In this document: in pieces, positions 1 to 64,000 of the stretch
How the letters are laid out: each line of letters starts with the position of its first letter
How positions within the stretch are numbered: the stretch's first letter is position 1
Assembly (NCBI RefSeq): GCF_003429665.1
Contig: NZ_QUWK01000005.1
Location: 124,001-188,000 of the forward strand
From: Sphaerochaeta halotolerans
GTDB taxonomy: Bacteria > Spirochaetota > Spirochaetia > Sphaerochaetales > Sphaerochaetaceae
DNA length: 64,000 nt
Direction: 5' to 3'
Notes under the pieces: generated by a model
Told to the model about the DNA's origin: nothing
What the model saw: the letters and a program-made list of their open reading frames with translations, nothing else
Database searches by the model: none
Made by a program: the position numbers and the translations under genes

Positions 1-442
1 GCAACACCTGTGCGATCTGCTTGTAGTCCATATCGGTGTACTCTTTCATCACAATGACTAGGCGAAACTTTTCCGGCAGCTGATCGATTGCTTCCTGAAC
101 AAGTTTCCTGGTCTCCTTCTCCATCAATACCTGAGATCCATCGGAATGGTTTGCCCCGGTGGCTGGATATTTTTTCAATTTATCCACCATGCTCATCTCA
201 CGGGCTTTCCGCTTCACTTGATTGATGGCAAGATTTTTCGAAACCCTAATCAACCAATACTTGGCATCATTGAGGGTAGCGAACTCCATACCTTTGTCAA
301 AGAACCGGATGAAAGCTTCCTGACAAATCTCCTCAGCAAGATCCTGATTATTGGTAACGTGATAAACAACACGCATCAGTATCGGGAATACCTGCTCATA
401 TACTTGCCGAAAGGCTCGCTCATCGTTGCTTTGTATTTCCAT
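1..442 (-). CDS. ECF-type RNA polymerase sigma factor, C-terminus cut by window edge
   Basis: Reading from the ATG at 442 leftwards gives about 147 residues with no stop before the window edge. The N-terminal part matches sigma-70 region 2 (a NNQDLAEEICQEAF-like stretch followed by YWLIRVSKNLAIN). The visible end (QLPEKFRLVIVMKEYTDMDYKQIAQVL) is the start of region 4, the -35 recognition helix-turn-helix. It directs core RNA polymerase to alternative promoters. It lies 27 bp downstream of cysS on the same strand, with a GGTGAG ribosome site, so the two are probably co-transcribed. No anti-sigma gene is visible because the downstream side is outside the window. Confidence 0.85.
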   Translation of the reverse strand, partial: MEIQSNDERAFRQVYEQVFPILMRVVYHVTNNQDLAEEICQEAFIRFFDKGMEFATLNDAKYWLIRVSKNLAINQVKRKAREMSMVDKLKKYPATGANHSDGSQVLMEKETRKLVQEAIDQLPEKFRLVIVMKEYTDMDYKQIAQVL

Positions 443-469
443 AACGTTAACAACTCACCAGTAACCAAG

Positions 470-1885
470 TTACATCTTTTTTTCCAAAGAACTTCCCGTT
501 GGGGTGTCTTTGACACGGTAGCCCATTGCATCCAACTCGGAACGCAACCTGTCTGCAAGCTGCCAGTTCTTTTCCTTTTTAGCTTGCAGTCGCTTCTCGA
601 GTAGTGCGAGTGCCTCGGATGGGAAATCTTCTCTCTCCGGAAGCTCAACAGATGCGAAACCCAGACCAAACACCTGATCAAAGAACATGATGAGGGTGTA
701 CCGCTCATCACAGTCCAACGCTTCATCCTTCAACACCCCCCAAAGGTCAGCAAGCCCCCTTGGACTTCCCAGGTCATGTTGCACATGTTCAAGGAATGTC
801 GCTTGGTATTGCAGAGCTTTCTCACTCGTCAAAGGAACCTTCTTGGCACCCTCTCTCAGCAGACTTTGGATACGATCCTGTACATTCTTACGGGCCTTAC
901 GAGCAGTATCAAGCGCTTCAAAGCTGAACTTCAACTGGCTACGGTAATGGCCTCCCAAACAGTAGTAACGGTAATCCATTGCATCGTAGCCTTTGCGCTT
1001 CAGTAAATCAAGGGTAAGGAACTCCCCTTTGCTCTTGCTCATCTTCCCCGTCTCATCAAGGAGAAATTCACCATGCATCCAATACTTTACCCACGGCTTG
1101 CCGGTGGCTGCTTCACTTTGAGCAATCTCATTGGTATGGTGAACAGGGATTGCATCTATTCCACCACAATGGATGTCAAAGGACTCTCCAAGATAGTGCA
1201 TACTCATTGCCGAACACTCAATATGCCAGCCGGGGAATCCCTTTCCCCATGGGGAGTCCCACATCATTGCTTGCTCCCCATGCTTGCTCTTGGTGAACCA
1301 GAGCACAAAGTCCTTGGGATTCTTCTTGTTGTCGTCACTGCTTACATCATCACGGACAGCAGTCTTGAGTGAATCAAGATCCAATCGAGCCAGTTTGCCA
1401 TAGTCGGGTATTGAGTCAATACTGAAGTAGACATTGCCGCCGCTGACATAGGTATGGCCTTTTTCCTCCAGCCTCTTGATCAGATCAATCATCTGTTGAA
1501 TGTGGTCGGTTGCCTTGCAGACCACATTGGGTCGAATCATATGCAAATCGTCATAATCCCTGAAAAATGCATCTGTATAGAACTGAGCAATATCCCAGAC
1601 ACTTTTATGACTCTGGTTTGCCATCTTCTCGATTTTGTCCTCGCCCTCATCCCCATCTCCGGTCAAGTGCCCGACATCGGTGATGTTCATGACATGGTTT
1701 ACCTTGAAACCAGAAATCAGCAACGTTCTTTTGAGGAGATCTTCAAACAGAAAAGTCCTCAGATTCCCGATATGTGCATAATTATATACAGTAGGCCCAC
1801 AGGAGTAGAGGCCTACCTCCTTATCGTGTAGTGGTTCAAATGCTTCCAAACTACGACTCATGGTATTATAGAGAAAGACAGGCAT
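470..1885 (-). CDS. cysS: Cysteinyl-tRNA synthetase
   Basis: Class I aminoacyl-tRNA synthetase charging tRNA-Cys with cysteine in the cytoplasm. About 471 residues, the usual length. The catalytic signature is present as CGPTVYNYAHIGN (HIGH-type motif and first zinc cysteine) near residue 30, and KMSKSKG is the second ATP-binding motif. The start at 1885 was chosen because AAAGGAGCT lies just upstream; an upstream in-frame extension to 1984 would run into murB on the other strand. It is divergent from murB (51 bp gap) and followed closely by the ECF sigma factor gene. Confidence 0.97.
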   Translation of the reverse strand: MPVFLYNTMSRSLEAFEPLHDKEVGLYSCGPTVYNYAHIGNLRTFLFEDLLKRTLLISGFKVNHVMNITDVGHLTGDGDEGEDKIEKMANQSHKSVWDIAQFYTDAFFRDYDDLHMIRPNVVCKATDHIQQMIDLIKRLEEKGHTYVSGGNVYFSIDSIPDYGKLARLDLDSLKTAVRDDVSSDDNKKNPKDFVLWFTKSKHGEQAMMWDSPWGKGFPGWHIECSAMSMHYLGESFDIHCGGIDAIPVHHTNEIAQSEAATGKPWVKYWMHGEFLLDETGKMSKSKGEFLTLDLLKRKGYDAMDYRYYCLGGHYRSQLKFSFEALDTARKARKNVQDRIQSLLREGAKKVPLTSEKALQYQATFLEHVQHDLGSPRGLADLWGVLKDEALDCDERYTLIMFFDQVFGLGFASVELPEREDFPSEALALLEKRLQAKKEKNWQLADRLRSELDAMGYRVKDTPTGSSLEKKM

Positions 1886-1936
1886 TGAGAGCTCCTTTAG
1901 GTTGCCCACCCCAAAAAAAGGGGGTAAGATGTCTCC

Positions 1937-2854
1937 ATGGCTACCAATGTAAGCAATCGTGTTGAAAAAATCAACCTTGATCACCTACTCATAGAGAATC
2001 TGGAACTCGGGTCACACAGCAGTATTCAATGTGGGGGAAATGCCCAATGGGCTGCCTATCCCGCTAATTTTGAGGAACTCAGGTTCTTAATTACCTATGC
2101 AAGAAATAACGATTTACCGCTTTCAATTCTAGGAGGGGCAACCAATACCTTGATCAGTGACAACGGTGTTGAAGGCCTCGTTATTCTCACCAACCACCTT
2201 GCCAGCAGGCACGTAATGGGTGAGATGTTTTGTGTCCGATCCGGATGCCCTTTGGAACACGCCATCTCCCAGGCAATAGAAGATGGATTGGAAGGACTGG
2301 AAATGTTAGGGGGTATTCCAGGCTCCGTGGGTGGGGCCATTTATGGTAACAGCGGCGCAAACGGTGTACAAATTGGAGACCTGCTCTACTATGTCGACTA
2401 TATGACACTGGATGGGAAACTCCATAGGATGCAGATCCATCATGATGAGTTTTCCTACCGGCAATCCCCTTTCACAGGCAGAGATGACTTGATTATCTAT
2501 GAGGCTGGATTCCGTTTGAAGCCCACCACACAAACCAGTGAGATAAGAAAACGCAAGGATACAATCAAGAAACATCGCAAACAAAAAGGACTGTATGACT
2601 ATCCAAGTCTTGGTTCAATATTCAAAAACCCTGCGGGAAAAAAAGCCGCTGCACTCATTGATGCATGTGCCCTCAAAGGACATACCATCGGAGGTGCAAG
2701 CATCTCCCCAACGCATGCCAATATCATTATCAACAAGGAGGGGAAGGCTACCAGCGCAGACGTACGTGCTTTAATCGAGTACATCAAGACCACCGTGCAG
2801 AAGGAATTGCATATCACCTTGGAAGAAGAGATTCAGTATCTGGGCCACTGGTAA
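1937..2854 (+). CDS. murB: UDP-N-acetylenolpyruvoylglucosamine reductase
   Basis: FAD/NADPH enzyme completing UDP-N-acetylmuramate synthesis, a cytoplasmic step of peptidoglycan precursor assembly. 305 residues. Visible motifs are the FAD-binding LGGATNTLISD, the GIPGSVGGAIYGNSGA loop, FSYRQSPF with the conserved arginine, and YPSLGSIFKNP carrying the catalytic serine. The last part contains LEEEIQYLG with the conserved C-terminal acid. The arrangement resembles the shorter type II MurB enzymes. Its 3' end overlaps the convergent secreted-protein gene by 41 bp. Confidence 0.95.
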   Translation: MATNVSNRVEKINLDHLLIENLELGSHSSIQCGGNAQWAAYPANFEELRFLITYARNNDLPLSILGGATNTLISDNGVEGLVILTNHLASRHVMGEMFCVRSGCPLEHAISQAIEDGLEGLEMLGGIPGSVGGAIYGNSGANGVQIGDLLYYVDYMTLDGKLHRMQIHHDEFSYRQSPFTGRDDLIIYEAGFRLKPTTQTSEIRKRKDTIKKHRKQKGLYDYPSLGSIFKNPAGKKAAALIDACALKGHTIGGASISPTHANIIINKEGKATSADVRALIEYIKTTVQKELHITLEEEIQYLGHW

Positions 2855-3863
2855 ATCGAAATGAGTATGTAAGAGAAAGATTCTCTTTGGTATCTCTCTT
2901 GATGGCAAGCGACAGGGGGCCTTTTTTCAGCAGCAGAGAAAAAGTGATACCGTCCTTGCTAATCTGCAGTTTCCCCTGCTCGGCTTCCAGTTCTAAAGCC
3001 TTCCCATCGATGCTGTCCCACACAACATTGATACTATAGTGTTTCCATGTGCCTGCCAATTGGCAACTGGTCCGCTCTTCTTGTCCTCCAGGCATCTTGG
3101 TCTGCACCCTACTCTGCAGTGAGCCTTCCAAGGTGAAATTACCAGGCGTATAGCTTATTTTGGAGTGAACAGAACGTTCCATTGCTTGCTTTTGTCCTCC
3201 AAAAACTGGAGGGGAGCCAGCCTGTATCTCAGCTCGCCACGCTATCCTTAGATTCTGACTTTTCATTGCCAAGGCAACCGCACGTGCTTGTTGTTGTGTA
3301 TTCCCACTGAACTTCCAATCAAATGTAAGTGTTCCCTCTGCTAAGGAGATGTCGTGGGACAAGGAAAACCGTTCTCCATCCGCCCAAGCACAAACGAGAC
3401 TGAGCTTTGCATGGGAACTCTCTGCATTCCAAAAACAGAACACGCTCCCGCCCTTTCCCTGCCATGCATACACAGAGGGGATGGAAGCTTGCCAATTGGC
3501 AAGCACATAGGCAAATGCACCATGGTTCCCTGATATCTGGAAAGCCTTGCGTTGCTTATCATCGTAGAGGTAGGAGAGATTGAAGTCTTTGGTCTCTAAG
3601 GTATTGCTGAACCACGTTTTCCCCAAGAAGAGCTTCGGCTTCCAGACAATGTTCCAACCATCTCCCTTGTAGGAACCAGTCGGTTCAGCCGATATTCCCG
3701 AAGAGGAAAGTGAGAGTTTGCAACGTACATCTACACTTCCTTCCTGCACTCGATATACCAGGTTGGTCTTCTCTTGTAAGGGAGAGAAAGAGCCTTGTAA
3801 CGTCGTTTGAGCGTGCAAGAGGAACGGCAGTAGGGAAAAACATAGAAAGAGAAATACCTTCAT
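2814..3863 (-). CDS. Hypothetical secreted protein
   Basis: 349 residues beginning with a clear Sec signal peptide (MKVFLFLCFSLLPFLLHAQ, probable cleavage after HAQ). The rest has alternating short polar and hydrophobic stretches rich in Ser, Gly, Trp and Phe, which suggests a beta-rich exported or outer-membrane protein. No lipobox cysteine is present. I do not recognise a family. It is transcribed towards murB, with a 41 bp 3' overlap, and away from ackA. Function unknown; periplasmic or outer-membrane location is inferred from the signal peptide only. Confidence 0.75.
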   Translation of the reverse strand: MKVFLFLCFSLLPFLLHAQTTLQGSFSPLQEKTNLVYRVQEGSVDVRCKLSLSSSGISAEPTGSYKGDGWNIVWKPKLFLGKTWFSNTLETKDFNLSYLYDDKQRKAFQISGNHGAFAYVLANWQASIPSVYAWQGKGGSVFCFWNAESSHAKLSLVCAWADGERFSLSHDISLAEGTLTFDWKFSGNTQQQARAVALAMKSQNLRIAWRAEIQAGSPPVFGGQKQAMERSVHSKISYTPGNFTLEGSLQSRVQTKMPGGQEERTSCQLAGTWKHYSINVVWDSIDGKALELEAEQGKLQISKDGITFSLLLKKGPLSLAIKRDTKENLSLTYSFRFTSGPDTESLLPR

Positions 3864-3990
3864 AAGGTGAAAAGAACTATCATTTCTTCTTTTGCTTCAT
3901 GTTGATTATTATGTGCAATAGTGTTTTAATAGAAGGGCGCTTTTTACAATCAAATAACCAAGTGTTATAGAGAGATAATAGGAGTCATTC

Positions 3991-5328
3991 ATGGTAATTT
4001 TAACCTTGAACTGTGGCAGTTCATCTGCCAAGTACCAGGTGTACGATTGGGTCAACAAAGATATTCTTGCTGTTGGTGTCGTAGAACGCATTGGGCTGGA
4101 ATATTCCACCATTGAGCATAAAGCAAATGGCAAAGAGGAATATCATGCAGAGTTTTCCTCCCCTACTCACAAAGAAGCAATTGAATTGATCATAAGGATG
4201 CTTCTTGATGATGAGTATGGAGTCATCAGTGACCTGAAGGAAATTGGGGCTGTTGGACACCGTGTGCTGCACGGTGGAGAGGTTTTCAAGCAGTCTGCAT
4301 TGGTAACCGATGAAGTCATTGAACAATTGAAGAAGGTCATACATCTTGGACCATTGCACATGCCAGCCAATATCATGGGCATCGAAGCAGCCAGAAAAGC
4401 AATGCCTTCTGTTCCACAAGCCATTATCCTCGACACCGCATGGCACCAGACCATGCCTGAGGAAGCATTCATGTATGCTGTTCCCTACGAGTGGTATACT
4501 GATTACAATGTACGCCGCTACGGCTTCCATGGAACCAGCCACCTTTACTGCGCAAAGCGAGCGGCGGTCTTGCTGGGAAAGAAAAATGAAGATACAAATG
4601 TCATCATCTGCCATATCGGTAACGGAGCATCCATCAGTGCTGTTAAGAATGGCGTATGTATTGACACTTCCATGGGGCTTACCCCACTTGAGGGCCTTAT
4701 CATGGGTTCACGAAGCGGAGACATCGACCCTGCAATCATTCCTTACATGATGGAAACCACCGGCATGAGTGCAAAAGAGATGGACACTGTTCTCAACAAG
4801 AAGAGTGGCTTGATCGGCTTATGCGGCAAGAGTGACCGTAGGGACGTACTCAAAGCAAGTAAGGAAGGGGACAAGAAAGCAGCCCTTGCCATCAAGATGG
4901 AAACCCGTAGGATTACAAAGTACATCGGTGGCTATGCTACCCTTTTTGGTGGCAATTTGGATGCGATTATCTTCACTGCAGGTGTAGGCGAGATGGCTCC
5001 CCACATCCGTCTTGGTGCTTGCCAGGGCTTGGAAGCCATCGGGGCAAAGCTCGATGAGCATAAGAACAAGGTCTGTTTCAGCAGAAACGGAGAATTTGAG
5101 ATCAATACCGATGATTCAAAGGTCAAGATTCTGGTCATTCCAACTGATGAGGAGTTGGTCATGACTGAGGATGCATATGCACTCATGACTGGAACCTATG
5201 ATGTGCATACCAATTTCCATTACACCTTTGAAGACAAGGATTATGTAAACAAGAGCAGGGAGCTAGCCCTTCAGAAGGACATCGCAAAGGACCCAGAATT
5301 AGCTACAATTTTGGTAAAGCAGCGCTAA
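3991..5328 (+). CDS. ackA: Acetate kinase
   Basis: Interconverts acetyl phosphate plus ADP with acetate plus ATP, the last step of fermentative acetate production. Signature sequences are the N-terminal [21 protein letters not shown] with the active-site region, and the phosphate loop [13 protein letters not shown]. At 445 residues it is longer than the common ~400-residue enzyme; the extra length is a charged C-terminal tail after residue ~400. AGGAG lies just before the ATG. No phosphotransacetylase gene is adjacent. A good intrinsic terminator follows. Confidence 0.96.
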
Positions 5329-5351
5329 CTATCTGCAATTTTTCTTATTCA

Positions 5352-5384
5352 AACCACGCAGGAGACATTCCAGCGTGGTTTTTT
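5352..5384 (+). terminator. Intrinsic terminator of ackA
   Basis: AACCACGC pairs with GCGTGGTT across a 13-base loop and is followed by a run of T. It lies 23 bp after the ackA stop codon. Confidence 0.85.
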
Positions 5385-5457
5385 GTGCATCGGATCTATG
5401 AAAAATGTATGAATTCACTTGGGAAATCTTGCTTTCACAGTACATTGCAAGTAGTGT

Positions 5458-6138
5458 ATGGCTATGGAAACTATCTTGGTTGTTGAGGATGATGCTGATA
5501 TTCGGGAATTGGAACGGTATACGCTTGCTTCTCTCGGATACACAGTCCTGGAAGCTGAACATGGTGCCTTCGCTTTGGATATATTGAAAAGTCACCCTGT
5601 TGACTTGATTGTACTTGATATCATGATGCCAATCCTTGATGGGCTTTCCACTATCAAGTCAGTTCGCTACAGTCTCAACAATCCAGTACCCATCATTGTA
5701 GTCTCAGCACGAGGGGAAGAGAGTGACATCATTACTGCCTTGGAACTGGGCGCAGATGACTACCTAAGCAAACCGTTCAGTGCAAAAGTCCTTGCCAGTA
5801 AGATTCGTGCGGTGCTCAGACGAACTCAGGAACTTGAACAACCCCACAGGATGGTGCAAACCGATGGTCTGAGCATGGACCAGCAGAAACATCAATGCCT
5901 CATCAATGGGGATGAGATTGAGCTCACTGCTACTGAATTCGCATTGCTGTATCTACTGGCATCGAACCCTGAACAAGTCTTCACCAGAAACCAGATAATC
6001 ACCAAAGTCAAAGGGGATGATTACCCGGTAACTGACCGATCGATTGATGTTCAGATTGCAACGCTGAGAAAGAAACTAGGCTCATATGGAACAAGGATCA
6101 AAACCATCTGGGGAATTGGGTACACCTACAAACACTAG
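5458..6138 (+). CDS. OmpR/PhoB-type response regulator
   Basis: 226 residues. The receiver domain (about 1-115) carries the acidic pocket VVEDDAD, the phospho-acceptor aspartate in VLDIMMP, and the conserved lysine in LSKPFS. The C-terminal winged helix (about 135-226) has the OmpR-type LTATEFALLYLLASNP and a GIGYTYK end. It is a DNA-binding transcription factor activated by a sensor kinase. No kinase is adjacent. The PhoR-like kinase 5.7 kb downstream on the same strand, facing the pst-phoU operon, is the obvious candidate partner, so this may be PhoB. A second ATG six bases downstream (5464) is an alternative start; neither has a strong ribosome site. Confidence 0.9.
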   Translation: MAMETILVVEDDADIRELERYTLASLGYTVLEAEHGAFALDILKSHPVDLIVLDIMMPILDGLSTIKSVRYSLNNPVPIIVVSARGEESDIITALELGADDYLSKPFSAKVLASKIRAVLRRTQELEQPHRMVQTDGLSMDQQKHQCLINGDEIELTATEFALLYLLASNPEQVFTRNQIITKVKGDDYPVTDRSIDVQIATLRKKLGSYGTRIKTIWGIGYTYKH

Positions 6139-6143
6139 CCAGT

Positions 6144-6764
6144 TCAATGCACCTTCTCAAGCAATCGGTAGAGTTCGGCAAGAAAACTTGCATCATCCTC
6201 TGCAAACGGGGAAGGCTCTTCACTTTCCTCTGTCTCAGCCATAAGCTGTCCCACCCTACTTTGATACTCGTTTTCAAAGGCATGGGAAACATCAGCATCA
6301 GTTGCACTCTCATCTTGGATTTTCCCTATGATGGAGAGACTTGAATCGGTAATGCGCTGTATCCTTTCCAACTCTCTTCCTTGCATCTCCAACAGTTGCA
6401 GTTGCTGTTTTTCTGTAAGTGGAATCTGAGTGGAAGTTGTATGGAGGATGCTAGCCGCAAAATGGGCCATACGTTCCCCGCGCTGTACTCCCGCTTTCTC
6501 CCAGACTGCATAGCCTTCCCGTTCCTTCTGTATGAACACACTCGCCTCACCAAGGAGGTGTAAGGAAAGAACAGCAAGTTCAGACTCCACTATCATAAGT
6601 GGTGTATGGGGTGGAATGGAGGCAAAGAACTTCTCCCTTCCCTTTACTGTATCACATCGTCCTCGTGCATAGTGAGGATGCTTGCCTTCGTGGTCAATAA
6701 CACATAACACATAACGATTTCCAATAATATCGGCTCCTGCAAACCCAGTTTCAATGTTGCTCAT
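6144..6764 (-). CDS. Hypothetical protein with degenerate IS110-transposase-like N-terminal fold
   Basis: 206 residues from the MSNIETG start; the frame stays open upstream to 6923 but would overlap yqeC. Residues ~8-110 follow the pattern of the IS110 DEDD (RuvC-like) domain: GADIIGNRYVLCVID, a central MIVESE in the place of the usual LEATG, and a GERMAHFAASIL end in the place of KTDxxDAxxLA. The first Asp and the Glu are kept but the last two catalytic acids are not, so nuclease activity is unlikely. The C-terminal half is acidic and helical. It converges on the response regulator with a 5 bp gap. The family link is by eye and uncertain. Confidence 0.55.
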   Translation of the reverse strand: MSNIETGFAGADIIGNRYVLCVIDHEGKHPHYARGRCDTVKGREKFFASIPPHTPLMIVESELAVLSLHLLGEASVFIQKEREGYAVWEKAGVQRGERMAHFAASILHTTSTQIPLTEKQQLQLLEMQGRELERIQRITDSSLSIIGKIQDESATDADVSHAFENEYQSRVGQLMAETEESEEPSPFAEDDASFLAELYRLLEKVH

Positions 6765-6858
6765 TGTTCCAGTGTAACCGGGTACAGCGAGGAAACCAGT
6801 GCAGAAAGAAATCAGGGCGATAGTTGCAAGAACACCAGCTGTGGTGCTACAGTAAAGC

Positions 6859-7563
6859 ATGGCGACATTGATAGAATCCCTGCAAAAGCACTTCTCTGGC
6901 AATGAGAGCTGCATCTGCATCACCGGAAGTGGGGGAAAGACTACTGCTCTGATTCAGCTCTCTGAGGCGTATGCAGCACTTCAGAAGCGGGTACTTGTTT
7001 CCACAACCACGAAGGTACGCCACCCTGAAGACAGAGACTACCACTGTGACCACTATTTTTGGGATGAGGCGGTCTTTTCTTATCCATGCAAGAAGGGAGA
7101 GCGGGTTTTCTACGCAAAACGTGGCCCCATCAAGGCTGAAGCGCCTCCCCTTGAAGATCTAGAACGACTGAAAGAATACTATGACGTTCTCATACTTGAA
7201 GCGGATGGTGCACGTGGAAGGGGACTGAAACTTCACAGCGGGAAAGACCCAGTTGTACCCAGCTTTACTACAGCGACTCTGGCAATTGCATCCTTTTCCC
7301 TGTTCGGCCAGAGTCTCAGTGAGCATTGTTTTGGCTGTGAGTCATTGGATGACCGTCTCATCGATGAGGAGACCTATTCCTTGTTGCTTACCCACCCCGA
7401 GGGAATGCAGAAACGTATGAAAGGCGTTTGTGCTATCCTTTTCAACCAGGCAGAGAGAACCGATCGAACCAAGATTGAGAACATCCGCACTCAGTTCCCG
7501 AATCTTCCTTTGTTTTTTGGTTCCCTTGAACAAAATGTTCTCATAGAAAGGAATATTATATGA
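6859..7563 (+). CDS. yqeC: YqeC-type selenium-dependent hydroxylase accessory protein
   Basis: 234 residues with a P-loop (TGSGGKTTAL near residue 25) followed by STTTKVRHP and the characteristic GRGLKLHSGKDPVVP segment of the YqeC family. This family accompanies YqeB in genomes with selenium-dependent molybdenum hydroxylases and is thought to help insert or activate the cofactor. It overlaps the next gene by 4 bp (ATGA), so translation is probably coupled. The hydroxylase structural genes themselves are not in this window. Confidence 0.85.
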   Translation: MATLIESLQKHFSGNESCICITGSGGKTTALIQLSEAYAALQKRVLVSTTTKVRHPEDRDYHCDHYFWDEAVFSYPCKKGERVFYAKRGPIKAEAPPLEDLERLKEYYDVLILEADGARGRGLKLHSGKDPVVPSFTTATLAIASFSLFGQSLSEHCFGCESLDDRLIDEETYSLLLTHPEGMQKRMKGVCAILFNQAERTDRTKIENIRTQFPNLPLFFGSLEQNVLIERNII

Positions 7564-9362
7564 AACACACTGTATTTGAAGTAGCAGCATACTTGAGTGA
7601 ACACAAAGAGGAATTTGTGTATGCAACCATCATCAAGACTGAGGGGTCCACCAGCAGAAGTCAAGGATCGATGGTTATTGATACCAAGGGAAGGATTACC
7701 GGGACCGTCGGGGGAGGAGAACTTGAGGCGTATGTACTCAGCCAGTCCCTCAATCTGATCAGCGCTGATGAGGCATATCGATACATCCACTTCACTGTTC
7801 AGACAGAGGACGAAGTAAGTGTTGGGGTTGTGTATCTCTTTCTCCTCCACTGTACCAGGGAGGAGGATTGGAAGGCCTTCATCGGCTTCAGAAGATGGGA
7901 GTCCTATGAGCTTGACCATGTATTCGGCCTCCAGATGCAACCTTCGGTTACATTGCTCGGACTCTGTGAAGGAGGGGCAACCATCGGGGATGTACATCCT
8001 ACATTTCTCAGTTATGCCCAGGAAGCACTGAATAAAAAGACTTCCACCTTGATAGATACCGGTTCATGGACCTGTCATCTCAGTCTCCCGGTGAATTACC
8101 ACAATCTTCTCTTAATCGGTGGTGGACATGTAAACCAAGCAATCGCGGAACTTGCCCACTTCGTTGGAATTCCTACCCAGGTAGTTGAAACTCGTGAAGA
8201 TTTTGCCACCGAAGACCTCTTTACCTTTTCAAAGAAGAGGGAGGTTGCACCAACACTTGCAGAAGCGCTGAACAACATTGAAACCAACGAATACACAGCA
8301 TGTATCATCGCAAGTCATGCCTTTGGCCCAGAAACCACCAAGCTGTTGCTCAGAAGGAATATTGCCTACCTCGGGGTACTTGGTTCGAGGCACAAGGCGA
8401 AAAAACTGCTTGCTTCACTTTCTCTCGAACAGAAAGATCTCAAGCGGTTGCATTGCCCAATTGGACTGGATATCGGTACCGAGACTCCCCAGGAGATTGC
8501 CCTTTCCGTACTGAGTGAGGTCATGAAGGTCTTCAATAATCGCAGTGGGCAAAGTCTCAAGCACCAGGCAAACAAGATGATTGTCGTACGTGGTGGTGGA
8601 GATTTGGCTACAGGTGTCATCCTCCGTCTCTTTAGAGCGGGGTATTATGTCTTGGTGTTGGAAACCGAGCAACCTACCGTTATCAGGAGAACAGTCAGTA
8701 TTGCACAGGCAATATACAGTGGTACAGTGGTGATAGAAGGGGTGAAAGCCTCCCGTTGCAATGATTTGAAGGACGCCTATACAAAGCTTGATGCAGGAAT
8801 CATCCCTGTCCTAGTTGACCCTAAGGGAGAACAGATCAAGAGAATCAAACCCGTGTGTGTGGTAGATGCCATCATGGCAAAGAAGAATATCGGTACAAAA
8901 ATCACGGATGCTCCTCTGGTTATCGCCCTTGGCCCTGGCTTTGTGGCAAAACAGGATTGTGACCTTGTCATTGAAACGATGCGAGGACATAGCCTTGCCA
9001 GAATCCTTAGCGAAGGTTCAGCAATGGCTAATACAGGAACCCCTGGAGTCATAGAAGGGTTTGGTAAAGAGCGCGTCATCCACAGCCCTGCAGAAGGAAT
9101 CTTCAACAGTGACCACCAGATTGGCGACATGGTAAAGCAAGGCGAGGTCATTGCAAAGGTGGGTGATGTAGATGTCATCGCAACCATCGACGGAAAACTC
9201 AGAGGCTTGCTGAACAATGGGCTGAAGGTGCCCCAGCACTTCAAGATCGCTGACATCGACCCCCGGGGCGAACGTTCTGACCACTTAACAGTCAGTGAAA
9301 AAGCCATGGCTATCGGGGGAGCAGTGCTGGAGGCCATCGACGGCTTCCTCAGCAGAGCATAA
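7560..9362 (+). CDS. yqeB: XdhC-YqeB fusion protein, molybdenum hydroxylase maturation
   Basis: 600 residues with three parts: an XdhC/CoxI-like domain (about 1-160, with the GTVGGGELEA motif), an XdhC Rossmann domain (about 180-320, LLIGGGHVNQAIAELA and PIGLDIGTETPQEIA), and a complete YqeB module (about 338-600, VVRGGGDLATGVILRLF). XdhC binds and sulfurates molybdenum cofactor for xanthine-dehydrogenase-type enzymes; YqeB is linked to selenium-dependent members. The usual Cys-Gly-Gly motif ending the CoxI domain is replaced here by a VSVGVVYLF stretch. YqeB and XdhC are often separate genes. It is translationally coupled to yqeC. Confidence 0.85.
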   Translation: MKHTVFEVAAYLSEHKEEFVYATIIKTEGSTSRSQGSMVIDTKGRITGTVGGGELEAYVLSQSLNLISADEAYRYIHFTVQTEDEVSVGVVYLFLLHCTREEDWKAFIGFRRWESYELDHVFGLQMQPSVTLLGLCEGGATIGDVHPTFLSYAQEALNKKTSTLIDTGSWTCHLSLPVNYHNLLLIGGGHVNQAIAELAHFVGIPTQVVETREDFATEDLFTFSKKREVAPTLAEALNNIETNEYTACIIASHAFGPETTKLLLRRNIAYLGVLGSRHKAKKLLASLSLEQKDLKRLHCPIGLDIGTETPQEIALSVLSEVMKVFNNRSGQSLKHQANKMIVVRGGGDLATGVILRLFRAGYYVLVLETEQPTVIRRTVSIAQAIYSGTVVIEGVKASRCNDLKDAYTKLDAGIIPVLVDPKGEQIKRIKPVCVVDAIMAKKNIGTKITDAPLVIALGPGFVAKQDCDLVIETMRGHSLARILSEGSAMANTGTPGVIEGFGKERVIHSPAEGIFNSDHQIGDMVKQGEVIAKVGDVDVIATIDGKLRGLLNNGLKVPQHFKIADIDPRGERSDHLTVSEKAMAIGGAVLEAIDGFLSRA

Positions 9363-9467
9363 GAAAAACAACACCAGGTGTTTTTCTTACACGCTTCCAT
9401 TATTCTTTACTATAAGCAATGGATATTGTAGTATTAAGCAAAATGACAGCCTTTACCAGGGGGGACC

Positions 9468-10436
9468 ATGGATTCACAACAGTACTATAAACAATTACTC
9501 GAAGCATTGAAGATTGACACCGTTGAAAGAAGAACTGTCTTGCAGGGCCCTTATATCGGTGATGAAGCACTTCTGCAACACAATACGGTCATCGCAACCC
9601 ATTCTAGAAGGAATCATGACTGGAATGATCCCAGCTATCTCACGGAACGACTTGCCACTGATGTACATTTGGTTATCTTTGGAGGGGGTCACATTGCCCT
9701 TGATCTCTACCATCTGGCAGTGGACCTCGCCCTGCAGGTAACGATTGTTGATGATCGCCCTGATTTCTGTAATCAGGAACGCTTTCCTAAAGCCACCTGT
9801 CTTTGCGCCCCGTTTGAAGAGGTCCTGGGAACACAGCAATCGTGGATCCGACCTTACTTCATCATCACCACGCGAGGCCATGCTTATGACCGGCTCTGCC
9901 TGAAGAAAACACTTCGCCTGCCCCACGCATACATCGGGATGATCGGGAGCAAGAAGAAGGTTGCCAACACCTTTGATGCACTGCGGGAAGAACACTACAG
10001 TGAAGCAGAACTCGCAACCGTAAAGGCTCCTATCGGGTTGGATATTGGAGCCGTGACTTCTTCAGAGATTGCCCTCTCCATTCTTGCCCAAGTCATCAGT
10101 GAATACCGCAAGAACGAACAAGCTGTCAGGCTCGATGAACGAATACTTGCGAAACAAGCTACCGGAGAGAGCCATATTCTTGTACGGGTAGTGGAAAAGC
10201 ACGGATCGGCTCCTTGCGAAGTCGGCTTCCAGCTTGCCCTGTTTGCAGACAGGACTCTCATGGGAACGGTTGGGGGTGGAGCGATTGAGGCACGAGCAAT
10301 CAAGGAAGCACAGCGGATGCTCATGGATGCTCAAATGAACGACCATGTAGTTACCTACGATCTGAGCAATGAACATGCTGGTAACATTGGTATGATCTGT
10401 GGTGGTGTGGCTACCCTGCTTTTTCAGCGCAGGTGA
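9468..10436 (+). CDS. XdhC-family protein with permuted domain order
   Basis: 322 residues. The Rossmann half comes first (LVIFGGGHIALDLYHLA at ~70, IGLDIGAVTSSEIALSIL at ~190). The CoxI/XdhC half follows (GTVGGGAIEARAI at ~270) and ends with the cysteine motif GMICGGV at ~310. In ordinary XdhC proteins the CoxI part is N-terminal. This copy keeps the cysteine motif missing from the neighbouring XdhC-YqeB fusion, so the two proteins may complement each other in molybdenum cofactor sulfuration. It is 105 bp downstream of the fusion gene, preceded by a purine-rich GGGGGGA, and its end overlaps the femAB-like gene by 13 bp. Confidence 0.82.
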   Translation: MDSQQYYKQLLEALKIDTVERRTVLQGPYIGDEALLQHNTVIATHSRRNHDWNDPSYLTERLATDVHLVIFGGGHIALDLYHLAVDLALQVTIVDDRPDFCNQERFPKATCLCAPFEEVLGTQQSWIRPYFIITTRGHAYDRLCLKKTLRLPHAYIGMIGSKKKVANTFDALREEHYSEAELATVKAPIGLDIGAVTSSEIALSILAQVISEYRKNEQAVRLDERILAKQATGESHILVRVVEKHGSAPCEVGFQLALFADRTLMGTVGGGAIEARAIKEAQRMLMDAQMNDHVVTYDLSNEHAGNIGMICGGVATLLFQRR

Positions 10437-11500
10437 TACCCTTCTCCCACCATCTCATAGGCAAAGAGCTGGGAAGCTTGTTCCTCATCATAGGCAAAGT
10501 CCCAGCATCCCATTCGATGGAAGGCCGTTCCTCCGAATCCTTTTTTGAAGGTATAGAGGCCACTCATCGGGTGATGCTTTCCTTGAGAGGGAGAAACACC
10601 AAAAAGGTCATACTCGGTACACCCCCAATGCTTAGCCAACTGGATGGCATACCATTGCAGGGCATAGGTACTCATGGAGTTCCTCCTCTGGGATGAGGAT
10701 GCTCCGTAGAGATAGGTCGCACGACGGGATGAACGACTGAGGAACATGGCACTGAGTGGTTGCCCTTCAAAGAATGCCATCAAGAGCACAATTCCTGCTC
10801 CTTCATCCTCAGCATTGTAGAGAGCATCAAAGAAGAAGCGGTCATGCAAGGTTATCCTGTTCCGTTCACAGGTTTCCTCATACAGCGAATAGAAGATCTC
10901 AAGGTGGTCTCTTCCCACTTGGCGGACCTCTACCCCTTTTCGAAGTGCGAGTCTGATATTGTAACGGGTCTTGTGATGCATTCCAGAGAGGATTTGCTCC
11001 TCGCTTCCTTGCAGATTCACGAACATGGTATCGCTGGGGAGCTGATTTGATACTGCTTTTCTGAGTTGTTTGTCTCTCGTCCCCCAATTGAGGCGAAGGT
11101 TTTGCAGGGAGAGGGAGACATCTTCATCCTCTTCCCAGATGGACTGCCAAGGGAGGTCGTATCGCAGCAAAAGACAGTGGGAAGGCAGCTTTGCACGAAG
11201 GTTTATCGAGAGCTCTTCCAGGAAGGGCCCCATTTTTTCCTCATCTGGATTCAACACCGGCCCGTAGGGAACATATCCGATGCTCTGGTGCCGATTTACC
11301 GGGATCAACTGCACAAGGATGTCATCCAGGATATAGGAAGATCCTGGTTTCCCTTTGAGTTCTGAAAGTGGTATTTTGATATCAAATGCTTTGGTGTGGT
11401 ATCCTTGGTTCTCTTTTACTTGGGACCAGAAATACGATTGATGTAATAGAGGGGTATCATAGAGACCAGCAGGATCTTTTTCCTGCACCGTGAGATTCAT
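10424..11500 (-). CDS. FemAB-family aminoacyltransferase
   Basis: 358 residues with the double-GNAT organisation of FemX/FemAB/MurM proteins: an early LHQSYFWSQVKENQGY, a central HHKTRYNIRLALRKGVEVR and a late ALQWYAIQLAKHWGCTEYDLFGV. These enzymes use aminoacyl-tRNA to add amino acids to the peptidoglycan stem peptide on lipid II. The start at 11500 has GGAG seven bases upstream; the ATG at 11512 has none. A copy of the 156-bp repeat begins 22 bp before the start codon, so the gene's promoter lies in or beyond the repeat. Substrate not predictable. Confidence 0.85.
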   Translation of the reverse strand: MNLTVQEKDPAGLYDTPLLHQSYFWSQVKENQGYHTKAFDIKIPLSELKGKPGSSYILDDILVQLIPVNRHQSIGYVPYGPVLNPDEEKMGPFLEELSINLRAKLPSHCLLLRYDLPWQSIWEEDEDVSLSLQNLRLNWGTRDKQLRKAVSNQLPSDTMFVNLQGSEEQILSGMHHKTRYNIRLALRKGVEVRQVGRDHLEIFYSLYEETCERNRITLHDRFFFDALYNAEDEGAGIVLLMAFFEGQPLSAMFLSRSSRRATYLYGASSSQRRNSMSTYALQWYAIQLAKHWGCTEYDLFGVSPSQGKHHPMSGLYTFKKGFGGTAFHRMGCWDFAYDEEQASQLFAYEMVGEGYHLR

Positions 11501-11521
11501 TGCAAACTCCATTCATTGATA

Positions 11522-11677
11522 ATGAAAGGTATCAATACCCCAGGGCAAGCCCTGGACTCAGGAGGCGTTGCCTCCTTTTCCGCCCCAAGGCACGGGGTAT
11601 CTCACCTTGCTTTCCCGGCCCTCGCTCGGGGGAGGAACCTTCCTGCTGATTCCTTTCCTCTCGCTCCGTTGGGGAAT
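11522..11677 (+). repeat. 156-bp structured interspersed repeat, copy A
   Basis: First of five near-identical copies (others at 27028, 38822, 43933 and 44135, all in the same orientation). Within the unit: GGTAT-CA-ATACC at 7-18, perfect hairpins CCAGGGC/GCCCTGG (19-34) and AGGAGGC/GCCTCCT (39-55), and ATACCCC (14-20) complementary to GGGGTAT (73-79). The 3' half has TCCCG/CGGGA-like and GAGAGGAA/TTCCTCTC pairings, slightly altered in this copy. Bounded by AATGA on the left and AATAA on the right. It sits between the divergent femAB-like and phoR-like genes; the remaining ~125 bp of that gap hold only the phoR ribosome site. Confidence 0.93.
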
Positions 11678-11802
11678 AAAGGAAACAGTACCACAGAAAG
11701 AAAAAAGGGAAAAGGGGGCGGAAACTATGAAGAAAGTATGAATACTATACGATTCCCTTGTCTTTCCCAAACCAACGTTGGTAGAATCAACTGAGGAGAA
11801 TT

Positions 11803-13644
11803 ATGCAATACAAAAGCATTCGTGCGCGTTTGGCGTTGACTACCTTTCTCGTTCTTGTCTGTTCGCTCTTGGGCAGTATGTGGATTGCGAATCGTGCGTT
11901 CTCCACTACCATTAGGGAGACCACCTATGCTGAACTCTCTGCAAAGGCCGACTATCTGGCAACATTGGTAAAGGACTCTTCTGAGCCTTGGTTGCTAGAA
12001 CATTTTGACTCCTATGCAGCTTCTACGGCAACCAGGATCACCCTTATCAATAAAGAGGGCGTAGTCCTGTTTGACTCCGACTATGACATCGCAGAATTAA
12101 ACAACCACCTCTACCGTGAAGAGGTGCAGGCAGCATTGATGAACGGGAAAGCTTTTAGTGAACGAAGAAGCAGCACCCAAAACCTACCCGTCCTCTATTG
12201 GGCTATAGCGTTGGAAGAGCATCCCACCATTGCAGTACTACGAGTCTCCAAGACACTCAACCAGCTAGCAGGGTATCAGGCAACCTACCAAAGCCTCTTT
12301 TTCAGAGGGATTGGAGTCCTGGTACTCTTTTTCGTACTGCTCATGTTCTTTGTTATTTCCATGATCACCCGTCCACTCGACCGCTTGAAGGACTTAGCCC
12401 GCAAGTATGCAAACGGAGACCTACAGGCAAGGCTACATCTCACCTCACCGCAAGAACTGGCTGAGCTTTCCCACACCATGGAAGAGATGGCCCAAGAGAT
12501 CCAAGAAAAAATTTCCCAGGTGGAGTTTGGGAAAAATCAAGTGGAGGCTATTCTCAACAGCCTTAGCGAAGGAATACTTCTTCTTGACCGTCATCTGAAC
12601 GTAAAAGTGGCAAACAGTGAAGCACGCTTGCTCTTTACCGAACAGGAAGGCACTGTGCTCGGAAAAAACCTTTCCCATCTTATCAGTTCCAATGAAGTAC
12701 GCTCACTCTGCAATGCCACCCTACGGGATGGGGAAGAAAGGGAACTCACTATTGAACAGTATGGACATCTCTTCGGGCAGACAGCACGGATTGTGGGAAA
12801 ACAGCAGGTCAGGGAACTAAGAATGGTCACCTGTGCTGTACGATCGGGTGAAGGTCTCATCGACTCAGTGGTGCTTTCCATCAATGATATGACAGAATTG
12901 AAACACCTAGAACAAATTCGCAAAGATTTTGTGGCAAATGTAAGCCATGAGCTCAAGACACCCATCACCTCAATCGCTGGATTCGCAGAGGCACTGACAG
13001 AAACCAAGAAACCGGAAGAGATTGAACATTTCTCAAAGATCATCAGTAGACAAGCAAATCGGATGAGACAGCTGGTAGAGGATTTGTTGTTGCTCAGCAG
13101 CCTGGAGCAAGAACAGCACAAGGCATCCATGAGCTGGACCACCCTCGAGCAAATAGTGGGAGAGACTGAAGAAGCTTGTACCTATCGCTTTGAGGAACGA
13201 GGCAGCAGCCTCCAGATTACTTCCAGTAATCCTGAAAATCTCCTGCTCTACGTCAACGAGAACTTGATCGCACAAGCGCTGACTAACTTGGTCATCAACG
13301 CTTTGAACTACTCTGAGGCGGGATCAAAGGTGCTTCTTTCTGCCACCGTAAGCGAAGAACACATTACCTTCAGTATCCAGGACCATGGCATTGGAATTCC
13401 TAAGGATGTCCAGGATAGAATCTTTGAACGATTCTATCGAGTCGATGCAGCAAGAAGCAGGAGTCAAGGTGGCACAGGCCTTGGCCTATCCATCGTGAAA
13501 CATATCGTGCAGGTGCATGGAGGCAGACTCTCCCTTGAGAGCGAAGTGGGAAAAGGAAGCACCTTTACCATCATGTTACCAAGAATGGGAGGGCAGCTGA
13601 AGGATCTGCAAAAACGTAGTGAGGAGCTCTACCGGAAGCACTAA
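11803..13644 (+). CDS. PhoR-like sensor histidine kinase
   Basis: 613 residues: TM1 (~8-28), a periplasmic sensor region (~30-165), TM2 (~168-190), HAMP (RPLDRLKDLARKYANGD), a PAS domain (~245-360), the HisKA box FVANVSHELKTPITSI with the phospho-accepting His, and HATPase motifs (NLVINALNYS, DHGIGIP, GGTGLGLSIV). It would autophosphorylate and pass phosphate to a response regulator. The order TM-HAMP-PAS-kinase and its position facing pst-phoU point to PhoR. GAGGAG precedes the ATG. The likely partner regulator is separated from it by the xdhC/yqe genes. Confidence 0.9.
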   Translation: MQYKSIRARLALTTFLVLVCSLLGSMWIANRAFSTTIRETTYAELSAKADYLATLVKDSSEPWLLEHFDSYAASTATRITLINKEGVVLFDSDYDIAELNNHLYREEVQAALMNGKAFSERRSSTQNLPVLYWAIALEEHPTIAVLRVSKTLNQLAGYQATYQSLFFRGIGVLVLFFVLLMFFVISMITRPLDRLKDLARKYANGDLQARLHLTSPQELAELSHTMEEMAQEIQEKISQVEFGKNQVEAILNSLSEGILLLDRHLNVKVANSEARLLFTEQEGTVLGKNLSHLISSNEVRSLCNATLRDGEERELTIEQYGHLFGQTARIVGKQQVRELRMVTCAVRSGEGLIDSVVLSINDMTELKHLEQIRKDFVANVSHELKTPITSIAGFAEALTETKKPEEIEHFSKIISRQANRMRQLVEDLLLLSSLEQEQHKASMSWTTLEQIVGETEEACTYRFEERGSSLQITSSNPENLLLYVNENLIAQALTNLVINALNYSEAGSKVLLSATVSEEHITFSIQDHGIGIPKDVQDRIFERFYRVDAARSRSQGGTGLGLSIVKHIVQVHGGRLSLESEVGKGSTFTIMLPRMGGQLKDLQKRSEELYRKH

Positions 13645-13669
13645 AAGACATCCCCCCTTGCGGGAGGAT
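13641..13669 (-). terminator. Probable terminator of the pst-phoU operon
   Basis: Read on the minus strand, ATCCTCCC-GCAA-GGGGGGAT forms a hairpin with one mismatch, followed by GTCTTTTAG. It lies between the convergent phoR-like and phoU stops and could also slow readthrough from the other side. The T run is short. Confidence 0.5.
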
Positions 13670-13698
13670 ATCGATAGCAATCTGGGCTGTGGAGTCTT

Positions 13699-14376
13699 CT
13701 ACTCAGTCTTCTTTGGTCCATTGAGCTTTGGGCGCTGGCCCTTGTCCATGTACACAATCCAGCGGCAGATGGTGGTCACATGGTCTCCATATCGTTCCAT
13801 CTCCTTTGTCAGGTAGAAGAGGTTGAGTATTCGCTCCATCTCTGCTTCCGTTTCTGGTCTGAGAGCGAAGAGGTCAGCATTCAAGGCATCCCGCTCTGCA
13901 TCCATCTTGTCATCAAGTAGTGCCACCTCTATAGCCTTCTCTGCTTTCACGTCAATGAATGCTTCAACAACCTTGCGCGTCATGGTAGCGCCAAGGAGCG
14001 CCATCTCGCTGATACGTTCGACAAACGGGATAAACATTGCTTCCTCTTCACTACTTGCCATCTTGGCCATATGAGAGGCATGGTCCCCCATTCGCTCCAA
14101 GCTGGAAACAATCTTGATTCCTGCAATGATATGGCGCATGTAATGACCGTAGGGGGTTTCACTTACAAGGAGGCGTACCCCGTCGTTCTCCACCATCTCC
14201 TGCAGTTGATCGATGAACCAGTCATTTGTAATGACTTTCTTAGCCAACTCCACGTCGTGGTTTCGAAACGCATATTGTGCTTGATAGATTGCTTCTTCCA
14301 CCCTGTTTACCATTTGAATGAGCATCTCTTGGAAGAATTGCATCTTCTCATCAAGCTTACTGATAGTTTGGTCCAT
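13699..14376 (-). CDS. phoU: Phosphate transport system regulator PhoU
   Basis: 225 residues, all helical, with the two repeated metal-binding motifs of PhoU (ERMGDHASHMAKM at ~95 and EMERYGDHVTTICRW at ~195). PhoU relays the state of the Pst transporter to the PhoR kinase and represses the Pho response when phosphate is plentiful. It is the last gene of pstS-pstC-pstA-pstB-phoU, 15 bp after pstB. Confidence 0.95.
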   Translation of the reverse strand: MDQTISKLDEKMQFFQEMLIQMVNRVEEAIYQAQYAFRNHDVELAKKVITNDWFIDQLQEMVENDGVRLLVSETPYGHYMRHIIAGIKIVSSLERMGDHASHMAKMASSEEEAMFIPFVERISEMALLGATMTRKVVEAFIDVKAEKAIEVALLDDKMDAERDALNADLFALRPETEAEMERILNLFYLTKEMERYGDHVTTICRWIVYMDKGQRPKLNGPKKTE

Positions 14377-14391
14377 GATTCCCTCCCAGGA

Positions 14392-15222
14392 TCAACCGAA
14401 TTTTCCGGAGATGTACTCTTCCGTTTTTTTGTGTGCCGGGTTGAGGAACAGCTGCTCGGTTGGAGCATACTCCTCCAAATAACCGGTACGTCCCTCATCA
14501 ACCATGAAGAACGCTGTATTGTCTGAAACACGCGACGCTTGGCCCATGTTATGGGTGACAATGACAATTGTGTAGTATTGCTTCAGTTCAAGAATCAGCT
14601 CCTCAATGCGCCCTGTTGCAATGGGATCAAGCGCAGAAGCCGGTTCATCCATCAAGATGACCTCAGGTTGGACCGCCAAGGTCCTTGCGATGCAAAGACG
14701 TTGTTGTTGCCCTCCACTGAGTTGTAGTGCATTCTGCTTGAGTTTGTCCTTTACCTCATCCCAGAGAGCAGCCTTCTGCAAGCTGGTCTCCACCAGCTCA
14801 TCATAGTCCCCTTTGAATCCATTGATTTTTGCACCCCAGGTAATATTTTCATAAATGGATTTTGGAAACGGATTAGGTTTCTGGAACACCATGCCGATGC
14901 TTCTCCTGATCAAAACAGGGTCAACATCCTTTGCATAGAGATCCTGACCATGAAACAGGACCTGGCCATCAATAGTAGCCCCTCTAATCATATCATTCAT
15001 CCTATTGATGCTTCTCAGTACAGTGCTTTTTCCACAACCAGAGGGACCAATAAAAGCGGTAACCTGTTTCTCATAAATTGGTAAGGAAGCATCCTTTACT
15101 GCATGGAAACTACCGTAATGGATATTTACATCCTCCAATGTTATGATTTTCTGTTTCTCCACTGTTTCTGACTTCCCTAAGTATTCAAAATTTTCTACTT
15201 CTGTTGCTTGCATTACTTTCAT
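14392..15222 (-). CDS. pstB: Phosphate ABC transporter ATP-binding protein
   Basis: 276 residues from the ATG at 15222, which overlaps the pstA stop by 4 bp (ATGA). Walker [11 protein letters not shown]-loop [19 protein letters not shown] (typical of PstB), signature LSGGQQQR and Walker [13 protein letters not shown] are all intact. It powers high-affinity phosphate import with PstA and PstC. The first ~28 residues before the ABC core are an N-terminal extension. Confidence 0.97.
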
Positions 15223-16487
15223 GCTGCCATCCTTTTTTTCTTGGAGAGTTTGTCCCGAAGATATATCGCCCCACTGTTCAACACAAGCAAAAGTACCAGC
15301 AGTACAATGATGGCTGCGGCTGCAATGTTGCGGTAAGAACCCTGGGGACGTGCCGACCATTGGTAAATTTGGATTGGCAATGTAGTGAACTTCGAGAAAA
15401 TACTTGCAGGGTCCACACTGATGAACGTCGATGCTCCAATGACCACCAAAGGGGCAGTCTCTCCCAATGCCCTGGAAAGGGCAAGAATCGTCCCGGTTAA
15501 AATCCTGTCAAAGCTGGCAGGAAGCACATGGCTCCAGATGGTCTGCCACTTTGTGGCACCCACCCCGTAACTACTCATCCTCAGTGAGTCAGGAACGCCC
15601 TTGAGGGCTTCCTGGGTGTTGATGATGATGATCGGCAATACCAACAATCCCAAGGTAAGGCCACCACTGAGAATCGTCCTTCCATTTGCAGTAGTATCGG
15701 CAACTGAGGAGAAGATTGCCCCACTGGTCACCCCCTCCAAGGCTCGCACGAATACAGCCAACCCCAGGAGCCCATAGATGATGGATGGCACTGCACTGAG
15801 ATTGAAGATATTGAGCTGGAGCAGACGATTCAGTTTTGTATCATCTGCATACTCTTCCAGGTAGATGGCCGAGCCCACCCCAATGGGGAAAGCAAGCAAA
15901 AAGGTAATGGCAATGATCCAAAGTGAACCCAACATTGCAGTACGAATACCTGCATTCAAAGGATTTGCAGACTGATCATTGATGAGGAACTCAGGGGTTA
16001 TCCAACTTTTGAAAATGAGATAGGAATCTGCTTGATCAGCCATAAATGCACCGATCTCATCCTGTTTTGTGATTGAGCCCCAGAGCCCCCAACTCTTGAG
16101 AACTGATGGCTTAATGATATATTGCTCGATCAAGGATCTGAGTTCACGATCGGTTCTTTCTGCTAACGGCTTCTCAGATTCCACCCTTCTCAGTATTCCG
16201 CTGGACAGGTTATTCTTTGCCGCTTCCTCCAATTGGGAACGTGAAAGCTCATCCAGGGAGGAAGCCCCACTGACCAATGCACTAACTTCTACTTCATTGC
16301 GAACAACGATGTATCCAAAAACGGAATCAATCACCGATATAAGCAACAAAAGTAAGAACAAAACTGCCACTGCTGTAGCAAAGATAAATATCACTTTCCA
16401 GATCATCGATACTCGAGAGCGTTTTTGTAACAAGAGCAGGCTTTCTGCTCTGGTGCCAAACATCGATTCTGTCTGCATATTATTCAT
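15219..16487 (-). CDS. pstA: Phosphate ABC transporter permease PstA, with long periplasmic insert
   Basis: Inner-membrane subunit, 422 residues against ~280-300 for typical PstA. The extra length is a hydrophilic segment (about residues 60-165) between TM1 and the conserved permease core. The core keeps [25 protein letters not shown] and the ABC-coupling loop [26 protein letters not shown]. The start overlaps the pstC end by 8 bp; an internal Met at 16478 would avoid the overlap. It pairs with PstC to form the phosphate channel. Confidence 0.94.
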
Positions 16488-17400
16488 ACTCCTGGTAGAA
16501 AAGGCTCGAAACCTTTCTTGAGATAAGATTCAACGTGAAGGTGATGATAAACAGCACCAATCCAAGCGCAAAAATACTGTTGTAATCAACCGAGTTATAG
16601 CTCACATCCCCACCACTGATTCTCACAATGTAGCCAGTAATCGTTTCAGCTGCCTCGAAGGGGTTGAATGTCATATTTGGTCCCGCCCCTGCCGCCAGGG
16701 CTACGATCATGGTCTCCCCAATAGCCCTAGAGAGAGCCAGAAGGAAGGTTGCGCTAAGCCCACTCAAAGCTGCAGGAAGGACAACACGGAACGTGGTCTC
16801 AATCCTCGTACCGCCAAGAGCAAGACCTGCAAGGCGCAACTCCTGGGGAACAGCAGAGATGGCGTCCTCAGCCATGGTAGCTATCATGGGGAGCACAAGA
16901 ATACCGATAACCAGACCTGCACTGGCAGTATTGTAGATTTCAACCGTCCCCTGCCCAAAAATCGAGCGGAGCAACGGGGTCATGAATGTAAGGGCAAAAT
17001 AGCCATAAACAATAGTGGGAATCCCGGCTAATACCTCCAGAATAGGCTTAAGTCTTCCCCTGACTTTGTCAGTCGCATACTCGGCAAGGTAAATTGCCAC
17101 AAACAACCCAAGGGGAATAGCAAACACCATGGCGATTACACTAGTAATGATGGTTGCATTCAACAAGGGAAGAAAACCGAACAAGTCGATCATGGGTTGC
17201 CACGTCTTACCAGTAAGAAAGCCAACGAGCGTGACCTTTTGATCTGAAAAAAAGAGAAAGGATTCCCGAACGAGAATCACCGCAATCCCAACTGTAATCA
17301 AGATAGAGAAAAGTGCACAAAGGAACAGGATTGTTTCAATAACCTGTTCGTGCAACCTGTGCTTTTTCCCAAAAGGATGGGTGATATGCCTTTGTGTCAT
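16480..17400 (-). CDS. pstC: Phosphate ABC transporter permease PstC
   Basis: 306 residues, six predicted membrane segments, with the PstC hallmarks FGLFVAIYLAEYA-like and AISAVPQELRLAGLALGGTRIETTFRVVLPAA (the coupling helix for PstB). It forms the transmembrane pathway with PstA. It is 69 bp downstream of pstS and overlaps pstA by 8 bp. Confidence 0.95.
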   Translation of the reverse strand: MTQRHITHPFGKKHRLHEQVIETILFLCALFSILITVGIAVILVRESFLFFSDQKVTLVGFLTGKTWQPMIDLFGFLPLLNATIITSVIAMVFAIPLGLFVAIYLAEYATDKVRGRLKPILEVLAGIPTIVYGYFALTFMTPLLRSIFGQGTVEIYNTASAGLVIGILVLPMIATMAEDAISAVPQELRLAGLALGGTRIETTFRVVLPAALSGLSATFLLALSRAIGETMIVALAAGAGPNMTFNPFEAAETITGYIVRISGGDVSYNSVDYNSIFALGLVLFIITFTLNLISRKVSSLFYQEYE

Positions 17401-17469
17401 ACTGTATATCCTCTATTCATAGGAATTGGCCGCATCAAAACAATGCGGCCAACTTCACTACATTGTGCT

Positions 17470-18465
17470 TTAATATGCACCTTTGGTGGCCTCTAACCAA
17501 GTCTGACGAGCCTTATTCAGCTCATCCTCATTGGCAGGGAAGTAGCCAACTTTAGTAATCTCTTCATTGACATAGCTGAGGTAGAAGTCTAGGAAGGCTG
17601 CAACCTGAGGCTTGCTCTTCATGATCTCTGCATCACTGTAGAGGAAGAGTGGTCGAGCGAGCGGATAGGAGTTGTTGTCCACATTCGCCTTGCTGGCTTC
17701 AATCCCATTGATGCTGAGTATGTTGAGCGAATCGGCATTCTCATTGTAATATGCATAGCCAAAGAATCCGATTGCATAGGGGCTCCCCTTGATCCCCTGT
17801 ACCAGGATGTTGTCATCCTCACTTAGCTGCAGGTGACTGGCAGAAAGCATTGGTTCAGGATTCTTTTTGAATACTTCTTCAGCGAAGTAGTCAAATGTAC
17901 CACTGTCGGTTCCTGGAATGAATCGCTGAATCGGCTCATCAGGATACGATGGATTCACATCTTTCCAAGTCTTAGCGGTGCTGAAAATCTTTCCAAGCTC
18001 TTCCATGGTGGCATTCTTGATGAAGGTATTCTTCTTGCTTACCACAACGGCAAGCGCATCGGTACCCACCCTGAATTCAATTGGGTTTCTTCCAATTTTC
18101 TTTGCATCCTCAATTTCACTTGCCTTGATACGGCGACTTGCGTTTGAGATGTCTGTCTCACCGGAAACCGTAAAACGTTCAAATCCTGCTCCACTTCCGA
18201 TGGAATCAATGGTAATGACCCCACTGTAACCCTCTTCCTTGAAGCGTTCAGCCATTCGTTCGGAAAGGGGATAGACGGTGGAACTACCAGCGGTGATGAT
18301 ATTTCCCTTGACCTTCAGGGGATTTACTCCTGGGAGGCCATCAACGGATGGTCCTTCAATCCAGTTGAAGGATGTTGTTGCAACATTCCCTGATTCACTT
18401 GTGCCTGCTGCACTGAGCGAAACCAAGGTAATAACCATCAATACGATAATACTCAATCTTTTCAT
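17470..18465 (-). CDS. pstS: Phosphate-binding periplasmic protein PstS
   Basis: 331 residues from the Met at 18465, which has GGAGG just upstream. An N-terminal signal peptide (MKRLSIIVLMVITLVSLSAAG) is followed by the PstS core: AGSSTVYPLSERMAERF, the phosphate-contacting SIGSGAGFERF, and RFIPGTDSGTFDYFAEEVF. It captures phosphate outside the inner membrane and delivers it to PstCA. First gene of the operon. No lipobox Cys at the signal cleavage region. The AT-rich upstream stretch (18466-18616) probably holds its promoter but I could not identify a clear Pho box. Confidence 0.95.
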   Translation of the reverse strand: MKRLSIIVLMVITLVSLSAAGTSESGNVATTSFNWIEGPSVDGLPGVNPLKVKGNIITAGSSTVYPLSERMAERFKEEGYSGVITIDSIGSGAGFERFTVSGETDISNASRRIKASEIEDAKKIGRNPIEFRVGTDALAVVVSKKNTFIKNATMEELGKIFSTAKTWKDVNPSYPDEPIQRFIPGTDSGTFDYFAEEVFKKNPEPMLSASHLQLSEDDNILVQGIKGSPYAIGFFGYAYYNENADSLNILSINGIEASKANVDNNSYPLARPLFLYSDAEIMKSKPQVAAFLDFYLSYVNEEITKVGYFPANEDELNKARQTWLEATKGAY

Positions 18466-18616
18466 TGTTTCCTCCATATTTAGAAACATTGTTGGCCATA
18501 CCATACTTTTAATATGTGAAAAAAGTGTTTGGATACCATGAATAGTCTGTTATCATTTTCCCTCCTCCTCTTTCCTCTTTTAATGAACCTTGGTACCTTA
18601 AGAAAAGGGAGGACTT

Positions 18617-18994
18617 ATGGCAAAGAAACTTCACTTCTACCGTTGCCCCATTTGTCATTCAATGGTTGATGTAATTCATGACGAGGGGCACTCCTTGCAC
18701 TGTTGCGAAACCGAGATGCAACTCTTGATACCAAGAACCGCTGACGAGCGTGATCCAAACCATGAAATTGTACTCACACACCGAAGTGGTTTGCTCTACG
18801 TGAAAGTCGGGAGCAAGCCCCACCCCCAGAGTGAGGAACACCAGATTACTACTCTATTTCTCGTAACGAAAGATCATACCCGGCGCCATGACATCCGCAA
18901 AGGGACACCAGCCTCTGCGGTATTCAGCGATACTGACCATGGAGATGTCTATGCATACTGCAATAAAGAAGGATTATTCAAAGCCTCTTTCTAG
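18617..18994 (+). CDS. Desulfoferrodoxin-type superoxide reductase-like protein
   Basis: 125 residues. The N-terminal desulforedoxin domain has CPIC at ~10 and CC at ~31, which would bind a rubredoxin-like iron. The C-terminal superoxide reductase domain keeps the three early His ligands (NHEIVL, KPHP, EEH) and the Cys ligand in YAYCNKEG. The last His ligand, expected three residues after that Cys (CNLHG in Desulfovibrio desulfoferrodoxin), is Glu here. Such proteins reduce superoxide to peroxide in anaerobes. GGGAGGA precedes the ATG. The altered ligand set means activity should not be assumed. Confidence 0.83.
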   Translation: MAKKLHFYRCPICHSMVDVIHDEGHSLHCCETEMQLLIPRTADERDPNHEIVLTHRSGLLYVKVGSKPHPQSEEHQITTLFLVTKDHTRRHDIRKGTPASAVFSDTDHGDVYAYCNKEGLFKASF

Positions 18995-19505
18995 AAGGTT
19001 GCTCGTCGTAATCGACATGCAAAAAGATTTCGTTTCCGGTAGCCTTGGCACTGCTGAAGCACAGGCAATCGTGGAGAAGGTGGCAGCAAAAGTAGCGAAG
19101 CACGATGGAAAGCTTGCCTACACCTTGGACACCCATGGACCAGAATATCTGGAGACCAGCGAAGGAAAACATCTCCCTGTGCTTCACTGTATCAAGGGGG
19201 AGGAGGGTCACGAGCTGGTCGATTCGCTCAAAAAGCCACTGAGAGATGCACTGGTCTTTGAGAAACCCACTTTCGGTTCTGTTAAGCTTGCAACATACAT
19301 TGCACAAGATGAATCAATCTCTTCGGTTGAGTTGGTCGGTGTATGCACAGACATCTGTGTTGTCTCCAATGCCCTATTGATCAAGGCAATGCGACCAGAG
19401 CTTTCCGTCCTCGTTGATGCAAGTTGTTGCGCAGGAACCACCACCCTGAATCATGAGGCTGCACTCCAGACGATGCGTTCTTGCCAAATCGAGGTTTTTT
19501 CTTGA
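18951..19505 (+). CDS. Isochorismatase-family cysteine hydrolase (nicotinamidase-like)
   Basis: 184 residues from the ATG at 18951, preceded by GGAG and overlapping the previous gene by 44 bp in another frame. The triad of the family is visible: Asp in VVIDMQKDF, Lys in FEKPTFG and Cys in VCTDICVVS. Nicotinamidases and related amidases share this pattern; the VDASCCAGTT segment also fits. The metal-binding triad typical of true PncA is not obvious, so the substrate is unassigned. Probably co-transcribed with the superoxide-reductase-like gene. Confidence 0.8.
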   Translation: MHTAIKKDYSKPLSRRLLVVIDMQKDFVSGSLGTAEAQAIVEKVAAKVAKHDGKLAYTLDTHGPEYLETSEGKHLPVLHCIKGEEGHELVDSLKKPLRDALVFEKPTFGSVKLATYIAQDESISSVELVGVCTDICVVSNALLIKAMRPELSVLVDASCCAGTTTLNHEAALQTMRSCQIEVFS

Positions 19506-19576
19506 ACAGGTCATAGACAAAGAGCACCCTGACTTGTAGGATACGGTGTACAGACACTTTACTAAGGAGGCTGCTC

Positions 19577-20779
19577 ATGGAACAGTCCTTATCGTATGTT
19601 CTGGTAACCCCATATACCGTAGCAAAAAGTCGCACCGGCGGGGTGCTATCCAGACTTCTTTCTCGCATTTCCCTCGAGCTTGTTGGTGCTCAGATGATTG
19701 CAATGGATCAGACCATTACCGAGGAATATGCATTGATTATCAGGACGCGGGAGAAGGATGAGGGAGTCAACACCTCAAACCTTCTTTCTTCTTACATAGA
19801 ACAAAACCTTGGGCCCACGGGTGGAGTAAAACACCGTTCCCTATTGCTCCTGTTCAAAGGCGAGCATCCTTGCGATGAACTCACCAAGGTGGTTGGCTCC
19901 TTCCAGAAAGAAGCCCGTTTGGTGGAAAACGTTACCGGTATGTCAATTAGAGACACCTATGCCGATTTGATCTACACCGATGAGAAAGAGAGTGAAATTC
20001 TCTATTTTGAGCCGGCGGTCATCACTGCCCAAAGCCAGAATGAGGCAGACCAGACGCTTGCCCTCTTTGGTTCCTGGTTGCCGGGACAGAACAACATCGT
20101 CAAGAACAGACCTCCTGAATACTACGAAAAAACCCAACGCACACTGGTAATCATCAAACCAGACAACTGGAAGTATGCATCGAGTCGCCCCGGAATGATC
20201 ATAGACATGTTCAGCCGAAGTGGTCTCCGCATTGTAGGCATCAAGGTGTTGAAGATGTCTGTCTCCCAGGCACTGCAGTTCTATGGCCCAACCAAGGAAG
20301 GATTGAAAGCAAAACTTGCTCCCATCTACGGTATGCAAGCAAGGGAACTGCTAGAAAGTGAGTTCAATGTACTGCTTGGAGACCAACTCCAGAACATCCT
20401 GACCAACAGCTTTGGAGACATGTACAGTGAAGAACAGTTCGAACGTATTGTTGAGTTCATGGCCGGTATCAAACCAAGCGATTGCAAGGCTGAGGACTTG
20501 GAAAAACCAGGTTTGGTTAAATGCATGGTACTGATCTATGAAGGCGTTGATGCAATTGGGAAGATCAGAACCATTCTTGGCCCAACCGACCCAAACAAAG
20601 CGCCCGCTGGAACCATCCGTAGGGAATTCGGCTCCAATATCCGCGTCAATGCAGCACATGCGTCCGACTCCCCTGAAAATGCCCAACGGGAGATGGGTAT
20701 ATTGCAAGTTGAAGAAAATTTCAATGCTACCCTGATCAAGGGGTATCTCGAATCTAAAGCAACCACTTCTTCCTGCTAA
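19577..20779 (+). CDS. Tandem nucleoside diphosphate kinase-like protein
   Basis: 400 residues. The second half (about 188-385) is an NDK domain: RTLVIIKPDNW opening strand, RREFGSNIRVNAAHASDS with the phospho-His at ~361 in the conserved NxxHxSDS context. A long insertion separates the start from the active-site part. The first half (about 5-180) repeats the beginning of the fold (SYVLVTPYTVAK, then SRLLSRISLELVGAQMIAMD) but has no active His. A normal NDK is ~140 residues. AAGGAGG lies before the ATG. Confidence 0.8.
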   Translation: MEQSLSYVLVTPYTVAKSRTGGVLSRLLSRISLELVGAQMIAMDQTITEEYALIIRTREKDEGVNTSNLLSSYIEQNLGPTGGVKHRSLLLLFKGEHPCDELTKVVGSFQKEARLVENVTGMSIRDTYADLIYTDEKESEILYFEPAVITAQSQNEADQTLALFGSWLPGQNNIVKNRPPEYYEKTQRTLVIIKPDNWKYASSRPGMIIDMFSRSGLRIVGIKVLKMSVSQALQFYGPTKEGLKAKLAPIYGMQARELLESEFNVLLGDQLQNILTNSFGDMYSEEQFERIVEFMAGIKPSDCKAEDLEKPGLVKCMVLIYEGVDAIGKIRTILGPTDPNKAPAGTIRREFGSNIRVNAAHASDSPENAQREMGILQVEENFNATLIKGYLESKATTSSC

Positions 20780-20832
20780 GGGATCTGAGGTGTATTGCAT
20801 CTGCCTCACCTCCTGAATCCCAAGATACTTTC

Positions 20833-20864
20833 CATCCATGCTACGCACTGCGTAGTAATGGATG
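20833..20864. repeat. Inverted repeat between convergent genes
   Basis: CATCCAT (20833) pairs with ATGGATG (20858), and inside it CTACGC pairs with GCGTAG around a three-base loop, giving a ~13-bp interrupted stem. It lies 53 bp after the NDK-like gene. There is no T run, so intrinsic termination is doubtful. The rest of the 20780-21039 gap shows nothing else. Confidence 0.5.
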
Positions 20865-21039
20865 TGAACAAGCACTCCCTTTACAACAAAAAAGAACTCC
20901 GCAGAATCCTCCCTTTTTACTTCTTAGCTTGTTTACACTACTCTACGTTGGTATTTTGGAAGAGAGCATACTTCGCTTGTTCTTCATTCTTGGCCTATCA
21001 ATACACAATGATCATGTATACCTTGACGTATCTCATCTT

Positions 21040-23091
21040 CTAGAGGAAACAGCGTGGTGTATCATCAGCAAGCAGCTGCTCATATTCTGAGACCTCCAAG
21101 GGCTGGCTGTAGAAATACCCTTGCACGCCGTCACAGCCCATAGAAGCGAGCATCCTGGCTTGTTCTTCGCTTTCCACACCTTCAGCGATGGTGGTAATAC
21201 CCAGGTCTTTTGCCATGGCAATGACATGTTGGATTACCACCCTTCCTTGCTCATTCGAGGTAAGGTCGGTAAAAAATCCTTGGTCCATCTTGATCACATC
21301 AATCTGTACATCCTTGAGCATCGTAAGAGAAGAGTATCCTGAACCAAAATCATCCAGGGAGACCAAGAAGCCCTGACTTCTCAATGTGGTCAACACAGAA
21401 GCTAGATGGGTCATGTCATGGAGAAACAATGTCTCTGTCAATTCGAATTCCATGAGATGGTGGTCTACGTTAAAGTGGTCTACCAAGCTTACCAGACTCT
21501 CCTCATAGTCGGTAACGAGGAGATGTGCCCTTGATTGATTGACTGAGATAGGTAGCAGTGGTTTGCCTTCTTCCTCCCAACGCTTAAGCAACTTACAGAC
21601 TAGCTTCAAGACGTACATGTCCAACGGAATGAGGAGATTGTGTTTTTCGAACAAGGGAATGAATTGGGAAGGGGTCAGGAGACCTTTTTCGGGATGCTTC
21701 CACCTTACCAGAGCCTCTCCTCCGATTAGACGTCCTGTAGCAAAGGAATATTTGGGTTGTATCTGGATGAAAAACTCTCCAGACCGTAACGCCTTGCCAA
21801 ACACATTCTCCAACTCACTCTCTTCCAGCAACTGGTCCTTGAGAGCCTCCTCATAGAAGAGATACCAGCCTTGCTTTGTCTCCTTCAGTGCTGAGAGCGC
21901 AAATAAGGCACGGTCAATATAGGAGTTGATCTGCAGATTAGTTTCATCAACCAGCGATATACCGATAAGTATCTCCAACTGGAACTGGGATGCCTTGGGA
22001 AAAGCGAACCGACGCAACTCCTCCCCAATAATGGCAATTCTCCGATGCAAAGCTGCCTTCTCGCGGTAACTTACCAGCATGATGAACGAATCACCGCTAA
22101 ATCGAGCACACAGTCCATCACGAGTAACATAACGCGGAATGACCTTAGCGCAGTGCAAGAGCAGAGAATCACCAAATCCATAGCCAAAATGGTTATTGAT
22201 CAACTTGAATTTCCTGATATCCAGAATCATGACCGCATAGGAGTCTCTTGAATGCTGCAAGCGCTGTTTCGCTTCTTTTTCGAAGAGATTCTTGTTGGGG
22301 AGTTTTGTCAGCGTATCCTCATAGGCAAGACGCCATAAGGTCCTTCCATAACGATGATCCATGGAAAGTAGGTACACGAGGAAAAGAAAGAAAATGACAA
22401 GCGCCATCACTGCCATGGAAAGGAAGGATTGGAGTATGGCTAACGAGACAGAATCAGCAAGTCCTCGTTCGGCAACCAGGACAAACTGTCCCAATCCATT
22501 TCCAAGCTCACTCGTAAAAAGCTGGATTGACTCATCAGCTTTGGTGGCAAGACTATCAAGCCCGTCCAGGCCCCCATCTGTCTGCCAAAGTATGGTTCCT
22601 TCTGGATTGATCCAGTATCCAGTGAGAGGTTTTCCATCAAACAGTGCATCATAGACCTTCGTAGGAATAGCATGGAATATGGTGAGATAGGTACCGTCTA
22701 TGAGATCAACTTTTGCAGAGTACCGTAAAGAGCCACCTACCCGGGCGATGGGAGGATAGAGACCTGTTTCCTCCCAATGAATACCGGCATTATCGAGTAG
22801 TGCTTGTGCATTCTCCCTATCGAGGGATGCTATTTGATCCACTAATGATTGCAGGAATCTTTGATCTTCATGTATTTGCTGGATGACCAACTGGGCACTC
22901 TGGTCTGCCAGATACTGGAGCTGTCCTTGCTTTTCCTCCCAAAGTGACTGTTCCAGCTTTCGATAGAACTGTTGGAAAAATATCGAGAGCATTACAATCA
23001 AGAAGAGGCTGAGCAGAATGACACGGCCGGTCAGCTGACCTGCTCGGTGCGAATCCTGTCTTCCAGCAACTGGCTGATCCTTGTTTTCCAT
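21040..23091 (-). CDS. Membrane EAL-domain cyclic-di-GMP phosphodiesterase with degenerate GGDEF
   Basis: 683 residues: TM1 (~22-42), an extracytoplasmic sensor region (~45-210), TM2 (~222-245), a GGDEF-type domain whose signature is SGDSF (catalytically inactive), then an EAL domain (~430-675). The EAL domain keeps GGEALVRW, FELTET, LDDFGSGYSSL, IKMDQGFF and IAEGVESEEQ, the metal and catalytic residues for hydrolysing c-di-GMP. AGGAG precedes the ATG. Expected role is to lower c-di-GMP in response to an outside signal; the degenerate GGDEF may act as a GTP sensor. Confidence 0.9.
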   Translation of the reverse strand: MENKDQPVAGRQDSHRAGQLTGRVILLSLFLIVMLSIFFQQFYRKLEQSLWEEKQGQLQYLADQSAQLVIQQIHEDQRFLQSLVDQIASLDRENAQALLDNAGIHWEETGLYPPIARVGGSLRYSAKVDLIDGTYLTIFHAIPTKVYDALFDGKPLTGYWINPEGTILWQTDGGLDGLDSLATKADESIQLFTSELGNGLGQFVLVAERGLADSVSLAILQSFLSMAVMALVIFFLFLVYLLSMDHRYGRTLWRLAYEDTLTKLPNKNLFEKEAKQRLQHSRDSYAVMILDIRKFKLINNHFGYGFGDSLLLHCAKVIPRYVTRDGLCARFSGDSFIMLVSYREKAALHRRIAIIGEELRRFAFPKASQFQLEILIGISLVDETNLQINSYIDRALFALSALKETKQGWYLFYEEALKDQLLEESELENVFGKALRSGEFFIQIQPKYSFATGRLIGGEALVRWKHPEKGLLTPSQFIPLFEKHNLLIPLDMYVLKLVCKLLKRWEEEGKPLLPISVNQSRAHLLVTDYEESLVSLVDHFNVDHHLMEFELTETLFLHDMTHLASVLTTLRSQGFLVSLDDFGSGYSSLTMLKDVQIDVIKMDQGFFTDLTSNEQGRVVIQHVIAMAKDLGITTIAEGVESEEQARMLASMGCDGVQGYFYSQPLEVSEYEQLLADDTPRCFL

Positions 23092-23322
23092 AATACTCCT
23101 ATAGGTGGGTCTTCAGTATTATAGTGGAATAAGGAGATGAATCAAGGTGGAAGGAGTTTCCTGCGTACGCTTTTCCCCTATTCTCAGTTGTCTTTGACTT
23201 CTTCAGGCCTGCCTTGTTTGCCTTGCTTATTTTATGCTTTCACAGTGCTACATGATGTACGCTACTAGGATATTCTCACGAATTGGTTTCATTGCTGTGC
23301 AGGGAAGCGTCGGGCCAAACCG

Positions 23323-23994
23323 TTAGGTAATATTCTGGGTTAGGGTAAATTCAATCGGTTTGCCTCGGTAGTATCCACGTTTCTCCTCGCTCATCAATAC
23401 AGCAAGGTGCAGCATGATTTCATCAGCAAGCTTTTGTCTTGTTTCTGCATCAATGCGTCCACCCTTCTGGATGATCTCAAAGGGCTTACCTACCTTGATT
23501 GAAATAGCCGTTCGTCTCAGACGTTTCATATTTGCTTTGGTCTTTTCGAAGCCCATGACTGCTACAGGAATCATTGGTACGTTTTTCTTGTGAGCAATGA
23601 ACGCAACTCCACCCTTCCCCTGCTGGAGGGTCCCATCCTTGCTTCGGGTACCCTCTGGGGCAATGGCTAGGATGTGGTTTTGATCGAGCACCTTGAAACA
23701 AGCATCCATGGTGGCGCGCCCCATGTTCTCTCGGTCCACAGGAATGCTCCCCCAGGTCTCCATCAAATAAGCCATGAATGTATTCTCCCAGAGCTCTTGC
23801 TTGGCCATGGCATGGAGTTTCCTTGGTTGCAAGAACTCATAGAGCATGGGACCTTCAAGGTTTGAGGTATGGTTCACCATCATCAGAAGCGGCCCCTCCA
23901 TGGGGACGTTCTTCAACTCACTGCGGTCAATTTTGAAGCAAATGCGGAAAAAGGCACGCAGTAAGCCATTGACTATTCGCTCACTCAGTTTCAT
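23323..23994 (-). CDS. PlsC-type 1-acylglycerol-3-phosphate acyltransferase
   Basis: 223 residues from the Met at 23994; an upstream start at 24066 would overlap the MFS gene. The acyltransferase motifs are NHTSNLEG (motif I, the usual HX4D is here HX4E), GSIPVDR (motif II), PEGTRSKDG (motif III) and VPMIPVAVMG (motif IV). It would esterify lysophosphatidic acid at sn-2 in membrane lipid synthesis. It is 37 bp downstream of the MFS transporter gene on the same strand. The 23092-23322 stretch upstream of the EAL gene end holds no gene. Confidence 0.85.
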   Translation of the reverse strand: MKLSERIVNGLLRAFFRICFKIDRSELKNVPMEGPLLMMVNHTSNLEGPMLYEFLQPRKLHAMAKQELWENTFMAYLMETWGSIPVDRENMGRATMDACFKVLDQNHILAIAPEGTRSKDGTLQQGKGGVAFIAHKKNVPMIPVAVMGFEKTKANMKRLRRTAISIKVGKPFEIIQKGGRIDAETRQKLADEIMLHLAVLMSEEKRGYYRGKPIEFTLTQNIT

Positions 23995-24031
23995 TGGTCC
24001 ATAATAGCAGAGAGCGAGACCACTGCCAAGC

Positions 24032-25219
24032 TTATCGCCTTCGCACCAGAGCCCAGATGTAGGCAAAAACCAAGAGTGTTGCAGTGATGGCCATCAATGT
24101 GAAAGAGAGCAAGAGAGAATGGGCGCTCCCGATCAATCCAACCAAGGGAAAGATCATGATCATAAACAGGCTATAGGCCATGCTCTGGAAGCTAAGGATG
24201 GTAGCTCGGAACTTGGAGGGAATGAGCTTGTTCAGATAGGTGCTGATGGTAGGGGCTAGCAATCCTTCCATACAACCAAGGATGATATAGAAAACCATGG
24301 TATAGGGGGTAAGTGCTATCCCCCAGAGACAGAGTGCTAGAAAGACGGGACAGGTGATCAGGATTCCTTTCTCATTGATCGTTCGCTCAATGCGATGGGC
24401 ATTCAAGGAAAAGATTGCCGCCAGCAAGGCGTGGGCTGCATAGGCAATCCCGATGACATCAGGGAGATACCCTTGGTCAGTCCAGAAGTTCTGCAGGTAG
24501 AAGAAAAGGCTGATCATGAATGCAAACAAGGACTCACTGAAAACAATCAGGAACGCAATATGAGGTGTTTCCCTGAACACTTTCACGCTGGAAACTATTT
24601 GGGTTTTCAGTGAGCCCATGATTCCAGAGAACAGCCCGCTTCTTGGCTCCCTCTCAATCTCAGGCTCTTTGAAAAACAAAGCCAAGAGGAAGGCAAGAAG
24701 CGTGGTGAGTATAGTGAGGGAGAAGGCATATCCGTAATCGATGGTGGCAAGCAAGCCTCCAACAAGGAAGGCAACCACTGAACATGCCTGATAGAGCAGT
24801 TCATCGAGTCCTTTGACTTTTAGATAGGAGGACTCTTCCTGATCAAGCAACAGCGAATCATAGAGCAAGGCATCCCCTGCACCAGACTCAAGGTTATACC
24901 CCAAGGCACTACAGATGAATCCCAACACCTGCAGGCTGAAGGTAGGGGCAAGGAACATGATGGTGAGGCTAAGGGCACTGAACAGTCTGCCAGAGAGCCG
25001 GCTTACCTTCCTTCCCCAGATGTCAGCAACTGAGCCGGTGGGGACTTCCATCAGGAAACTGGTAATATGGAAAACTGCCTCAAGCGCTCCGAGCTGTACC
25101 AACGAGAAGCCTTTCGATGCGAGATACATCATCCAAAGCCCATGCGTAAAGGAGAGGTTCATCAACGCAGTGAACCCGTAGGATAGTGGAATATTCCTTC
25201 TATACCTTCTCTGTTTCAT
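24032..25219 (-). CDS. Major facilitator superfamily transporter
   Basis: 395 residues with about 12 hydrophobic segments. The loop 2-3 motif appears as GSVADIWGRKVSRLSGR, matching the MFS G-X3-D-X2-GRR/K signature. It resembles drug-efflux-like MFS carriers but the substrate is unknown. The start at 25219 was preferred over an in-frame codon at 25234 because it opens with MKQRRYRRN, a typical cytosolic end. Probably co-transcribed with the plsC-like gene. Confidence 0.85.
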   Translation of the reverse strand: MKQRRYRRNIPLSYGFTALMNLSFTHGLWMMYLASKGFSLVQLGALEAVFHITSFLMEVPTGSVADIWGRKVSRLSGRLFSALSLTIMFLAPTFSLQVLGFICSALGYNLESGAGDALLYDSLLLDQEESSYLKVKGLDELLYQACSVVAFLVGGLLATIDYGYAFSLTILTTLLAFLLALFFKEPEIEREPRSGLFSGIMGSLKTQIVSSVKVFRETPHIAFLIVFSESLFAFMISLFFYLQNFWTDQGYLPDVIGIAYAAHALLAAIFSLNAHRIERTINEKGILITCPVFLALCLWGIALTPYTMVFYIILGCMEGLLAPTISTYLNKLIPSKFRATILSFQSMAYSLFMIMIFPLVGLIGSAHSLLLSFTLMAITATLLVFAYIWALVRRR

Positions 25220-25353
25220 TATTACTCTCCCCAAACCGTATCCATACTAGACTTGCATCGGGATAAGCTTAAGGCAATTCTAACAAAATTGGGCCTAGAG
25301 ACAACACAAAAAAAATATTTTATGATATCATTGCGAGGAAAGGAGTTTTGGAC

Positions 25354-26499
25354 ATGGAAACACGGTATTTTGAAACATTTGACATTCACGCATCCCTTCT
25401 TGGGTTTGGCGCAATGCGCTTGCCCGTTACCCCTGACGGCAAGATCGACAGGAAACGCGCCTTGGCAATGATGAGGGAAGCCTATGAAGCTGGGGTGAAT
25501 TATTTTGATACCGCCTACCCATATCATGGGGGGGAGAGCGAACCATTGGTAGGGGAATTCCTCTCTGGCTTGGACAGGAGCACCTTTTACGTAGCCACAA
25601 AACTCCCCCAATGGTCGGTACATTCAATTGATGATGCAAAACGGATATTTGAGGAACAGCTTGCAAGACTGCAACAGAGCTATATCGACTTTTATCTTAT
25701 CCATTCCATCGACAAGAAGGCCTTCGACCGAATGGTGGACCTTGGAGTGGTTACCTACCTGGAAGAGGAACAGAAGAAGGGCCGTATCAAACATCTGGGC
25801 TTCTCGTTCCACTCCATTTATGAGGATTTTGAATATATCACCCGATTCCGGCCATGGGATTTCATCCAAATCCAATACAACTATCTGGATACTGAGGAAC
25901 AGGCAGGGGACAAGGGGTATGAACTGTGCACTGAGCTCGGCATTCCACTCATTGTGATGGAACCGATCAAGGGAGGCTCGCTTACCCGTCTCTCACCAGA
26001 CTTGGAAGCAAAACTGAAAGCATTGGATGCTGATGCAACTCCAGCATCCTATGCACTACGCTGGGTAGCTGACCATCCGAATGTGAAGGTGATTCTCAGC
26101 GGCATGTCCACTGAGGAACAGGTCAGAGAGAACCTGCAGACATTCTCTCCTTACAAACCGTTGAACGAAAACGAGCGAGCAGTTCTCCAAGAGATTGCAA
26201 ACAGCATGAGAAGCCGTATCGGTAATAATTGTACCGGTTGCAAGTACTGCATGCCCTGCCCCTCCGGCGTCGATATTCCAGGAAACTTTGCACTCTGGAA
26301 CAAATACCGGATGTTCGACAATTATGAGGTAGTCAAGAACCAGTGGGAACAGAAGAGCGACGAGGACAAGCGACCACCATCCTGTACGGAGTGTGGTCAG
26401 TGCATCCCTCTCTGCCCACAGCATATCGACATCCCTACTGATTTGACTCAGGTGCAGGAGGAGTTGGAAGCTGCACGAGTAGCCTATTATAACAAGTAA
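25354..26499 (+). CDS. Aldo/keto reductase with C-terminal 4Fe-4S ferredoxin-like domain
   Basis: 381 residues. The N-terminal TIM-barrel (1-~280) has the AKR signature GVNYFDTAYPYHGGESE with catalytic Asp/Tyr, and KHLGFSFHS. The C-terminal region carries two clusters of cysteines, CTGCKYCMPCPSGVDIP and CTECGQCIPLCPQHIDIP, as in AKRs that couple to iron-sulfur electron transfer in anaerobes. AGGAG eight bases upstream supports the ATG at 25354. The substrate is unknown. A terminator follows directly. Confidence 0.9.
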   Translation: METRYFETFDIHASLLGFGAMRLPVTPDGKIDRKRALAMMREAYEAGVNYFDTAYPYHGGESEPLVGEFLSGLDRSTFYVATKLPQWSVHSIDDAKRIFEEQLARLQQSYIDFYLIHSIDKKAFDRMVDLGVVTYLEEEQKKGRIKHLGFSFHSIYEDFEYITRFRPWDFIQIQYNYLDTEEQAGDKGYELCTELGIPLIVMEPIKGGSLTRLSPDLEAKLKALDADATPASYALRWVADHPNVKVILSGMSTEEQVRENLQTFSPYKPLNENERAVLQEIANSMRSRIGNNCTGCKYCMPCPSGVDIPGNFALWNKYRMFDNYEVVKNQWEQKSDEDKRPPSCTECGQCIPLCPQHIDIPTDLTQVQEELEAARVAYYNK

Positions 26500-26521
26500 T
26501 AGCACCCTACCCTTTAAGAAG

Positions 26522-26549
26522 CCACGCTAATAAACCAGCGTGGTTTTTT
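26522..26549 (+). terminator. Intrinsic terminator after the ferredoxin-type AKR
   Basis: CCACGCT pairs with AGCGTGG across an 8-base loop, followed by six T residues. Confidence 0.88.
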
Positions 26550-26623
26550 ATGGTGGAATGTTCATCACCTTGATTCTCTCTACTTCATTCCGATAGCGAT
26601 ATATACTCAGCATGAGGCAAACC

Positions 26624-27027
26624 ATGCAATATTTCAGTACAAGTACAGCAAGTAAGAGATGGGAATCAGCGATAGAAGAGTTCGTCGGCTTTGCAACGAA
26701 GGGAGAATAGAGGGGGCTACCAAGATGGGGAGCAACTGGATTATTCCTGATCACGCAAACAAACCCATCGATGCACGCACACATATAGAAAAGCATTACA
26801 AAGGAATTGTCTATGACTTCCAGGCTGTTGATGCATTGAAACAAGCAATCGACAACCATAGACCCTTCTCTGCTACCCTCGCTCGTACCCTCCATGAAAA
26901 CCTTTTGGTTGAGTGGACCTATCATTCAAATGCAATAGAATGGAATACTCTTACCCTCACTGAAACAAAAGTTGTGCTGGAAGGCCTTACCATTGGAGGA
27001 AAGACCATGGTAGAGCATCTGGAGGAA
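26624..27027 (+). pseudogene. Fic/DOC-family gene remnant, frameshifted and interrupted by repeat B
   Basis: Translation from 26624 gives MQYFSTSTASKRW, then the frame shifts at the GGG of 26661-26663 and continues as GISDRRVRRLCNEGRIEGA, a winged-helix/excisionase-like start. It goes on into a Fic N-terminal region (NLLVEWTYHSNAIEWNTLTLTET with the inhibitory-helix-like motif, then GGKTMVEHLEE). One extra G would restore a single frame. The catalytic HPFxxGNGR motif is absent: the coding sequence runs into repeat copy B and no Fic sequence follows. Fic proteins AMPylate or otherwise modify target proteins; this remnant cannot. Confidence 0.78.
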
Positions 27028-27183
27028 ATGAAAGGTATCAATACCTCAGGGCAAGCCCTGGACTCAAGAGGCGTTGCCTCCTTTTCCGCCCCAAGGGACG
27101 GGGTATCTTACCTTGCTTTCCCGGCACTCGCTCCAGAGAGGAACCATCATGCTGATTCCTTTCCTCTCGCTCCGTTGGGGAAT
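27028..27183 (+). repeat. 156-bp structured interspersed repeat, copy B
   Basis: Same element and orientation as copy A, with several substitutions (for example ATACCTC for ATACCCC, AAGAGGC for AGGAGGC, CTCCAGAGAGG for CTCGGGAGAGG). It directly follows the Fic remnant and has AATGA at both edges. Because it contains no stop in this frame, it falsely joins the Fic remnant to the downstream ADP-ribosylglycohydrolase-like gene. Confidence 0.92.
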
Positions 27184-27234
27184 GAAGCACAAAGAGACTC
27201 GTCTTTTCCGGGCACTTACGCTATTGTAGGAATC

Positions 27235-28146
27235 ATGAGTATACAAGAACGTGCAAATGGCGCATTGCTTGGTTTATTTGTAGGCGATGGCTTTGGCAGT
27301 CAGTGTGACGGCCTCTCAAAGGAAACACTCCAAGAAGAAGGTATCAATACGCTTCAAGAGGTATTTTCCCTCGAACACCTACGCAGCGATTGCGGCATCT
27401 CAGGAGAGGTAAGCGACCTGGCGCTACTGCTTTCCATGAGCCTGTTGTCCAACCAAGGCCTGGATGCTGATCATTTCCATGCATTGGTCAATCGCTACCG
27501 CGAGGAGCGTGAAGAGGGCTACCCTCTCGACGCATACCGCGCAGCGCTTCCTCTCTCTGTCGTCGTAGCAATAGCAGGTATTGAGCTGAAACAAAAACAG
27601 GTCAGGGATATAGCCCTCAATGTTGCTTCGCTCTTCTGTGAAGATTCTCTTGAAAAAGAGGCGGTAGCATTCTTCTCCCACTGTCTCTACCTTCTGATCA
27701 ATGAGGAGGTGTTTGATGCAGAGAAACTGGTGCATGACTTGCTCACACAACGTGGAGGGAAAAATCTGGATGAACAGCTTACCTCACTCCTGTCCAGAGC
27801 AAGAAAACCTGAACTTATCCTCTCGGGGAATCATACATTGAAGGAAACACTGCTCTTGGTGTTTCATACAGTATTGCATGCTCCTAATTTCGAACAAGGA
27901 ATGAGTGACATCGCAAGAATGGGTGGAGATGCACGCCTCGCTGGTGGTCTCTATGGAGCGCTCCAAGGAGCACTGAGGGGACCAGATCTGTTTCCTGATC
28001 ATTGGATTGACGAACTGGTTTCCTCTTCTGCAGTTGAGCAGGCAATCAAAAAACAGACACTTTTTAAACGAGAGACGATAAAGATGGAAAGGCTTGCCTT
28101 GACCATGAGTGAGAGACTACTGAACGCTACAGTATTTGGGAGGTAA
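27235..28146 (+). CDS. ADP-ribosylglycohydrolase (DraG)-like protein
   Basis: 303 residues from the ATG at 27235, which has TAGGA upstream. It opens with ERANGALLGLFVGDGFGSQ, the characteristic start of the ADP-ribosylglycohydrolase fold, and has DLALLLSMSLL in place of the usual metal-binding TDDTxM motif, then ARMGGDARLAGGLYGALQGAL near the end where family members have GGDTDT. Most metal-ligating Asp residues are therefore missing, so hydrolase activity is doubtful. It is followed at 2 bp by an aldo/keto reductase gene. Confidence 0.7.
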   Translation: MSIQERANGALLGLFVGDGFGSQCDGLSKETLQEEGINTLQEVFSLEHLRSDCGISGEVSDLALLLSMSLLSNQGLDADHFHALVNRYREEREEGYPLDAYRAALPLSVVVAIAGIELKQKQVRDIALNVASLFCEDSLEKEAVAFFSHCLYLLINEEVFDAEKLVHDLLTQRGGKNLDEQLTSLLSRARKPELILSGNHTLKETLLLVFHTVLHAPNFEQGMSDIARMGGDARLAGGLYGALQGALRGPDLFPDHWIDELVSSSAVEQAIKKQTLFKRETIKMERLALTMSERLLNATVFGR

Positions 28147-28148
28147 CG

Positions 28149-29117
28149 ATGAAGTACAAATCATTAGGAAGAACCGGCATCAAGGTATCAGAGCTCTGCT
28201 TTGGGACCATGTCCTTTGGAGGAAGAGCTGACAAGAATGAATCAGAAAAGATGTACAACATGTGTAGAGAGGCGGGGATCAACTTCTTTGACTGTGCCGA
28301 TGTCTATCAGGAAGGGATAGCAGAGAGCTATCTTGGAGCCTTCATTGCCCAAGAGCGGGACAAGGTTGTCATTACCACCAAGACTTATGGAGCGATGGGA
28401 GATGATGTCAACGAGAAAGGTCTGAATGCGAAACATATCCGCCTTGGGGTGGAGGCAAGCCTGAAACGTCTGAACACCGACTATGTCGATGTATTGTTTC
28501 TCCACCATTTTGATGCAACAGTAGGAGAAGAGGAAACATTGAGAGCTGTTGACCGACTTGTCAGGGAAGGGAAAGTGCTCACGTTAGGTGTCAGCAACTT
28601 TGCAGCCTACCAAGTGGAGAGAATGCTCCATATCAGCAGCCTGCACCAGTTCACCCCTATCTCAGTAATCCAGCCAATGTTCAACATTGCAAAGCGCATG
28701 GCGGAAGTTGAGTTGCTCCCCATGGCTGAAAGTGAAGGTCTTGGGGTCATCACCTACAGTCCACTTGGCGGAGGGCTCCTCACTGGCAGATACAAGAATG
28801 GCTATGCAAATGCTTCCGGTAGGTTGGTTGAAAACCAAAACTACAACAAGCGCTATGGGGGCCAGTTCTACGAGCAGATAGCCCGTGAGTATTCCACACT
28901 CTGCAGCAAGTGGGGTTTGCACGAAGCAACGCTTGCCGTCGCTTGGATAATGGCACACAAGCAGGTTACTGCCCCGATCATTGGAGCGGCGAATACTGAA
29001 CACTTGAAGCAATCCCTGCAGGCTACATCCATCACCATCGATCCTGAGCTTATGAAGGCGATTGATGCAATCAGCCCACCACCTCCTCCAGCGACAGACA
29101 GAAGCGAGGAGCAATAG
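28149..29117 (+). CDS. Aldo/keto reductase
   Basis: 322 residues, a complete NADPH-dependent AKR barrel without iron-sulfur extension. Motifs are LGRTGIKVSELCFGTMSFGG, INFFDCADVYQEG with the catalytic Asp and Tyr, VLFLHHFD, and TLGVSNFAAYQVE. GGGAGG precedes the start. It sits in an operon with the DraG-like gene upstream and the RecQ-like gene downstream. The substrate cannot be told from the sequence. Confidence 0.9.
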   Translation: MKYKSLGRTGIKVSELCFGTMSFGGRADKNESEKMYNMCREAGINFFDCADVYQEGIAESYLGAFIAQERDKVVITTKTYGAMGDDVNEKGLNAKHIRLGVEASLKRLNTDYVDVLFLHHFDATVGEEETLRAVDRLVREGKVLTLGVSNFAAYQVERMLHISSLHQFTPISVIQPMFNIAKRMAEVELLPMAESEGLGVITYSPLGGGLLTGRYKNGYANASGRLVENQNYNKRYGGQFYEQIAREYSTLCSKWGLHEATLAVAWIMAHKQVTAPIIGAANTEHLKQSLQATSITIDPELMKAIDAISPPPPPATDRSEEQ

Positions 29118-29160
29118 GAGCTTTTTGAAGCAAGGTTGCACAGATGCCTCTTTCTTGGGT

Positions 29161-30744
29161 ATGAAAGACGAAATATATACACATTTCCAAGAGGGCCAAA
29201 TCCAACGGCTCCTCCGGGAACGTTTCAGCATCTCTTCCCTCTACCCATTCCAGCAATTGGTCATCCAGCACATCATAGAAGAGGACTGCAAAGAAAATAG
29301 TCACGCAGGGACCGTAGTAGTACTTCCAACCGGTGGAGGCAAGAGCCTCTGCTTCATGCTTCCCTCCCTCCTGGTGGAAGGTATCACGGTCTTGGTCTAT
29401 CCACTGCTCTCCCTCATGCATGACCAGATCAGACGATTGGAGGAAGTCTCCATTCCCTATATCTGTATACAAGGCGGCCAGAGCCATGCAGAGCGAAAGC
29501 TTTTACTTGCAAGGCTTACCGCCGGAAAGGCAAAGATTCTGGTGACCAATGCTGAGTGTCTTTCCCTACCATCTGTCATTACTGTACTATCTCAAGTGAC
29601 TATCAGCCTGTTGGTCCTTGATGAAGCACATACCATCGTGAGCTGGGGGGAGGGCTTTCGACCTGCCCTTGCTGCTGTCGGTTCCATTATCCAATACCTT
29701 CCAGTACGGCAAGTTCTCTGCTTCACTGCAACAGCAGATGAAAGGGTGCTCCTTGGCTTGAACCGTCTGATATTTCCGAACGCCAAGCCACATCTCATTC
29801 ATGCCAGTAGCAACAGGACGAACATCACGTATCATGTCATCAGGACTTTGAGCAAGAATCAGAGTATTGCTGGCTTGTTATGTCAGAAAAATCTCCTACC
29901 CGCCCTTATCTTCTGCAGTACACGAAAGCAGGCTCAGGTCTCAGCTCACCGTCTTCTCTATGCGCTGCCCGACTTACCAGTCCGTTATTACCACGCAGGG
30001 CTCACCAAGGATGAGCGAGGCTATCTGGAAAAATGGTTCAATGACAGTGAATATGGAGTGCTCTTTGCTACGAAAGCCTTCGGGATGGGCATTGACGTGA
30101 AAGGAATTCGATGTGTCATCCACCATGATCTCAGTGAAGATGTACTCTCCTTTTTGCAGGAGAGTGGAAGAGCTGGAAGGGACGGGAAACCAGCGCTTTC
30201 CATCAGCTTGCTTGATGGGAGTGAAACCCCTTCTCCCCTCGCTTCCATCCTATACAGTACTGACTGTTGCTTCCGAAAAGGGCTCTTGGAAGCTATGAAC
30301 GAACCATTTGAGTATTGTGGTGGTTGTGATGTTTGCAACCATGATGTTTCCCTGAAGCGGCAAGGAGAGGAAGCAATACTGAAGTCTGTGCTTGTACATC
30401 CACTCCGCTTCTCACCATCTTCGTTAGCTTCCATGCTTCAGAACACCAAATGCTGGTATTCATATGGAGGAACGCTTTCCTCATGGGGAATGCAGGAAGT
30501 GCAAGAAGCAATCATGCTTTTGATAAAAGAAGGCAAGCTTCACTGTATCACGCGGGCTAAACGTCGACTTTATATAGATTACAAAGTAATACCCACACTC
30601 TTGACAACTCTACATTCATGGCTAAGGCTTACATATGAGAGTGCAAAAGAGAAGGCTGAAGAGAACCGGCCCCAGCTACCCTACCATGCCTCGTCCATTC
30701 CTCCCGGTCAAGGAAATGCAAAGCTCCAAGACGACGCAGGATAA
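29161..30744 (+). CDS. RecQ-like superfamily 2 DNA helicase
   Basis: 527 residues. Helicase motifs are clear: FQQLVIQHI (motif 0), LPTGGGKSLCFMLP (Walker A), LLVLDEAHTIVSWGEGFRP (DEAH box), CFTATAD (III), VLFATKAFGMGIDVKGIRCVIHHD (V) and QESGRAGRDG (VI). A RecQ-type zinc cluster follows (CCF..., CGGCDVC). It unwinds DNA during recombination or repair. The HRDC domain is absent. A TTG at 29125, four bases after an AGGAG at the AKR stop, is an attractive alternative start. Confidence 0.85.
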   Translation: MKDEIYTHFQEGQIQRLLRERFSISSLYPFQQLVIQHIIEEDCKENSHAGTVVVLPTGGGKSLCFMLPSLLVEGITVLVYPLLSLMHDQIRRLEEVSIPYICIQGGQSHAERKLLLARLTAGKAKILVTNAECLSLPSVITVLSQVTISLLVLDEAHTIVSWGEGFRPALAAVGSIIQYLPVRQVLCFTATADERVLLGLNRLIFPNAKPHLIHASSNRTNITYHVIRTLSKNQSIAGLLCQKNLLPALIFCSTRKQAQVSAHRLLYALPDLPVRYYHAGLTKDERGYLEKWFNDSEYGVLFATKAFGMGIDVKGIRCVIHHDLSEDVLSFLQESGRAGRDGKPALSISLLDGSETPSPLASILYSTDCCFRKGLLEAMNEPFEYCGGCDVCNHDVSLKRQGEEAILKSVLVHPLRFSPSSLASMLQNTKCWYSYGGTLSSWGMQEVQEAIMLLIKEGKLHCITRAKRRLYIDYKVIPTLLTTLHSWLRLTYESAKEKAEENRPQLPYHASSIPPGQGNAKLQDDAG

Positions 30745-30769
30745 AAAGCAACAAGGGGAAGAAAACCTC

Positions 30770-31765
30770 TCATGGAAGAAACTCTTCCTCCTGCTGTGAA
30801 AGGGAACGTATTAATTTTGGCAATACAGTGGTGCAACCGGATCGATTCCCTGCCAGTAGACCTAACAACTTCTCTGCCGCCCTTCTGTAGAGCTCTCCGC
30901 TCTGAATAGCAATGCTCGCAATAGGAGCGGGGTATACGCTGAACAGTGGGGATGCATCATACCCTACTTCTGGTAGGGCGGTTTTGATGCGTAGCAAGAG
31001 AGAAAACAAGGCAATATCATTCACCGCTGCAATTCCATCAATAGCATCAGCATCAATGAGGTTCTGTACCTGCCGGGCAACGCCTTCCATGGCATTGGTT
31101 TTCCCAATGGTCGTCGAGAGTACCAAAACATCAGGATAGAGTTCCCTGAACCCAGATAGACGCTGGGCATGGGGAGTAACACTCTCAAGATAGCCGGTGA
31201 TGTATAGAGGTTTCTCAACACCACACTCTGTAAGATACTCTGCCTGCAGGGTTCCCCCGTACCTATTGTCAGTCTTTACACAATTCTGTATCTCTGCGCT
31301 TCCAGATAAGTGGTGGGCAAGAACATAGGGGATGGGGATGGAAGAGAAGAGTGCTTCCTCCGCCTCTGTGTCTACATCATAGGCCAAGATGCCGTCACAG
31401 CGCTTTGCAACAGCTTCCAACTCCTTTTGTGTTCCCACCGTGTAGAACCGCATCTGCCACGAACTTTTTGCCAGTACTTCCTGTACACCTTTGATGGCCC
31501 TGCCGAAGAACCAGTCAAAACTATCCATGTTTCCCCAGTAATAGGGCCTCCCCTCTTTTCTGAATTGGACGAAGGCGATTGTTCCGGTTCCACTCCTTCG
31601 CAATGTGGCAGCTGCACTGTTGGGTTCATAGCCCAACTCCCTAGCAGCTTCCAATACCCGCTCAGCGAGCGACGGAGAGACCTGTCCAGGGTTGTTGTAC
31701 ACACGAGAGACAGTTGCACTACTCACTCCTGCCATCTTAGCGACACTGTCTCTGGTTGCTCCCAT
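30770..31765 (-). CDS. LacI/GalR-family transcriptional repressor
   Basis: 331 residues. The N-terminal helix-turn-helix and hinge are typical (SVAKMAGVSSATVSRVYNNP, then EAARELGYEPNSAAATLRR), followed by a sugar-binding periplasmic-protein-like domain. It is divergent from galK, and a perfect palindrome with a central CG lies on the galK promoter between them. It therefore probably represses galK in response to galactose or a related sugar. GAGGATG lies before the ATG. Confidence 0.9.
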   Translation of the reverse strand: MGATRDSVAKMAGVSSATVSRVYNNPGQVSPSLAERVLEAARELGYEPNSAAATLRRSGTGTIAFVQFRKEGRPYYWGNMDSFDWFFGRAIKGVQEVLAKSSWQMRFYTVGTQKELEAVAKRCDGILAYDVDTEAEEALFSSIPIPYVLAHHLSGSAEIQNCVKTDNRYGGTLQAEYLTECGVEKPLYITGYLESVTPHAQRLSGFRELYPDVLVLSTTIGKTNAMEGVARQVQNLIDADAIDGIAAVNDIALFSLLLRIKTALPEVGYDASPLFSVYPAPIASIAIQSGELYRRAAEKLLGLLAGNRSGCTTVLPKLIRSLSQQEEEFLP

Positions 31766-31783
31766 CGGTCATCCTCTTTTTTG

Positions 31784-31812
31784 TTGACAAATGCTTGATA
31801 CAGGGGTAGTGT
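31784..31812 (+). promoter_or_regulatory. Probable galK promoter
   Basis: A perfect -35 TTGACA at 31784-31789, a 17-bp spacer, and a weak -10 TAGTGT at 31807-31812. It points into galK. Confidence 0.65.
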
Positions 31813-31823
31813 ACACGTGTACA
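31810..31823. promoter_or_regulatory. LacI-family operator palindrome
   Basis: TGTACACGTGTACA is a perfect 14-bp palindrome with a central CG, the form preferred by LacI-family proteins. It overlaps the galK -10 box and lies 45 bp from the divergent repressor start, so binding would block galK transcription. Confidence 0.75.
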
Positions 31824-31862
31824 TTCAAGAATGCAAGTAATACGTACCAAATGGAGAGTACA

Positions 31863-33137
31863 ATGGCCAGAACAGAAATGATACAAAGAGGGTTGCTGCA
31901 TGCACAGTACCAATCTCTCTACGGAAATTCCTACCAGGCTGAAGATATGGATAAAAGGTTTATCAGCCTGGTTGAAGCACATACCAAATTGTTCAAGGAA
32001 CAGGATGTCAGTCTCTTCTCTACCGCTGGAAGGAGTGAACTCGGAGGAAACCATACTGACCACAATCTGGGGAAAGTCATTGCTGCCACCATTAACCTGG
32101 ACACCATCGCCGCAGTAAGCAAGCGTGATGACAACACTGTTGTCTTGACGAGCGAAGGCTATCCTGAGGTCATTGTGCATCTTGATGAGCTTGAAATCAT
32201 TGAAGCAGAGAAAAACACCACCGAGGCACTGGTACGTGGTATTGCTTTTGCGTTCAAGCAACGTGGGCTTGCAATTGGCGGTTGGCAGGCCAACACCACC
32301 AGCCGGGTACTCAAAGGTTCGGGTCTCTCCTCCTCTGCCGCAGTAGAAGTGTTGTGTGGAACCATTTTCAACCACCTCTACAATAAGAATGCACTCTCCC
32401 CTGTTGATCTTGCGATCATCGGGAAGTTCAGCGAAAACAACTACTTCGGCAAGCCTTCCGGTTTGATGGACCAGATGGCGTGCGCCTATGGTGGGATCAT
32501 AGGGATTGATTTTGCTGATGAGGAAAACCCTAAGATTGAACCGGTGCAATACTCCTTCAGTGAACATGGCTACCAGCTGGTTATTGTGGACACTGGGGGA
32601 AACCATGCAGACCTGACCCCCGAGTATGCTGCTGTTCCCAAGGAGATGAGGGAAGTTGCCGCTCACTTTGGGGCAAAGCACCTCAGGGAGATTGATGAGA
32701 CAACCTTCGCCTCTCAGCTTCCCCTTCTCAGAAAGACACTTCAGAATGACAGGGCGCTGCTCCGCTCCATTCACTTCTTCGAAGAAAACAAACGAGTTAC
32801 CAATATGCTCAAAGCCCTGGAGAACCAAAACATTGAGGCATATCTGAAGGAAGTCAGATCCAGTGGGGAGAGCTCCTTTTGCTTCCTGCAGAACCTCTAC
32901 CCCTCCTGCTTCCCCCAGGAACAGGGTCTGAGCCTGGCTATTGCCATGACCAAAATGCTCCTAGGAAGTGAAACAACTGTACGCGTCCACGGAGGAGGTT
33001 TTGCAGGAACTATCCAAGCCTATATTCCCCTGGACAAGTATGTGTTCTACAAACAAGCGATGGAGGCGGTCTTCTCAAAGGGAAGTGTTACTCCCATCAC
33101 GGTACGACAGAGAGAAAGTTGTTGTATTGCTGAGTAG
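31863..33137 (+). CDS. galK: Galactokinase
   Basis: 424 residues from the ATG at 31863, which is preceded by GGAG. GHMP-kinase motifs: GRSELGGNHTDHN (sugar-binding), LKGSGLSSSAAVEVL (ATP loop) and VHGGGFAGTIQAYI (motif 3). It phosphorylates galactose to galactose-1-phosphate at the start of the Leloir pathway. GGNHTDHN replaces the more usual GEHTDYN, a variant form of the motif. No galT or galE is nearby. Confidence 0.9.
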   Translation: MARTEMIQRGLLHAQYQSLYGNSYQAEDMDKRFISLVEAHTKLFKEQDVSLFSTAGRSELGGNHTDHNLGKVIAATINLDTIAAVSKRDDNTVVLTSEGYPEVIVHLDELEIIEAEKNTTEALVRGIAFAFKQRGLAIGGWQANTTSRVLKGSGLSSSAAVEVLCGTIFNHLYNKNALSPVDLAIIGKFSENNYFGKPSGLMDQMACAYGGIIGIDFADEENPKIEPVQYSFSEHGYQLVIVDTGGNHADLTPEYAAVPKEMREVAAHFGAKHLREIDETTFASQLPLLRKTLQNDRALLRSIHFFEENKRVTNMLKALENQNIEAYLKEVRSSGESSFCFLQNLYPSCFPQEQGLSLAIAMTKMLLGSETTVRVHGGGFAGTIQAYIPLDKYVFYKQAMEAVFSKGSVTPITVRQRESCCIAE

Positions 33138-33153
33138 AAAGTGAAAAACTTCC

Positions 33154-34422
33154 CTACTCAAACAACTCCCGATACTCCTTCCCTACCTGCTTGAAGGAAG
33201 TCTCTTTATCCAGGAGTTGCTTCAAGTTCTCTGGAATAGGTATCTCTGTATTAATCAGTGGTTCTACCACCTGCTCAAACTTCGCGGGGTGGGCAGTAGA
33301 GACAACAATGGTGGGTTTGCCACTGAACTGGTCTCTTCTTACGCGTTCTCCTGTAGCTGTATGGGGACACATGATATACCCTGACTCGTCATACACTTCC
33401 TTGATCGTCTTCTTGATAGTCTCGTCATCCACTGACCAAGCACTCACCATCTTTCGCATGGTATCGATATCTGGATACAGATCGAAGAGCCGCTCCATGT
33501 TGCTCGGAGCACCAACATCCATCGCATTAGCCAAGGTAGCTACAGAGGGACGTTTTTCATAGTTGCCTGAGAAAAGATAGTCAGGAATTGTCTTGTTCTC
33601 ATTTACTGAGAGTGCAATCCTTTCAATGGGAGCACCCATACTCAGTGCCCAGTAGGCACCACAACTGTTGCCCACGTTTCCGCTGGGAATGATGAATGTT
33701 GGTTTCTTCCCTATAGCCTGGTAGTAGAGATGGGATGCATAGACATAGTAAACACTCTGGGGAAGCAGTCTTCCGAGGTTAATGCTGTTTGCGCTACTGA
33801 GTCCCCACTTGGTGGCAATCTCCTGATCCATGAACGCATCCTTGACCATCTTCTGACAGTCATCAAAATTGCCATCGACCTCATAGGCCTCAATGTTGCC
33901 ACCCCAACATGTGAGCTGGGTCTGCTGACGCTTGCTCACCCTACCCTTGGGAAAGAGCACCTTTACATCAATACCCTTCCGCCCTGCAAAAGCGGCTGCC
34001 ACTGCCCCACCGGTATCGCCACTGGTTGCAACCAGGATGGTTAGGTTCCGACTTTGCTTCTCCAGGATCTTCTCCATACTTGCAGCAAGGAAGCGCGCAC
34101 CGAAGTCCTTGAACGCAGCGGTGGGACCATGATAGAGCTCGAGAACCATCTCTTCCCCTTTTAGGGGAACCAAGGGAACCGGGAAATTGAACGCATCCAT
34201 GCAAATCTGGGCAAGGTCATCTTTCAGAGGATCATCCTCAAAGAAAGGAGCGAGCACTTCATAGGCTAATTCCGGGTACGAGGAGATCTCATGCACATTC
34301 AGATGGGAAAGAGAGGGAAATGACTCGGGAACATAGAGTCCACCATCGGGTGCAAGCCCTTGCAGAATCGCCTCGCTGGCACTCACCTTTGGAGCTTTCT
34401 TCCGTGTTGATACAAACTTCAT
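33154..34422 (-). CDS. thrC: Threonine synthase
   Basis: 422 residues. PLP enzyme converting O-phosphohomoserine to threonine. The pyridoxal lysine is in HGPTAAFKDFG; SGDTGGAVAAAF and PSGNVGNSCGAYW are the phosphate-binding and domain-core motifs. AGGAGG before the ATG. It follows thrA by 12 bp, forming a thrA-thrC operon. No thrB (homoserine kinase) is in the window. It converges on galK with a 16-bp gap and no obvious terminator. Confidence 0.95.
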   Translation of the reverse strand: MKFVSTRKKAPKVSASEAILQGLAPDGGLYVPESFPSLSHLNVHEISSYPELAYEVLAPFFEDDPLKDDLAQICMDAFNFPVPLVPLKGEEMVLELYHGPTAAFKDFGARFLAASMEKILEKQSRNLTILVATSGDTGGAVAAAFAGRKGIDVKVLFPKGRVSKRQQTQLTCWGGNIEAYEVDGNFDDCQKMVKDAFMDQEIATKWGLSSANSINLGRLLPQSVYYVYASHLYYQAIGKKPTFIIPSGNVGNSCGAYWALSMGAPIERIALSVNENKTIPDYLFSGNYEKRPSVATLANAMDVGAPSNMERLFDLYPDIDTMRKMVSAWSVDDETIKKTIKEVYDESGYIMCPHTATGERVRRDQFSGKPTIVVSTAHPAKFEQVVEPLINTEIPIPENLKQLLDKETSFKQVGKEYRELFE

Positions 34423-34434
34423 CGCTACGTCCTC

Positions 34435-36807
34435 CTAAATCCTGGCCCCAAGATAGGCTGCCAATCGAAGAATATCAGAGAATACACCACCGGCAGTGAC
34501 TTCCCTTCCTGCTCCCGGTCCCTTGATCACCAGAGGCTGGCTCAAGTATCTGTCGGTGGTAAAACAGATCACATTGTCCGTTCCACTTGCCTGGGCAAAT
34601 GGATGGTCGCTTGCATAGCTCTTCAGGGAAGCACTACAGTTGCCCCTCTCATCAACAATCCCTACATAACGGAGTTTCTCTCCCTTTGCTACTGCCTCTT
34701 TGTAGGCAGCTTCTATGACTGGATCGATTGCTTCCAATCTTTCCATGAACTCACTTGGTGAGCAACCATCCAAAGACTCAGGAACCAGACTTTGAATGGG
34801 GATGTCTTCCACTTCCAGGGAATATCCCAACTCCCTGGCAAGAATGACCGTCTTCCGGCCTACATCCATACCTGAAAGGTCATCTCTCGGATCTGGTTCA
34901 GTATACCCCATCTCCTTTGCCTGTCTCACCAGTGCACTAAAGGGAACACTTCCATCATAGCTGGAGAAGAGCCAGGCAAGGGTACCACTGACTATCCCCT
35001 CGATGCGGTGTACGGTATCTCCTGTCTGGACCAAGTCTTTCAAGGTCCAGATAATGGGAAGGCCGGCACCGACGGTGGTCTCATAGAGAAACCGCTTTCC
35101 AGTACGCATGGAAGTCTCCAGCAACCTCTGGTAGTACTCCATGGGAGCCGTCCCTGCCTTCTTGTTCGGGGTAATGACATGGATCCCTGACTCCAACCAA
35201 GATACATACTGCTCAGCAAGCTGGCTGCTGGTAGTACAGTCTATGATCAGGGAGTGCGGGAAATACGTTGCACCTATGTGGCGGGTAAAGAGGTCCTGGT
35301 CCAGTTCTACAGCCTCATTCTCAAAGCGTTCCTTCCAGTCCCCTGGGTCAATTCCATCTTGGTCCAGCAACATTTTTCTTGAGTTGGCAATACCTCGAAT
35401 ATGGATATCGAGCCCAAACTGTTCTTTCAGCCTAATGGTCTCCTTGGAGATCTGTTGCAACAACGTACCACCGATATTCCCTGGTCCAAGCAAACCAACT
35501 GAAATAGCACGCTTGGAGAGAAAGAACCGTGCATGCAATGCCCTGAGTGCCTTCTTACTGTCACTACCCTTGATTACTGCACTGATGTTTGTCTCGCTGG
35601 ACCCCTGGGCAATGGCAATGACATTAACCCCAGCCTTTCCCAAGGATGAGAAGAACTTGCCGGCAACTCCCGCCTGACCTGTCATCTGCTGCCCTACTGC
35701 TGCAAGGACTGCGAGTCCAGTCTCTGCTTCAATGCTCTGGATGGAGGCAGCCTCAAGCTCAGGAGCGAACTCCTTCTTTGCGGTAGCGCAGGCGCGCTCT
35801 GCCTCATGCTCGGGAACAGCGAAACAGATGGAGTACTCACTGGAAGCCTGGCTGATAAGCACAACAGAAATAGAAGCTTTTCTCATAGCTGAGAAGAGCC
35901 GGCTCGCGATGCCGATGACACCACTCATGCCAGCTCCTTCCACATTTATTAATGCAATGTCATGGATGATGGAAAAGCCCTTCACCCTATTCGGTTCTAT
36001 CTGGTCTCCGTGCTTGCTGATGATAGTCCCTGGATCCTGCTCCTCTTTCCAACAGCGAAGTTGCACATCCAAGGAGGCTGCAATGGCAGGAACGAGTGCA
36101 TGGGAGTGAATGATGGGAGCACCGAAGAAGCTGAGCTCGGTTGCCTCTGCATAGGAAAGAGAGCGGATGACCAAAGCAGAAGGGACTTCTCTATGGTCAG
36201 CATTATGAAGCAAGGAGCTGTTGTTCCAGAAGGTAACCCCAACTGCTCCAAGCTGGGCAGCAAGGGAGGCTGCAGCATACTCGCTTTGTCCGTCCTTTAC
36301 AGCTCCATACACAAACAGTACTGCTTCCTCAACACTGTGTTTCTTCTGGGAATCGGCATACCCAAGGAGATTGGAAGAAAGGTCATGCAAATTGGCCCAA
36401 TGGCAGGCAATGTCAGCAACCCAACTATCACAGAGTGCCCCTGCGTAGCGTTTTGCACCCTCGCTGATCTCCTGAACCAACCAGATTGAGCGAAGGATGT
36501 CTTCCATGTCTGCAAACCCTTGCTTGATTCTATCCAGGACTTTGGTACCGGCAGGTACTGCAAGCAAATCTTCAACCAAGGCGGTCCAACGGGTAAAGCG
36601 TTGTTCCTGCATAGACCAAAGTCGTTCGTCACGTTGCATAGCTACGTGTAAAAGGTTATTGAGTTCCAAATTTACATCTGTAAATGGGGCAAGAACCACC
36701 ACTTGGTGTGCCTCTCCGGAGGATTGAAGAATACGGATGAGCTTTTCCAAACCATCCTGTGAAACAAGATTAATGCTTTCTACTGCGTGTACCCGTATGT
36801 CATTCAT
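34435..36807 (-). CDS. thrA: ThrA-type protein: homoserine dehydrogenase with degenerate aspartokinase domain
   Basis: 790 residues, start at 36807 with GGAGG upstream. The HSD part (~430-790) is intact: SVGLLGPGNIGGTLLQQI (NAD(P) loop), HVITPNKKAG, TTVGAGLPIIWTLKDL and PDPRDDLSGMDVGRKTVILARE with the catalytic Lys. Two ACT domains (~280-420) are recognisable (SGVIGIASRLFSAMRKASISVVLISQASSEYSI). The N-terminal ~250 residues align with aspartokinase in outline (YAEATELSFFGAPIIHSHAL), but the KFGGTS start, the GRNGSDYSA motif (here KDGQSEYAA, ~171) and TDVDGVYT (here NNSSLLHN, ~195) are lost. It should make homoserine; aspartate phosphorylation must come from another enzyme. Confidence 0.93.
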   Translation of the reverse strand: MNDIRVHAVESINLVSQDGLEKLIRILQSSGEAHQVVVLAPFTDVNLELNNLLHVAMQRDERLWSMQEQRFTRWTALVEDLLAVPAGTKVLDRIKQGFADMEDILRSIWLVQEISEGAKRYAGALCDSWVADIACHWANLHDLSSNLLGYADSQKKHSVEEAVLFVYGAVKDGQSEYAAASLAAQLGAVGVTFWNNSSLLHNADHREVPSALVIRSLSYAEATELSFFGAPIIHSHALVPAIAASLDVQLRCWKEEQDPGTIISKHGDQIEPNRVKGFSIIHDIALINVEGAGMSGVIGIASRLFSAMRKASISVVLISQASSEYSICFAVPEHEAERACATAKKEFAPELEAASIQSIEAETGLAVLAAVGQQMTGQAGVAGKFFSSLGKAGVNVIAIAQGSSETNISAVIKGSDSKKALRALHARFFLSKRAISVGLLGPGNIGGTLLQQISKETIRLKEQFGLDIHIRGIANSRKMLLDQDGIDPGDWKERFENEAVELDQDLFTRHIGATYFPHSLIIDCTTSSQLAEQYVSWLESGIHVITPNKKAGTAPMEYYQRLLETSMRTGKRFLYETTVGAGLPIIWTLKDLVQTGDTVHRIEGIVSGTLAWLFSSYDGSVPFSALVRQAKEMGYTEPDPRDDLSGMDVGRKTVILARELGYSLEVEDIPIQSLVPESLDGCSPSEFMERLEAIDPVIEAAYKEAVAKGEKLRYVGIVDERGNCSASLKSYASDHPFAQASGTDNVICFTTDRYLSQPLVIKGPGAGREVTAGGVFSDILRLAAYLGARI

Positions 36808-36876
36808 CAGCACCCCCTCCGAGAAAAGTTCAACATAGTGAACAAAACACTGAAAATATGTCTTGCATGATTACAC

Positions 36877-36901
36877 AAAAAGAGCCCAACGTTGGGCTCT
36901 T
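36877..36901 (-). terminator. Terminator of rpmB
   Basis: A perfect 22-bp palindrome (36880-36901, AAGAGCCCAACGTTGGGCTC and its end) followed on the minus strand by TTTTTG. It lies just downstream of rpmB and upstream of thrA. Confidence 0.85.
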
Positions 36902-36927
36902 CTGGTAATCGAGATGACGTATGTAAA

Positions 36928-37158
36928 TTATACGAGCTTCTCGATCTTACCGCTCCGCAAGCAACGTGTGCATACTTTAATGGTACGGGGAGTCCCCTTG
37001 ACCAAAGTCTTTACAGACACGATGTTGGGGCGGAATACGCGCTTTGTGGTAACACCAATGTGCTGACCAACACCGCCATGCTTCTTGGCTTGTCCTTTTC
37101 TCGGAACATTATTTCCGGCAACCGTTCCTTTTCCGCAAATCTCACATCTACGAGCCAT
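36928..37158 (-). CDS. rpmB: 50S ribosomal protein L28
   Basis: 76 residues from the ATG at 37158 (MARRCEICGKG), preceded by AAGGTGG. A zinc-binding type L28: CEIC near the start and CTRCLRSGKI near the end supply four cysteines. It has the conserved KTKRVFRPN-like core (TTKRVFRPNI). It is part of the large ribosomal subunit. Monocistronic, with its own terminator. Confidence 0.95.
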   Translation of the reverse strand: MARRCEICGKGTVAGNNVPRKGQAKKHGGVGQHIGVTTKRVFRPNIVSVKTLVKGTPRTIKVCTRCLRSGKIEKLV

Positions 37159-37394
37159 AGCTATATCCACCTTATCCTTAATAATTCATTCGTTGGCCGA
37201 ATCAGGGCCTGTTGAAATCACACATCACCTTGTCCAGGCAAGCCCTTGCCCGTGAGCAGTAGTACAAGGGTGTCGTACAAATAGACTTCAACCTTAGCCA
37301 AATTACCAGATAACAGCTTTTGTGTAAAGACAAAGGCATCATCTTTTCTGTTTTTTCCCTTGCTGAGGCCTATCTCCTTCAGTATGCTACACCC

Positions 37395-37841
37395 ATGGAG
37401 AACTATTACATCCTTCGATTAGGCAAAGAGCTGAGAAGAAACCTGAAACTATTCAGGGACGGTTTGTACAAACAGTATGGGGAACCAAGTTTGCTTACCC
37501 TGGAAGCATGCATTATTCTAGGCCCGGTTGACAAGCAGGACACCCTGCCTTTTGTCGACTGCCCACCGCTACCGCTTACCACACTCGATACAACATCTTA
37601 CAAAAATGGACATCTACATCTCCCAATACCAGGTACGCCGTTTGCCCAAATTCGGAAGCAATTAGGAACAGACTATCCTTATGACGGTGTATATCTAGGA
37701 GAGATAGAGACTACTCTCTCTGTTGACCCGATCATCATCAAGGATCTATCGCTTGCCATGCTTTCAATCCAGAGAGAGGGAGCACTCATCACTTGGAATG
37801 TTTCTTTAGAAAAGCATCTCGACTCGGGCAGACATCACTGA
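37395..37841 (+). CDS. Hypothetical protein
   Basis: 148 residues, no signal peptide or membrane segment. The start at 37395 (MENYYILRLGKEL) is the first ATG; no clear ribosome site is seen. The sequence is a mix of predicted strands and helices with a GHLHLPIPGTPFAQ stretch. I do not recognise a family. The 3' end overlaps convergent nth by 53 bp, which is unusually long for this window. The 37171-37394 gap before it holds only the rpmB promoter region and a GGCAAG-CC-CTTGCC palindrome. Confidence 0.5.
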   Translation: MENYYILRLGKELRRNLKLFRDGLYKQYGEPSLLTLEACIILGPVDKQDTLPFVDCPPLPLTTLDTTSYKNGHLHLPIPGTPFAQIRKQLGTDYPYDGVYLGEIETTLSVDPIIIKDLSLAMLSIQREGALITWNVSLEKHLDSGRHH

Positions 37842-38430
37842 ACGGACACTCCTCACAACTCGGTTTCTTTGCATGACAGGTAGTCCTTCCAAACAGGTTG
37901 GCTGTCATGGAGAACCGATAATGGAATCTCGGTTCCAAGAGAGAAGCTACTGCTTTCTCAATTTTTTCCGGGTCCTTGGTTGCAACCAACCCAAGCCGGT
38001 TCATGACCCTGCCGAAATGCGTATCAACGATGATCGCCGGCTTCCCATAGATGTCACCCAGCACACAGCTGGCAGTCTTTCTCCCCACTCCAGGTAGTTT
38101 GACCAACTCCTCCATGGTATCAGGAAGCCCTCCATCTCCAAGTGCCTGGGCACAGGCAATGATGTTCTTTGCTTTGTTTCGGTAGAAACCTGTGGGGAAG
38201 ATGATCTCTTCCACTTCTTCCCTCTTTGCCTTTGCCAGAGAGGGAGCATCGGGATAGACATCAAACAACGTTCTTACCACTGCATTGACAGTTCGGTCTG
38301 TTGTCTGGGCTGAAAGGATGACACTGATCAGAAATCTGAAGGGGTCACGTTGATCCAGAAACTGTATATCTTTTGGGAGCAAGGTATCCAAACGTTCATA
38401 TATAAGGTTTGCGTAGGTATTCTTATCCAT
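37789..38430 (-). CDS. nth: Endonuclease III
   Basis: 213 residues. DNA glycosylase and AP lyase removing oxidised pyrimidines. The helix-hairpin-helix LPGVGRKTASCVL carries the catalytic Lys, VDTHFGRVMNRLG the catalytic Asp, and the C-terminal CHAKKPSCEECPFSDVC the 4Fe-4S cluster. ILSAQTTD is the conserved early motif. It lies 60 bp from tRNA-Pro, transcribed the other way. Confidence 0.95.
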   Translation of the reverse strand: MDKNTYANLIYERLDTLLPKDIQFLDQRDPFRFLISVILSAQTTDRTVNAVVRTLFDVYPDAPSLAKAKREEVEEIIFPTGFYRNKAKNIIACAQALGDGGLPDTMEELVKLPGVGRKTASCVLGDIYGKPAIIVDTHFGRVMNRLGLVATKDPEKIEKAVASLLEPRFHYRFSMTANLFGRTTCHAKKPSCEECPFSDVCPSRDAFLKKHSK

Positions 38431-38490
38431 ATTTCTGCATACTACCCCCTTGACGCTTCCAAGCTCAAGTGCGTATACTCCAAAAAGTTT

Positions 38491-38563
38491 CGGGGCGTAG
38501 CCCAGTGGCTAGGGCACCTGCTTTGGGAGCAGGATATCGAAGGTTCGAGTCCTTTCGCCCCGA
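38491..38563 (+). tRNA. tRNA-Pro (anticodon TGG)
   Basis: Full cloverleaf: acceptor CGGGGCG/CGCCCCG, D stem GCCC/GGGC, anticodon stem CCTGC/GCAGG with loop TTTGGGA (anticodon TGG), T stem GAAGG/CCTTT with TTCGAGT loop, discriminator A. CCA is not encoded. Confidence 0.95.
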
Positions 38564-38571
38564 TCTATATT

Positions 38572-38604
38572 GGACGGATTGAGATTCTCAGTTCGTCCTT
38601 TTTT
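38572..38604 (+). terminator. Terminator of tRNA-Pro
   Basis: GGACG pairs with CGTCC (with TTGAG/CTCAG pairing inside) and is followed by six T residues, 9 bp after the tRNA. Confidence 0.8.
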
Positions 38605-38821
38605 ATGGTTTGTGGCCAACTAAACGCTGAGCCTACAGCAATCAATTTTACAGAGAATGATCCAATTCAATTCGTTTCTGTATTTGGAATAGATAATACT
38701 ATCCATCCTCCTTACAAATGCCTCAGAATCCACTGATCAAGGAACTCCAATTGGTAGGGAGTACGAAACCAATGCTCCCTATTTTCATAGGATGTACGTG
38801 CAGCATTATAAGCATGGACGA

Positions 38822-38977
38822 ATGAAAGGTATCAATACCCCAGGGCAAGCCCTGGACTCAGGAGGAATTGCCTCCTTTTCCGCCCCAAGGGACGGGGTAT
38901 CTCACCTTGCTTTCCCGGCACTCGCTCGGGAGAGGAACCATCATGCTGATTCCTTTCCTCTCGCTCCGTTGGGGAAT
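38822..38977 (+). repeat. 156-bp structured interspersed repeat, copy C
   Basis: Same length and orientation as the other copies. The second hairpin loop is changed (AGGAGG-AATTG-CCTCCT) while the stem is kept. AATGA flanks both ends. Confidence 0.93.
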
Positions 38978-39195
38978 GAATCAACCGTTTCCCTGAAAGT
39001 CGAGAATGCGATTCATATATATAGAGATAGAGAGTCGAAATTCCCCAATTGACGCAATTCATTCGAACAAAATCAAGAGAATCATATGACAATGTTTCTC
39101 CAAATTGACATATTGTTCCTTTGGTTCTCCCCTTCAATACCTATTAGAGAAACATCATGATAATTGCCCTGTTCTGTTATATGGATAAGGGCATG

Positions 39196-39226
39196 AAAAA
39201 GGCATACAGTTGCTAGACCGTATGCC
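39196..39226 (-). terminator. Terminator of the downstream hypothetical gene
   Basis: On the minus strand GGCATAC pairs with GTATGCC over a 12-base loop and is followed by TTTTT. It lies 24 bp after the stop of the gene at 39250. Confidence 0.85.
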
Positions 39227-39249
39227 TTCCTATATTTTGCTTCTGGCCC

Positions 39250-39663
39250 TTATGCCGCATTGTTGGAAGAGAGAATCTTTGCGATGATCTTTCCAATGGT
39301 TCTGCCGAACAAGACATCGTAGTCAAGTGCAGCATTGTACATATTGACTTCCTTCTGCTGCTGCAGACTGAGAAAGTACTGATGTTCACAGATCTCAAAG
39401 AAGAGGTCTGCTTTCCTTCTTCCAGGAAAACTCAACAGAGTTGCCCAGTTTTCCATAACCTGACTAATTGGCTGGTAGATATTACTCATCCAGGAGTAGG
39501 TTGCCTCATCCCAAGTAATCGGCATGGAAAGATCCTTTCCAAGGAAGTAGCGATGCCCCTCGATGTGTGAAGCAAGACGGTCATAGTCTGCGTCCAGGAA
39601 CATGTCTGTATTTTTAATGATGTACTCAATGCTTTGTCTTTTCTCTATATCATGGTTATCCAT
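39250..39663 (-). CDS. Hypothetical protein
   Basis: 137 residues from the ATG at 39663, which has AAGGAG six bases upstream. Soluble, mostly helical, acidic N-terminal half, rich in Tyr and Trp (TWDEATYSWMSNIYQPI). No family recognised. Single gene with its own terminator, between a repeat copy and sodA. The strong ribosome site and terminator support that it is a real gene. Confidence 0.65.
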   Translation of the reverse strand: MDNHDIEKRQSIEYIIKNTDMFLDADYDRLASHIEGHRYFLGKDLSMPITWDEATYSWMSNIYQPISQVMENWATLLSFPGRRKADLFFEICEHQYFLSLQQQKEVNMYNAALDYDVLFGRTIGKIIAKILSSNNAA

Positions 39664-39846
39664 ATAGGTCTCCTTATCTTCTTTCTGTTTCATGTCTATA
39701 GTCTAGTGAATTACTATTCGATAATCAAGTACTGATAGACTAATATATTTGAATTGTTCCGCTTTCTTTTTGTATTTTACAGTCCTTATTAATACATATT
39801 GTAATACTTTATCTATATCTGAAACGTCTTAGTGGTGGAGATCTTT

Positions 39847-39877
39847 GCAAAACGGCCCCTCTGGGTCAGAGGGGCCG
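39847..39877 (-). terminator. Terminator of sodA
   Basis: An 11-bp perfect stem (CGGCCCCTCTG / CAGAGGGGCCG) with a 3-base loop, followed on the minus strand by TTTTG. Confidence 0.9.
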
Positions 39878-39894
39878 AGAAGAGTACAATACGC

Positions 39895-40515
39895 CTAGGA
39901 AAGAAGCTTAAGATAGCTTTCCTCCACCTTTGCCCAATCAATCACATTCCAAATCGCTTTCAAGTAGTCGGCCCGAAGATTCTTATATTTCAAGTAGTAT
40001 GCATGCTCCCATACATCTATTCCAAGAATAGGTACTCCACCCTTTTTATCCATCAAAGGGGTATCCTGGTTCGGAGTATTCACTACTTCTAGAGAACCAT
40101 CAGAATGAGCAACAAGGAAAGCCCATCCGGAACCAAACCTTCCCGCTGCCTGGCTGTTGAGTGTTTCTTTCAAAGCATCAAGCGTTCCGAAATCTTTCTT
40201 GATTCTATCCGATAATGAACCTTTCGGTGTTGGGGATGCTGAAGGACTAAGAATTGAGAAATAGAGATTATGGTTTGCATAGCCTCCTCCATTGTTTCTC
40301 ACAGTGATACGGAGTTTCTCATCTGAAATCGAATCAAGATTCTTGAGTATGTCTTCAATGGAGCGGTCTTTCAGGCTTGGGTCTTTATCAATCGCAGCAT
40401 TAAGATTCTTGGTATATCCAGCATGGTGCTTCGTGTAGTGAGTTACCATGGTTAATTCATCAATATGAGGTTCCAACGCATCAAAACCGTAGGAAAGTTC
40501 AACTTGCTTAAACAT
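39895..40515 (-). CDS. sodA: Superoxide dismutase (Fe/Mn family)
   Basis: 206 residues. Metal ligands are visible as H in THYTKHHAGY (~26), H in NGGGYANHNLYF (~81), and D and H in DVWEHAYY (~167 and 171). It disproportionates superoxide in the cytoplasm. The residue context (GSGWAFLVAHSDG) does not settle iron versus manganese. AGGAGGTATTTC precedes the ATG. The window also has a superoxide-reductase-like gene at 18.6 kb, so two superoxide-handling systems may coexist. Confidence 0.94.
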   Translation of the reverse strand: MFKQVELSYGFDALEPHIDELTMVTHYTKHHAGYTKNLNAAIDKDPSLKDRSIEDILKNLDSISDEKLRITVRNNGGGYANHNLYFSILSPSASPTPKGSLSDRIKKDFGTLDALKETLNSQAAGRFGSGWAFLVAHSDGSLEVVNTPNQDTPLMDKKGGVPILGIDVWEHAYYLKYKNLRADYLKAIWNVIDWAKVEESYLKLLS

Positions 40516-40571
40516 GAAATACCTCCTATGTATCGTATGTCTATTTCCTAGTCTTTAACTAGGTATTTAAG

Positions 40572-40600
40572 AGTATACACATATTTCTTCCATTAGGCAA
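40572..40600 (-). promoter_or_regulatory. Probable sodA promoter
   Basis: On the minus strand TTGCCT, 17 bp, TATACT; the -10 box is 57 bp before the sodA start codon. Confidence 0.6.
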
Positions 40601-40719
40601 GTCAAAATACAATGGAACGCGATTGTATTTTACACATTAAACTATTTTTTCTAACCATCTTTACCTTTTTTTCATTTTGCGGTACTGTTTGCTGGTTTCA
40701 GGGACTAAAAACCTGTAAT

Positions 40720-40793
<74 letters not shown>

Positions 40794-40803
40794 ATATACC
40801 TTT

Positions 40804-40830
40804 ACTACCGACCACTTGTTGGTCGGTAGT
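40804..40830 (+). terminator. Hairpin after tRNA-Arg, probable terminator
   Basis: An 11-bp perfect stem ACTACCGACCA / TGGTCGGTAGT with a 5-base loop, followed by a weak T-rich tract (TTCATCTT). Confidence 0.65.
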
Positions 40831-40962
40831 TTCATCTTCAGAGACTCAAAACTATTACAGTCGGTTTCGATACCCTTGACGACTCGCCAATGCTCATCTA
40901 CGCTTATGTCATAAGCATATCAACCAGAAGACGGTGATTGATGCCTTATTGAGGAGTGTTAT

Positions 40963-41154
40963 ATGTTGGGCTACGATTTGCGGGTACAAACAATATTCAG
41001 GTTTGATTATTGCAGAGTCTTTGATCCGCCAAAAGAACAGAACCTACTTCGTTTCTCTCGCCTTATCTGGTATGGCTATGATGAGGAAGGCCCAGCAGTC
41101 TACAGGAAAGACCCCAGAACCGGTGAAGTTGTACGAATCGATTTCCAGCGTTGA
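40963..41154 (+). CDS. Small hypothetical protein
   Basis: 63 residues (MLGYDLRVQTIFRFDYCRVF...), charged and soluble with a YRKDPRTGEVVRIDF end. GAGGAG lies six bases before the ATG, which is the main reason to accept it. No family recognised; it could be a fragment of a larger lost gene. It sits alone in a gene-poor stretch after tRNA-Arg. Confidence 0.4.
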   Translation: MLGYDLRVQTIFRFDYCRVFDPPKEQNLLRFSRLIWYGYDEEGPAVYRKDPRTGEVVRIDFQR

Positions 41155-41695
41155 ACTCTATTTTCTCAATGTCATCTCAGGGATGGAACACGGCCACTGA
41201 TTTGCATCTTGATTGATTTTCTCGACACGTTCATGTTCACAAGACCGTCGGTAATCAGGAAAATGCCCCTGGCCAGTCCCCCTTCCCTGAACAATTCTTC
41301 CTGGGTAATCCCAACAAGGCCTAGCTGGCCAACAATGCTGTAAATTGCATCTTCCTTTCGTTTATTTCTCTTGGCCCTTTGCTGCTTCTTATTTCCTAGC
41401 ATAGCAGATTTCCATTCACACAAACTATGAAAACGCGAAGCAAGCTCTGCATGACTAATGTTGACCCTTTACGTGACCTATGCACGGCTACACTCCTTGC
41501 AACCGAGACTGAGGGAAAAGACAACAAAAAAAGAAACGTAAAAATATACTGGGCAGGGCTGTATTAACCATGTCCAGCATATTTTGTTCACCTAATCCAG
41601 CATGACGATTGCCCATACATGATGTTGTTTTCCATCGACTGTTTTATGAGCAATCGCCATTAGGATAGGAAATTTTAATTACACTATTGATGTAC
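41155..41695. other. Gene-poor stretch, possible gene remnant
   Basis: 541 bp with no convincing gene. A minus-strand frame at 41172-41423 encodes 83 residues (MLGNKKQQRAKRNKRKEDAIYSI...) without a ribosome site; it may be a leftover of a lost gene or chance. 41424-41695 has stops in every frame. Confidence 0.45.
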
Positions 41696-43702
41696 TCATA
41701 TGCTCCTTGCCAGCTCATATGCATCCCAAATGGCATACATGATATTGCGTGCACTGCTGGCATCACCTATTACATACGTGTCTGGAACAGTACTAGCAAC
41801 ATCCTTGTAAAGTGCATTATTAGATTTCAAGCCTGCGGAGATTACCACCGTATCAGCAGGGATGGTGCTCTTCTTAAAGTTCCTATCCATAACCTCTATG
41901 GCGCCGTCCTTAACCTTTTGCATGCTGGTATTGAGGACAGCTTTTATATTATGGAATTTGAGCATATCAAGCACCATAATTTTGTTGGAATGCGGGACCG
42001 GCATACCGGCTCCCATAAGCTCTGGAAGCATTTCCACTATTGTGACATCCTTGCCGTCCATTGCTAAGCTAATAGCTGTTTCGCAGCCTACCAGTCCACC
42101 TCCGAGCACAACCACCTTTTGCCCGACTGACTTTTTCTTCAGCAGAACCTCTGTTGCCGTACCCACATTAGCACTATCTATACCGGGAATATTGGGCATA
42201 GAAGGAACTGAACCGGTTGCCACTAGAACTACATCTGCATTGCCTTTCTTTACATCTTTCGGCTTTATCTCTGTGTTGAGCTTTACATCTACACCGAGTT
42301 TCTTTACCTGCGTCTTATACCATTCAAGGAGTCTTTCATTATCTTTTTTAAACTCATCTACGGAGCCCGCTATGACATGTCCACCAAGTTCACCGGTCTT
42401 CTCATAAAGCGTAACCTTATGGCCTCTCAAGGCAGATACCCTGGCAGCTTCCATGCCTGCCATTCCACCGCCTATAACCATGACATTCTTAACAGTATCC
42501 GCAGGATGCACACCATATTCTTCTTCTCTACCGCATGCGGGGTTTACGGCACAAGACAGCGACTTACCCTCGAAGCCTCTGCCTAAACAGCCATCATGGC
42601 AACCTATGCATGGACGAACATCCTCTGGTCTGCCTTCCTTAAGTTTATTACCCCAATCAGGATCGGCTAACAATCCTCTCCCAAGGTTTATCATATCGGC
42701 TGCTTTGCCCTCTTCCAGTGTTTTCTCTGCAAGCTCAGGTACCTCCATCCTGCCTGCAATTATCAACGGTACATTGACTACCTTCTTGAGTTGCTCAGTA
42801 AGGGGCAGATACAGACCATGTTTCTGATAGATTGGTGGATGTGCCCAATACCATGCATCATACGAACCTGCATCGGCATCAAAAGCATCATAACCGGCTT
42901 TCTCAAGGATAGGCGCTATGGTAAGCCCCTCCTGAGTGTCACGCCCCTTTTCCACAAAGTCTTCTCCGTCAAGTCCTCCCTGGTTCCAGTCCTTGATATA
43001 GCTCTTTATGCTGAATCTCAAACCAACGGTGAAGTCATTCCCATTTACTTTTTTTATGGCTTTTACAACCTCTACAGGAAGGGCAAGTCTCCCCATTAGG
43101 TCTCCACCGTACTTATCGGTCCTTCTGTTGAACATGCCTATGGTAAACTGATCTAACAGATAACCCTCATGCACAGCATGAATCTCAACACCATCAAAAC
43201 CTGCCATCTTGGCAATTGCCGCCGATTCCGCCGCCATTTTAACAAGCTTCTCCACCTCTTCTGTGGTAAGTTCACGGCATGTTACAGACGGCGTCCAGTA
43301 GTTTGGTATAGCCGATGGAGCTACAGGTTGTCCCACAAGCATCATGGGGGCTGCCACACGGCCAAAACCTATCCCAAGTTGCAGGAATATCTTTGAGCCA
43401 TATGCATGTATCCTCTCATTCATCTCTCCTGCTGTGTTTATAAAATGTCCCGGGTCAATGGTAGGACAAAGCAGGCTTCCTGGATGGAATTTTTCTATTT
43501 CGTTTTCTATTTTTGCAACACCGGTGATGATTAGCCCTGTACCACCTTTAGCCCTTGCCACATAATAGTCCTGCGCCCTCTTTGAAAAACCACCTCTCTC
43601 CGTTGATAATCCAAGAATACCCATTGGAGCCATCGCAATTCTGTTCTTTACATCTACGCTCCCAATCTTGATGGGCTCAAAAAGCTTCTCAAAACTTGCC
43701 AT
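41696..43702 (-). CDS. NADH:flavin oxidoreductase / 2,4-dienoyl-CoA reductase-type enzyme
   Basis: 668 residues in the Old Yellow Enzyme layout of FadH/BaiCD/enoate reductases: FMN barrel (1-~370, with NRIAMAPMG, GFDGVEIHAVHEGYLLDQF and RRTDKYGGDLMGR), a 4Fe-4S cysteine set (CIGCHDGCLGRG and later CAVNPACG), then FAD and NAD(P) Rossmann folds (VIGGGMAGMEAARVSALRGH and VVVLGGGLVGCETAISL). Such enzymes reduce activated C=C bonds of enoates, enones or dienoyl-CoA. AGGAG before the ATG. By eye it uses more ATA, GGT, AGT and A/T-ending codons than its neighbours and is surrounded by repeats and remnants, which suggests horizontal acquisition. Substrate unknown. Confidence 0.9.
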   Translation of the reverse strand: MASFEKLFEPIKIGSVDVKNRIAMAPMGILGLSTERGGFSKRAQDYYVARAKGGTGLIITGVAKIENEIEKFHPGSLLCPTIDPGHFINTAGEMNERIHAYGSKIFLQLGIGFGRVAAPMMLVGQPVAPSAIPNYWTPSVTCRELTTEEVEKLVKMAAESAAIAKMAGFDGVEIHAVHEGYLLDQFTIGMFNRRTDKYGGDLMGRLALPVEVVKAIKKVNGNDFTVGLRFSIKSYIKDWNQGGLDGEDFVEKGRDTQEGLTIAPILEKAGYDAFDADAGSYDAWYWAHPPIYQKHGLYLPLTEQLKKVVNVPLIIAGRMEVPELAEKTLEEGKAADMINLGRGLLADPDWGNKLKEGRPEDVRPCIGCHDGCLGRGFEGKSLSCAVNPACGREEEYGVHPADTVKNVMVIGGGMAGMEAARVSALRGHKVTLYEKTGELGGHVIAGSVDEFKKDNERLLEWYKTQVKKLGVDVKLNTEIKPKDVKKGNADVVLVATGSVPSMPNIPGIDSANVGTATEVLLKKKSVGQKVVVLGGGLVGCETAISLAMDGKDVTIVEMLPELMGAGMPVPHSNKIMVLDMLKFHNIKAVLNTSMQKVKDGAIEVMDRNFKKSTIPADTVVISAGLKSNNALYKDVASTVPDTYVIGDASSARNIMYAIWDAYELARSI

Positions 43703-43932
43703 AAAACACTCTCCTTTTTTAAATAGATATTACGTTATCTATTGTAGCAAATGCTATTGGCTCGTTCAAGGCCAAAAACGATAAAATCTTTCCTGCATAA
43801 ATCATGAGGTATCTTATAGTGATGCATCGGGTTGCCACGCGCCCAGCCGCGGGGTATCTGAATTTCTTTGCACCACACAGCATGGTGCGTCGTTTCTGGC
43901 TAATAAAAACAGGAAAACAGGGGATATGGGCA
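43703..43932. other. Spacer upstream of the flavin oxidoreductase
   Basis: No gene seen. AT-rich and likely to contain the oxidoreductase promoter; ends at repeat copy D. Confidence 0.5.
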
Positions 43933-44088
43933 ATGAAAGGTATCAATACCCCAGGGCAAGCCCTGGACTCAGGAGGCATTGCCTCCTTTTCCGCTCCAAG
44001 GGACGGGGTATCTCACCTTGCTTTCCCGGCACTCTCTCGGGAGAGGAACCTTCCTGCTGATTCCTTTCCTCTCGCTCCGTTGGGGAAT
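43933..44088 (+). repeat. 156-bp structured interspersed repeat, copy D
   Basis: First of two copies in near tandem, 46 bp before copy E. Bounded by AATGA on both sides. Differs from copy E at only a few positions (for example GGCATT for GGCGTT, CGCTCC for CGCCCC, CTCTCTCGG for CTCGCTCGG). Confidence 0.94.
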
Positions 44089-44134
44089 GACAAAACTTTG
44101 TTGGTGTGAAGATGGGAAGACCAAAAAACTGAAA

Positions 44135-44290
44135 ATGAAAGGTATCAATACCCCAGGGCAAGCCCTGGACTCAGGAGGCGTTGCCTCCTTTTCCGCCCCA
44201 AGGGACGGGGTATCTCACCTTGCTTTCCCGGCACTCGCTCGGGAGAGGAACCTTCCTGCTGATTCCTTTCCTCTCGCTCCGTTGGGGAAT
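44135..44290 (+). repeat. 156-bp structured interspersed repeat, copy E
   Basis: Second of the near-tandem pair and closest to a consensus of all copies. Flanked by AATGA on both sides. Confidence 0.94.
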
Positions 44291-44880
44291 GAAACGCTTG
44301 CTTCTTCTTTGGATTCTCTAGCGCAACACGGATAGCCCTGCCCTTTCACATGCTGGGTATTCGTTGCAGAAGGTCTTCGTAAGCCCAAAAGCTTGAGGGA
44401 ATACCAAAACTCCCTGAAGCTATCCAGGGAGATTGAACTGGATGATGGTCTACATCCAGAAAAAACGGTGACGGCAAAAAAAGTACCATGTACTGTCAAG
44501 GAACTAGATCTGTATCGGTATAACCTATACCAACAACAGTGTAATTTGTATTGTAGGGGGCAAGGGGAAATCATCCAAACAGGGAACTTTCAATATATTC
44601 TCTCCAAACATCGAATCTAGGTTATTCCTAAAGCATGGCATGGAGAACGGCCACATCTTCTGGCTTGCCCCCGGTAAGAAGAAGGCTAGCGTCCACTGGT
44701 TCATCAAGCATGTTGGGGATGAGTGGAGGCGGTCGTCTGTGACGAGGAAACAAGGTCGTCTTGCAGATCATAGACAAGGGCATCCCGATGCCTACTATTT
44801 CTTCCTCCAGCTCTTTGATGTCAGCAGGAAGGACTATGTCAAGGACCCTGCATATGAAGGAATCCCATAAGATTTATGAT
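44291..44880 (+). other. Stretch with two weak ORFs, probable remnants
   Basis: Two short frames are open: 44393-44620 (75 residues, MREYQNSLKLSREIELDD...) and 44640-44870 (76 residues, MENGHIFWLAPGKKKASVHW...). Neither has a clear ribosome site or a recognisable family. Composition looks protein-like, and the frame of the first extends back in the same style before its Met, so decayed genes are the best explanation. Their position next to two repeats and a foreign-looking gene supports that. Confidence 0.35.
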
Positions 44881-44907
44881 TGAGCCGTAATTTTATCGGA
44901 TGAATGC

Positions 44908-44936
44908 TTGACAGTGGGTGGTAAATATTCGATATT
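44908..44936 (+). promoter_or_regulatory. Probable potABC promoter
   Basis: TTGACA at 44908-44913 and GATATT at 44931-44936 with a 17-bp spacer, about 80 bp before potA. Confidence 0.6.
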
Positions 44937-45014
44937 CGCATTACCATCGTGAAGGCTCCAAAACACCTGTTCTGGAAATTCTATGCCTGAAACGAGTGGA
45001 GGAAATGGAAAAGA

Positions 45015-46145
45015 TTGAAAGGTGTTGAAGTAACTGCGCAACGGGTATCCCGTTCCTATGGTGATTTCAAGGCTCTTGATAATGTCAGCGTACAAATCAA
45101 GAAGGGAGAATTCTTCTCACTGTTGGGTCCTTCAGGATGTGGCAAAACCACACTTCTGAGGATTATCGCTGGATTCGACTTTCCAGACTCGGGAAGCGTT
45201 GCCTTTGACAACAAGGACATCCTCCCCCTCCCCCCTGAAAAACGTCAAGCAAATACCGTCTTCCAAACCTATGCATTGTTCCCCCATCTTACTGTCTATG
45301 AGAACATAGCCTTCCCACTGCGTCTTCGTCGTACTGACAAGGCAACCGTAGAACAGAAAGTCATGGAATATGTAAAATTGGTGCAGCTGGAAGGGCACAT
45401 CAACAAAAAACCTTCCATGCTCAGTGGAGGGCAAAAACAACGTGTTGCCATTGCCCGTGCCTTGATCAATGAACCAAGCGTACTGTTGCTTGATGAGCCT
45501 CTCTCTGCATTGGACGCAAAACTAAGACAGAATCTATTGGTGGAACTTGACCTTATCCACGATAAGGTTGGCATCACCTTCATCTATGTAACCCACGACC
45601 AGAGTGAAGCACTCTCGGTTTCAGACCGTATTGCAGTCATGAACCAAGGCAAGATATTGCAAATAGGAACTCCCTATGAAATTTATGAAGCTCCAGCAAC
45701 CAGATTTGTTGCCAGCTTTATCGGGGAGACCAATATATTCCCCTGTACCGTACTCTCTTGTGAAGCACATGGGGAGGAGTTCCTTCTACGCCTTGATGTC
45801 CCTCAGCTACAGGATGAAGTATTCGTTACTGACTTTGAGGCCCAGGAAGTGGGAGCTTCACTCGACTTTACCGTCCGTCCTGAAAAAATCAGAATTTCCC
45901 ATACCCCCCCAAGAAGCAACAATGCAACCATGAACACCTTCAAAGGCATCGTAGAAGAACCAATCTATTCAGGATTCCAGTCAAAGTTCTTCATCAAATT
46001 AGAGAAGGAACCTTCGACCTTGGTGAAGGTATTCAAGCAACACACAGTATTCTTGGAAGAAGGTCCAGAGATTCAGTGGAAAGACACTGTCTATGTGAGC
46101 TGGAGTGCTAACGACGGGTATCTGGTGAAGGATACTGAACAATGA
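45015..46145 (+). CDS. potA: Spermidine/putrescine-type ABC transporter ATP-binding protein
   Basis: 376 residues from a TTG start. GGAGG lies 12 bases upstream and no in-frame ATG fits the conserved N-terminus (VTAQRVSRSYGDFKALDN). Walker A GPSGCGKTT, signature LSGGQKQR, Walker B LLLDEPLSALDAKLR, switch His in VTHDQSEA, then a C-terminal TOBE domain. It drives import of polyamines with PotB and PotC. It overlaps potB by 4 bp (ATGA). Confidence 0.9.
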   Translation: MKGVEVTAQRVSRSYGDFKALDNVSVQIKKGEFFSLLGPSGCGKTTLLRIIAGFDFPDSGSVAFDNKDILPLPPEKRQANTVFQTYALFPHLTVYENIAFPLRLRRTDKATVEQKVMEYVKLVQLEGHINKKPSMLSGGQKQRVAIARALINEPSVLLLDEPLSALDAKLRQNLLVELDLIHDKVGITFIYVTHDQSEALSVSDRIAVMNQGKILQIGTPYEIYEAPATRFVASFIGETNIFPCTVLSCEAHGEEFLLRLDVPQLQDEVFVTDFEAQEVGASLDFTVRPEKIRISHTPPRSNNATMNTFKGIVEEPIYSGFQSKFFIKLEKEPSTLVKVFKQHTVFLEEGPEIQWKDTVYVSWSANDGYLVKDTEQ

Positions 46146-47068
46146 AGCGGATTCTCAAACCAAGGGAACGAGAGCGAATGCTTGGTACACTCTACAGTGC
46201 TCCCATGGGACTCTGGTTCACGCTCTTCTTTACCATTCCCATTAGCATCATTATCCTTTACAGCTTTCTCAAGCGTGGTCTCTATGGAGGTGTTGAGTGG
46301 GAATTCTCCCTCTCCGCCTACAGACAGATGTTCAATCCAAGCTTCGCAAAAGTGCTGTTCAGGACAGTGTGGATCAGCATTATTTCAACATTGTTTTGTC
46401 TCCTTATAGCCCTTCCCTGTGGCTATGCAATGGCAAAAAGCAAGCATCAGACATTCCTGCTCTTCTTGATCATCATACCCTTCTGGACCAACTCCCTAAT
46501 CCGTATCTATGCATGGATCTCCATTCTCTCCAGTGAAGGGTTTCTCAACACACTTCTGAAAAACCTTGGTCTGATCGATCAGAGCCTCTCCCTGATTTAC
46601 AACAATCAGGCAGTTATCGTCGTTCTGATCTACATGTATCTTCCCTTCGCAATCCTTCCTCTCTTCACGACCATAGACAAGTTCGACTTCTCCCTGCTCG
46701 ATGCTGCCAGGGACCTGGGAGCAACCAAGCTGGAGTCAATCATCAAGGTCATGATCCCCAATATCAAGAGTGGAGTGAGTACTGCATTCATATTCACCTT
46801 CATTCCCATATTTGGTGCATACACCGTACCACTCTTGGTTGGTGGCAAGGACTCGACCATGATCGGAAACATCATAGTAGACCAGGTCTCAAAGACGAGG
46901 AACTGGCCACTGGCCTCTGCCTTCTCCATGGTACTGACCTTGATCTCCCTCATCGGAGTGTTCTGGATGCTGTACAGTGGAAAGAAGGAACTACACCAGG
47001 AGAAGAATAATCAACAGGCCCTCGAACAGAATATCAAGACGCACCATAGCCAACGGGGGAAAAAATGA
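46142..47068 (+). CDS. potB: Spermidine/putrescine ABC transporter permease PotB
   Basis: 308 residues with six membrane segments and the coupling loop LLDAARDLGATKLESIIKVMIPNIKSG that contacts the ATPase. FWTNSLIRIYAW is typical of PotB. The C-terminal ~25 residues are a charged Gln/Lys/His-rich tail. It overlaps both potA and potC by 4 bp. Confidence 0.92.
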   Translation: MKRILKPRERERMLGTLYSAPMGLWFTLFFTIPISIIILYSFLKRGLYGGVEWEFSLSAYRQMFNPSFAKVLFRTVWISIISTLFCLLIALPCGYAMAKSKHQTFLLFLIIIPFWTNSLIRIYAWISILSSEGFLNTLLKNLGLIDQSLSLIYNNQAVIVVLIYMYLPFAILPLFTTIDKFDFSLLDAARDLGATKLESIIKVMIPNIKSGVSTAFIFTFIPIFGAYTVPLLVGGKDSTMIGNIIVDQVSKTRNWPLASAFSMVLTLISLIGVFWMLYSGKKELHQEKNNQQALEQNIKTHHSQRGKK

Positions 47069-47868
47069 GTCACCACAGGAACACCTTAAAAACCAGCTTT
47101 TCCTTCTCCTATACCATGCTCTCCCTGGTCATCGTATTCCTCTTCATCCCGCTGTTTGTCGTGGTCTTCTTCTCCTTCAACAGCGTGAAAGGAATGCAGT
47201 GGGAAAGTGCAAGCCTTATCTGGTACAAGACGCTCATCTATGAAAGCCCTTCCCTTTGGGCTGCCTTTAGAAATAGCCTTCTCATAGCGTTCACTAGTTC
47301 CATCTCTGCCACCATCCTCGGAAGTCTGGCAGCTATCGGCATCAAGTGGTATCGATTCAAAGGAAGAAGCTACATTACCACGGTCAGCTACCTGCCCATG
47401 GTCCTTCCTGAGGTAATCATCGGTATCTCCATGTTGATTTTCTTCTCAGCGGTAAAGATCCGTCTCGGGCTATTCACCATCTTTGTAGCACACACCACCT
47501 TCAACCTTCCCTTTGTGTTCATGATGGTTAGTGCTCGACTGGATGAGTTTGACTACTCAACGCTTGAGGCAGCTCGAGACCTGGGAGCCAATGAGCGGCA
47601 GACCCTGCTCAAGGTCATTGTCCCATCCATCATCCCTGCGATTCTCTCTGGGTTCCTGATGTGTATTACCATGTCTCTTGAAGACTTTGTCATCACCTTC
47701 TTCGTTTCTGGTCCAGGTTCAGGAACACTCCCCCTCTATGTCTACTCAATGATTCGCTATGGGGTATCCCCGGTGATCAACGCACTCACCTTCGTTATGA
47801 TTTTGGGAACAATGTTGATCGCCTTCTTTTTCAGGAAATTTCTCAAGACAGTGGCTGCCAGCAGTTAG
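47065..47868 (+). CDS. potC: Spermidine/putrescine ABC transporter permease PotC
   Basis: 267 residues, six membrane segments, coupling loop TLEAARDLGANERQTLLKVIVPSI and the PotC-type SLEDFVITFFVSGPG. Last gene of potABC; the expected periplasmic binding protein gene potD does not follow. The next gene is the unrelated putP. Confidence 0.92.
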   Translation: MSHHRNTLKTSFSFSYTMLSLVIVFLFIPLFVVVFFSFNSVKGMQWESASLIWYKTLIYESPSLWAAFRNSLLIAFTSSISATILGSLAAIGIKWYRFKGRSYITTVSYLPMVLPEVIIGISMLIFFSAVKIRLGLFTIFVAHTTFNLPFVFMMVSARLDEFDYSTLEAARDLGANERQTLLKVIVPSIIPAILSGFLMCITMSLEDFVITFFVSGPGSGTLPLYVYSMIRYGVSPVINALTFVMILGTMLIAFFFRKFLKTVAASS

Positions 47869-48032
47869 TTGGTGCCATTGCACGACCAACCTGTAACAGA
47901 TGTGTTATTTTTACCTACATTTATGCATATTTATGCAATTTTTTTACAGGATGTTCTCTATTGCTCTTGTCACCCTGTTTTCCAACAGGTATTCTGAATC
48001 AACATGTATTAAATGTTGGGAGAATTGTGATC

Positions 48033-49529
48033 ATGAACAGGTATCAGCTCATCACCGCCTTGGCTTTTGCACTCTATCTGGGTCTTATGCTAGCTATCGG
48101 GTTTTTCACCTTTAGAAAAACAAAATCCACCAGTGACTACTTTCTCGGTGGCCGCTCGATCGGTCCATGGTTCACAGCACTCAGCGCCGAGGCGAGTGAT
48201 ATGTCTGGATGGCTCCTGATGGGACTTCCTGGCCTTGCCTACTTCACTGGGCTTCAGGAAGCTTTCTGGACCGCTGTTGGATTGTTGGTAGGCACCTACC
48301 TCAACTGGTTGTTTGTTGCAAAGCGGATGAGGAAATATTCCATTCACGCTAAGGATTCCATTACCATTCCTGAATTTCTCACCAATCGTTTCCATGATAA
48401 GAGCAAGCTGTTGCAAACCATCAGCTCCATTATCATCCTGGTGTTCTTCATTGTATATACAGCAAGTGGCTTCCTAGCGTCCGCGAAACTGTTCACAGCC
48501 GTTTTTGGTATGAACTACTACGTTGCACTCATCTTGGGCGTACTGGTCATTCTTGGATACACCTTACTTGGCGGATATCTTGCAGTAGTCGCAACAGACT
48601 TTCTGCAAGGAAGCCTGATGTTCTTTGCATTGGTAACGACCGGGATAATTGCAGTTTTTACCATTGGAGGACCCGCTCACACCCTGGAACAACTCAGCCA
48701 ATTCGGCCAGCACTTCATAAACCCGTTTGTTACCCCTCCTGGTACCAGCTATGGATTCCTGCAAATCCTTAGTGCCCTTGCCTGGGGACTTGGGTACTTC
48801 GGCATGCCTCATATCCTCATCCGGTTCATGTCCATTAGGAGCAACAATGAGGTTAAGACGAGTCGGAGAATTGCAATGGTCTGGGTTATCATCGCTATGG
48901 CAGCAGCATTGCTTGTTGGTGTTGTCGGAAAAATCTTCCTGCTTCCAGTCGCATATGGCTCCCAGAGTGCTGCTGAAGCTGTATTCATCGCCAGTATGCA
49001 GAAAATCTTCCCAACCTTCATAGCAGGTTTCTTCCTCTGTGCAATTCTTGCTGCAAGCATGAGCACTGCTGACAGCCAGCTCTTGGTAGCCTCCTCTGCC
49101 TTCTCAAAGGATGTCTACAAGGCAGTTCTGAGAAAGGACGCCTCTGACAAGGAGACATTGTTGGTTAGCAGAATCACCGTAGTTGCGATTACAATCATAG
49201 CTATCTTCCTTGCTTTGGATCCAAATTCCTCCATCTTCGATGTAGTGAGTTATGCGTGGGCAGGATTCGGGGCGACCTTTGGTCCGGTCATCCTTGCATC
49301 TCTCTTCTGGAGACGCGCCAGCCGCAATGGAGCTGTTGCAGCCATGCTTGGTGGCGGTATTACCGTCGTTGTATGGAAACAACTCTCAGGCGGCCTATTT
49401 GATGTCTATGAGTTACTCCCCGGATTCATCATCGCTTCCCTGTGCATGGTTATCTTCAGTCTGCTTGAGAAACATCCTGATGAGGAGGTTTTCAAGGAGT
49501 TCGATGCCTTTATGGCCATCGAGGACTAA
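48033..49529 (+). CDS. putP: Sodium/proline symporter
   Basis: 498 residues, about 13 membrane segments of the sodium:solute symporter family. It has the PutP motif SAEASDMSGWLLMGLPGLAY, GWGLGYFGMPHILIRFM-like and the late AASMSTADSQLLVASSA sodium-site region. It imports proline with Na+. The start at 48033 (MNRYQLI) is preceded by GGGAG; upstream in-frame codons give a non-hydrophobic, non-conserved extension. Followed by a strong terminator. Confidence 0.93.
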   Translation: MNRYQLITALAFALYLGLMLAIGFFTFRKTKSTSDYFLGGRSIGPWFTALSAEASDMSGWLLMGLPGLAYFTGLQEAFWTAVGLLVGTYLNWLFVAKRMRKYSIHAKDSITIPEFLTNRFHDKSKLLQTISSIIILVFFIVYTASGFLASAKLFTAVFGMNYYVALILGVLVILGYTLLGGYLAVVATDFLQGSLMFFALVTTGIIAVFTIGGPAHTLEQLSQFGQHFINPFVTPPGTSYGFLQILSALAWGLGYFGMPHILIRFMSIRSNNEVKTSRRIAMVWVIIAMAAALLVGVVGKIFLLPVAYGSQSAAEAVFIASMQKIFPTFIAGFFLCAILAASMSTADSQLLVASSAFSKDVYKAVLRKDASDKETLLVSRITVVAITIIAIFLALDPNSSIFDVVSYAWAGFGATFGPVILASLFWRRASRNGAVAAMLGGGITVVVWKQLSGGLFDVYELLPGFIIASLCMVIFSLLEKHPDEEVFKEFDAFMAIED

Positions 49530-49534
49530 GCGGC

Positions 49535-49560
49535 TAAACCGGGGTACTCCCCCGGTTTTC
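49535..49560 (+). terminator. Terminator of putP
   Basis: AACCGGGG pairs with CCCCGGTT over a short loop and is followed by TTCTT. Confidence 0.85.
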
Positions 49561-49663
49561 TTATGCTCTCCATGATTCTTGTATATAACCACTTGACCGC
49601 ATGACCGAGTTTGCCTATACTAGTTTCAATCCCTAGCCATTCGGTAGGTAATTTCTTGAAGGA

Positions 49664-49715
49664 GGCACATCAATGATGCAAAGCATGCAAGACAGCATTG
49701 AATCTGACATGTGCC
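49664..49715 (+). promoter_or_regulatory. Hairpin sequestering the ribosome site of leader ORF 1
   Basis: GGCACAT (49664-49670), which includes part of the AAGGAGG ribosome site, is complementary to ATGTGCC (49709-49715). Inside it CAATG pairs with CATTG and ATGC with GCAT. The Met codon 13 of leader ORF 1 lies in the 3' arm. Confidence 0.6.
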
Positions 49716-49732
49716 AAAACGCACTCGCCTAA
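49673..49732 (+). CDS. Met-rich leader peptide 1 of metY-metA
   Basis: A 19-residue ORF, MMQSMQDSIESDMCQNALA, four of whose residues are Met and one Cys. It has an ideal ribosome site (AAGGAGG, 7-base spacing). It lies between the putP terminator and metY, in the 5' leader of methionine genes, so a regulatory uORF is likely. No protein function is expected. Confidence 0.55.
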   Translation: MMQSMQDSIESDMCQNALA

Positions 49733-49750
49733 GACCTTCAAGGAACCATC

Positions 49751-49810
49751 ATGAAACATGCTAAACATCCACGTTGTGGGTCGGTAACCGACCACATGCG
49801 AGGCTTCTGA
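49751..49810 (+). CDS. Leader peptide 2 of metY-metA
   Basis: A second 19-residue ORF, MKHAKHPRCGSVTDHMRGF, with AAGGA upstream, ending 56 bp before metY. A stem-loop (49776-49795) lies within its coding sequence, and its last codons and stop overlap the segment complementary to the metY ribosome site. Confidence 0.45.
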   Translation: MKHAKHPRCGSVTDHMRGF

Positions 49811-49860
49811 ACAGAACATAGAAGACCCGGCGTAGCCAGGTCAATATCGTCATTCAGGAG
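49804..49860 (+). promoter_or_regulatory. Predicted anti-Shine-Dalgarno structure controlling metY
   Basis: CTTCTGAA (49804-49811) pairs with TTCAGGAG (49853-49860, the metY ribosome site) through eight pairs, one of them G-U. A GACC..GGTC stem-loop (49824-49842) sits between them. Ribosomes finishing leader ORF 2 would cover the 5' arm and free the metY site. Confidence 0.55.
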
Positions 49861-49866
49861 TTTACC

Positions 49867-51168
49867 ATGCAAACCAACAATACATATCATTTTGAAACCC
49901 TGGCCCTGCACGCAGGACAAGAAAAGGCCGATAGCGCAACTGGATCCCGCGCAGTACCTATATACCAGACAACCAGCTACGTCTTTGACAACTGTGATGA
50001 TGCTGAGTCGCTTTTCAACCTCTCCAAGGCCGGAAACATTTATACCAGACTAGGGAACCCAACCCAAGAAGTATTCGAGAATCGGATGGCTCGTCTGGAG
50101 GGAGGAATTGGGGCATTGGCTGTTGCCAGTGGGTCGGCTGCCATTACCCTTACCATACTCAACTTAGCCAAGAACCAAGACCACATTGTCTCAGCGAAGA
50201 CCATCTACGGGGGAACCTACAACCTTTTTGCTCACACGCTTCCTGAGTGGGGGATTACCACCACCTTTGTGGATGCTACAAACACCATCGAAGTGGAACA
50301 AGCTATCCAAGAAAACACCAAGGCCCTGTTCGTGGAGTCCATAGGAAATCCAAACGCAACATTGTGTGACCTGCAGGTCTTGGCTGAACTTGCTCATCGC
50401 CACAAGATACCACTTGTGGTGGACAATACTTTCGCAACCCCCTACCTGCTCCGTCCTATCGAGCATGGAGCTGATATCGTGGTTCACTCGGCAACAAAGT
50501 TCATCGGCGGCCATGGCACGTCCCTTGGTGGCATCATCATTGACAGCGGGAACTTTGATTGGAAAGAGAGCGGAAAGTTCCCCTCAGTAACAGAACCGAA
50601 CGACAGTTACCATGGGTTGAGTTTTCTGGATGCAGCAGGAAAAGCTGCCTGGATTACCAAGGCCCGTACGGTCCTGCTCAGGGATACAGGACCTTGCATT
50701 GCCCCACTGAATGCATTCCTGTTCCTCCAAGGGCTGGAAACCCTTCCCCTACGTCTAGAGAGACATGTTCAGAATACATTGAAGGTGGTCGAGTTCCTTT
50801 CTGGTCATCCTCGTGTTGCCAAGGTGCAGCATCCCAGTCTGGAGGATAACCCCTATCACACTCTCTACCAGCACTACTTCCCCAAAGGGGGCGTCTCGAT
50901 TTTTACCTTCGATATCAAGGGGACTGGGGAAGATGCAAAGGCGTTCATTGACCGACTGCAGATTTTCAGCCTTCTCGCCAATGTAGCGGATGTAAAATCG
51001 CTGGTAATCCACCCAGGAACAACCACCCACTCCCAACTCACCAGGGAGGAGTTGGAAAGCCAGGGAATTACAGAGACCACCGTACGTCTTTCAATCGGAT
51101 GTGAACACATTGACGACCTGCTTGCTGATCTTGCGCAAGCTCTTGGGGAGGATCCATCATGCCAGTAA
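49867..51168 (+). CDS. metY: O-acetylhomoserine sulfhydrylase
   Basis: 433 residues, a Cys/Met-metabolism PLP enzyme. The PLP lysine is in VVHSATKFIGGHG; TRLGNPTQEVFENRMARLEGG and VDNTFATPYLLRP are family motifs. It makes homocysteine from O-acetylhomoserine and sulfide (direct sulfhydrylation). It is longer than cystathionine gamma-synthases (~380), as expected for MetY. It overlaps metA by 10 bp; AGGAG precedes its ATG. Confidence 0.93.
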   Translation: MQTNNTYHFETLALHAGQEKADSATGSRAVPIYQTTSYVFDNCDDAESLFNLSKAGNIYTRLGNPTQEVFENRMARLEGGIGALAVASGSAAITLTILNLAKNQDHIVSAKTIYGGTYNLFAHTLPEWGITTTFVDATNTIEVEQAIQENTKALFVESIGNPNATLCDLQVLAELAHRHKIPLVVDNTFATPYLLRPIEHGADIVVHSATKFIGGHGTSLGGIIIDSGNFDWKESGKFPSVTEPNDSYHGLSFLDAAGKAAWITKARTVLLRDTGPCIAPLNAFLFLQGLETLPLRLERHVQNTLKVVEFLSGHPRVAKVQHPSLEDNPYHTLYQHYFPKGGVSIFTFDIKGTGEDAKAFIDRLQIFSLLANVADVKSLVIHPGTTTHSQLTREELESQGITETTVRLSIGCEHIDDLLADLAQALGEDPSCQ

Positions 51169-52076
51169 CCATTCCCAAGGACCTCCCTGCTGGGGAGGTC
51201 CTCAAACAAGAGAATATCTTCTTCATGACTGCTGAGCGCGCAATCCACCAGGATATCCGCCCGCTCAAGGTTGCAATTCTCAACCTGATGCCAAACAAAA
51301 TGAGAACAGAGGAGCAGTTTCTCCGTTTACTTGGCAATACTGCCTTGCAGGTTGAGATTACCTTTCTGACCACTGCAAGCTATCAGAGCAAAAACACCCC
51401 TTCATCCTATCTGAAAGCATTCTACAAGACCTTTGACCACGTGAAGGAGGAGCACTATGATGCACTCATCATCACAGGGAGTCCTGTAGAGACCCTTGCA
51501 TTCGAAGAGGTGGCCTATTGGCAGGAGTTGGAGACAATCCTCCGTTGGGCAGACAAGCATGTATTCGCTTCGCTCTTTGTCTGTTGGGCTGCCCAGGCTG
51601 CCCTCTATTATTACTACGGCATTGGGAAACAGGTATTGGACAAAAAACTCTCAGGCATCTACAGCCATACCGTGCGAGACAGGAATCATCCACTGGTTCG
51701 AGGGTTCGATGACGTATTCTGGGCTCCTCACTCACGGCATACCACGCTCGATGAAGCGCGTCTTGCAAAACACAAGGAAATCCAAATCCTAGCCACCAGC
51801 AAGGAAGCGGGAGTCTACTTGGCTGCAAGCCAGAATGGAAGACAGGTCTTTGTCACAGGACATAGCGAGTATGACGAGAGAACACTCCTGGATGAGTATA
51901 CCAGGGACATTGCGGCCGGAGCCGATGTCCAGCTTCCGGTCAACTACTTTCAGGGAGATGATCCAGAGCAAGAAATATTGGTAACATGGAGAGGCCATGC
52001 AAATCTCTTGTTCAACAACTGGCTGAACTACCATGTCTACCAGAACACTCCCTATCACTTGGAGGAACTTGACTGA
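51159..52076 (+). CDS. metA: Homoserine O-acetyltransferase (MetA family)
   Basis: 305 residues. Catalytic Cys is in FVCWAAQAAL (more often ICWGAQAGL), the general-base His/Glu region in TGHSEYDERTL. The residue that sets acyl specificity is Glu (TGSPVETLAFEEV), the state linked to acetyl-CoA use in this family; succinyl-CoA enzymes have Gly there. This agrees with its partner MetY, which uses O-acetylhomoserine. GGGGAGG before the ATG. It converges on the MTA phosphorylase-like gene with a 22 bp overlap. Confidence 0.92.
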   Translation: MPVTIPKDLPAGEVLKQENIFFMTAERAIHQDIRPLKVAILNLMPNKMRTEEQFLRLLGNTALQVEITFLTTASYQSKNTPSSYLKAFYKTFDHVKEEHYDALIITGSPVETLAFEEVAYWQELETILRWADKHVFASLFVCWAAQAALYYYYGIGKQVLDKKLSGIYSHTVRDRNHPLVRGFDDVFWAPHSRHTTLDEARLAKHKEIQILATSKEAGVYLAASQNGRQVFVTGHSEYDERTLLDEYTRDIAAGADVQLPVNYFQGDDPEQEILVTWRGHANLLFNNWLNYHVYQNTPYHLEELD

Positions 52077-52774
52077 AGTACATTGCAACACAGCTCAGTC
52101 ATACTTCCCTTCAATGAAGCAATCTGCTCATCGGTGATGAACGTAACGTGTTCATGCTCGATTCCTGCTGCCCAGTTGATACTGTAGGCAAGGGCGAGCG
52201 TGGATATGTTGGCTTCGCGGAGCAGAGAAACCTCTGTTGCCAAGGTCATACCCACAATATCGCCACCGATACAACGCAGGTAGCGTATCTCGGCAGGGGT
52301 TTCCAATCTGGGACCGTTGGTACAGATGTACACCCCTGAATCGAGGAGGGATTCATCCTCTTTTAAGATTTTGGCTTTCAACGTAGCATCGAAGACCTCA
52401 TCCATGGATGTGTGCACCACCCCACGCTCTCCTCCTGTATAGAAGGTATGTTCCCTCCCGGAGGAAAGATCCACAAAATCACTGACCAAGCCAACCTTTC
52501 CCGGGGCCAGCTTCTCAGTAATGGAGCCTACCGCATATATTCCAATTGCATGAGTTACCCCAAGTATCTCAAGCGCTTTCACATTAGCACGGTAGTTGAT
52601 CAAATGAGGAAGAATGGAGTGATCCGACCCATGGCGGGGAAGAAAGACCAAGGAAGCATCCTTACCCTTTCCTACAAACAACGCAACATCCCCGTAGGGA
52701 GTATTCACAACCTGTCTCTCTGAATCGATCCCTTCCAAGGTATCGACTCCAGTACCACCAATAATTGCTTTCAT
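52055..52774 (-). CDS. Methylthioadenosine phosphorylase-family protein (or related nucleoside phosphorylase)
   Basis: 239 residues. MTAP/PNP-type motifs: IIGGTGVDTLEG, FLPRHGSDHSILPHLINYRAN (phosphate and base contacts), YICTNGPRLETPAEIR and GMTLATEVSLLREA. It cleaves methylthioadenosine (or methylthioinosine) with phosphate, releasing the base and 5-methylthioribose-1-phosphate. It overlaps the MtnA-like gene by 4 bp and is in one operon with a deaminase. The catalytic motif includes GMTLATE, which is also seen in hypoxanthine-type enzymes, so the base specificity is open. Confidence 0.85.
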   Translation of the reverse strand: MKAIIGGTGVDTLEGIDSERQVVNTPYGDVALFVGKGKDASLVFLPRHGSDHSILPHLINYRANVKALEILGVTHAIGIYAVGSITEKLAPGKVGLVSDFVDLSSGREHTFYTGGERGVVHTSMDEVFDATLKAKILKEDESLLDSGVYICTNGPRLETPAEIRYLRCIGGDIVGMTLATEVSLLREANISTLALAYSINWAAGIEHEHVTFITDEQIASLKGSMTELCCNVLQSSSSK

Positions 52775-53778
52775 TGAAAATTCCTCTTGATCTCTTCTGG
52801 TTTTAGTACCCCTTTCCCAGTGACAACCCCTGTTACCAAATCAGGAGGGATGATGTCAAAGGCCGGGTAGAGGGCCTGCATTCCATTAGAGGAGGTAGGG
52901 TTTCCCATGCACTGGGTCACCTCCTCAGCGTCACGCCACTCCATCTGTATGTCACGTGCATCCAGTTTCGTTGGGTCAGGAGAGACAGAGAAGGCATAGT
53001 AGGGAACCATGTAGCGGTGTGCCGCAATGGCATTGCCAAGGGTCCCCACCTTGTTCACGACTGTTCCATCCATACAGACCAAGTCTGCAGCAGTCATGTA
53101 GATATTCGCATCGCCGGTACTAAGGAAGGTTGCTCCCATTCCATCGGTGATTACGCGAACATCGATACCCATCTCCTCTAGGGAGGGGGCAGTAAGCCGG
53201 CTTCCTTGTAAGTACGGTCTTGTTTCCGGGACAAAAACAGTGATATCTTTTCCATCCTCTTTTGCATACGCAAGGGAGAGGAGGAAGGTATGCTCTGCAA
53301 AGCAAGTGGTCAGCACTCCAGCCTTATCTGGGATGAGAGCACTGCCTTCTTTCCCAAGCTGGTGGTAGAGCTGGTCAAAAACAGCTTTCTTGGCTTCCAC
53401 CAAAGGCTCCACTTGTGCGACAAAGTCAGGATCCCCTCGCAACTCTTCAAGAAGCGCAAGCAAGGACCGTTTCATCGTAGTGTTGGTTGGCCGTGAAGCA
53501 ATAAGCAATGCAGCTGAACGCTCGAGCTCAGCAAAATTTTCTTGTATGATTCCCTCTTTCATCTGCTTAGAGACAAACTCCATGGCAGTGAGAGCGACAT
53601 CCAAAGGCCCACCACCCTGGGTAACCATCCGCTTCAAGGCTGAGGCAATCTCAGGGACAGAGGAACAACGCTCAAAGCGTTTCTCAAACGGGTAGACCCG
53701 TCTGTCCCCGATCAAGAGATGTTTCCCCTCTATTCGGACAATATTCTCACTCCTCAAGAGATAAGGAAGGGAAATCAT
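52771..53778 (-). CDS. mtnA: Methylthioribose-1-phosphate isomerase-like protein (eIF2B-alpha family)
   Basis: 335 residues from the ATG at 53778, which overlaps the preceding stop by 1 bp (TGATG). Catalytic Cys in VLTTCFAEH and Asp in CMDGTVVNKVGT match the MtnA active pair; ETRPYLQGSRLTA is the family signature. However, HCNTG and GAPAIG, usual in MtnA, are changed (TTCFAEH, GGGPLD). It would isomerise 5-methylthioribose-1-phosphate to the ribulose form. The neighbouring phosphorylase supports that role, but a related ribose-phosphate isomerase activity cannot be excluded. Confidence 0.8.
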   Translation of the reverse strand: MISLPYLLRSENIVRIEGKHLLIGDRRVYPFEKRFERCSSVPEIASALKRMVTQGGGPLDVALTAMEFVSKQMKEGIIQENFAELERSAALLIASRPTNTTMKRSLLALLEELRGDPDFVAQVEPLVEAKKAVFDQLYHQLGKEGSALIPDKAGVLTTCFAEHTFLLSLAYAKEDGKDITVFVPETRPYLQGSRLTAPSLEEMGIDVRVITDGMGATFLSTGDANIYMTAADLVCMDGTVVNKVGTLGNAIAAHRYMVPYYAFSVSPDPTKLDARDIQMEWRDAEEVTQCMGNPTSSNGMQALYPAFDIIPPDLVTGVVTGKGVLKPEEIKRNFQ

Positions 53779-54287
53779 CAATGTATCCAGAAGGAGCGAT
53801 GATCTTCCACGATAGCCTTGAGCAGTGCTTCATCCTCTGCTGGCCCTACCACCTCCATGTCCTTCTGCCCATGGGCGAGGACATCGTGACTGGGAAGGTT
53901 GAATGTGGGATTCTGCTCGTCGGCTCCGGTCAACTCGAGAAGTTTCTTCTCCGTGATGCCAAAGACAAGCCTCCTTACATTAGTCCAGTACATTGCACCG
54001 GTACACATCACACAAGGCTCTGCATTGGTGTATAGCGTACATGTTGCAAGGAGCTCTGGATCGTACAGTTTGCTTGCCTTGAAGAGCAGCAGGGTCTCTG
54101 CATGCATGGCAGACCCGCCTTCCTCATAATCATTCATTTGTTCAAGCAGAATCTCTCCATCCTTGTCAGCCAGCAAGGCTCCAAAGGGATGATTACCGTT
54201 CTCTTTTGCCTGATGGGCAATTCTCACTGTCTCATACAACAGCTTTATATCCTGCTTATTGGGTTTGCTTCTCTTGATTGTAGGCAT
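53778..54287 (-). CDS. CDA-fold nucleobase/nucleoside deaminase
   Basis: 169 residues with the zinc-deaminase motifs HAETLLLFKA (HAE) and AEPCVMCTGA (PCxxC). Length and the HPFGALL start resemble guanine deaminases of the CDA type. First gene of an operon with the MtnA-like and MTAP-like genes, so it may act on adenine, guanine or methylthioadenosine released in the pathway. Deamination of MTA to methylthioinosine before phosphorolysis is one known variant of this salvage route. Substrate inferred, not shown. Confidence 0.82.
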   Translation of the reverse strand: MPTIKRSKPNKQDIKLLYETVRIAHQAKENGNHPFGALLADKDGEILLEQMNDYEEGGSAMHAETLLLFKASKLYDPELLATCTLYTNAEPCVMCTGAMYWTNVRRLVFGITEKKLLELTGADEQNPTFNLPSHDVLAHGQKDMEVVGPAEDEALLKAIVEDHRSFWIH

Positions 54288-54510
54288 CTCAGCTCCTCTC
54301 TTGTTGTATTCCTACCCTATCATGAGCGGCTTTGGTTGGCAATCGGATGCAAGTACATAAAACTTCATGAAACGCATATCTAGTGCCATTACAATGGCTA
54401 AGGGCATGGTTTTCATGGTGTAGGAAATCTTCTTGCATTGACGTTTCTTAAAAGAGCACGTACATTATAGTAAGTTGTAAAAAGCAACGAACATACAAAA
54501 AGGAATTACT

Positions 54511-55764
54511 ATGAACAAACCTAATCGAACAAGAATTATTGTGACATTGTTAGTGTTGATGCTCATCTCGACTGCATTGTTTGCAGCTGGAGCAAAGGAA
54601 GCTCATCCTGATGCCGTCACCGTGCGAGTACTTTCCTCTTTCGACCAGCAAGGCCAGAGAGCTTTTACTGTCAGGACATTAGAAAACGTGGATTTTGTAT
54701 TCATGACCAACAGCATGACAGAGTCAACATATCCCGTTGCATCCATTTCACGTGGGGATTATCTAGAGGTAGTTGTCAATAATGGCATTGCATCAGATAT
54801 CCGATACATCAACCCCTTGGTTGCCACCGGTATACTCCCCTACAACATCAGCACTGCACAGGCAACAGCACTGGAAAGCCTTGAGGATCGTTTCAGTTAC
54901 ACCTATGGATTCATGTTGATCCAGTCTTTTGCAAATCAGGGATTGTTTTTTGATGCAGGATACTATGTAAAGGGCGCCCTGGATGGATATAATGACTCCC
55001 AGAGCGATACGTTAAGCGGTTATTACACACTTGAAGAGTTGTATGCAAACGTTGAGCAGTATCAGGCAGAAATCTGGAGTACCGGTCTTGCCCAAACCAA
55101 TTACGGTAAATCCTATGACAGCATCGAAGATGTCAGAAATCTGAAAAAGCCGGAGAACATTGCAGAAGCATTCAGCTATACCTATGGTTATCTGTTGGCT
55201 CTGAACATGGCCGGCCAAGGCCTCCATGTCAATGGCGATCTCTATGCGAGTGGAGCCTTGGACTATGCAAGTGGCAATCAGTTGTTGATGAATGAAGCTG
55301 AGATGCAGACTGCCTTCATCGAGTACCAGCAGAAACTTGAGAAAGAGTACGATGCTTGGCTTGCTGAAGTTGCGGTAACGAATCTTGAAGAAGCTGATGC
55401 CTTCCTGGAACAGAACAAGACCAATGATGGTGTCATCACCACAGCCAGTGGCTTGCAATATCAGGTATTGACCCCAGCGGAAGGCAAGAAACCTACTATG
55501 GCCGATACCGTAGAGGTTAACTACCAGCTGCAAATGGCTGACGGAACGGTCATTGAAAGTTCATATGATACGGGAGAGACTGCTCACTTCCCTGTAAATG
55601 GTTTGATCGACGGGTTTACTGAAGCGCTTCTGACCATGAATACAGGAAGTGTGGTAAGAACCTGGATCCACCCATCCCTTGGCTATGGCGAGGCAGGAAC
55701 CGATACCATTCTTCCCAATTCATTGCTTATCTTTGATATTGAACTCGTCGGTATTGATAAGTAA
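54511..55764 (+). CDS. Exported FKBP-type peptidyl-prolyl isomerase
   Basis: 417 residues: signal peptide (MNKPNRTRIIVTLLVLMLISTALFAAG), a segment of unknown fold (~30-110), two similar helical FKBP_N-like units opening with SYTYGF and SYTYGY (~130-200 and ~230-300), and a C-terminal FKBP domain (~310-417: ADTVEVNYQLQMADGTVIESS, PVNGLIDGFTEALLTM, WIHPSLGYGE). It would help fold proteins in the periplasm. AGGAA before the ATG. A perfect terminator follows. The 54288-54510 spacer contains its promoter. Confidence 0.87.
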   Translation: MNKPNRTRIIVTLLVLMLISTALFAAGAKEAHPDAVTVRVLSSFDQQGQRAFTVRTLENVDFVFMTNSMTESTYPVASISRGDYLEVVVNNGIASDIRYINPLVATGILPYNISTAQATALESLEDRFSYTYGFMLIQSFANQGLFFDAGYYVKGALDGYNDSQSDTLSGYYTLEELYANVEQYQAEIWSTGLAQTNYGKSYDSIEDVRNLKKPENIAEAFSYTYGYLLALNMAGQGLHVNGDLYASGALDYASGNQLLMNEAEMQTAFIEYQQKLEKEYDAWLAEVAVTNLEEADAFLEQNKTNDGVITTASGLQYQVLTPAEGKKPTMADTVEVNYQLQMADGTVIESSYDTGETAHFPVNGLIDGFTEALLTMNTGSVVRTWIHPSLGYGEAGTDTILPNSLLIFDIELVGIDK

Positions 55765-55786
55765 CGTACATTGTTTTGATTTTATC

Positions 55787-55817
55787 GGGCCGTGGAATTA
55801 TTCCATGGCCCTTTTCT
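55787..55817 (+). terminator. Terminator of the FKBP gene
   Basis: GGGCCGTGGAA pairs with TTCCATGGCCC (one G-U) and is followed by TTTTCTTT. Confidence 0.88.
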
Positions 55818-55992
55818 TTACTCCCTAGGTATTCATCCCCTCTTTGGATATATTGATCTCATGTCTGATATCTTACGCAGCCCCTTTCAGGTACAAAAGC
55901 TTTCAGTGATTTACAGTATCGGTTCCATCTGGAACTGGTCTTTCTCTTCATCCAGAGGCTGGACGAACATACAATGCTGGTTGCAGCTATCA

Positions 55993-56035
55993 AGAACCAT
56001 CATGCTGATTCCTTCCCACTCGCTTGGTAGGGAAT
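55993..56035 (+). repeat. Decayed 3' fragment of the 156-bp repeat (copy F)
   Basis: AGAACCATCATGCTGATTCC followed by a CCACTCGCTTGGTAGGGAAT-like end matches the last ~43 bp of the element (compare copies B and C) with several changes and a small length difference. Same orientation as the others. The rest of the 55818-56039 spacer shows no gene. Confidence 0.7.
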
Positions 56036-56039
56036 CAAT

Positions 56040-56429
56040 TCAAGAAACAGGATCAGGAAGGGTAAAAACCACTTTCTTGACCTTTGTCTGTGTGATTCGG
56101 TGCTGCTTATGGCGGAAAGATTCGCCATTCCTAAGCATAACAAACAAGCCTGTAGTGCATTGTGTCACCACCTCTACTGATGCCCCGCGCTGCAGACTGA
56201 GTAGCTCCTCCCCTTCCAAGAGGATGTGTATCTGGTTGCCTTCAGCCTGATCTAACACTCCGCTCGGCACACTCTCATACTCCATCACTTGATAGGAAAT
56301 GCCATCAACCGTATAGGTACCAGGTTCATCATTGTAGGGGATACTGCGATCCATTATGGTTATGATACCCTGCATCGCAGGATGCAGGGTACGATACCAT
56401 TCGAGATTATCCAAGAGATCTACAAGCAT
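56040..56429 (-). CDS. YhcH/YjgK/YiaL-family protein
   Basis: 129 residues. A DUF386 cupin-like protein: it opens with an MLVDLLDNLEWYRTLHPAM pattern and has VDGISYQVMEYES with the conserved Glu. Family members act as metal-dependent anomerases or as sugar-beta-subunit-like proteins in sialic acid and other sugar pathways; the substrate is unknown here. It overlaps the upstream kinase-like gene by 1 bp (TGATG). Confidence 0.8.
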   Translation of the reverse strand: MLVDLLDNLEWYRTLHPAMQGIITIMDRSIPYNDEPGTYTVDGISYQVMEYESVPSGVLDQAEGNQIHILLEGEELLSLQRGASVEVVTQCTTGLFVMLRNGESFRHKQHRITQTKVKKVVFTLPDPVS

Positions 56430-57070
56430 CAGATCGCCTTACCTTTGTTTTTCTGCCAAAGCTGTTCGTAGTAGATGATCTGCTCAACACACCCATCAAT
56501 ACCCAGCTTTCCACTGTCAAGACTCAAATCATAGGTACGACACATACCCCACTTGCGATCACTGTAGTAGTTGTAGAAGTTCGCTCTTTGCTTGTCCGTT
56601 TTCAGGCACACATCCTCAGCTTTCTTTTCTTCAACCTCATACACACGAATTGCACGTTCTACTCGATTTTCCAGATCGGCATGAATGAAGATATTGATGG
56701 TATTCTTCATTTCCCTGAGTACGTAGTCTGCACACCGGCCTACTATCACACAGGGGCCTTCAGATGCAAGCCGCTTGATTGTCTTGTTCTGAATCAGGAA
56801 AAGTTGGTCATTCAGCGGCATCTCGGTAACACCCAAGGCCCCGCTGGCCATAGGATAGTTGCCCATTACAAGGGAATAGAAGATACTGCTGGTCGCTTTC
56901 TCATCAGCATTGGAGAAGAGTGCCTCACTGAGGCCACTGTCCTGTGCACTGATGGCTATGAGTTCTTTGTCATAGAAGGGAATTCCCAGTTTTTCCGCCA
57001 GATTCTTCCCTACTTGCCGTCCGCCGCTTCCAAACTGTCGCCCAATGGTAAATACGGTGTTTGTGCTCAT
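56429..57070 (-). CDS. Cytidylate kinase-like family protein
   Basis: 213 residues, start at 57070 with GGAGG upstream. P-loop TIGRQFGSGGRQVGKNLAEKLG, then FYDKELIAISAQDSG, and the Arg-rich lid region. This is the cytidylate-kinase-like family (PF13189 type), often found without a proven nucleotide substrate. True CMP kinase uses GPSGSGKGT, which is absent. Transcribed with the YhcH gene. Confidence 0.82.
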   Translation of the reverse strand: MSTNTVFTIGRQFGSGGRQVGKNLAEKLGIPFYDKELIAISAQDSGLSEALFSNADEKATSSIFYSLVMGNYPMASGALGVTEMPLNDQLFLIQNKTIKRLASEGPCVIVGRCADYVLREMKNTINIFIHADLENRVERAIRVYEVEEKKAEDVCLKTDKQRANFYNYYSDRKWGMCRTYDLSLDSGKLGIDGCVEQIIYYEQLWQKNKGKAI

Positions 57071-57150
57071 ATGAGGTTCCTCCACTACCTAGAGTATACC
57101 ATATCAAGGAGAAGTGTGTAGTGACCTCATCGAATAAGAAAGAGAAAAGG

Positions 57151-58869
57151 CTACCTTGTGGTAGCTATTACCCGCGTGGGCGCACCATCTGCATCCTTGA
57201 AGAAGAGGGGGAGACAGGTAAGCTGCACCTTCGTTGAGACTATCGCTTCAAGATTAACCAAGTTCTCAATAATTAGGGCATCCTTGGCAAAAAGTGCGTG
57301 ATGTATGGGAAAAGAGAGGTCCCCACTACGGTCACAGTTTGGTGTGTCAAAGCCAAACAAACGAACTCCCCTGGAAAGCAAACTGTTTGCGCAAGCTACA
57401 CTCAGTTGGGCGCTTCCTGCAGTATAGAACAACACTGCATCACAGGAAGGATCAAGATCGGGAAGGTCTTCTGGTTGCATTGTTCCAAGATTCCGGCAGT
57501 CCATCACAAACGCCAAGGCAATGAATCTGGATACTGGGTACTGGTCAAGTGTTTTGCCTGTCTTCAAGAGATGGGCTGGACTGTCCATATGGGTGCCTGT
57601 ATGGGAGCCAAGAGAGAGCCTTGTCAGATTCCACCCCTCTCTCTCGATGGTATGAACTTGTTCCAAGATGGTATCGGGGTCTCCAGCATAACTTGCCTGG
57701 CCACTCTCCAACCGCTTGGAGAGATCATAGTGATGCATGGTTGCTTCCCGCTTCCGCTCTTGGTAGAGCTGATGACTGAAAGCCTTCCTGGCTGTCTCAA
57801 AGAGAGTCCTACGGAAATCAAGATGTAAATCTTGGGAAGCCAACAGGTCATTGAGTCGGAAAATCAGGTCATTTGCAGCTTGGTCAGCCATACGCTGCAC
57901 TGCTTTCACCTGATGACGATAGGTGAGATAGTGCACAGCCCGGTTCCTGTATTCCATGACCATACTCTTCGCTTGTGCCGTTGCTGCCTCCCTACGGGGT
58001 AGTGGCACGGAGAAATCTTCCAGGGTGAACACTTCAACTCCATTTCGCTCTGCCAGCAACGGATTGACATCCCTCACCGGGGCGAGGTCAATAAAAAGTT
58101 GGGGGACTCTGGGGCTGTCCAGATCAACGGTATACTCCATTCCCTTTGTGGCACTGAGCACCACACTGAATGAAGCAAAATGATCAAAACGCTCCTCATA
58201 GGCAAGTGCCTGCACACCTTTTGGAAGCAGGAGATCTGCTTTTTCAAGATCCCTGAAGGTCATGGTCACCTGGTATCCCTTTTCAGCTAGGATTTTTGCC
58301 ACCAAACGTGCCAATGCACTACTTCCAATGAGCAGCACCTGCTTATCCACCTTCCTCTCCTCCAAGAGCGTGAGCACCGCCATAGCCACCGTCTCATCGG
58401 GAATCTGCAGATCCACTGTCGAGTGTACCGCTTTGGCGCTGGTAATAGCTTCCCTGAAGAGATACTCCATACTCGGAGAGGCACAGCCGTGTATCCTACT
58501 TCTCAAGAGGCTTGTGTGTACTTGAGAGATAATCTGATCTTCTCCATAAAGTGGACTGAGCAATCCACAGGTCAAAGAGAAGAGATGGTCAATTGCATCC
58601 TCCCCTATGATGCTGTAGGTATGCTCTGACCAAGTGAGCACTGGAAGTGAGAGTGCTCTCAAGAACGGTTCTTTGACTGCAATCTTGGGATTTTCACACC
58701 AGAGTTCCACACGGTCACAGGTAGAGAGTACGATTACTGCATCACTACGGGTTTGCTTACGGAGTTTTATGGTAATAGAGGCCAACTGTTCTTCAGTGAA
58801 TGAGAACTTTGTGTGGATGGAAGGAGGGAACTGATCAAAACGGATTCCCAAAACCGATACGCTTATCAT
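57151..58869 (-). CDS. hemA: Glutamyl-tRNA reductase fused to a cyclase/formamidase-like domain
   Basis: 572 residues in one frame. Residues 1-~375 are glutamyl-tRNA reductase: catalytic Cys51 in LSTCDRVELW, His95 in DHLF, YGEDQIISQV (like GExQILgQV), LIGSSALARLVAKIL as the NADPH fold, and a helical dimerisation tail. Residues ~378-572 form a cyclase-family (PF04199-like) domain with the metal site HTGTHMDSPAH (423-433) and LFGFDTPNCDRS. GluTR makes glutamate-1-semialdehyde for tetrapyrroles; the second domain resembles metal-dependent kynurenine-formamidase-like hydrolases. A Met at 378 (57738) could be an internal start. It overlaps the Ogg-like gene by 4 bp. Confidence 0.9.
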   Translation of the reverse strand: MISVSVLGIRFDQFPPSIHTKFSFTEEQLASITIKLRKQTRSDAVIVLSTCDRVELWCENPKIAVKEPFLRALSLPVLTWSEHTYSIIGEDAIDHLFSLTCGLLSPLYGEDQIISQVHTSLLRSRIHGCASPSMEYLFREAITSAKAVHSTVDLQIPDETVAMAVLTLLEERKVDKQVLLIGSSALARLVAKILAEKGYQVTMTFRDLEKADLLLPKGVQALAYEERFDHFASFSVVLSATKGMEYTVDLDSPRVPQLFIDLAPVRDVNPLLAERNGVEVFTLEDFSVPLPRREAATAQAKSMVMEYRNRAVHYLTYRHQVKAVQRMADQAANDLIFRLNDLLASQDLHLDFRRTLFETARKAFSHQLYQERKREATMHHYDLSKRLESGQASYAGDPDTILEQVHTIEREGWNLTRLSLGSHTGTHMDSPAHLLKTGKTLDQYPVSRFIALAFVMDCRNLGTMQPEDLPDLDPSCDAVLFYTAGSAQLSVACANSLLSRGVRLFGFDTPNCDRSGDLSFPIHHALFAKDALIIENLVNLEAIVSTKVQLTCLPLFFKDADGAPTRVIATTR

Positions 58870-59627
58870 AGTCTGCCTCCTAGGCGCTCCCCATGGAACA
58901 GATACTGTTGTGCCAGTGCTGCATACGGTGCAAAAAATGTCTTATCTTTTGTGGGATAGTATTTCTTCATCACTTTCTGCATCCAGGTATCAAGAGGAAA
59001 TGCCTCCATGTGATGGTAGCCAAACAACAGGATACAAGAAGCAACCTTCTCTCCTACCCCCCTGATACCTATAAGCTGTTCCTTTGCCGATACATAATCC
59101 AAGGTATTGAGGGATTCAAGCAACTCAGATTGAGCGATGGTACTGACTAGGTACGGTGCCCTGAATCCCATTCCCAGTGCTCTAAATTCCGCCTCAGTGA
59201 CACTTTCAAGCTGACTGGGCCTGGGAAAGGCAAACACACCAGGGGCAACCTCGGTACCATAGGCTTCCGAAAGGGAGCGATACATGCTCCTGATTCGCTT
59301 GATATTGTTGTTCTGGCTCAGCAAGAAGCTGACCAATACTTCCCATGGATCCTGATTGAGAATATGGATACTCCGGTACTGTTTGATACGTGCAGCAAGA
59401 TGCGGATCACGTGCGCTGAGCACTCGCTCAGCCTCGTCGTATTCCCATTCCATATCAAAATAGTGAGAGAGCATGGCATCTTCAGTTACCAAGGCATAAA
59501 AATCCTGTTCCTCAAAGATAACATGACGCCCTCCCAGCACCGCTTCATAGCGGTTGCCTTCCTTGGTCCAGGCAAATGTTTGTCCGCAGAACAACGTTGC
59601 TTCCAGATTGATGAGGGTGTCATTCAT
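58866..59627 (-). CDS. 8-oxoguanine DNA glycosylase (Ogg-type)
   Basis: 253 residues from the ATG at 59627; a TTG at 59663 would add 12 residues. HhH-GPD glycosylase: FCGQTFAWTKEG (like SGQxFRW of OGG1), LLSQNNNIKRI, IGIRGVGEKVASC with the catalytic Lys, and FPLDTWMQKVMKK with the catalytic Asp. It removes oxidised guanine from DNA. Overlaps the hemA fusion gene by 4 bp (ATGA), so they are co-expressed. Confidence 0.88.
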   Translation of the reverse strand: MNDTLINLEATLFCGQTFAWTKEGNRYEAVLGGRHVIFEEQDFYALVTEDAMLSHYFDMEWEYDEAERVLSARDPHLAARIKQYRSIHILNQDPWEVLVSFLLSQNNNIKRIRSMYRSLSEAYGTEVAPGVFAFPRPSQLESVTEAEFRALGMGFRAPYLVSTIAQSELLESLNTLDYVSAKEQLIGIRGVGEKVASCILLFGYHHMEAFPLDTWMQKVMKKYYPTKDKTFFAPYAALAQQYLFHGERLGGRL

Positions 59628-59721
59628 AGCCGCAACAATACCAAAGCTCTTTGTATCTTGCAAGTAAAGTATGCATCAGTTCTATTAGCCATTATGGCAT
59701 CATTGTGCTATACTGCCTTCC

Positions 59722-60390
59722 ATGAATCAAGCAATGCAGGGCATACGAGCAACTATAAGCGATGAAATTTTGAGCTCTCGCTATCGATTCATGGTCCATA
59801 ATAAGGGAACGATTCTCTCTTATTTTGACCTGGGACAGATCAAGACAGTTGCAAAGGTCCTGGCAACGCTCGAAGCTGATTCATTTTCACTGCACTACCC
59901 GTTCAGCTTTGCTGACCTACACCTTCAAGCCTATCCGGAGATATCGGCTGTCTATAATACACTGGATTTTGCCCAGCAGTGTCAGGTACTCGATAGTGCA
60001 ATAGAATATGGAAAGAAAGGAATTTGCAAAGCATTGATTGCAATCGACTATCAAAGCGGTTTTACGACAATCCTAGCCTTGGGGAAAACCCAGGAAGACC
60101 TGATGCAAAGAGCGCTTTCCTACATAGGAGATCCCTTGGTACAAACATTGATTGATGAATCATCCGAGAAAGAACTCTTGGAGCTTCTTCAGAATATCCG
60201 GCCGTTTCTCCAGCAAGCAGAGCATAGTGACAAACGGTATGCATGCCATAGCATTGCCTGCAGTGAGGAATTTTTTCTCTCTCATCTTTTTTCAATTCTA
60301 CTGGATGTACCTTTTACAGTTGCTTGGGGATTGGAGCGAGACAGCCAGGGAAGATTCATTCCCACCTATCTTATGGGTGAGAATGGTTAG
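59722..60390 (+). CDS. Hypothetical protein
   Basis: 222 residues, cytosolic, mixed composition, with Cys-containing YACHSIACSEEFF near the C-terminal third. No known motif. It is divergent from the Ogg gene and converges on another unknown gene, overlapping by 20 bp. The long coding frame supports a real gene. Confidence 0.6.
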   Translation: MNQAMQGIRATISDEILSSRYRFMVHNKGTILSYFDLGQIKTVAKVLATLEADSFSLHYPFSFADLHLQAYPEISAVYNTLDFAQQCQVLDSAIEYGKKGICKALIAIDYQSGFTTILALGKTQEDLMQRALSYIGDPLVQTLIDESSEKELLELLQNIRPFLQQAEHSDKRYACHSIACSEEFFLSHLFSILLDVPFTVAWGLERDSQGRFIPTYLMGENG

Positions 60391-60802
60391 TCACTGCTAC
60401 CAAACCATTGAACAAGGCCGTAAATGACCCATTTTGGCTCGGTAGGGAAAGATTCTGGGAACGAGTGTTGATGAACATCACAGGAGCAAAATACACCTTT
60501 GCCTGTTCCTCGGGTGCATGCTTGAGCACCTGTTTGATCACCTCCTCACCAAGGTGAGGGTGGTTGGGGTACATACCCACTCCAACAATAATCCACCAAA
60601 GTTTACCATTTTGCTTTCTCGCCTTGAGCTGTGGATATCGGTTCCTGCTGCCACTACGGAACACAACCGAATACCCCATCTTCTGAAGGGTCTCTTCAAC
60701 GTAGGCAATCCCCATGGCATACAGCGCACCATCACTGAGCAACTTGTAGGAAGCTGCTGTTCTTGCTGCCTCAATTTGTGGATATCGGAACAATGCTCTC
60801 AT
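60371..60802 (-). CDS. Hypothetical protein
   Basis: 143 residues, basic N-terminal half (FRSGSRNRYPQLKARKQNG), WWIIVGVGMYPNHPHLGEEVI in the middle. Soluble; no family recognised. Downstream of cysK on the same strand with a 30-bp gap, so possibly co-transcribed with it. Confidence 0.55.
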   Translation of the reverse strand: MRALFRYPQIEAARTAASYKLLSDGALYAMGIAYVEETLQKMGYSVVFRSGSRNRYPQLKARKQNGKLWWIIVGVGMYPNHPHLGEEVIKQVLKHAPEEQAKVYFAPVMFINTRSQNLSLPSQNGSFTALFNGLVAVTNHSHP

Positions 60803-60832
60803 AGGTAATTATACCACAATCATCTGATTTTT

Positions 60833-61762
60833 CTAGTTGTCTTCAAACAACCAAGTAGAGAGATACCGTTCGCCGGAATCAGGAAGGAGTACAACAATGG
60901 TCTTCCCCTTCCACGCTGGGTCTGCAGCATATTGGAGTGCAACATACATTGCCGCTCCGCTGGAGATACCAACCAGTAAGCCCTCTTGTTTTGCGAGAGA
61001 ACGTGCAGTCTTTCCTGCCTTTGCATCCTCTACCGTCGCAATTTCGTCAATAACCGAGCGGTCCAGATTCTTGGGAACAAATCCTGCTCCAATGCCCTGG
61101 ATCTTATGGGGGCCACCATATCCTTCACTCAAAACTGGGCTGGTGGAGGGTTCAACTGCAACAATCTTAACGTGGGGATTCTGTTCCTTAAGGTACTTTC
61201 CTACCCCACTAATGGTTCCCCCTGTACCGACACCAGCAACAAACAAATCGACGTGGTGCGCGGAATCTTCCCAGATTTCCACACCGGTGGTCCGGTAATG
61301 GACAGCTGGATTATCGGGATTCTCAAACTGGCTTGGAATATACGCGTGTGGGATTTGCTCTGCGAGTTCTTCCGCCTTCAAAATGGCTCCTTTCATTCCA
61401 AGAGTACCTTCAGTGAGGACCAACTCAGCACCCAATGCCGAAAGCAGTTTTCTTCTCTCAACACTCATTGTATCAGGCATCGTTATAATTACCCGGTAGC
61501 CTTTTACTGCAGCAACATAGGCAAGGCCTACCCCGGTGTTACCACTGGTGGGTTCAATAATGACGGAATCGGCAGTAAGCAAACCACGCTGTTCGGCTCC
61601 CTCAATCATGGCAAGGGCTACTCGGTCCTTGACACTGGAAAGCGGGTTGAAGCTCTCCAACTTGGCAAGTACAATTGCATCGCCATCATGCAGTCGTTGA
61701 ATCTTGACCAAAGGAGTATTTCCAATTTTCTCTGTAATGTTCTGGTAAATATGTCCACTCAT
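60833..61762 (-). CDS. cysK: Cysteine synthase A
   Basis: 309 residues. O-acetylserine sulfhydrylase making cysteine from O-acetylserine and sulfide. PLP lysine in NPLSSVKDRVALAMIEGAE, substrate loop EPTSGNTGVGLAYVAA, phosphate-binding GVGTGGTISGVGKYL, SDSGERYLST-like end (PDSGERYLSTWLF). GGAGG precedes the ATG. Its own promoter lies between it and the upstream Rrf2 genes. Confidence 0.95.
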   Translation of the reverse strand: MSGHIYQNITEKIGNTPLVKIQRLHDGDAIVLAKLESFNPLSSVKDRVALAMIEGAEQRGLLTADSVIIEPTSGNTGVGLAYVAAVKGYRVIITMPDTMSVERRKLLSALGAELVLTEGTLGMKGAILKAEELAEQIPHAYIPSQFENPDNPAVHYRTTGVEIWEDSAHHVDLFVAGVGTGGTISGVGKYLKEQNPHVKIVAVEPSTSPVLSEGYGGPHKIQGIGAGFVPKNLDRSVIDEIATVEDAKAGKTARSLAKQEGLLVGISSGAAMYVALQYAADPAWKGKTIVVLLPDSGERYLSTWLFEDN

Positions 61763-61801
61763 CAGGTAACCTCCATTGCCTTAGCTATATATCCTAGTAA
61801 T

Positions 61802-61831
61802 ATTATAGTTTATATAGTATTTAAAGCACAA
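61802..61831 (-). promoter_or_regulatory. Probable cysK promoter
   Basis: Minus strand TTGTGC, 18 bp, TATAAT, with the -10 box perfect. It is 40-70 bp before cysK. The surrounding AT-rich dyads could bind the Rrf2 protein encoded just upstream. Confidence 0.65.
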
Positions 61832-61852
61832 CCCTTTGTCAAGGCCAAGCTA

Positions 61853-62269
61853 TCAAATCATGTAGGTAAACCATTCTGCCCTGGTCACTTCGGCTAACGA
61901 TATGTTTTCAAATACCTTTCGTACTTCCTGGTCCAAATTCTGGTAAAAGTGCAACCTGATAACCCTTTCAATGGCAGATTCTTGTCCTGGTGCTGTTTCT
62001 GCAAAGGTAATAGTTCCTTCCAGAAGATCGAGGACATCGTAGATGGCAATCTTCTCCGGGTTGCCCTTCAATTGATACCCGCCTCCAGAACCTTTGACTG
62101 AGGTCAAGAACCCACCACGAGTAAGCATAAGTGCCACCTGTTGCAAGTACTTCTCACTGAGCTCTTGACGACGAGCAACTTGGGAAAGGGCGACAGGACC
62201 TTCATTCCGATGTTCAGCCAAGTCTACAAGTAATCTCAAGCCGTATCGGCCGCGCGTGGATATTTTCAT
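61853..62269 (-). CDS. Rrf2-family transcription factor, CymR-like
   Basis: 138 residues, Rrf2 winged helix (MKISTRGRYGLRLLVDLAEHR, SEKYLQQVALMLTRGGFL, VKGSGGGYQL). It has no cysteine cluster for an iron-sulfur centre, in contrast to its neighbour. Its position directly before cysK resembles CymR, which in Bacillus works together with CysK to sense cysteine. It overlaps the other Rrf2 gene by 4 bp. Confidence 0.88.
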   Translation of the reverse strand: MKISTRGRYGLRLLVDLAEHRNEGPVALSQVARRQELSEKYLQQVALMLTRGGFLTSVKGSGGGYQLKGNPEKIAIYDVLDLLEGTITFAETAPGQESAIERVIRLHFYQNLDQEVRKVFENISLAEVTRAEWFTYMI

Positions 62270-62673
62270 ATTCCTCCCCCCACTTCCTGTTCAACCAAGT
62301 GTGAGGCAAGGTCTTCTATATAGACCTGCTTTGAGTAATCTACTACAGCATTTTGTAGCAACGACCAAATCTGGTGCGTCTTGCAAGCTTCGGATCGCCC
62401 ACAATCCTGACAAGGTGCAGGATGAAAGTCACCTTCACTGGCGCTGAGAACATCGTGGCAAGTAATACCACTACGAGCGATTCGGTATCCACCCTGGACA
62501 CCTCGTTCTGCAACGACGAGTTTTGCCCGTCTTAGAGGGATCATCAGCTGCTCCAGGTATCCACTGCTGATACCAGTCGCTTCACTGATTGAGCGTATGC
62601 TACAGTTCTCCTTGCAAGTGGCCAGATAGACCATGGTCTGCAACGAATACCTACCTTTAGTCGATAATTTCAT
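62266..62673 (-). CDS. Rrf2-family transcription factor, Cys-containing (IscR-like)
   Basis: 135 residues, same fold (MKLSTKGRYSLQTMVYLAT) with a C-terminal cysteine region CQDCGRSEACKTHQ that could hold an iron-sulfur cluster, as in IscR- or NsrR-type sensors. It precedes the CymR-like gene in a two-gene operon. Targets probably include iron-sulfur or sulfur genes; none is proven here. Confidence 0.85.
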   Translation of the reverse strand: MKLSTKGRYSLQTMVYLATCKENCSIRSISEATGISSGYLEQLMIPLRRAKLVVAERGVQGGYRIARSGITCHDVLSASEGDFHPAPCQDCGRSEACKTHQIWSLLQNAVVDYSKQVYIEDLASHLVEQEVGGGI

Positions 62674-62743
62674 ATCTAGAAGGTATCAGTAGGTAATCGT
62701 GACGTCAAGCATCTGACAGGTATCAATAATTGTATACAAACAG

Positions 62744-62772
62744 TTCAACAAACACCCTATTTGTGCTACAAT
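62744..62772 (+). promoter_or_regulatory. Probable promoter of the AbrB-family permease gene
   Basis: TTCAAC, 17 bp, TACAAT. Just upstream lies a perfect TTGTATACAA palindrome (62730-62739), and another GTATAC occurs near 62786; these could be operators for the divergent Rrf2 regulators. Confidence 0.45.
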
Positions 62773-62841
62773 AGCTCTCATAATCATTAGTTAGATGGTA
62801 TACAACACTCCTATGCAGGAGCAATGCATCAAGGATTTCCT

Positions 62842-63885
62842 ATGAATTTACTTCCATTACTCATATTGCATGGTGCCGGGGTGGCAGGAGCACTACTCTT
62901 ACGGCGGTTACGCATACCTGCGGGGACCCTGATCGGAGCCCTTGTGGCAGTAATGATCCTCAATAGTTTTCAGTCAACTGCAACTACATACCCCAAAGAC
63001 CTTCGGGTCTTTGTCCAGATTTTCAGTGGATTGGTGATAGGCACCCGATTCACCCGCGCAGATATCAAAACGCTGAAAACCATGGTTTTCCCTGTCATTA
63101 TCCTTGTGGTGACGCTCCTCACAACCAATCTCCTGTTCGCCTTCATCATGTATCATTTCACCAGCTTGAGTTTCATGACAAGTTTCTTTGCATGTGCACC
63201 TGGAGGCGTCTCTGATTTGGCGCTTGTTGCCACTGATTTCGGGGCAGTGATGGAACACGTTGCACTGTTGCAACTCTTCCGTTTGGTCTCTGTAATCATC
63301 GTATTCCCTCCTATGATCAGGGCGATGCTCAAGATTGATGAAACAGTTTCCCCTGCAAAAGAAAAATCACGTGCTGGATCATCCAAATCTGTCCCAAGTC
63401 ACTGGTTCCTTGTTACCATTGCTTGTGCATTTGCAGGGGGATTGCTCTTGAATGCTGCAGGAATCCCTGCCGGTGCAATCCTCGGTTCCATCGTTGGGGT
63501 GGCACTCTTGAATCTAGCCAGTGACAAGGCAACCTACCCAAGAATTTTGAAAATGTTGGTACAAATTGCCGCTGGGTCCTACATTGGAAGTAGGATTACC
63601 ATTCAAACATTGTTTGACATCAAGATTCTACTACTGCCTGCTGTGATTCTCACCATTGAGCTCTTTTTCATGGCTTTTTTCACTGCGGCAATTCTACACA
63701 AGATTTGCCACTTGGACTGGGCGACCAGTCTCTTCTCTTCCACTCCAGGAGGAATTCAGGAGATGGGGTTAATCAGTGACGAGTTGGGACTAGAGACCCC
63801 CAAAATCGTCCTGATGCATACATTTCGCATCCTGGCGGTCCTGGGGGTTCTTCCCTTGATAGCCGGTCTTTTTGGTGGTATCTAG
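62842..63885 (+). CDS. AbrB-family membrane protein (putative permease)
   Basis: 347 residues from the ATG at 62842, with AAGGA upstream. It is made of two similar halves, each with about four to five membrane segments and a conserved pattern: GALLLRRLRIPAGTLIGALVAV ... APGGVSDLALVATDFGA in the first, and GGLLLNAAGIPAGAILGSIVGVALL ... TPGGIQEMGLISDEL in the second. This is the duplicated AbrB family, formerly called ammonia monooxygenase-like, of unknown transport function. It is divergent from the Rrf2 pair. Confidence 0.85.
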   Translation: MNLLPLLILHGAGVAGALLLRRLRIPAGTLIGALVAVMILNSFQSTATTYPKDLRVFVQIFSGLVIGTRFTRADIKTLKTMVFPVIILVVTLLTTNLLFAFIMYHFTSLSFMTSFFACAPGGVSDLALVATDFGAVMEHVALLQLFRLVSVIIVFPPMIRAMLKIDETVSPAKEKSRAGSSKSVPSHWFLVTIACAFAGGLLLNAAGIPAGAILGSIVGVALLNLASDKATYPRILKMLVQIAAGSYIGSRITIQTLFDIKILLLPAVILTIELFFMAFFTAAILHKICHLDWATSLFSSTPGGIQEMGLISDELGLETPKIVLMHTFRILAVLGVLPLIAGLFGGI

Positions 63886-63897
63886 GCTGGATTATAC

Positions 63898-64000
63898 ATG
63901 GATGAGGTAGGAAATCTGGGTTCACTGGTGACATTGAGGACCAGCTTTCTCAATCCCGAGGAGTCCCCACTACTTGGAATATGCGTCATGTGCACTTCAC
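63898..64000 (+). CDS. Partial ORF at the right edge, hypothetical
   Basis: Opens with MDEVGNLGSLVTLRTSFLNPEESPLLG and stays open to the window end (34 codons). It starts 13 bp after the AbrB-family gene. Too short to identify. Confidence 0.35.
   Translation, partial: MDEVGNLGSLVTLRTSFLNPEESPLLGICVMCTS

Follow-up and report, generated by a model that had tools for sequence, protein, structure and literature searches.

Domain organisation of the two XdhC-related proteins

The window, a stretch of 64,000 nucleotides of Sphaerochaeta halotolerans DNA, carries yqeC followed by two genes that encode XdhC-related proteins, named here F and R (Table 1). F has the domain order CoxI-Rossmann-YqeB and its CoxI cysteine is absent. 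Pfam matches XdhC_CoxI at residues 14-71 and XdhC_C at residues 183-321, with PF02625 and PF13478 both over cut-off and in the order usual for the XdhC family; the YqeB profile of NCBIfam is also passed. The conserved CoxI cysteine expected of this family is missing: no CGG is found when the whole protein is scanned, the aligned Cys column of F does not hold a C and the loop is shortened. F lies below the NCBIfam whole-protein cut-offs of NF045664 (171.4 vs 350) and TIGR02964 (87.6 vs 161.6). Its structure model is poor over residues 1-180 (pLDDT < 50).

R has both Pfam domains and the cysteine of the XdhC family in the reverse of the usual order, XdhC_C at residues 68-209 preceding XdhC_CoxI at residues 231-298. 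It is likewise below the whole-protein cut-offs (NF045664 240.9 vs 350; TIGR02964 122.7 vs 161.6). For R, the model was compared with known structures over its Rossmann part only. The description given in an earlier note on this DNA, of a fusion without Cys-Gly-Gly and a neighbour of reversed domain order with MICGG, is confirmed by the Pfam and NCBIfam domain order, by the motif scan and by recurrence across the family.

Table 1. Features of the yqeC-F-R region, in positions of the window.
Feature	Position	Strand	Evidence
yqeC, 4-base overlap with F	6859..7563	+	TIGR03172, 117 bits vs 73; PF19842
F, Cys-less XdhC-YqeB fusion, 600 aa	7560..9362	+	Pfam and NCBIfam profile matches
F CoxI lobe, residues 15-90, without cysteine loop	7602..7829	+	home-made HMM; aligned Cys column
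F Rossmann domain, residues 183-322	8106..8525	+	PF13478; home-made HMM
F YqeB domain, residues 341-593	8580..9338	+	TIGR03309, 345.6 bits, cut-off 220
F-R gap, where a desulfurase/lyase-like gene sits in seven genomes of the genus	9363..9467	+	gene rows of relatives
R, permuted XdhC, 322 aa	9468..10436	+	Pfam and NCBIfam profile matches
R Rossmann domain, residues 67-210	9666..10097	+	PF13478; home-made HMM; model vs 2we8, Z 21.4 over 152 residues
R CoxI lobe, residues 233-315	10164..10412	+	PF02625; home-made HMM
R MICGG motif, residues 309-313, Cys311	10392..10406	+	sequence

Elsewhere in the S. halotolerans genome, PF02625 and PF13478 add nothing to this pair: among the matches listed each occurs in two places, all within F and R. 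The genome has selD (368.7 bits), so that YqeB co-occurs with selD, and an EF2568-type gene adjoins the latter. The SDMH genes that the earlier note proposed to look for are present, with selenium-labelled hydroxylase families over cut-off (TIGR03311, 1324 bits; TIGR03313, 1222 bits; TIGR03315/YgfK, 1428 bits), and MoCoBD matches in 5 places indicate several hydroxylases. The number of sites resembling promoters or terminators near the genes does not exceed that in shuffled sequences (4 vs 4.2 and 3 vs 3.5, respectively).

Distribution of the CoxI cysteine

The cysteine was scored from the aligned Cys column instead of the letters CGG because G105 (in R, CKG), G137 (CSG) and G025 (CWG) keep it without CGG. 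Among 84 readable fusions of the family, 73 are Cys-less and 11 Cys-bearing. A Cys-bearing permuted XdhC accompanies the Cys-less fusion in 67 of the 73 genomes; the remainder have a copy cut at the contig end (2), a fragment (1) or none found (3). No permuted copy was found where the fusion is Cys-bearing (11 genomes); among the matches listed for these, PF02625 occupies one place in 11/11 and PF13478 one place in 10/11, G089 having a second place outside that list. The permuted proteins of the family keep the cysteine in 102 of 104 cases, and the other two (G103, G112) end at a contig end before the motif. In fusion-bearing genomes the cysteine belongs to one of the two proteins, the fusion or the permuted XdhC, and was not seen in both. 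Many genomes are drafts, so that absence in a single draft is unsure. Loci L009-L013 are not counted on top of G107, G109, G108, G073 and G061, and standalone XdhC proteins with CGM in a shortened loop (G132, G130) or an altered motif (G116) are left out of the fusion counts.

Cysteine retention extends to 11/11 readable fusions from other spirochaete families and to E. coli YqeB, which keeps the CGG motif. These sequences show the Cys-less condition to be a derived specialisation and not the general state of YqeB fusions. Relatives whose fusion carries the cysteine, named in the earlier note as speaking against complementarity, therefore exist in E. coli, in the family and beyond it; the 22 spirochaete genomes concerned nevertheless fit complementarity, the permuted copy not being seen in them.

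R is not tied to the fusion. Nine genomes, mostly drafts (G035, G038, G042, G047, G127, G128, G131, G133, G135), combine it with an unfused YqeB and have a single XdhC_C place among the matches listed; other genomes, e.g. G138 and G060, have R without a YqeB match. Both arrangements favour an explanation in which R is a general XdhC serving all molybdenum hydroxylases alone, the XdhC half of F being a mere scaffold or dimer fold for YqeB with no direct transfer of sulfur or selenium. Separate XdhC genes that deviate from the normal motif nevertheless persist beside unfused YqeB, without Cys in G126 and altered in G116, which argues against such a solitary role of R.

Selenium and sulfur supply genes

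The genes selD and yedE and that of the EF2568-type lyase/desulfurase mostly adjoin whichever protein carries the cysteine. In the Cys-less-fusion genomes having selD, this gene is found within 6 kb of R in 41/60 and within 6 kb of F in 2/60. Where the fusion is Cys-bearing, 8 of 11 genomes have selD at most 6 kb from F. The three others are G022 and G089, in both of which F is near a contig end, and G090, with neither selD nor the lyase gene seen in the 18.7 kb covered. The EF2568-type gene is immediately upstream of R in 71 of the 99 genomes with enough sequence (104 have R) and immediately downstream of a Cys-bearing F in 5/8. Next to a Cys-less F it is upstream in 0/69 and downstream in 7/68, these seven being yqeC-F-lyase-R rows. 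In the window the lyase gene does not adjoin R.

This neighbourhood bears on the idea that F and R are independent and mature different enzymes, R the sulfur-type and F the selenium-type hydroxylases. The presence of several hydroxylases in the genome and the location of the selenium marker YqeB on F agree with it. The proximity of selD and the lyase gene to R, not F, in Cys-less-fusion genomes disagrees, and where F keeps its cysteine several hydroxylases presumably depend on one and the same XdhC. We regard such a separation by enzyme as improbable.

A selD match is absent in 18/139 family genomes, including six sister species with YqeB. These six retain yqeC, F and R with neither a selD match nor a strong EF2568-type match, and the dN/dS of F there is 0.04-0.08.

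Evolution and selection on the Cys-less half

In a YqeB tree (FastTree, local supports), from which YqeB pieces < 200 residues and therefore G022 and others are absent, one change separates the two fusion states. The cysteine pattern thus amounts to about one evolutionary event. In the short Rossmann-domain tree, built without pieces < 95 residues, the Cys-less label takes 4 changes and the Cys-bearing label 3, but forks are weak; its clade of 103 permuted proteins has a support of 52. Alignment A2 was set aside, XdhC Rossmann glycines being apparently aligned with those of YqeB.

The Cys-less XdhC half of F is under purifying selection. Between the window and the six sisters, dN/dS of F is 0.048 for CoxI, 0.028 for Rossmann and 0.054 for YqeB; decay of the Cys-less half is at odds with these low values (0.03-0.06 by segment), and equal anatomy in 73 genomes speaks against a sequencing or frame error. 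Two other small sets give higher segment values for F, 0.09-0.16 in G095/G099/G100/G103 and 0.17-0.33 in G094/G096/G112. Most other conserved CoxI positions, e.g. GGG and the following E, stand at 81-100% in the 73 Cys-less fusions, though not the S and P of GSxPR, which are eroded as well (30% have the S, and P is not the most frequent residue at its position). This conservation and the selection on both the CoxI and Rossmann parts weigh against a mere scaffold for YqeB, and an R acting alone as general XdhC is, in our opinion, rather unlikely.

A putative division of labour between F and R

We privilege the hypothesis, with a probability of roughly 0.6, that F and R split between them the task of a single XdhC maturation factor. 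As an evolutionary statement, this sharing of tasks has good support from the sequence comparison. R, a permuted XdhC with the CoxI cysteine, would receive sulfur or selenium from the EF2568-type desulfurase/selenocysteine lyase, with SelD placed in the same supply line, and by analogy with Rhodobacter capsulatus XdhC and NifS4 would put it on the molybdenum cofactor. F would descend from a Cys-bearing XdhC-YqeB fusion whose cysteine loop was lost in the R-bearing lineage; selection would maintain it as YqeB with an attached Cys-less XdhC half, its most likely task being to bind the cofactor for selenium-type hydroxylases or to pass it on. We infer the role of the cysteine, the contact between F and R and the use of selenium over sulfur.

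The earlier note saw in the two proteins complementary parts of one machine, which is partly supported. Complementarity draws support from the exclusive placement of the cysteine and the supply genes mostly found beside its carrier; the single machine is harder to reconcile with R and free-standing YqeB in G047 and G133, each with one XdhC_C place among the matches listed, and with the six sister species that retain both proteins although no selD match is present. Other points counting against sharing between F and R are the near-single origin of the pattern, the loss of S and P besides the Cys loop, the higher dN/dS of F in the two small sets and the position of the lyase gene in the window.

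A more specific version, which we hold only tentatively, is an in-trans relay of two proteins, in which the permuted XdhC takes up the sulfur or selenium atom from the lyase on its cysteine and then passes it to the cofactor on the Cys-less XdhC-YqeB fusion. Under this relay the cysteine would be a sulfur or selenium carrier and not a fold element or a cofactor ligand, a choice left open by the review in print. One family would naturally separate the functions, with a Cys protein mostly in a lyase/selD neighbourhood on one side and YqeB with a conserved Cys-less XdhC half on the other. Sister genera combine both in one protein, so that the selenium carrier and the role of the cysteine become directly testable.

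Comparison with known systems

The XdhC-YqeB fusion and the conserved cysteine are already in print. E. coli YqeB (b2875), named an XdhC homologue in the available text of PMC2997495, resembles F in being an XdhC-YqeB fusion that adjoins yqeC and mocA; it differs by its CGG motif and a shorter XdhC part. According to the same text, R. capsulatus XdhC binds the cofactor, the desulfurase NifS4 delivers sulfur to it and Cys82 is conserved in almost all XdhC. Unlike here, that account of XdhC and NifS4 mentions, in its available part, no YqeB, no selenium and no split between two XdhC.

It is not known how these hydroxylases acquire the selenium on their molybdenum, and the accessible part of a 2024 paper on Clostridioides difficile with yqeB and yqeC mutants calls a mechanism hard to envision (PMC11448449). 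A literature search for XdhC with circular permutation gave no matches, and no title or abstract in the one literature library searched deals with a cysteine split between two XdhC. The Enterococcus faecalis selenium set EF2563-EF2571 comprises YqeB, YqeC, a SirA-like protein, SelD, EF2568, a hydroxylase and XdhC (PMC2276186, PMC2432076, as far as these texts are available); its YqeB is an unfused protein of 28.5 kDa, and the available parts of both papers do not describe a cysteine split between two XdhC. Rearranged XdhC is also found at other YqeB loci (L027, L037, L055, L057, L060; L028, L030, L052, L059), where the Cys-bearing CoxI lobe is its own gene or lies C-terminally behind a Cys-less CoxI-Rossmann part. 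Unlike F, the split or rearranged XdhC of these nine loci is unfused to YqeB.

Two XdhC proteins beside yqeC

The XdhC-YqeB fusion (F) and the permuted XdhC (R) follow yqeC in a genome of 2.93 Mb. The earlier note described F as devoid of the CoxI cysteine and R as a permuted protein keeping it in a MICGG motif, a reading borne out by the domain matches and by the aligned cysteine position: R has the reverse of the usual XdhC domain order and ends with MICGG, and the corresponding place in F has no cysteine. The whole genome has two PF02625 (CoxI) places and, among the matches listed, two PF13478 (Rossmann) places, in both cases in F and R. F shares 90-91% identity with its closest named relatives, which are Sphaerochaeta or Sphaerochaetaceae records (L009-L011). 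A 259-residue open frame on the minus strand (window 6144-6923) overlaps the start of yqeC and matches no Pfam family at E values of up to 1.

Position and domain order of the three genes in the window
Gene	Position	Place	Domain order
yqeC	6859-7563	first of three consecutive genes	
F	7560-9362	second, after yqeC	CoxI, middle part, Rossmann, YqeB
R	9468-10436	third, after F	Rossmann, CoxI

Distribution of the cysteine in the family

A sharing of the XdhC job by a pair of proteins appears to recur within the family. The order comprises this single family; in its 139 genomes the YqeB model TIGR03309 has a match in 128 (above its cut-off in 126), while PF13478 and PF02625 each match in 130 among the matches listed. 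In 131 of the 139 genomes the stretches fetched around these matches contained one or more readable XdhC or YqeB genes, and the cysteine was scored at its column in 267 aligned CoxI lobes. It is present in 102 of 104 permuted proteins, the remaining two (G103 and G112) being cut by a contig end before this position, and absent from 73 of 84 fusions. Where the fusion is Cys-less, 67 of the 73 genomes also encode a permuted protein with the cysteine; among the others, G103 and G112 have the cut permuted proteins, in G058 a contig end carries a fragment of a CoxI lobe with the cysteine, and in the drafts G031, G053 and G094 the protein was not found. The 11 genomes whose fusion keeps the cysteine have, among the matches listed, one PF02625 place in all 11 and one PF13478 place in 10.

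No permuted copy was seen in these 11 genomes. Against the proposal that F and R are complementary parts of one machine weigh nine genomes, mostly drafts, in which R occurs with an unfused YqeB and the matches listed include one XdhC_C place, the most complete being G047 (96%) and G133 (93%). At the level of sequence, evolutionary complementarity of F and R is well supported.

The Cys-less half of F is retained, judging from its substitution pattern. When F of the window is compared with that of six sisters and these with one another, median dN/dS comes to 0.048 in CoxI, 0.059 in the middle part, 0.028 in Rossmann and 0.054 in YqeB; two other small sets give higher values (0.09-0.33 by segment). 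In the 73 Cys-less proteins many CoxI positions (glycine, arginine, GGG, glutamate) are found at 81-100%. The Cys stretch has been lost or exchanged for other residues, and GSxPR shows erosion of its S and P.

Direction and number of changes

In a phylum sample of 392 genomes, a frame of at least 530 residues around YqeB was found in 12 genomes outside the family, and stretches were taken from all 12. The CoxI lobe beside Rossmann and YqeB is readable in 11, the twelfth (G378) being cut by a contig end. Since all 11 lobes have the cysteine, as does E. coli YqeB, itself an XdhC-YqeB fusion, a fusion with the cysteine is most likely ancestral. Eight of the 11 genomes have one XdhC_C place; G479, G485 and G443 have extra ones, whose XdhC, where readable, shows the usual domain order and the cysteine. 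In G378, of another spirochaete family, an open frame matching YqeC and YqeB (L346 6166-7752) adjoins an XdhC Rossmann piece that the contig end cuts.

The YqeB tree places the Cys-bearing fusions of the family in one clade (support 99) and the Cys-less ones, free-standing YqeB included, in another (support 90). On this basis the cysteine loss is scored as roughly a single event, and the large number of genomes does not amount to independent evidence. In the Rossmann-domain tree 103 permuted proteins lie on one side of a branch with support 52, and the fusions lie elsewhere.

Four Bacillota YqeB loci (L028, L030, L052, L059) encode a single protein with a Cys-less CoxI lobe, Rossmann and then a Cys-bearing CoxI lobe, possibly a bridge to the permuted form. 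In L055, L057, L060, L027 and L037 the Cys-bearing lobe is a separate gene, adjoining a Rossmann gene with a Cys-less or unrecognised CoxI part.

Hydroxylase and selenium-supply genes

The earlier note had called for a search for selenium-dependent molybdenum hydroxylase (SDMH) genes. These are present by family in the window's genome, since a selenium-dependent xanthine dehydrogenase (TIGR03311, 1324 bits), a TIGR03313 protein with ygfK (TIGR03315) and XdhA (NF043082) are all above cut-off. A short (652 residues) divergent MoCo-binding protein (L319 6727-8682) is weakly matched by hydroxylase models.

The supply genes are, for the most part, next to the protein with the cysteine. R is immediately preceded by a cysteine desulfurase- or selenocysteine lyase-like gene in 71 of the 99 genomes with enough upstream sequence (R occurs in 104), usually overlapping it by 4 or 8 bases. 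TIGR01977 (EF2568 type) is the best model for the three lyase genes named (298, 338 and 381 bits, one above the cut-off of 377). Many of these loci have yedE and selD further out, two yedE neighbours being above the TIGR04112 cut-off. Cys-bearing F stands in the row yqeC-F-lyase-selD in G021 and G121-G124 and in yqeC-F-selD in G098, G102 and G027; in 8 of the 11 genomes with such fusions, selD is no more than 6 kb from F. Among 60 genomes that have selD and a Cys-less fusion, the same distance separates selD from R in 41 and from F in two; among 45 that have selD but no readable fusion, selD is this close to XdhC in 22 and to YqeB in seven. Seven genomes of the window's genus have the row yqeC-F-lyase-R; members of the window's own clade have no lyase gene at that place. 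The window's genome has an EF2568-type gene directly before selD, with yedE divergent, on another contig than F and R (G000:C1:38130-40265; L355 6957-10350).

Another adverse observation is that 18 of the 139 genomes have no selD match, among them six sister species (G107-G110, G114, G115; loci L196-L199, L202, L203). Their best EF2568-type score is 141-143 bits, versus 403 in the window's genome. All six keep yqeC, R and a full TIGR03311 enzyme (1317-1321 bits). Five have an unbroken F, for which dN/dS between them is 0.04-0.08. Either selenium is usable there without SelD, or the gene set runs on sulfur. The G110 fusion is broken into two frames, CoxI-Rossmann of 307 residues and YqeB of 280 (L199 7916-9716; L358 2216-4016).

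Proposed mechanism

That YqeB can be fused to an XdhC half, and that it is linked to selD, was described in 2008 (PMC2276186), and E. coli YqeB was named an XdhC homologue in 2010 (PMC2997495); no account of a split cysteine or permuted partner was found in the literature searched. The F/R division is a variant of this known system, with a putative biochemical role. According to the 2010 review, Rhodobacter capsulatus XdhC binds the cofactor, which the desulfurase NifS4 sulfurates there, and Cys82, conserved in almost all XdhC, has an unclear role. By analogy, R together with the lyase would load sulfur or selenium, and F, Cys-less and attached to YqeB, would serve as a holder; F and R may contact each other, and selenium could pass through Cys311 of R. 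The YqeB model shows a predicted biotin-carrier-like barrel (5gu9, Z 10.7, rmsd 1.2 over 65 residues), in agreement with the AccB resemblance noted for Clostridioides difficile YqeB (PMC11448449).

Follow-up and report, generated by a model that had tools for sequence, protein, structure and literature searches.

A probable tandem leader-peptide translation attenuator upstream of metY-metA in Sphaerochaeta halotolerans

The methionine-synthesis genes metY and metA of Sphaerochaeta halotolerans are preceded by a leader that probably works as a tandem leader-peptide translation attenuator, a two-step switch in which ribosomes on one small open reading frame would free a second, and ribosomes on the second would free metY. 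The leader is the stretch between a putP-like symporter gene and metY-metA, within the 64,000 nucleotides analysed here (the window), and it carries two short frames, ORF1 and ORF2, each with a good ribosome site. It is probably a shortage of methionine that induces the switch, although we infer this signal. An earlier note, made from the sequence of the window, had described two tandem leader ORFs before metY-metA, and every element that it named was found in place.

The expected start of the leader transcript, near position 49628, follows from the position of a sigma-70-like promoter (TTGACC-17-TATACT, 49593-49621, + strand, as are all leader features given here), and the same layout is seen 5' of metY in relatives. 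At the expected 5' end lies a palindrome, CCTAGCCATTCGGTAGG (49632-49648; local fold -5.3 kcal/mol), a candidate RNA hairpin and/or protein operator; nearly all relatives have a hairpin or palindrome in the corresponding position. ORF1 (49673-49732), with the ribosome site AGGAGG (49660-49665), encodes MMQSMQDSIESDMCQNALA; as the earlier note had pointed out, four of its 19 residues are Met, and a Met-Cys pair and an Ala near its end are kept among relatives. The ribosome site AAGGAA (49740-49745) serves ORF2 (49751-49810), which encodes MKHAKHPRCGSVTDHMRGF, a peptide with the conserved core RCGSVxD(H/R)M and an invariant Met16 codon at 49796-49798. The GSVTD codons of ORF2 also make a small hairpin, GGTCGGTAACCGACC (within 49751-49798), that is weaker or different in other clades. 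Both frames lie upstream of metY (49867-51168), an O-acetylhomoserine sulfhydrylase by its match to TIGR01326 (619.9 bits vs a cut-off of 495.1), and of metA (51159-52076), which overlaps metY and encodes a homoserine O-acyltransferase, likely of the acetyl type (460 bits against NF047918, just under the cut-off of 460.5). Methionine-salvage genes (MTA phosphorylase-like and mtnA-like) are found at 52055-53781 on the - strand, convergent to metY-metA and overlapping the end of metA.

Three pairings connect these elements, and the fold of the whole leader is more stable than that of shuffled sequence (z = -2.86). Two of them appear in the earlier note, which had matched GGCACAT with ATGTGCC and had observed that the end of ORF2 overlaps a complement of the metY ribosome site. 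Both hold. In the first, GGCACAT (49664-49670) forms the 3' part of the region around the ORF1 ribosome site, and its potential partner ATGTGCC (49709-49715) spells the Met-Cys codons of that frame; the second joins an anti-ribosome-site (anti-SD) strand, CTTCTGAA (49804-49811, overlapping the ORF2 stop), to the metY site TTCAGGAG (49853-49860), with an inner hairpin, GACCCGGCGTAGCCAGGTC (49824-49842), between them; in other clades, different hairpins take the place of the inner one. Beyond what had been noted before are the promoter and the palindrome that follows it, the setting of the anti-SD position by Met16 (see below), and a pairing between CTTGAAGG (49655-49662), which overlaps the ORF1 ribosome site, and CCTTCAAG (49735-49742), which overlaps that of ORF2.

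Comparison across Sphaerochaeta species, proposed in the earlier note as a check, indicates that both ORFs are conserved through the genus and that the stem masking metY covaries. metY was located in 24 of the 26 genus genomes, one of which was left out as its contig starts within metY; in all of the remaining 23, with a readable upstream region, both ORF1 and ORF2 are present. They are also found in a genome of another genus (G102), as MMSMSMTDSPDGMMCRRA and MKNASCPRCRSVKDRMGF. ORF1 takes the forms MMQSMQDSIESDMCQNALA, MMQMQSSTDSCDPMMCHNALA, MMRSNDSSDPCMCRMAL, MRSMTDSQVRMMCHQA, and others, yet it is Met-rich in every clade and ends in Met-Cys-x-x-Ala, with 2-5 internal Met per 15-20 residues vs 1.8% Met in neighbouring genes. 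In all 20 leaders compared, the Met-Cys pair reads ATG TGC, a uniformity to be expected from a constraint on the RNA itself. For ORF2, versions elsewhere in the genus include MKHAKHPRCGSVTDHM, MKQAKHPRCGSVVDHM, MKHHIHPRCGSVADHM, MTNAPRLRCNSIKDRM, and MKRAPHPRCGSVKDRM. Its substitutions in frame give pN 0.25 and pS 0.70, a pN/pS of 0.36, vs 1.94 and 1.06 in the shifted frames. Residues R8, D14, and M16 are invariant in the 20 leaders, the invariant R8 being written with four different Arg codons, and four Gly and four Ser codons are likewise in use. This pattern marks ORF2 as selected at the peptide level. Within the genus, the ORF1 peptide has no significant match except 5' of metY, and the ORF2 peptide has none elsewhere in the genus or in the phylum sample; a scan of GTDB contigs with ORF2 returned 11 loci, all Sphaerochaeta or spirochaete and apparently the same leaders. 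Weak ORF2-like matches in other spirochaetes and in a viral contig (L076) were dismissed as chance since they lie in larger or unrelated frames.

The helix that covers the metY ribosome site was aligned manually, its offset being 4 nt in L019-L021 rather than the 5 nt used elsewhere, and masking was considered in 14 core leaders, 10 of them distinct. The window pair CTTCTGAA/TTCAGGAG becomes CTTCTGGT/ACCAGGAG, CTCTTGTT/AACAGGAG, and TTCCTTCT/AGAAGGAA in other clades. Among the ten distinct leaders, 90% of cells are paired and both sides have changed in 4 of the 8 pairs; the covariation score is matched by 0 of 500 shuffles and falls from 0.47 to at most 0.24 when the partner strand is slid by 1-3 columns. 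Furthermore, the duplex has a mean energy of -12.9 kcal/mol within species vs -8.6 kcal/mol when strands are swapped among five clades, which 2 of 120 permutations equal. The comparison thus shows that the metY site of the core leaders is masked by a conserved, covarying helix; most of the leaders whose ORF1-ORF2 spacer is long (L017, L023, L024, L077) give no support for such masking. The anti-SD strand lies 4-5 nt past the Met16 codon of ORF2 in all 14 core leaders. This spacing is constant despite an ORF2 stop that moves from clade to clade, lying at Met16, three codons later (the clade of the window), or past the metY start (L010, L012, L013); consequently, the geometry is set by Met16 rather than by the stop codon. 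Of all the hints that the decisive event may be the holding of a ribosome at Met16 and not termination, this is the strongest.

Recalculating what it costs to open each ribosome site with a ribosome footprint (P-14 to P+15) kept unpaired points in the same direction. Opening the metY site of the window takes 9.3 kcal/mol in the free leader and 9-11 kcal/mol with a ribosome on ORF2 codons 2-14, and the figure falls from 5.6 to 2.4 kcal/mol with the ribosome at codons 15-19. In most core leaders, too, it takes a ribosome at H15, M16, or the next codon to bring the cost down from about 6-12 to 2-5 kcal/mol, so that a ribosome at this defined place in ORF2 is predicted to open the metY site, in keeping with the earlier proposal that translation of ORF2 would do so. 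Some core leaders show only a small drop (5.9 to 4.1 kcal/mol in L010; 9.2 to 7.4 kcal/mol in L008), and among the long-spacer leaders, the step is absent from the calculations in L017, L023, L024, and L077 and is seen in L018.

For ORF1, the earlier note had supposed that stalling or a failure to start there could change the opening of metY. The ORF1 site itself costs 11.5 kcal/mol to open in the folded leader, and the CTTGAAGG/CCTTCAAG pairing links it to the ORF2 site, which costs 7.6 kcal/mol in the free leader and is predicted to fall to 2.9 kcal/mol once a ribosome waits for Met2 at the start of ORF1. With a ribosome passing through the middle of ORF1, the cost stays at about 7.6 kcal/mol, and near the end of ORF1 it drops from 2.8 to 0.9 kcal/mol. 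Stalling at the mid-ORF1 Met-Cys codons was therefore rejected as an opener of ORF2, since on its own it fails to free the ORF2 site, and the ORF1 step requires a ribosome at the start codon or the completion of ORF1. Between clades, one pair of the CTTGAAGG/CCTTCAAG helix appears as A-U, G-C, or G-U. The helix of ORF1 with its own site (GGCACAT/ATGTGCC) gave no signal in the clade-swap test within Sphaerochaeta because its strands hardly vary there.

Taken together, these results have led to the following model. The ORF1 ribosome site would have two partners, the Met-Cys codons of its own frame and the ribosome site of ORF2. ORF2 would be freed by a ribosome that either waits for Met2 at the start of ORF1 or stands at the end of ORF1, and metY by one waiting at or just past Met16 of ORF2. 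Scarce Met-tRNA would hold ribosomes at the Met codons of ORF1 and ORF2, perhaps aided by the conserved nascent peptide of ORF2. Thus, when methionine is short, the cascade would open and metY-metA would be translated; when it is plentiful, ribosomes would pass fast and the helices would re-form. Methionine (or cysteine) as the signal, actual stalling of ribosomes, and the direction of the response are presumed parts of this model. Codon starvation alone leaves the strong conservation of the non-Met residues of ORF2 unexplained, and the extra constraint on RCGSVxD suggests a role for the nascent peptide, which may even be the true sensor.

Leaders of a related kind occur more widely. In other genera of the family (g20 and g9), a single uORF precedes metY (L078, L079, L081, L084, L085, L090), with the related cores RYGSVRSSM, RNGLVRASM, and FGPVHSSM, whose final Met lies 16-19 residues from the start. 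In L079, L081, L084, and L090, the ribosome sites of the uORF and of metY pair with each other (GGUUCC:GGAACC), and only 0-4 of 1000 shuffles are as good; L078 and L085 fail this shuffle test. The upstream neighbour at the single-uORF loci ends in ...KMHSMKSY and looks like rpsU. Palindromes, CCTAGCCATTCGGTAGG at 49632-49648 of the window and CCTACTAACCTAGTAGG and AAACCAGTAGGTTT elsewhere, occur at the promoters or transcript starts of metY across Spirochaetia (L135 and L142, 5' of metY; L080, L083, L086-L088, L091), including leaders without a uORF. Those of other genera are possibly related to the window palindrome, and possibly serve as a repressor operator, additional to any control by the leader.

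Treponema-type genomes (family f3, whose matches include Treponema saccharophilum) have a different conserved leader peptide, MKFYFEKLVRENFRNGVM[R/C]xCC, also given as YFEKLVRENFRNGVM[R/C]xCC, which ends in a short Cys cluster. It occurs in at most 4 copies per genome and stands before metY, metQ, metN, cysK, and other genes, so that these leaders form a candidate sulfur amino-acid leader-peptide regulon. The Treponema-type leader (L143-L166, L170, L172-L180) is also seen before MetB/MetC-like, lanthionine-synthetase-like, and UroD/methyltransferase-like genes. Pairing joins its ribosome site to the codons at the conserved Met of the peptide, and the two covary: GGCACA goes with ATG TGC (Met-Cys), and GGCGCA goes with ATG CGC or CGT (Met-Arg). 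The leaders' own duplexes have a mean of -14.2 kcal/mol vs -12.4 kcal/mol for swapped ones, and 0 of 20000 permutations do as well. The GGCACAT/ATGTGCC pairing of ORF1 in the window shares this design, a likeness between the Sphaerochaeta and Treponema leaders that ties the former to the sulfur amino-acid regulon.

Given these findings, other explanations of the leader can be weighed. Its location before methionine genes would suit a known or new RNA of the SAM or T-box type, with the small ORFs present by chance. The earlier note had recognized neither form in the sequence and had proposed an Rfam search. At curated cut-offs, no Rfam family, including the T-box model, matches the window or 13 related loci, a permissive scan gave chance-level matches only, and the SAM-I riboswitch (RF00162) has no match in the leader or in the 26 genus genomes, in searches that did find the positive controls. 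Thus, no Rfam family explains the leader. As ORF2 is also selected as protein code, this reading is already contradicted and is extremely improbable. Another possibility is that translation of ORF1 and ORF2 governs premature termination, intrinsic or Rho-dependent, within the leader. This is the usual mode of leader-peptide attenuators of amino-acid operons, such as ilvB-II (PMC10272879), and by eye the ORF1-ORF2 linker is C-rich. However, no intrinsic terminator was found on the + strand of 49500-49920, which makes control of translation, the type suggested in the earlier note, more likely than classical transcription attenuation, and the conserved helix ends on a ribosome site rather than in a terminator. 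We therefore regard this explanation as decidedly improbable.

A simpler proposal is that ORF1, ORF2, and metY are merely coupled in series to set a low, constant output of metY, with no sensing at all. By the calculations, each site would indeed be masked until the upstream frame is translated, and in L010, L012, and L013, ORF2 reads through the metY start. However, plain coupling leaves the Met-rich ORF1, the conserved ORF2 peptide, and the Met16-keyed distance of the anti-SD strand unexplained, and it seems improbable. What the leader senses could also differ from the supply of Met-tRNA. TnaC, an arrest peptide that stalls the ribosome with tryptophan, provides a model in which the nascent RCGSVxDHM of ORF2 would stall the ribosome at Met16 on a small molecule (methionine, S-adenosylmethionine, homocysteine, or a sulfur compound), while ORF1 would merely meter access to ORF2. 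The conservation of R8, C9, G10, S11, D14, and M16 by residue, with free synonymous change, would fit such a peptide, as would the cores of other genera that end at Met 16-19 residues from the start and the predicted opening of the metY site by a ribosome at Met16. On the other hand, some members carry substitutions at C9 and G10 (RNGAS in L022; RCNSI in L017 and L018), and the Met-rich ORF1 and the Treponema sulfur-gene regulon fit a tRNA-supply signal as well. A metabolite-sensing arrest peptide is thus an unlikely, though serious, alternative to the two-step attenuator answering methionine shortage.

Searches of open-access papers turned up no account of such leaders in Sphaerochaeta or Treponema, or of ribosome-arresting peptides in the spirochaete phylum. 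For spirochaetes that lack SAM-I, as in the 26 Sphaerochaeta genomes, a tandem arrangement of a Met-rich uORF and a conserved peptide offers a directly testable answer to how methionine synthesis is controlled. The comparisons suggest that relatives, including Treponema, carry candidate leader switches of a related kind on several sulfur amino-acid genes, which in Treponema-type genomes would amount to a multi-gene leader-peptide regulon, and ORF2-type peptides become a candidate ribosome-arresting family. As a bolder extension, less likely than not to be right, the ORF2 peptide (RCGSVxDHM) and the Treponema peptide (YFEKLVRENFRNGVM) might together represent an undescribed bacterial class of arrest peptides that sense sulfur amino-acid status on the ribosome and replace SAM riboswitches in Spirochaetia, with two such ORFs in series forming a two-stage translational cascade in Sphaerochaeta.

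Several known systems resemble parts of this arrangement. Closest in function are the cysteine-responsive polycysteine leader ORFs of mycobacteria, small ORFs that govern sulfur amino-acid genes and are described as translation attenuation (Canestrari 2020, cited in PMC13236596). As described there, those ORFs are leaderless and have runs of Cys, whereas ORF1 and ORF2 of the Sphaerochaeta leader both have strong ribosome sites and, with one Cys each, no cysteine run. The ilvB-II motif of Corynebacterium includes a conserved uORF of 15-17 codons that, like ORF1, is short and rich in codons for end-product amino acids, but it uses an intrinsic terminator for transcription attenuation, which the metY leader does not have (PMC10272879). 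In plants, nascent-peptide arrest at CGS1/MTO1 regulates the methionine-synthesis enzyme cystathionine gamma-synthase (PMC8137854). The likeness is that a nascent peptide would regulate an enzyme of methionine synthesis at translation; the plant system differs in being eukaryotic, in lying inside the coding region of the enzyme, and in repressing through mRNA decay after a SAM-responsive arrest, and its peptide is unrelated by eye to those of the leader. Cystathionine gamma-synthase belongs to the same fold family as MetY. The closest anatomy is that of the erm leaders, in particular ermA. The erm leaders respond to ribosome-bound macrolides and have a methyltransferase under their control. 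The ermA leader encodes two leader peptides (ermAL1 and ermAL2), and in one published model, stalling on the first ORF activates the second (PMC8274638). Both leaders have two tandem ORFs, each paired in the RNA to the next ribosome site; unlike those of erm, the ORFs of Sphaerochaeta are Met-rich and stand before methionine genes.
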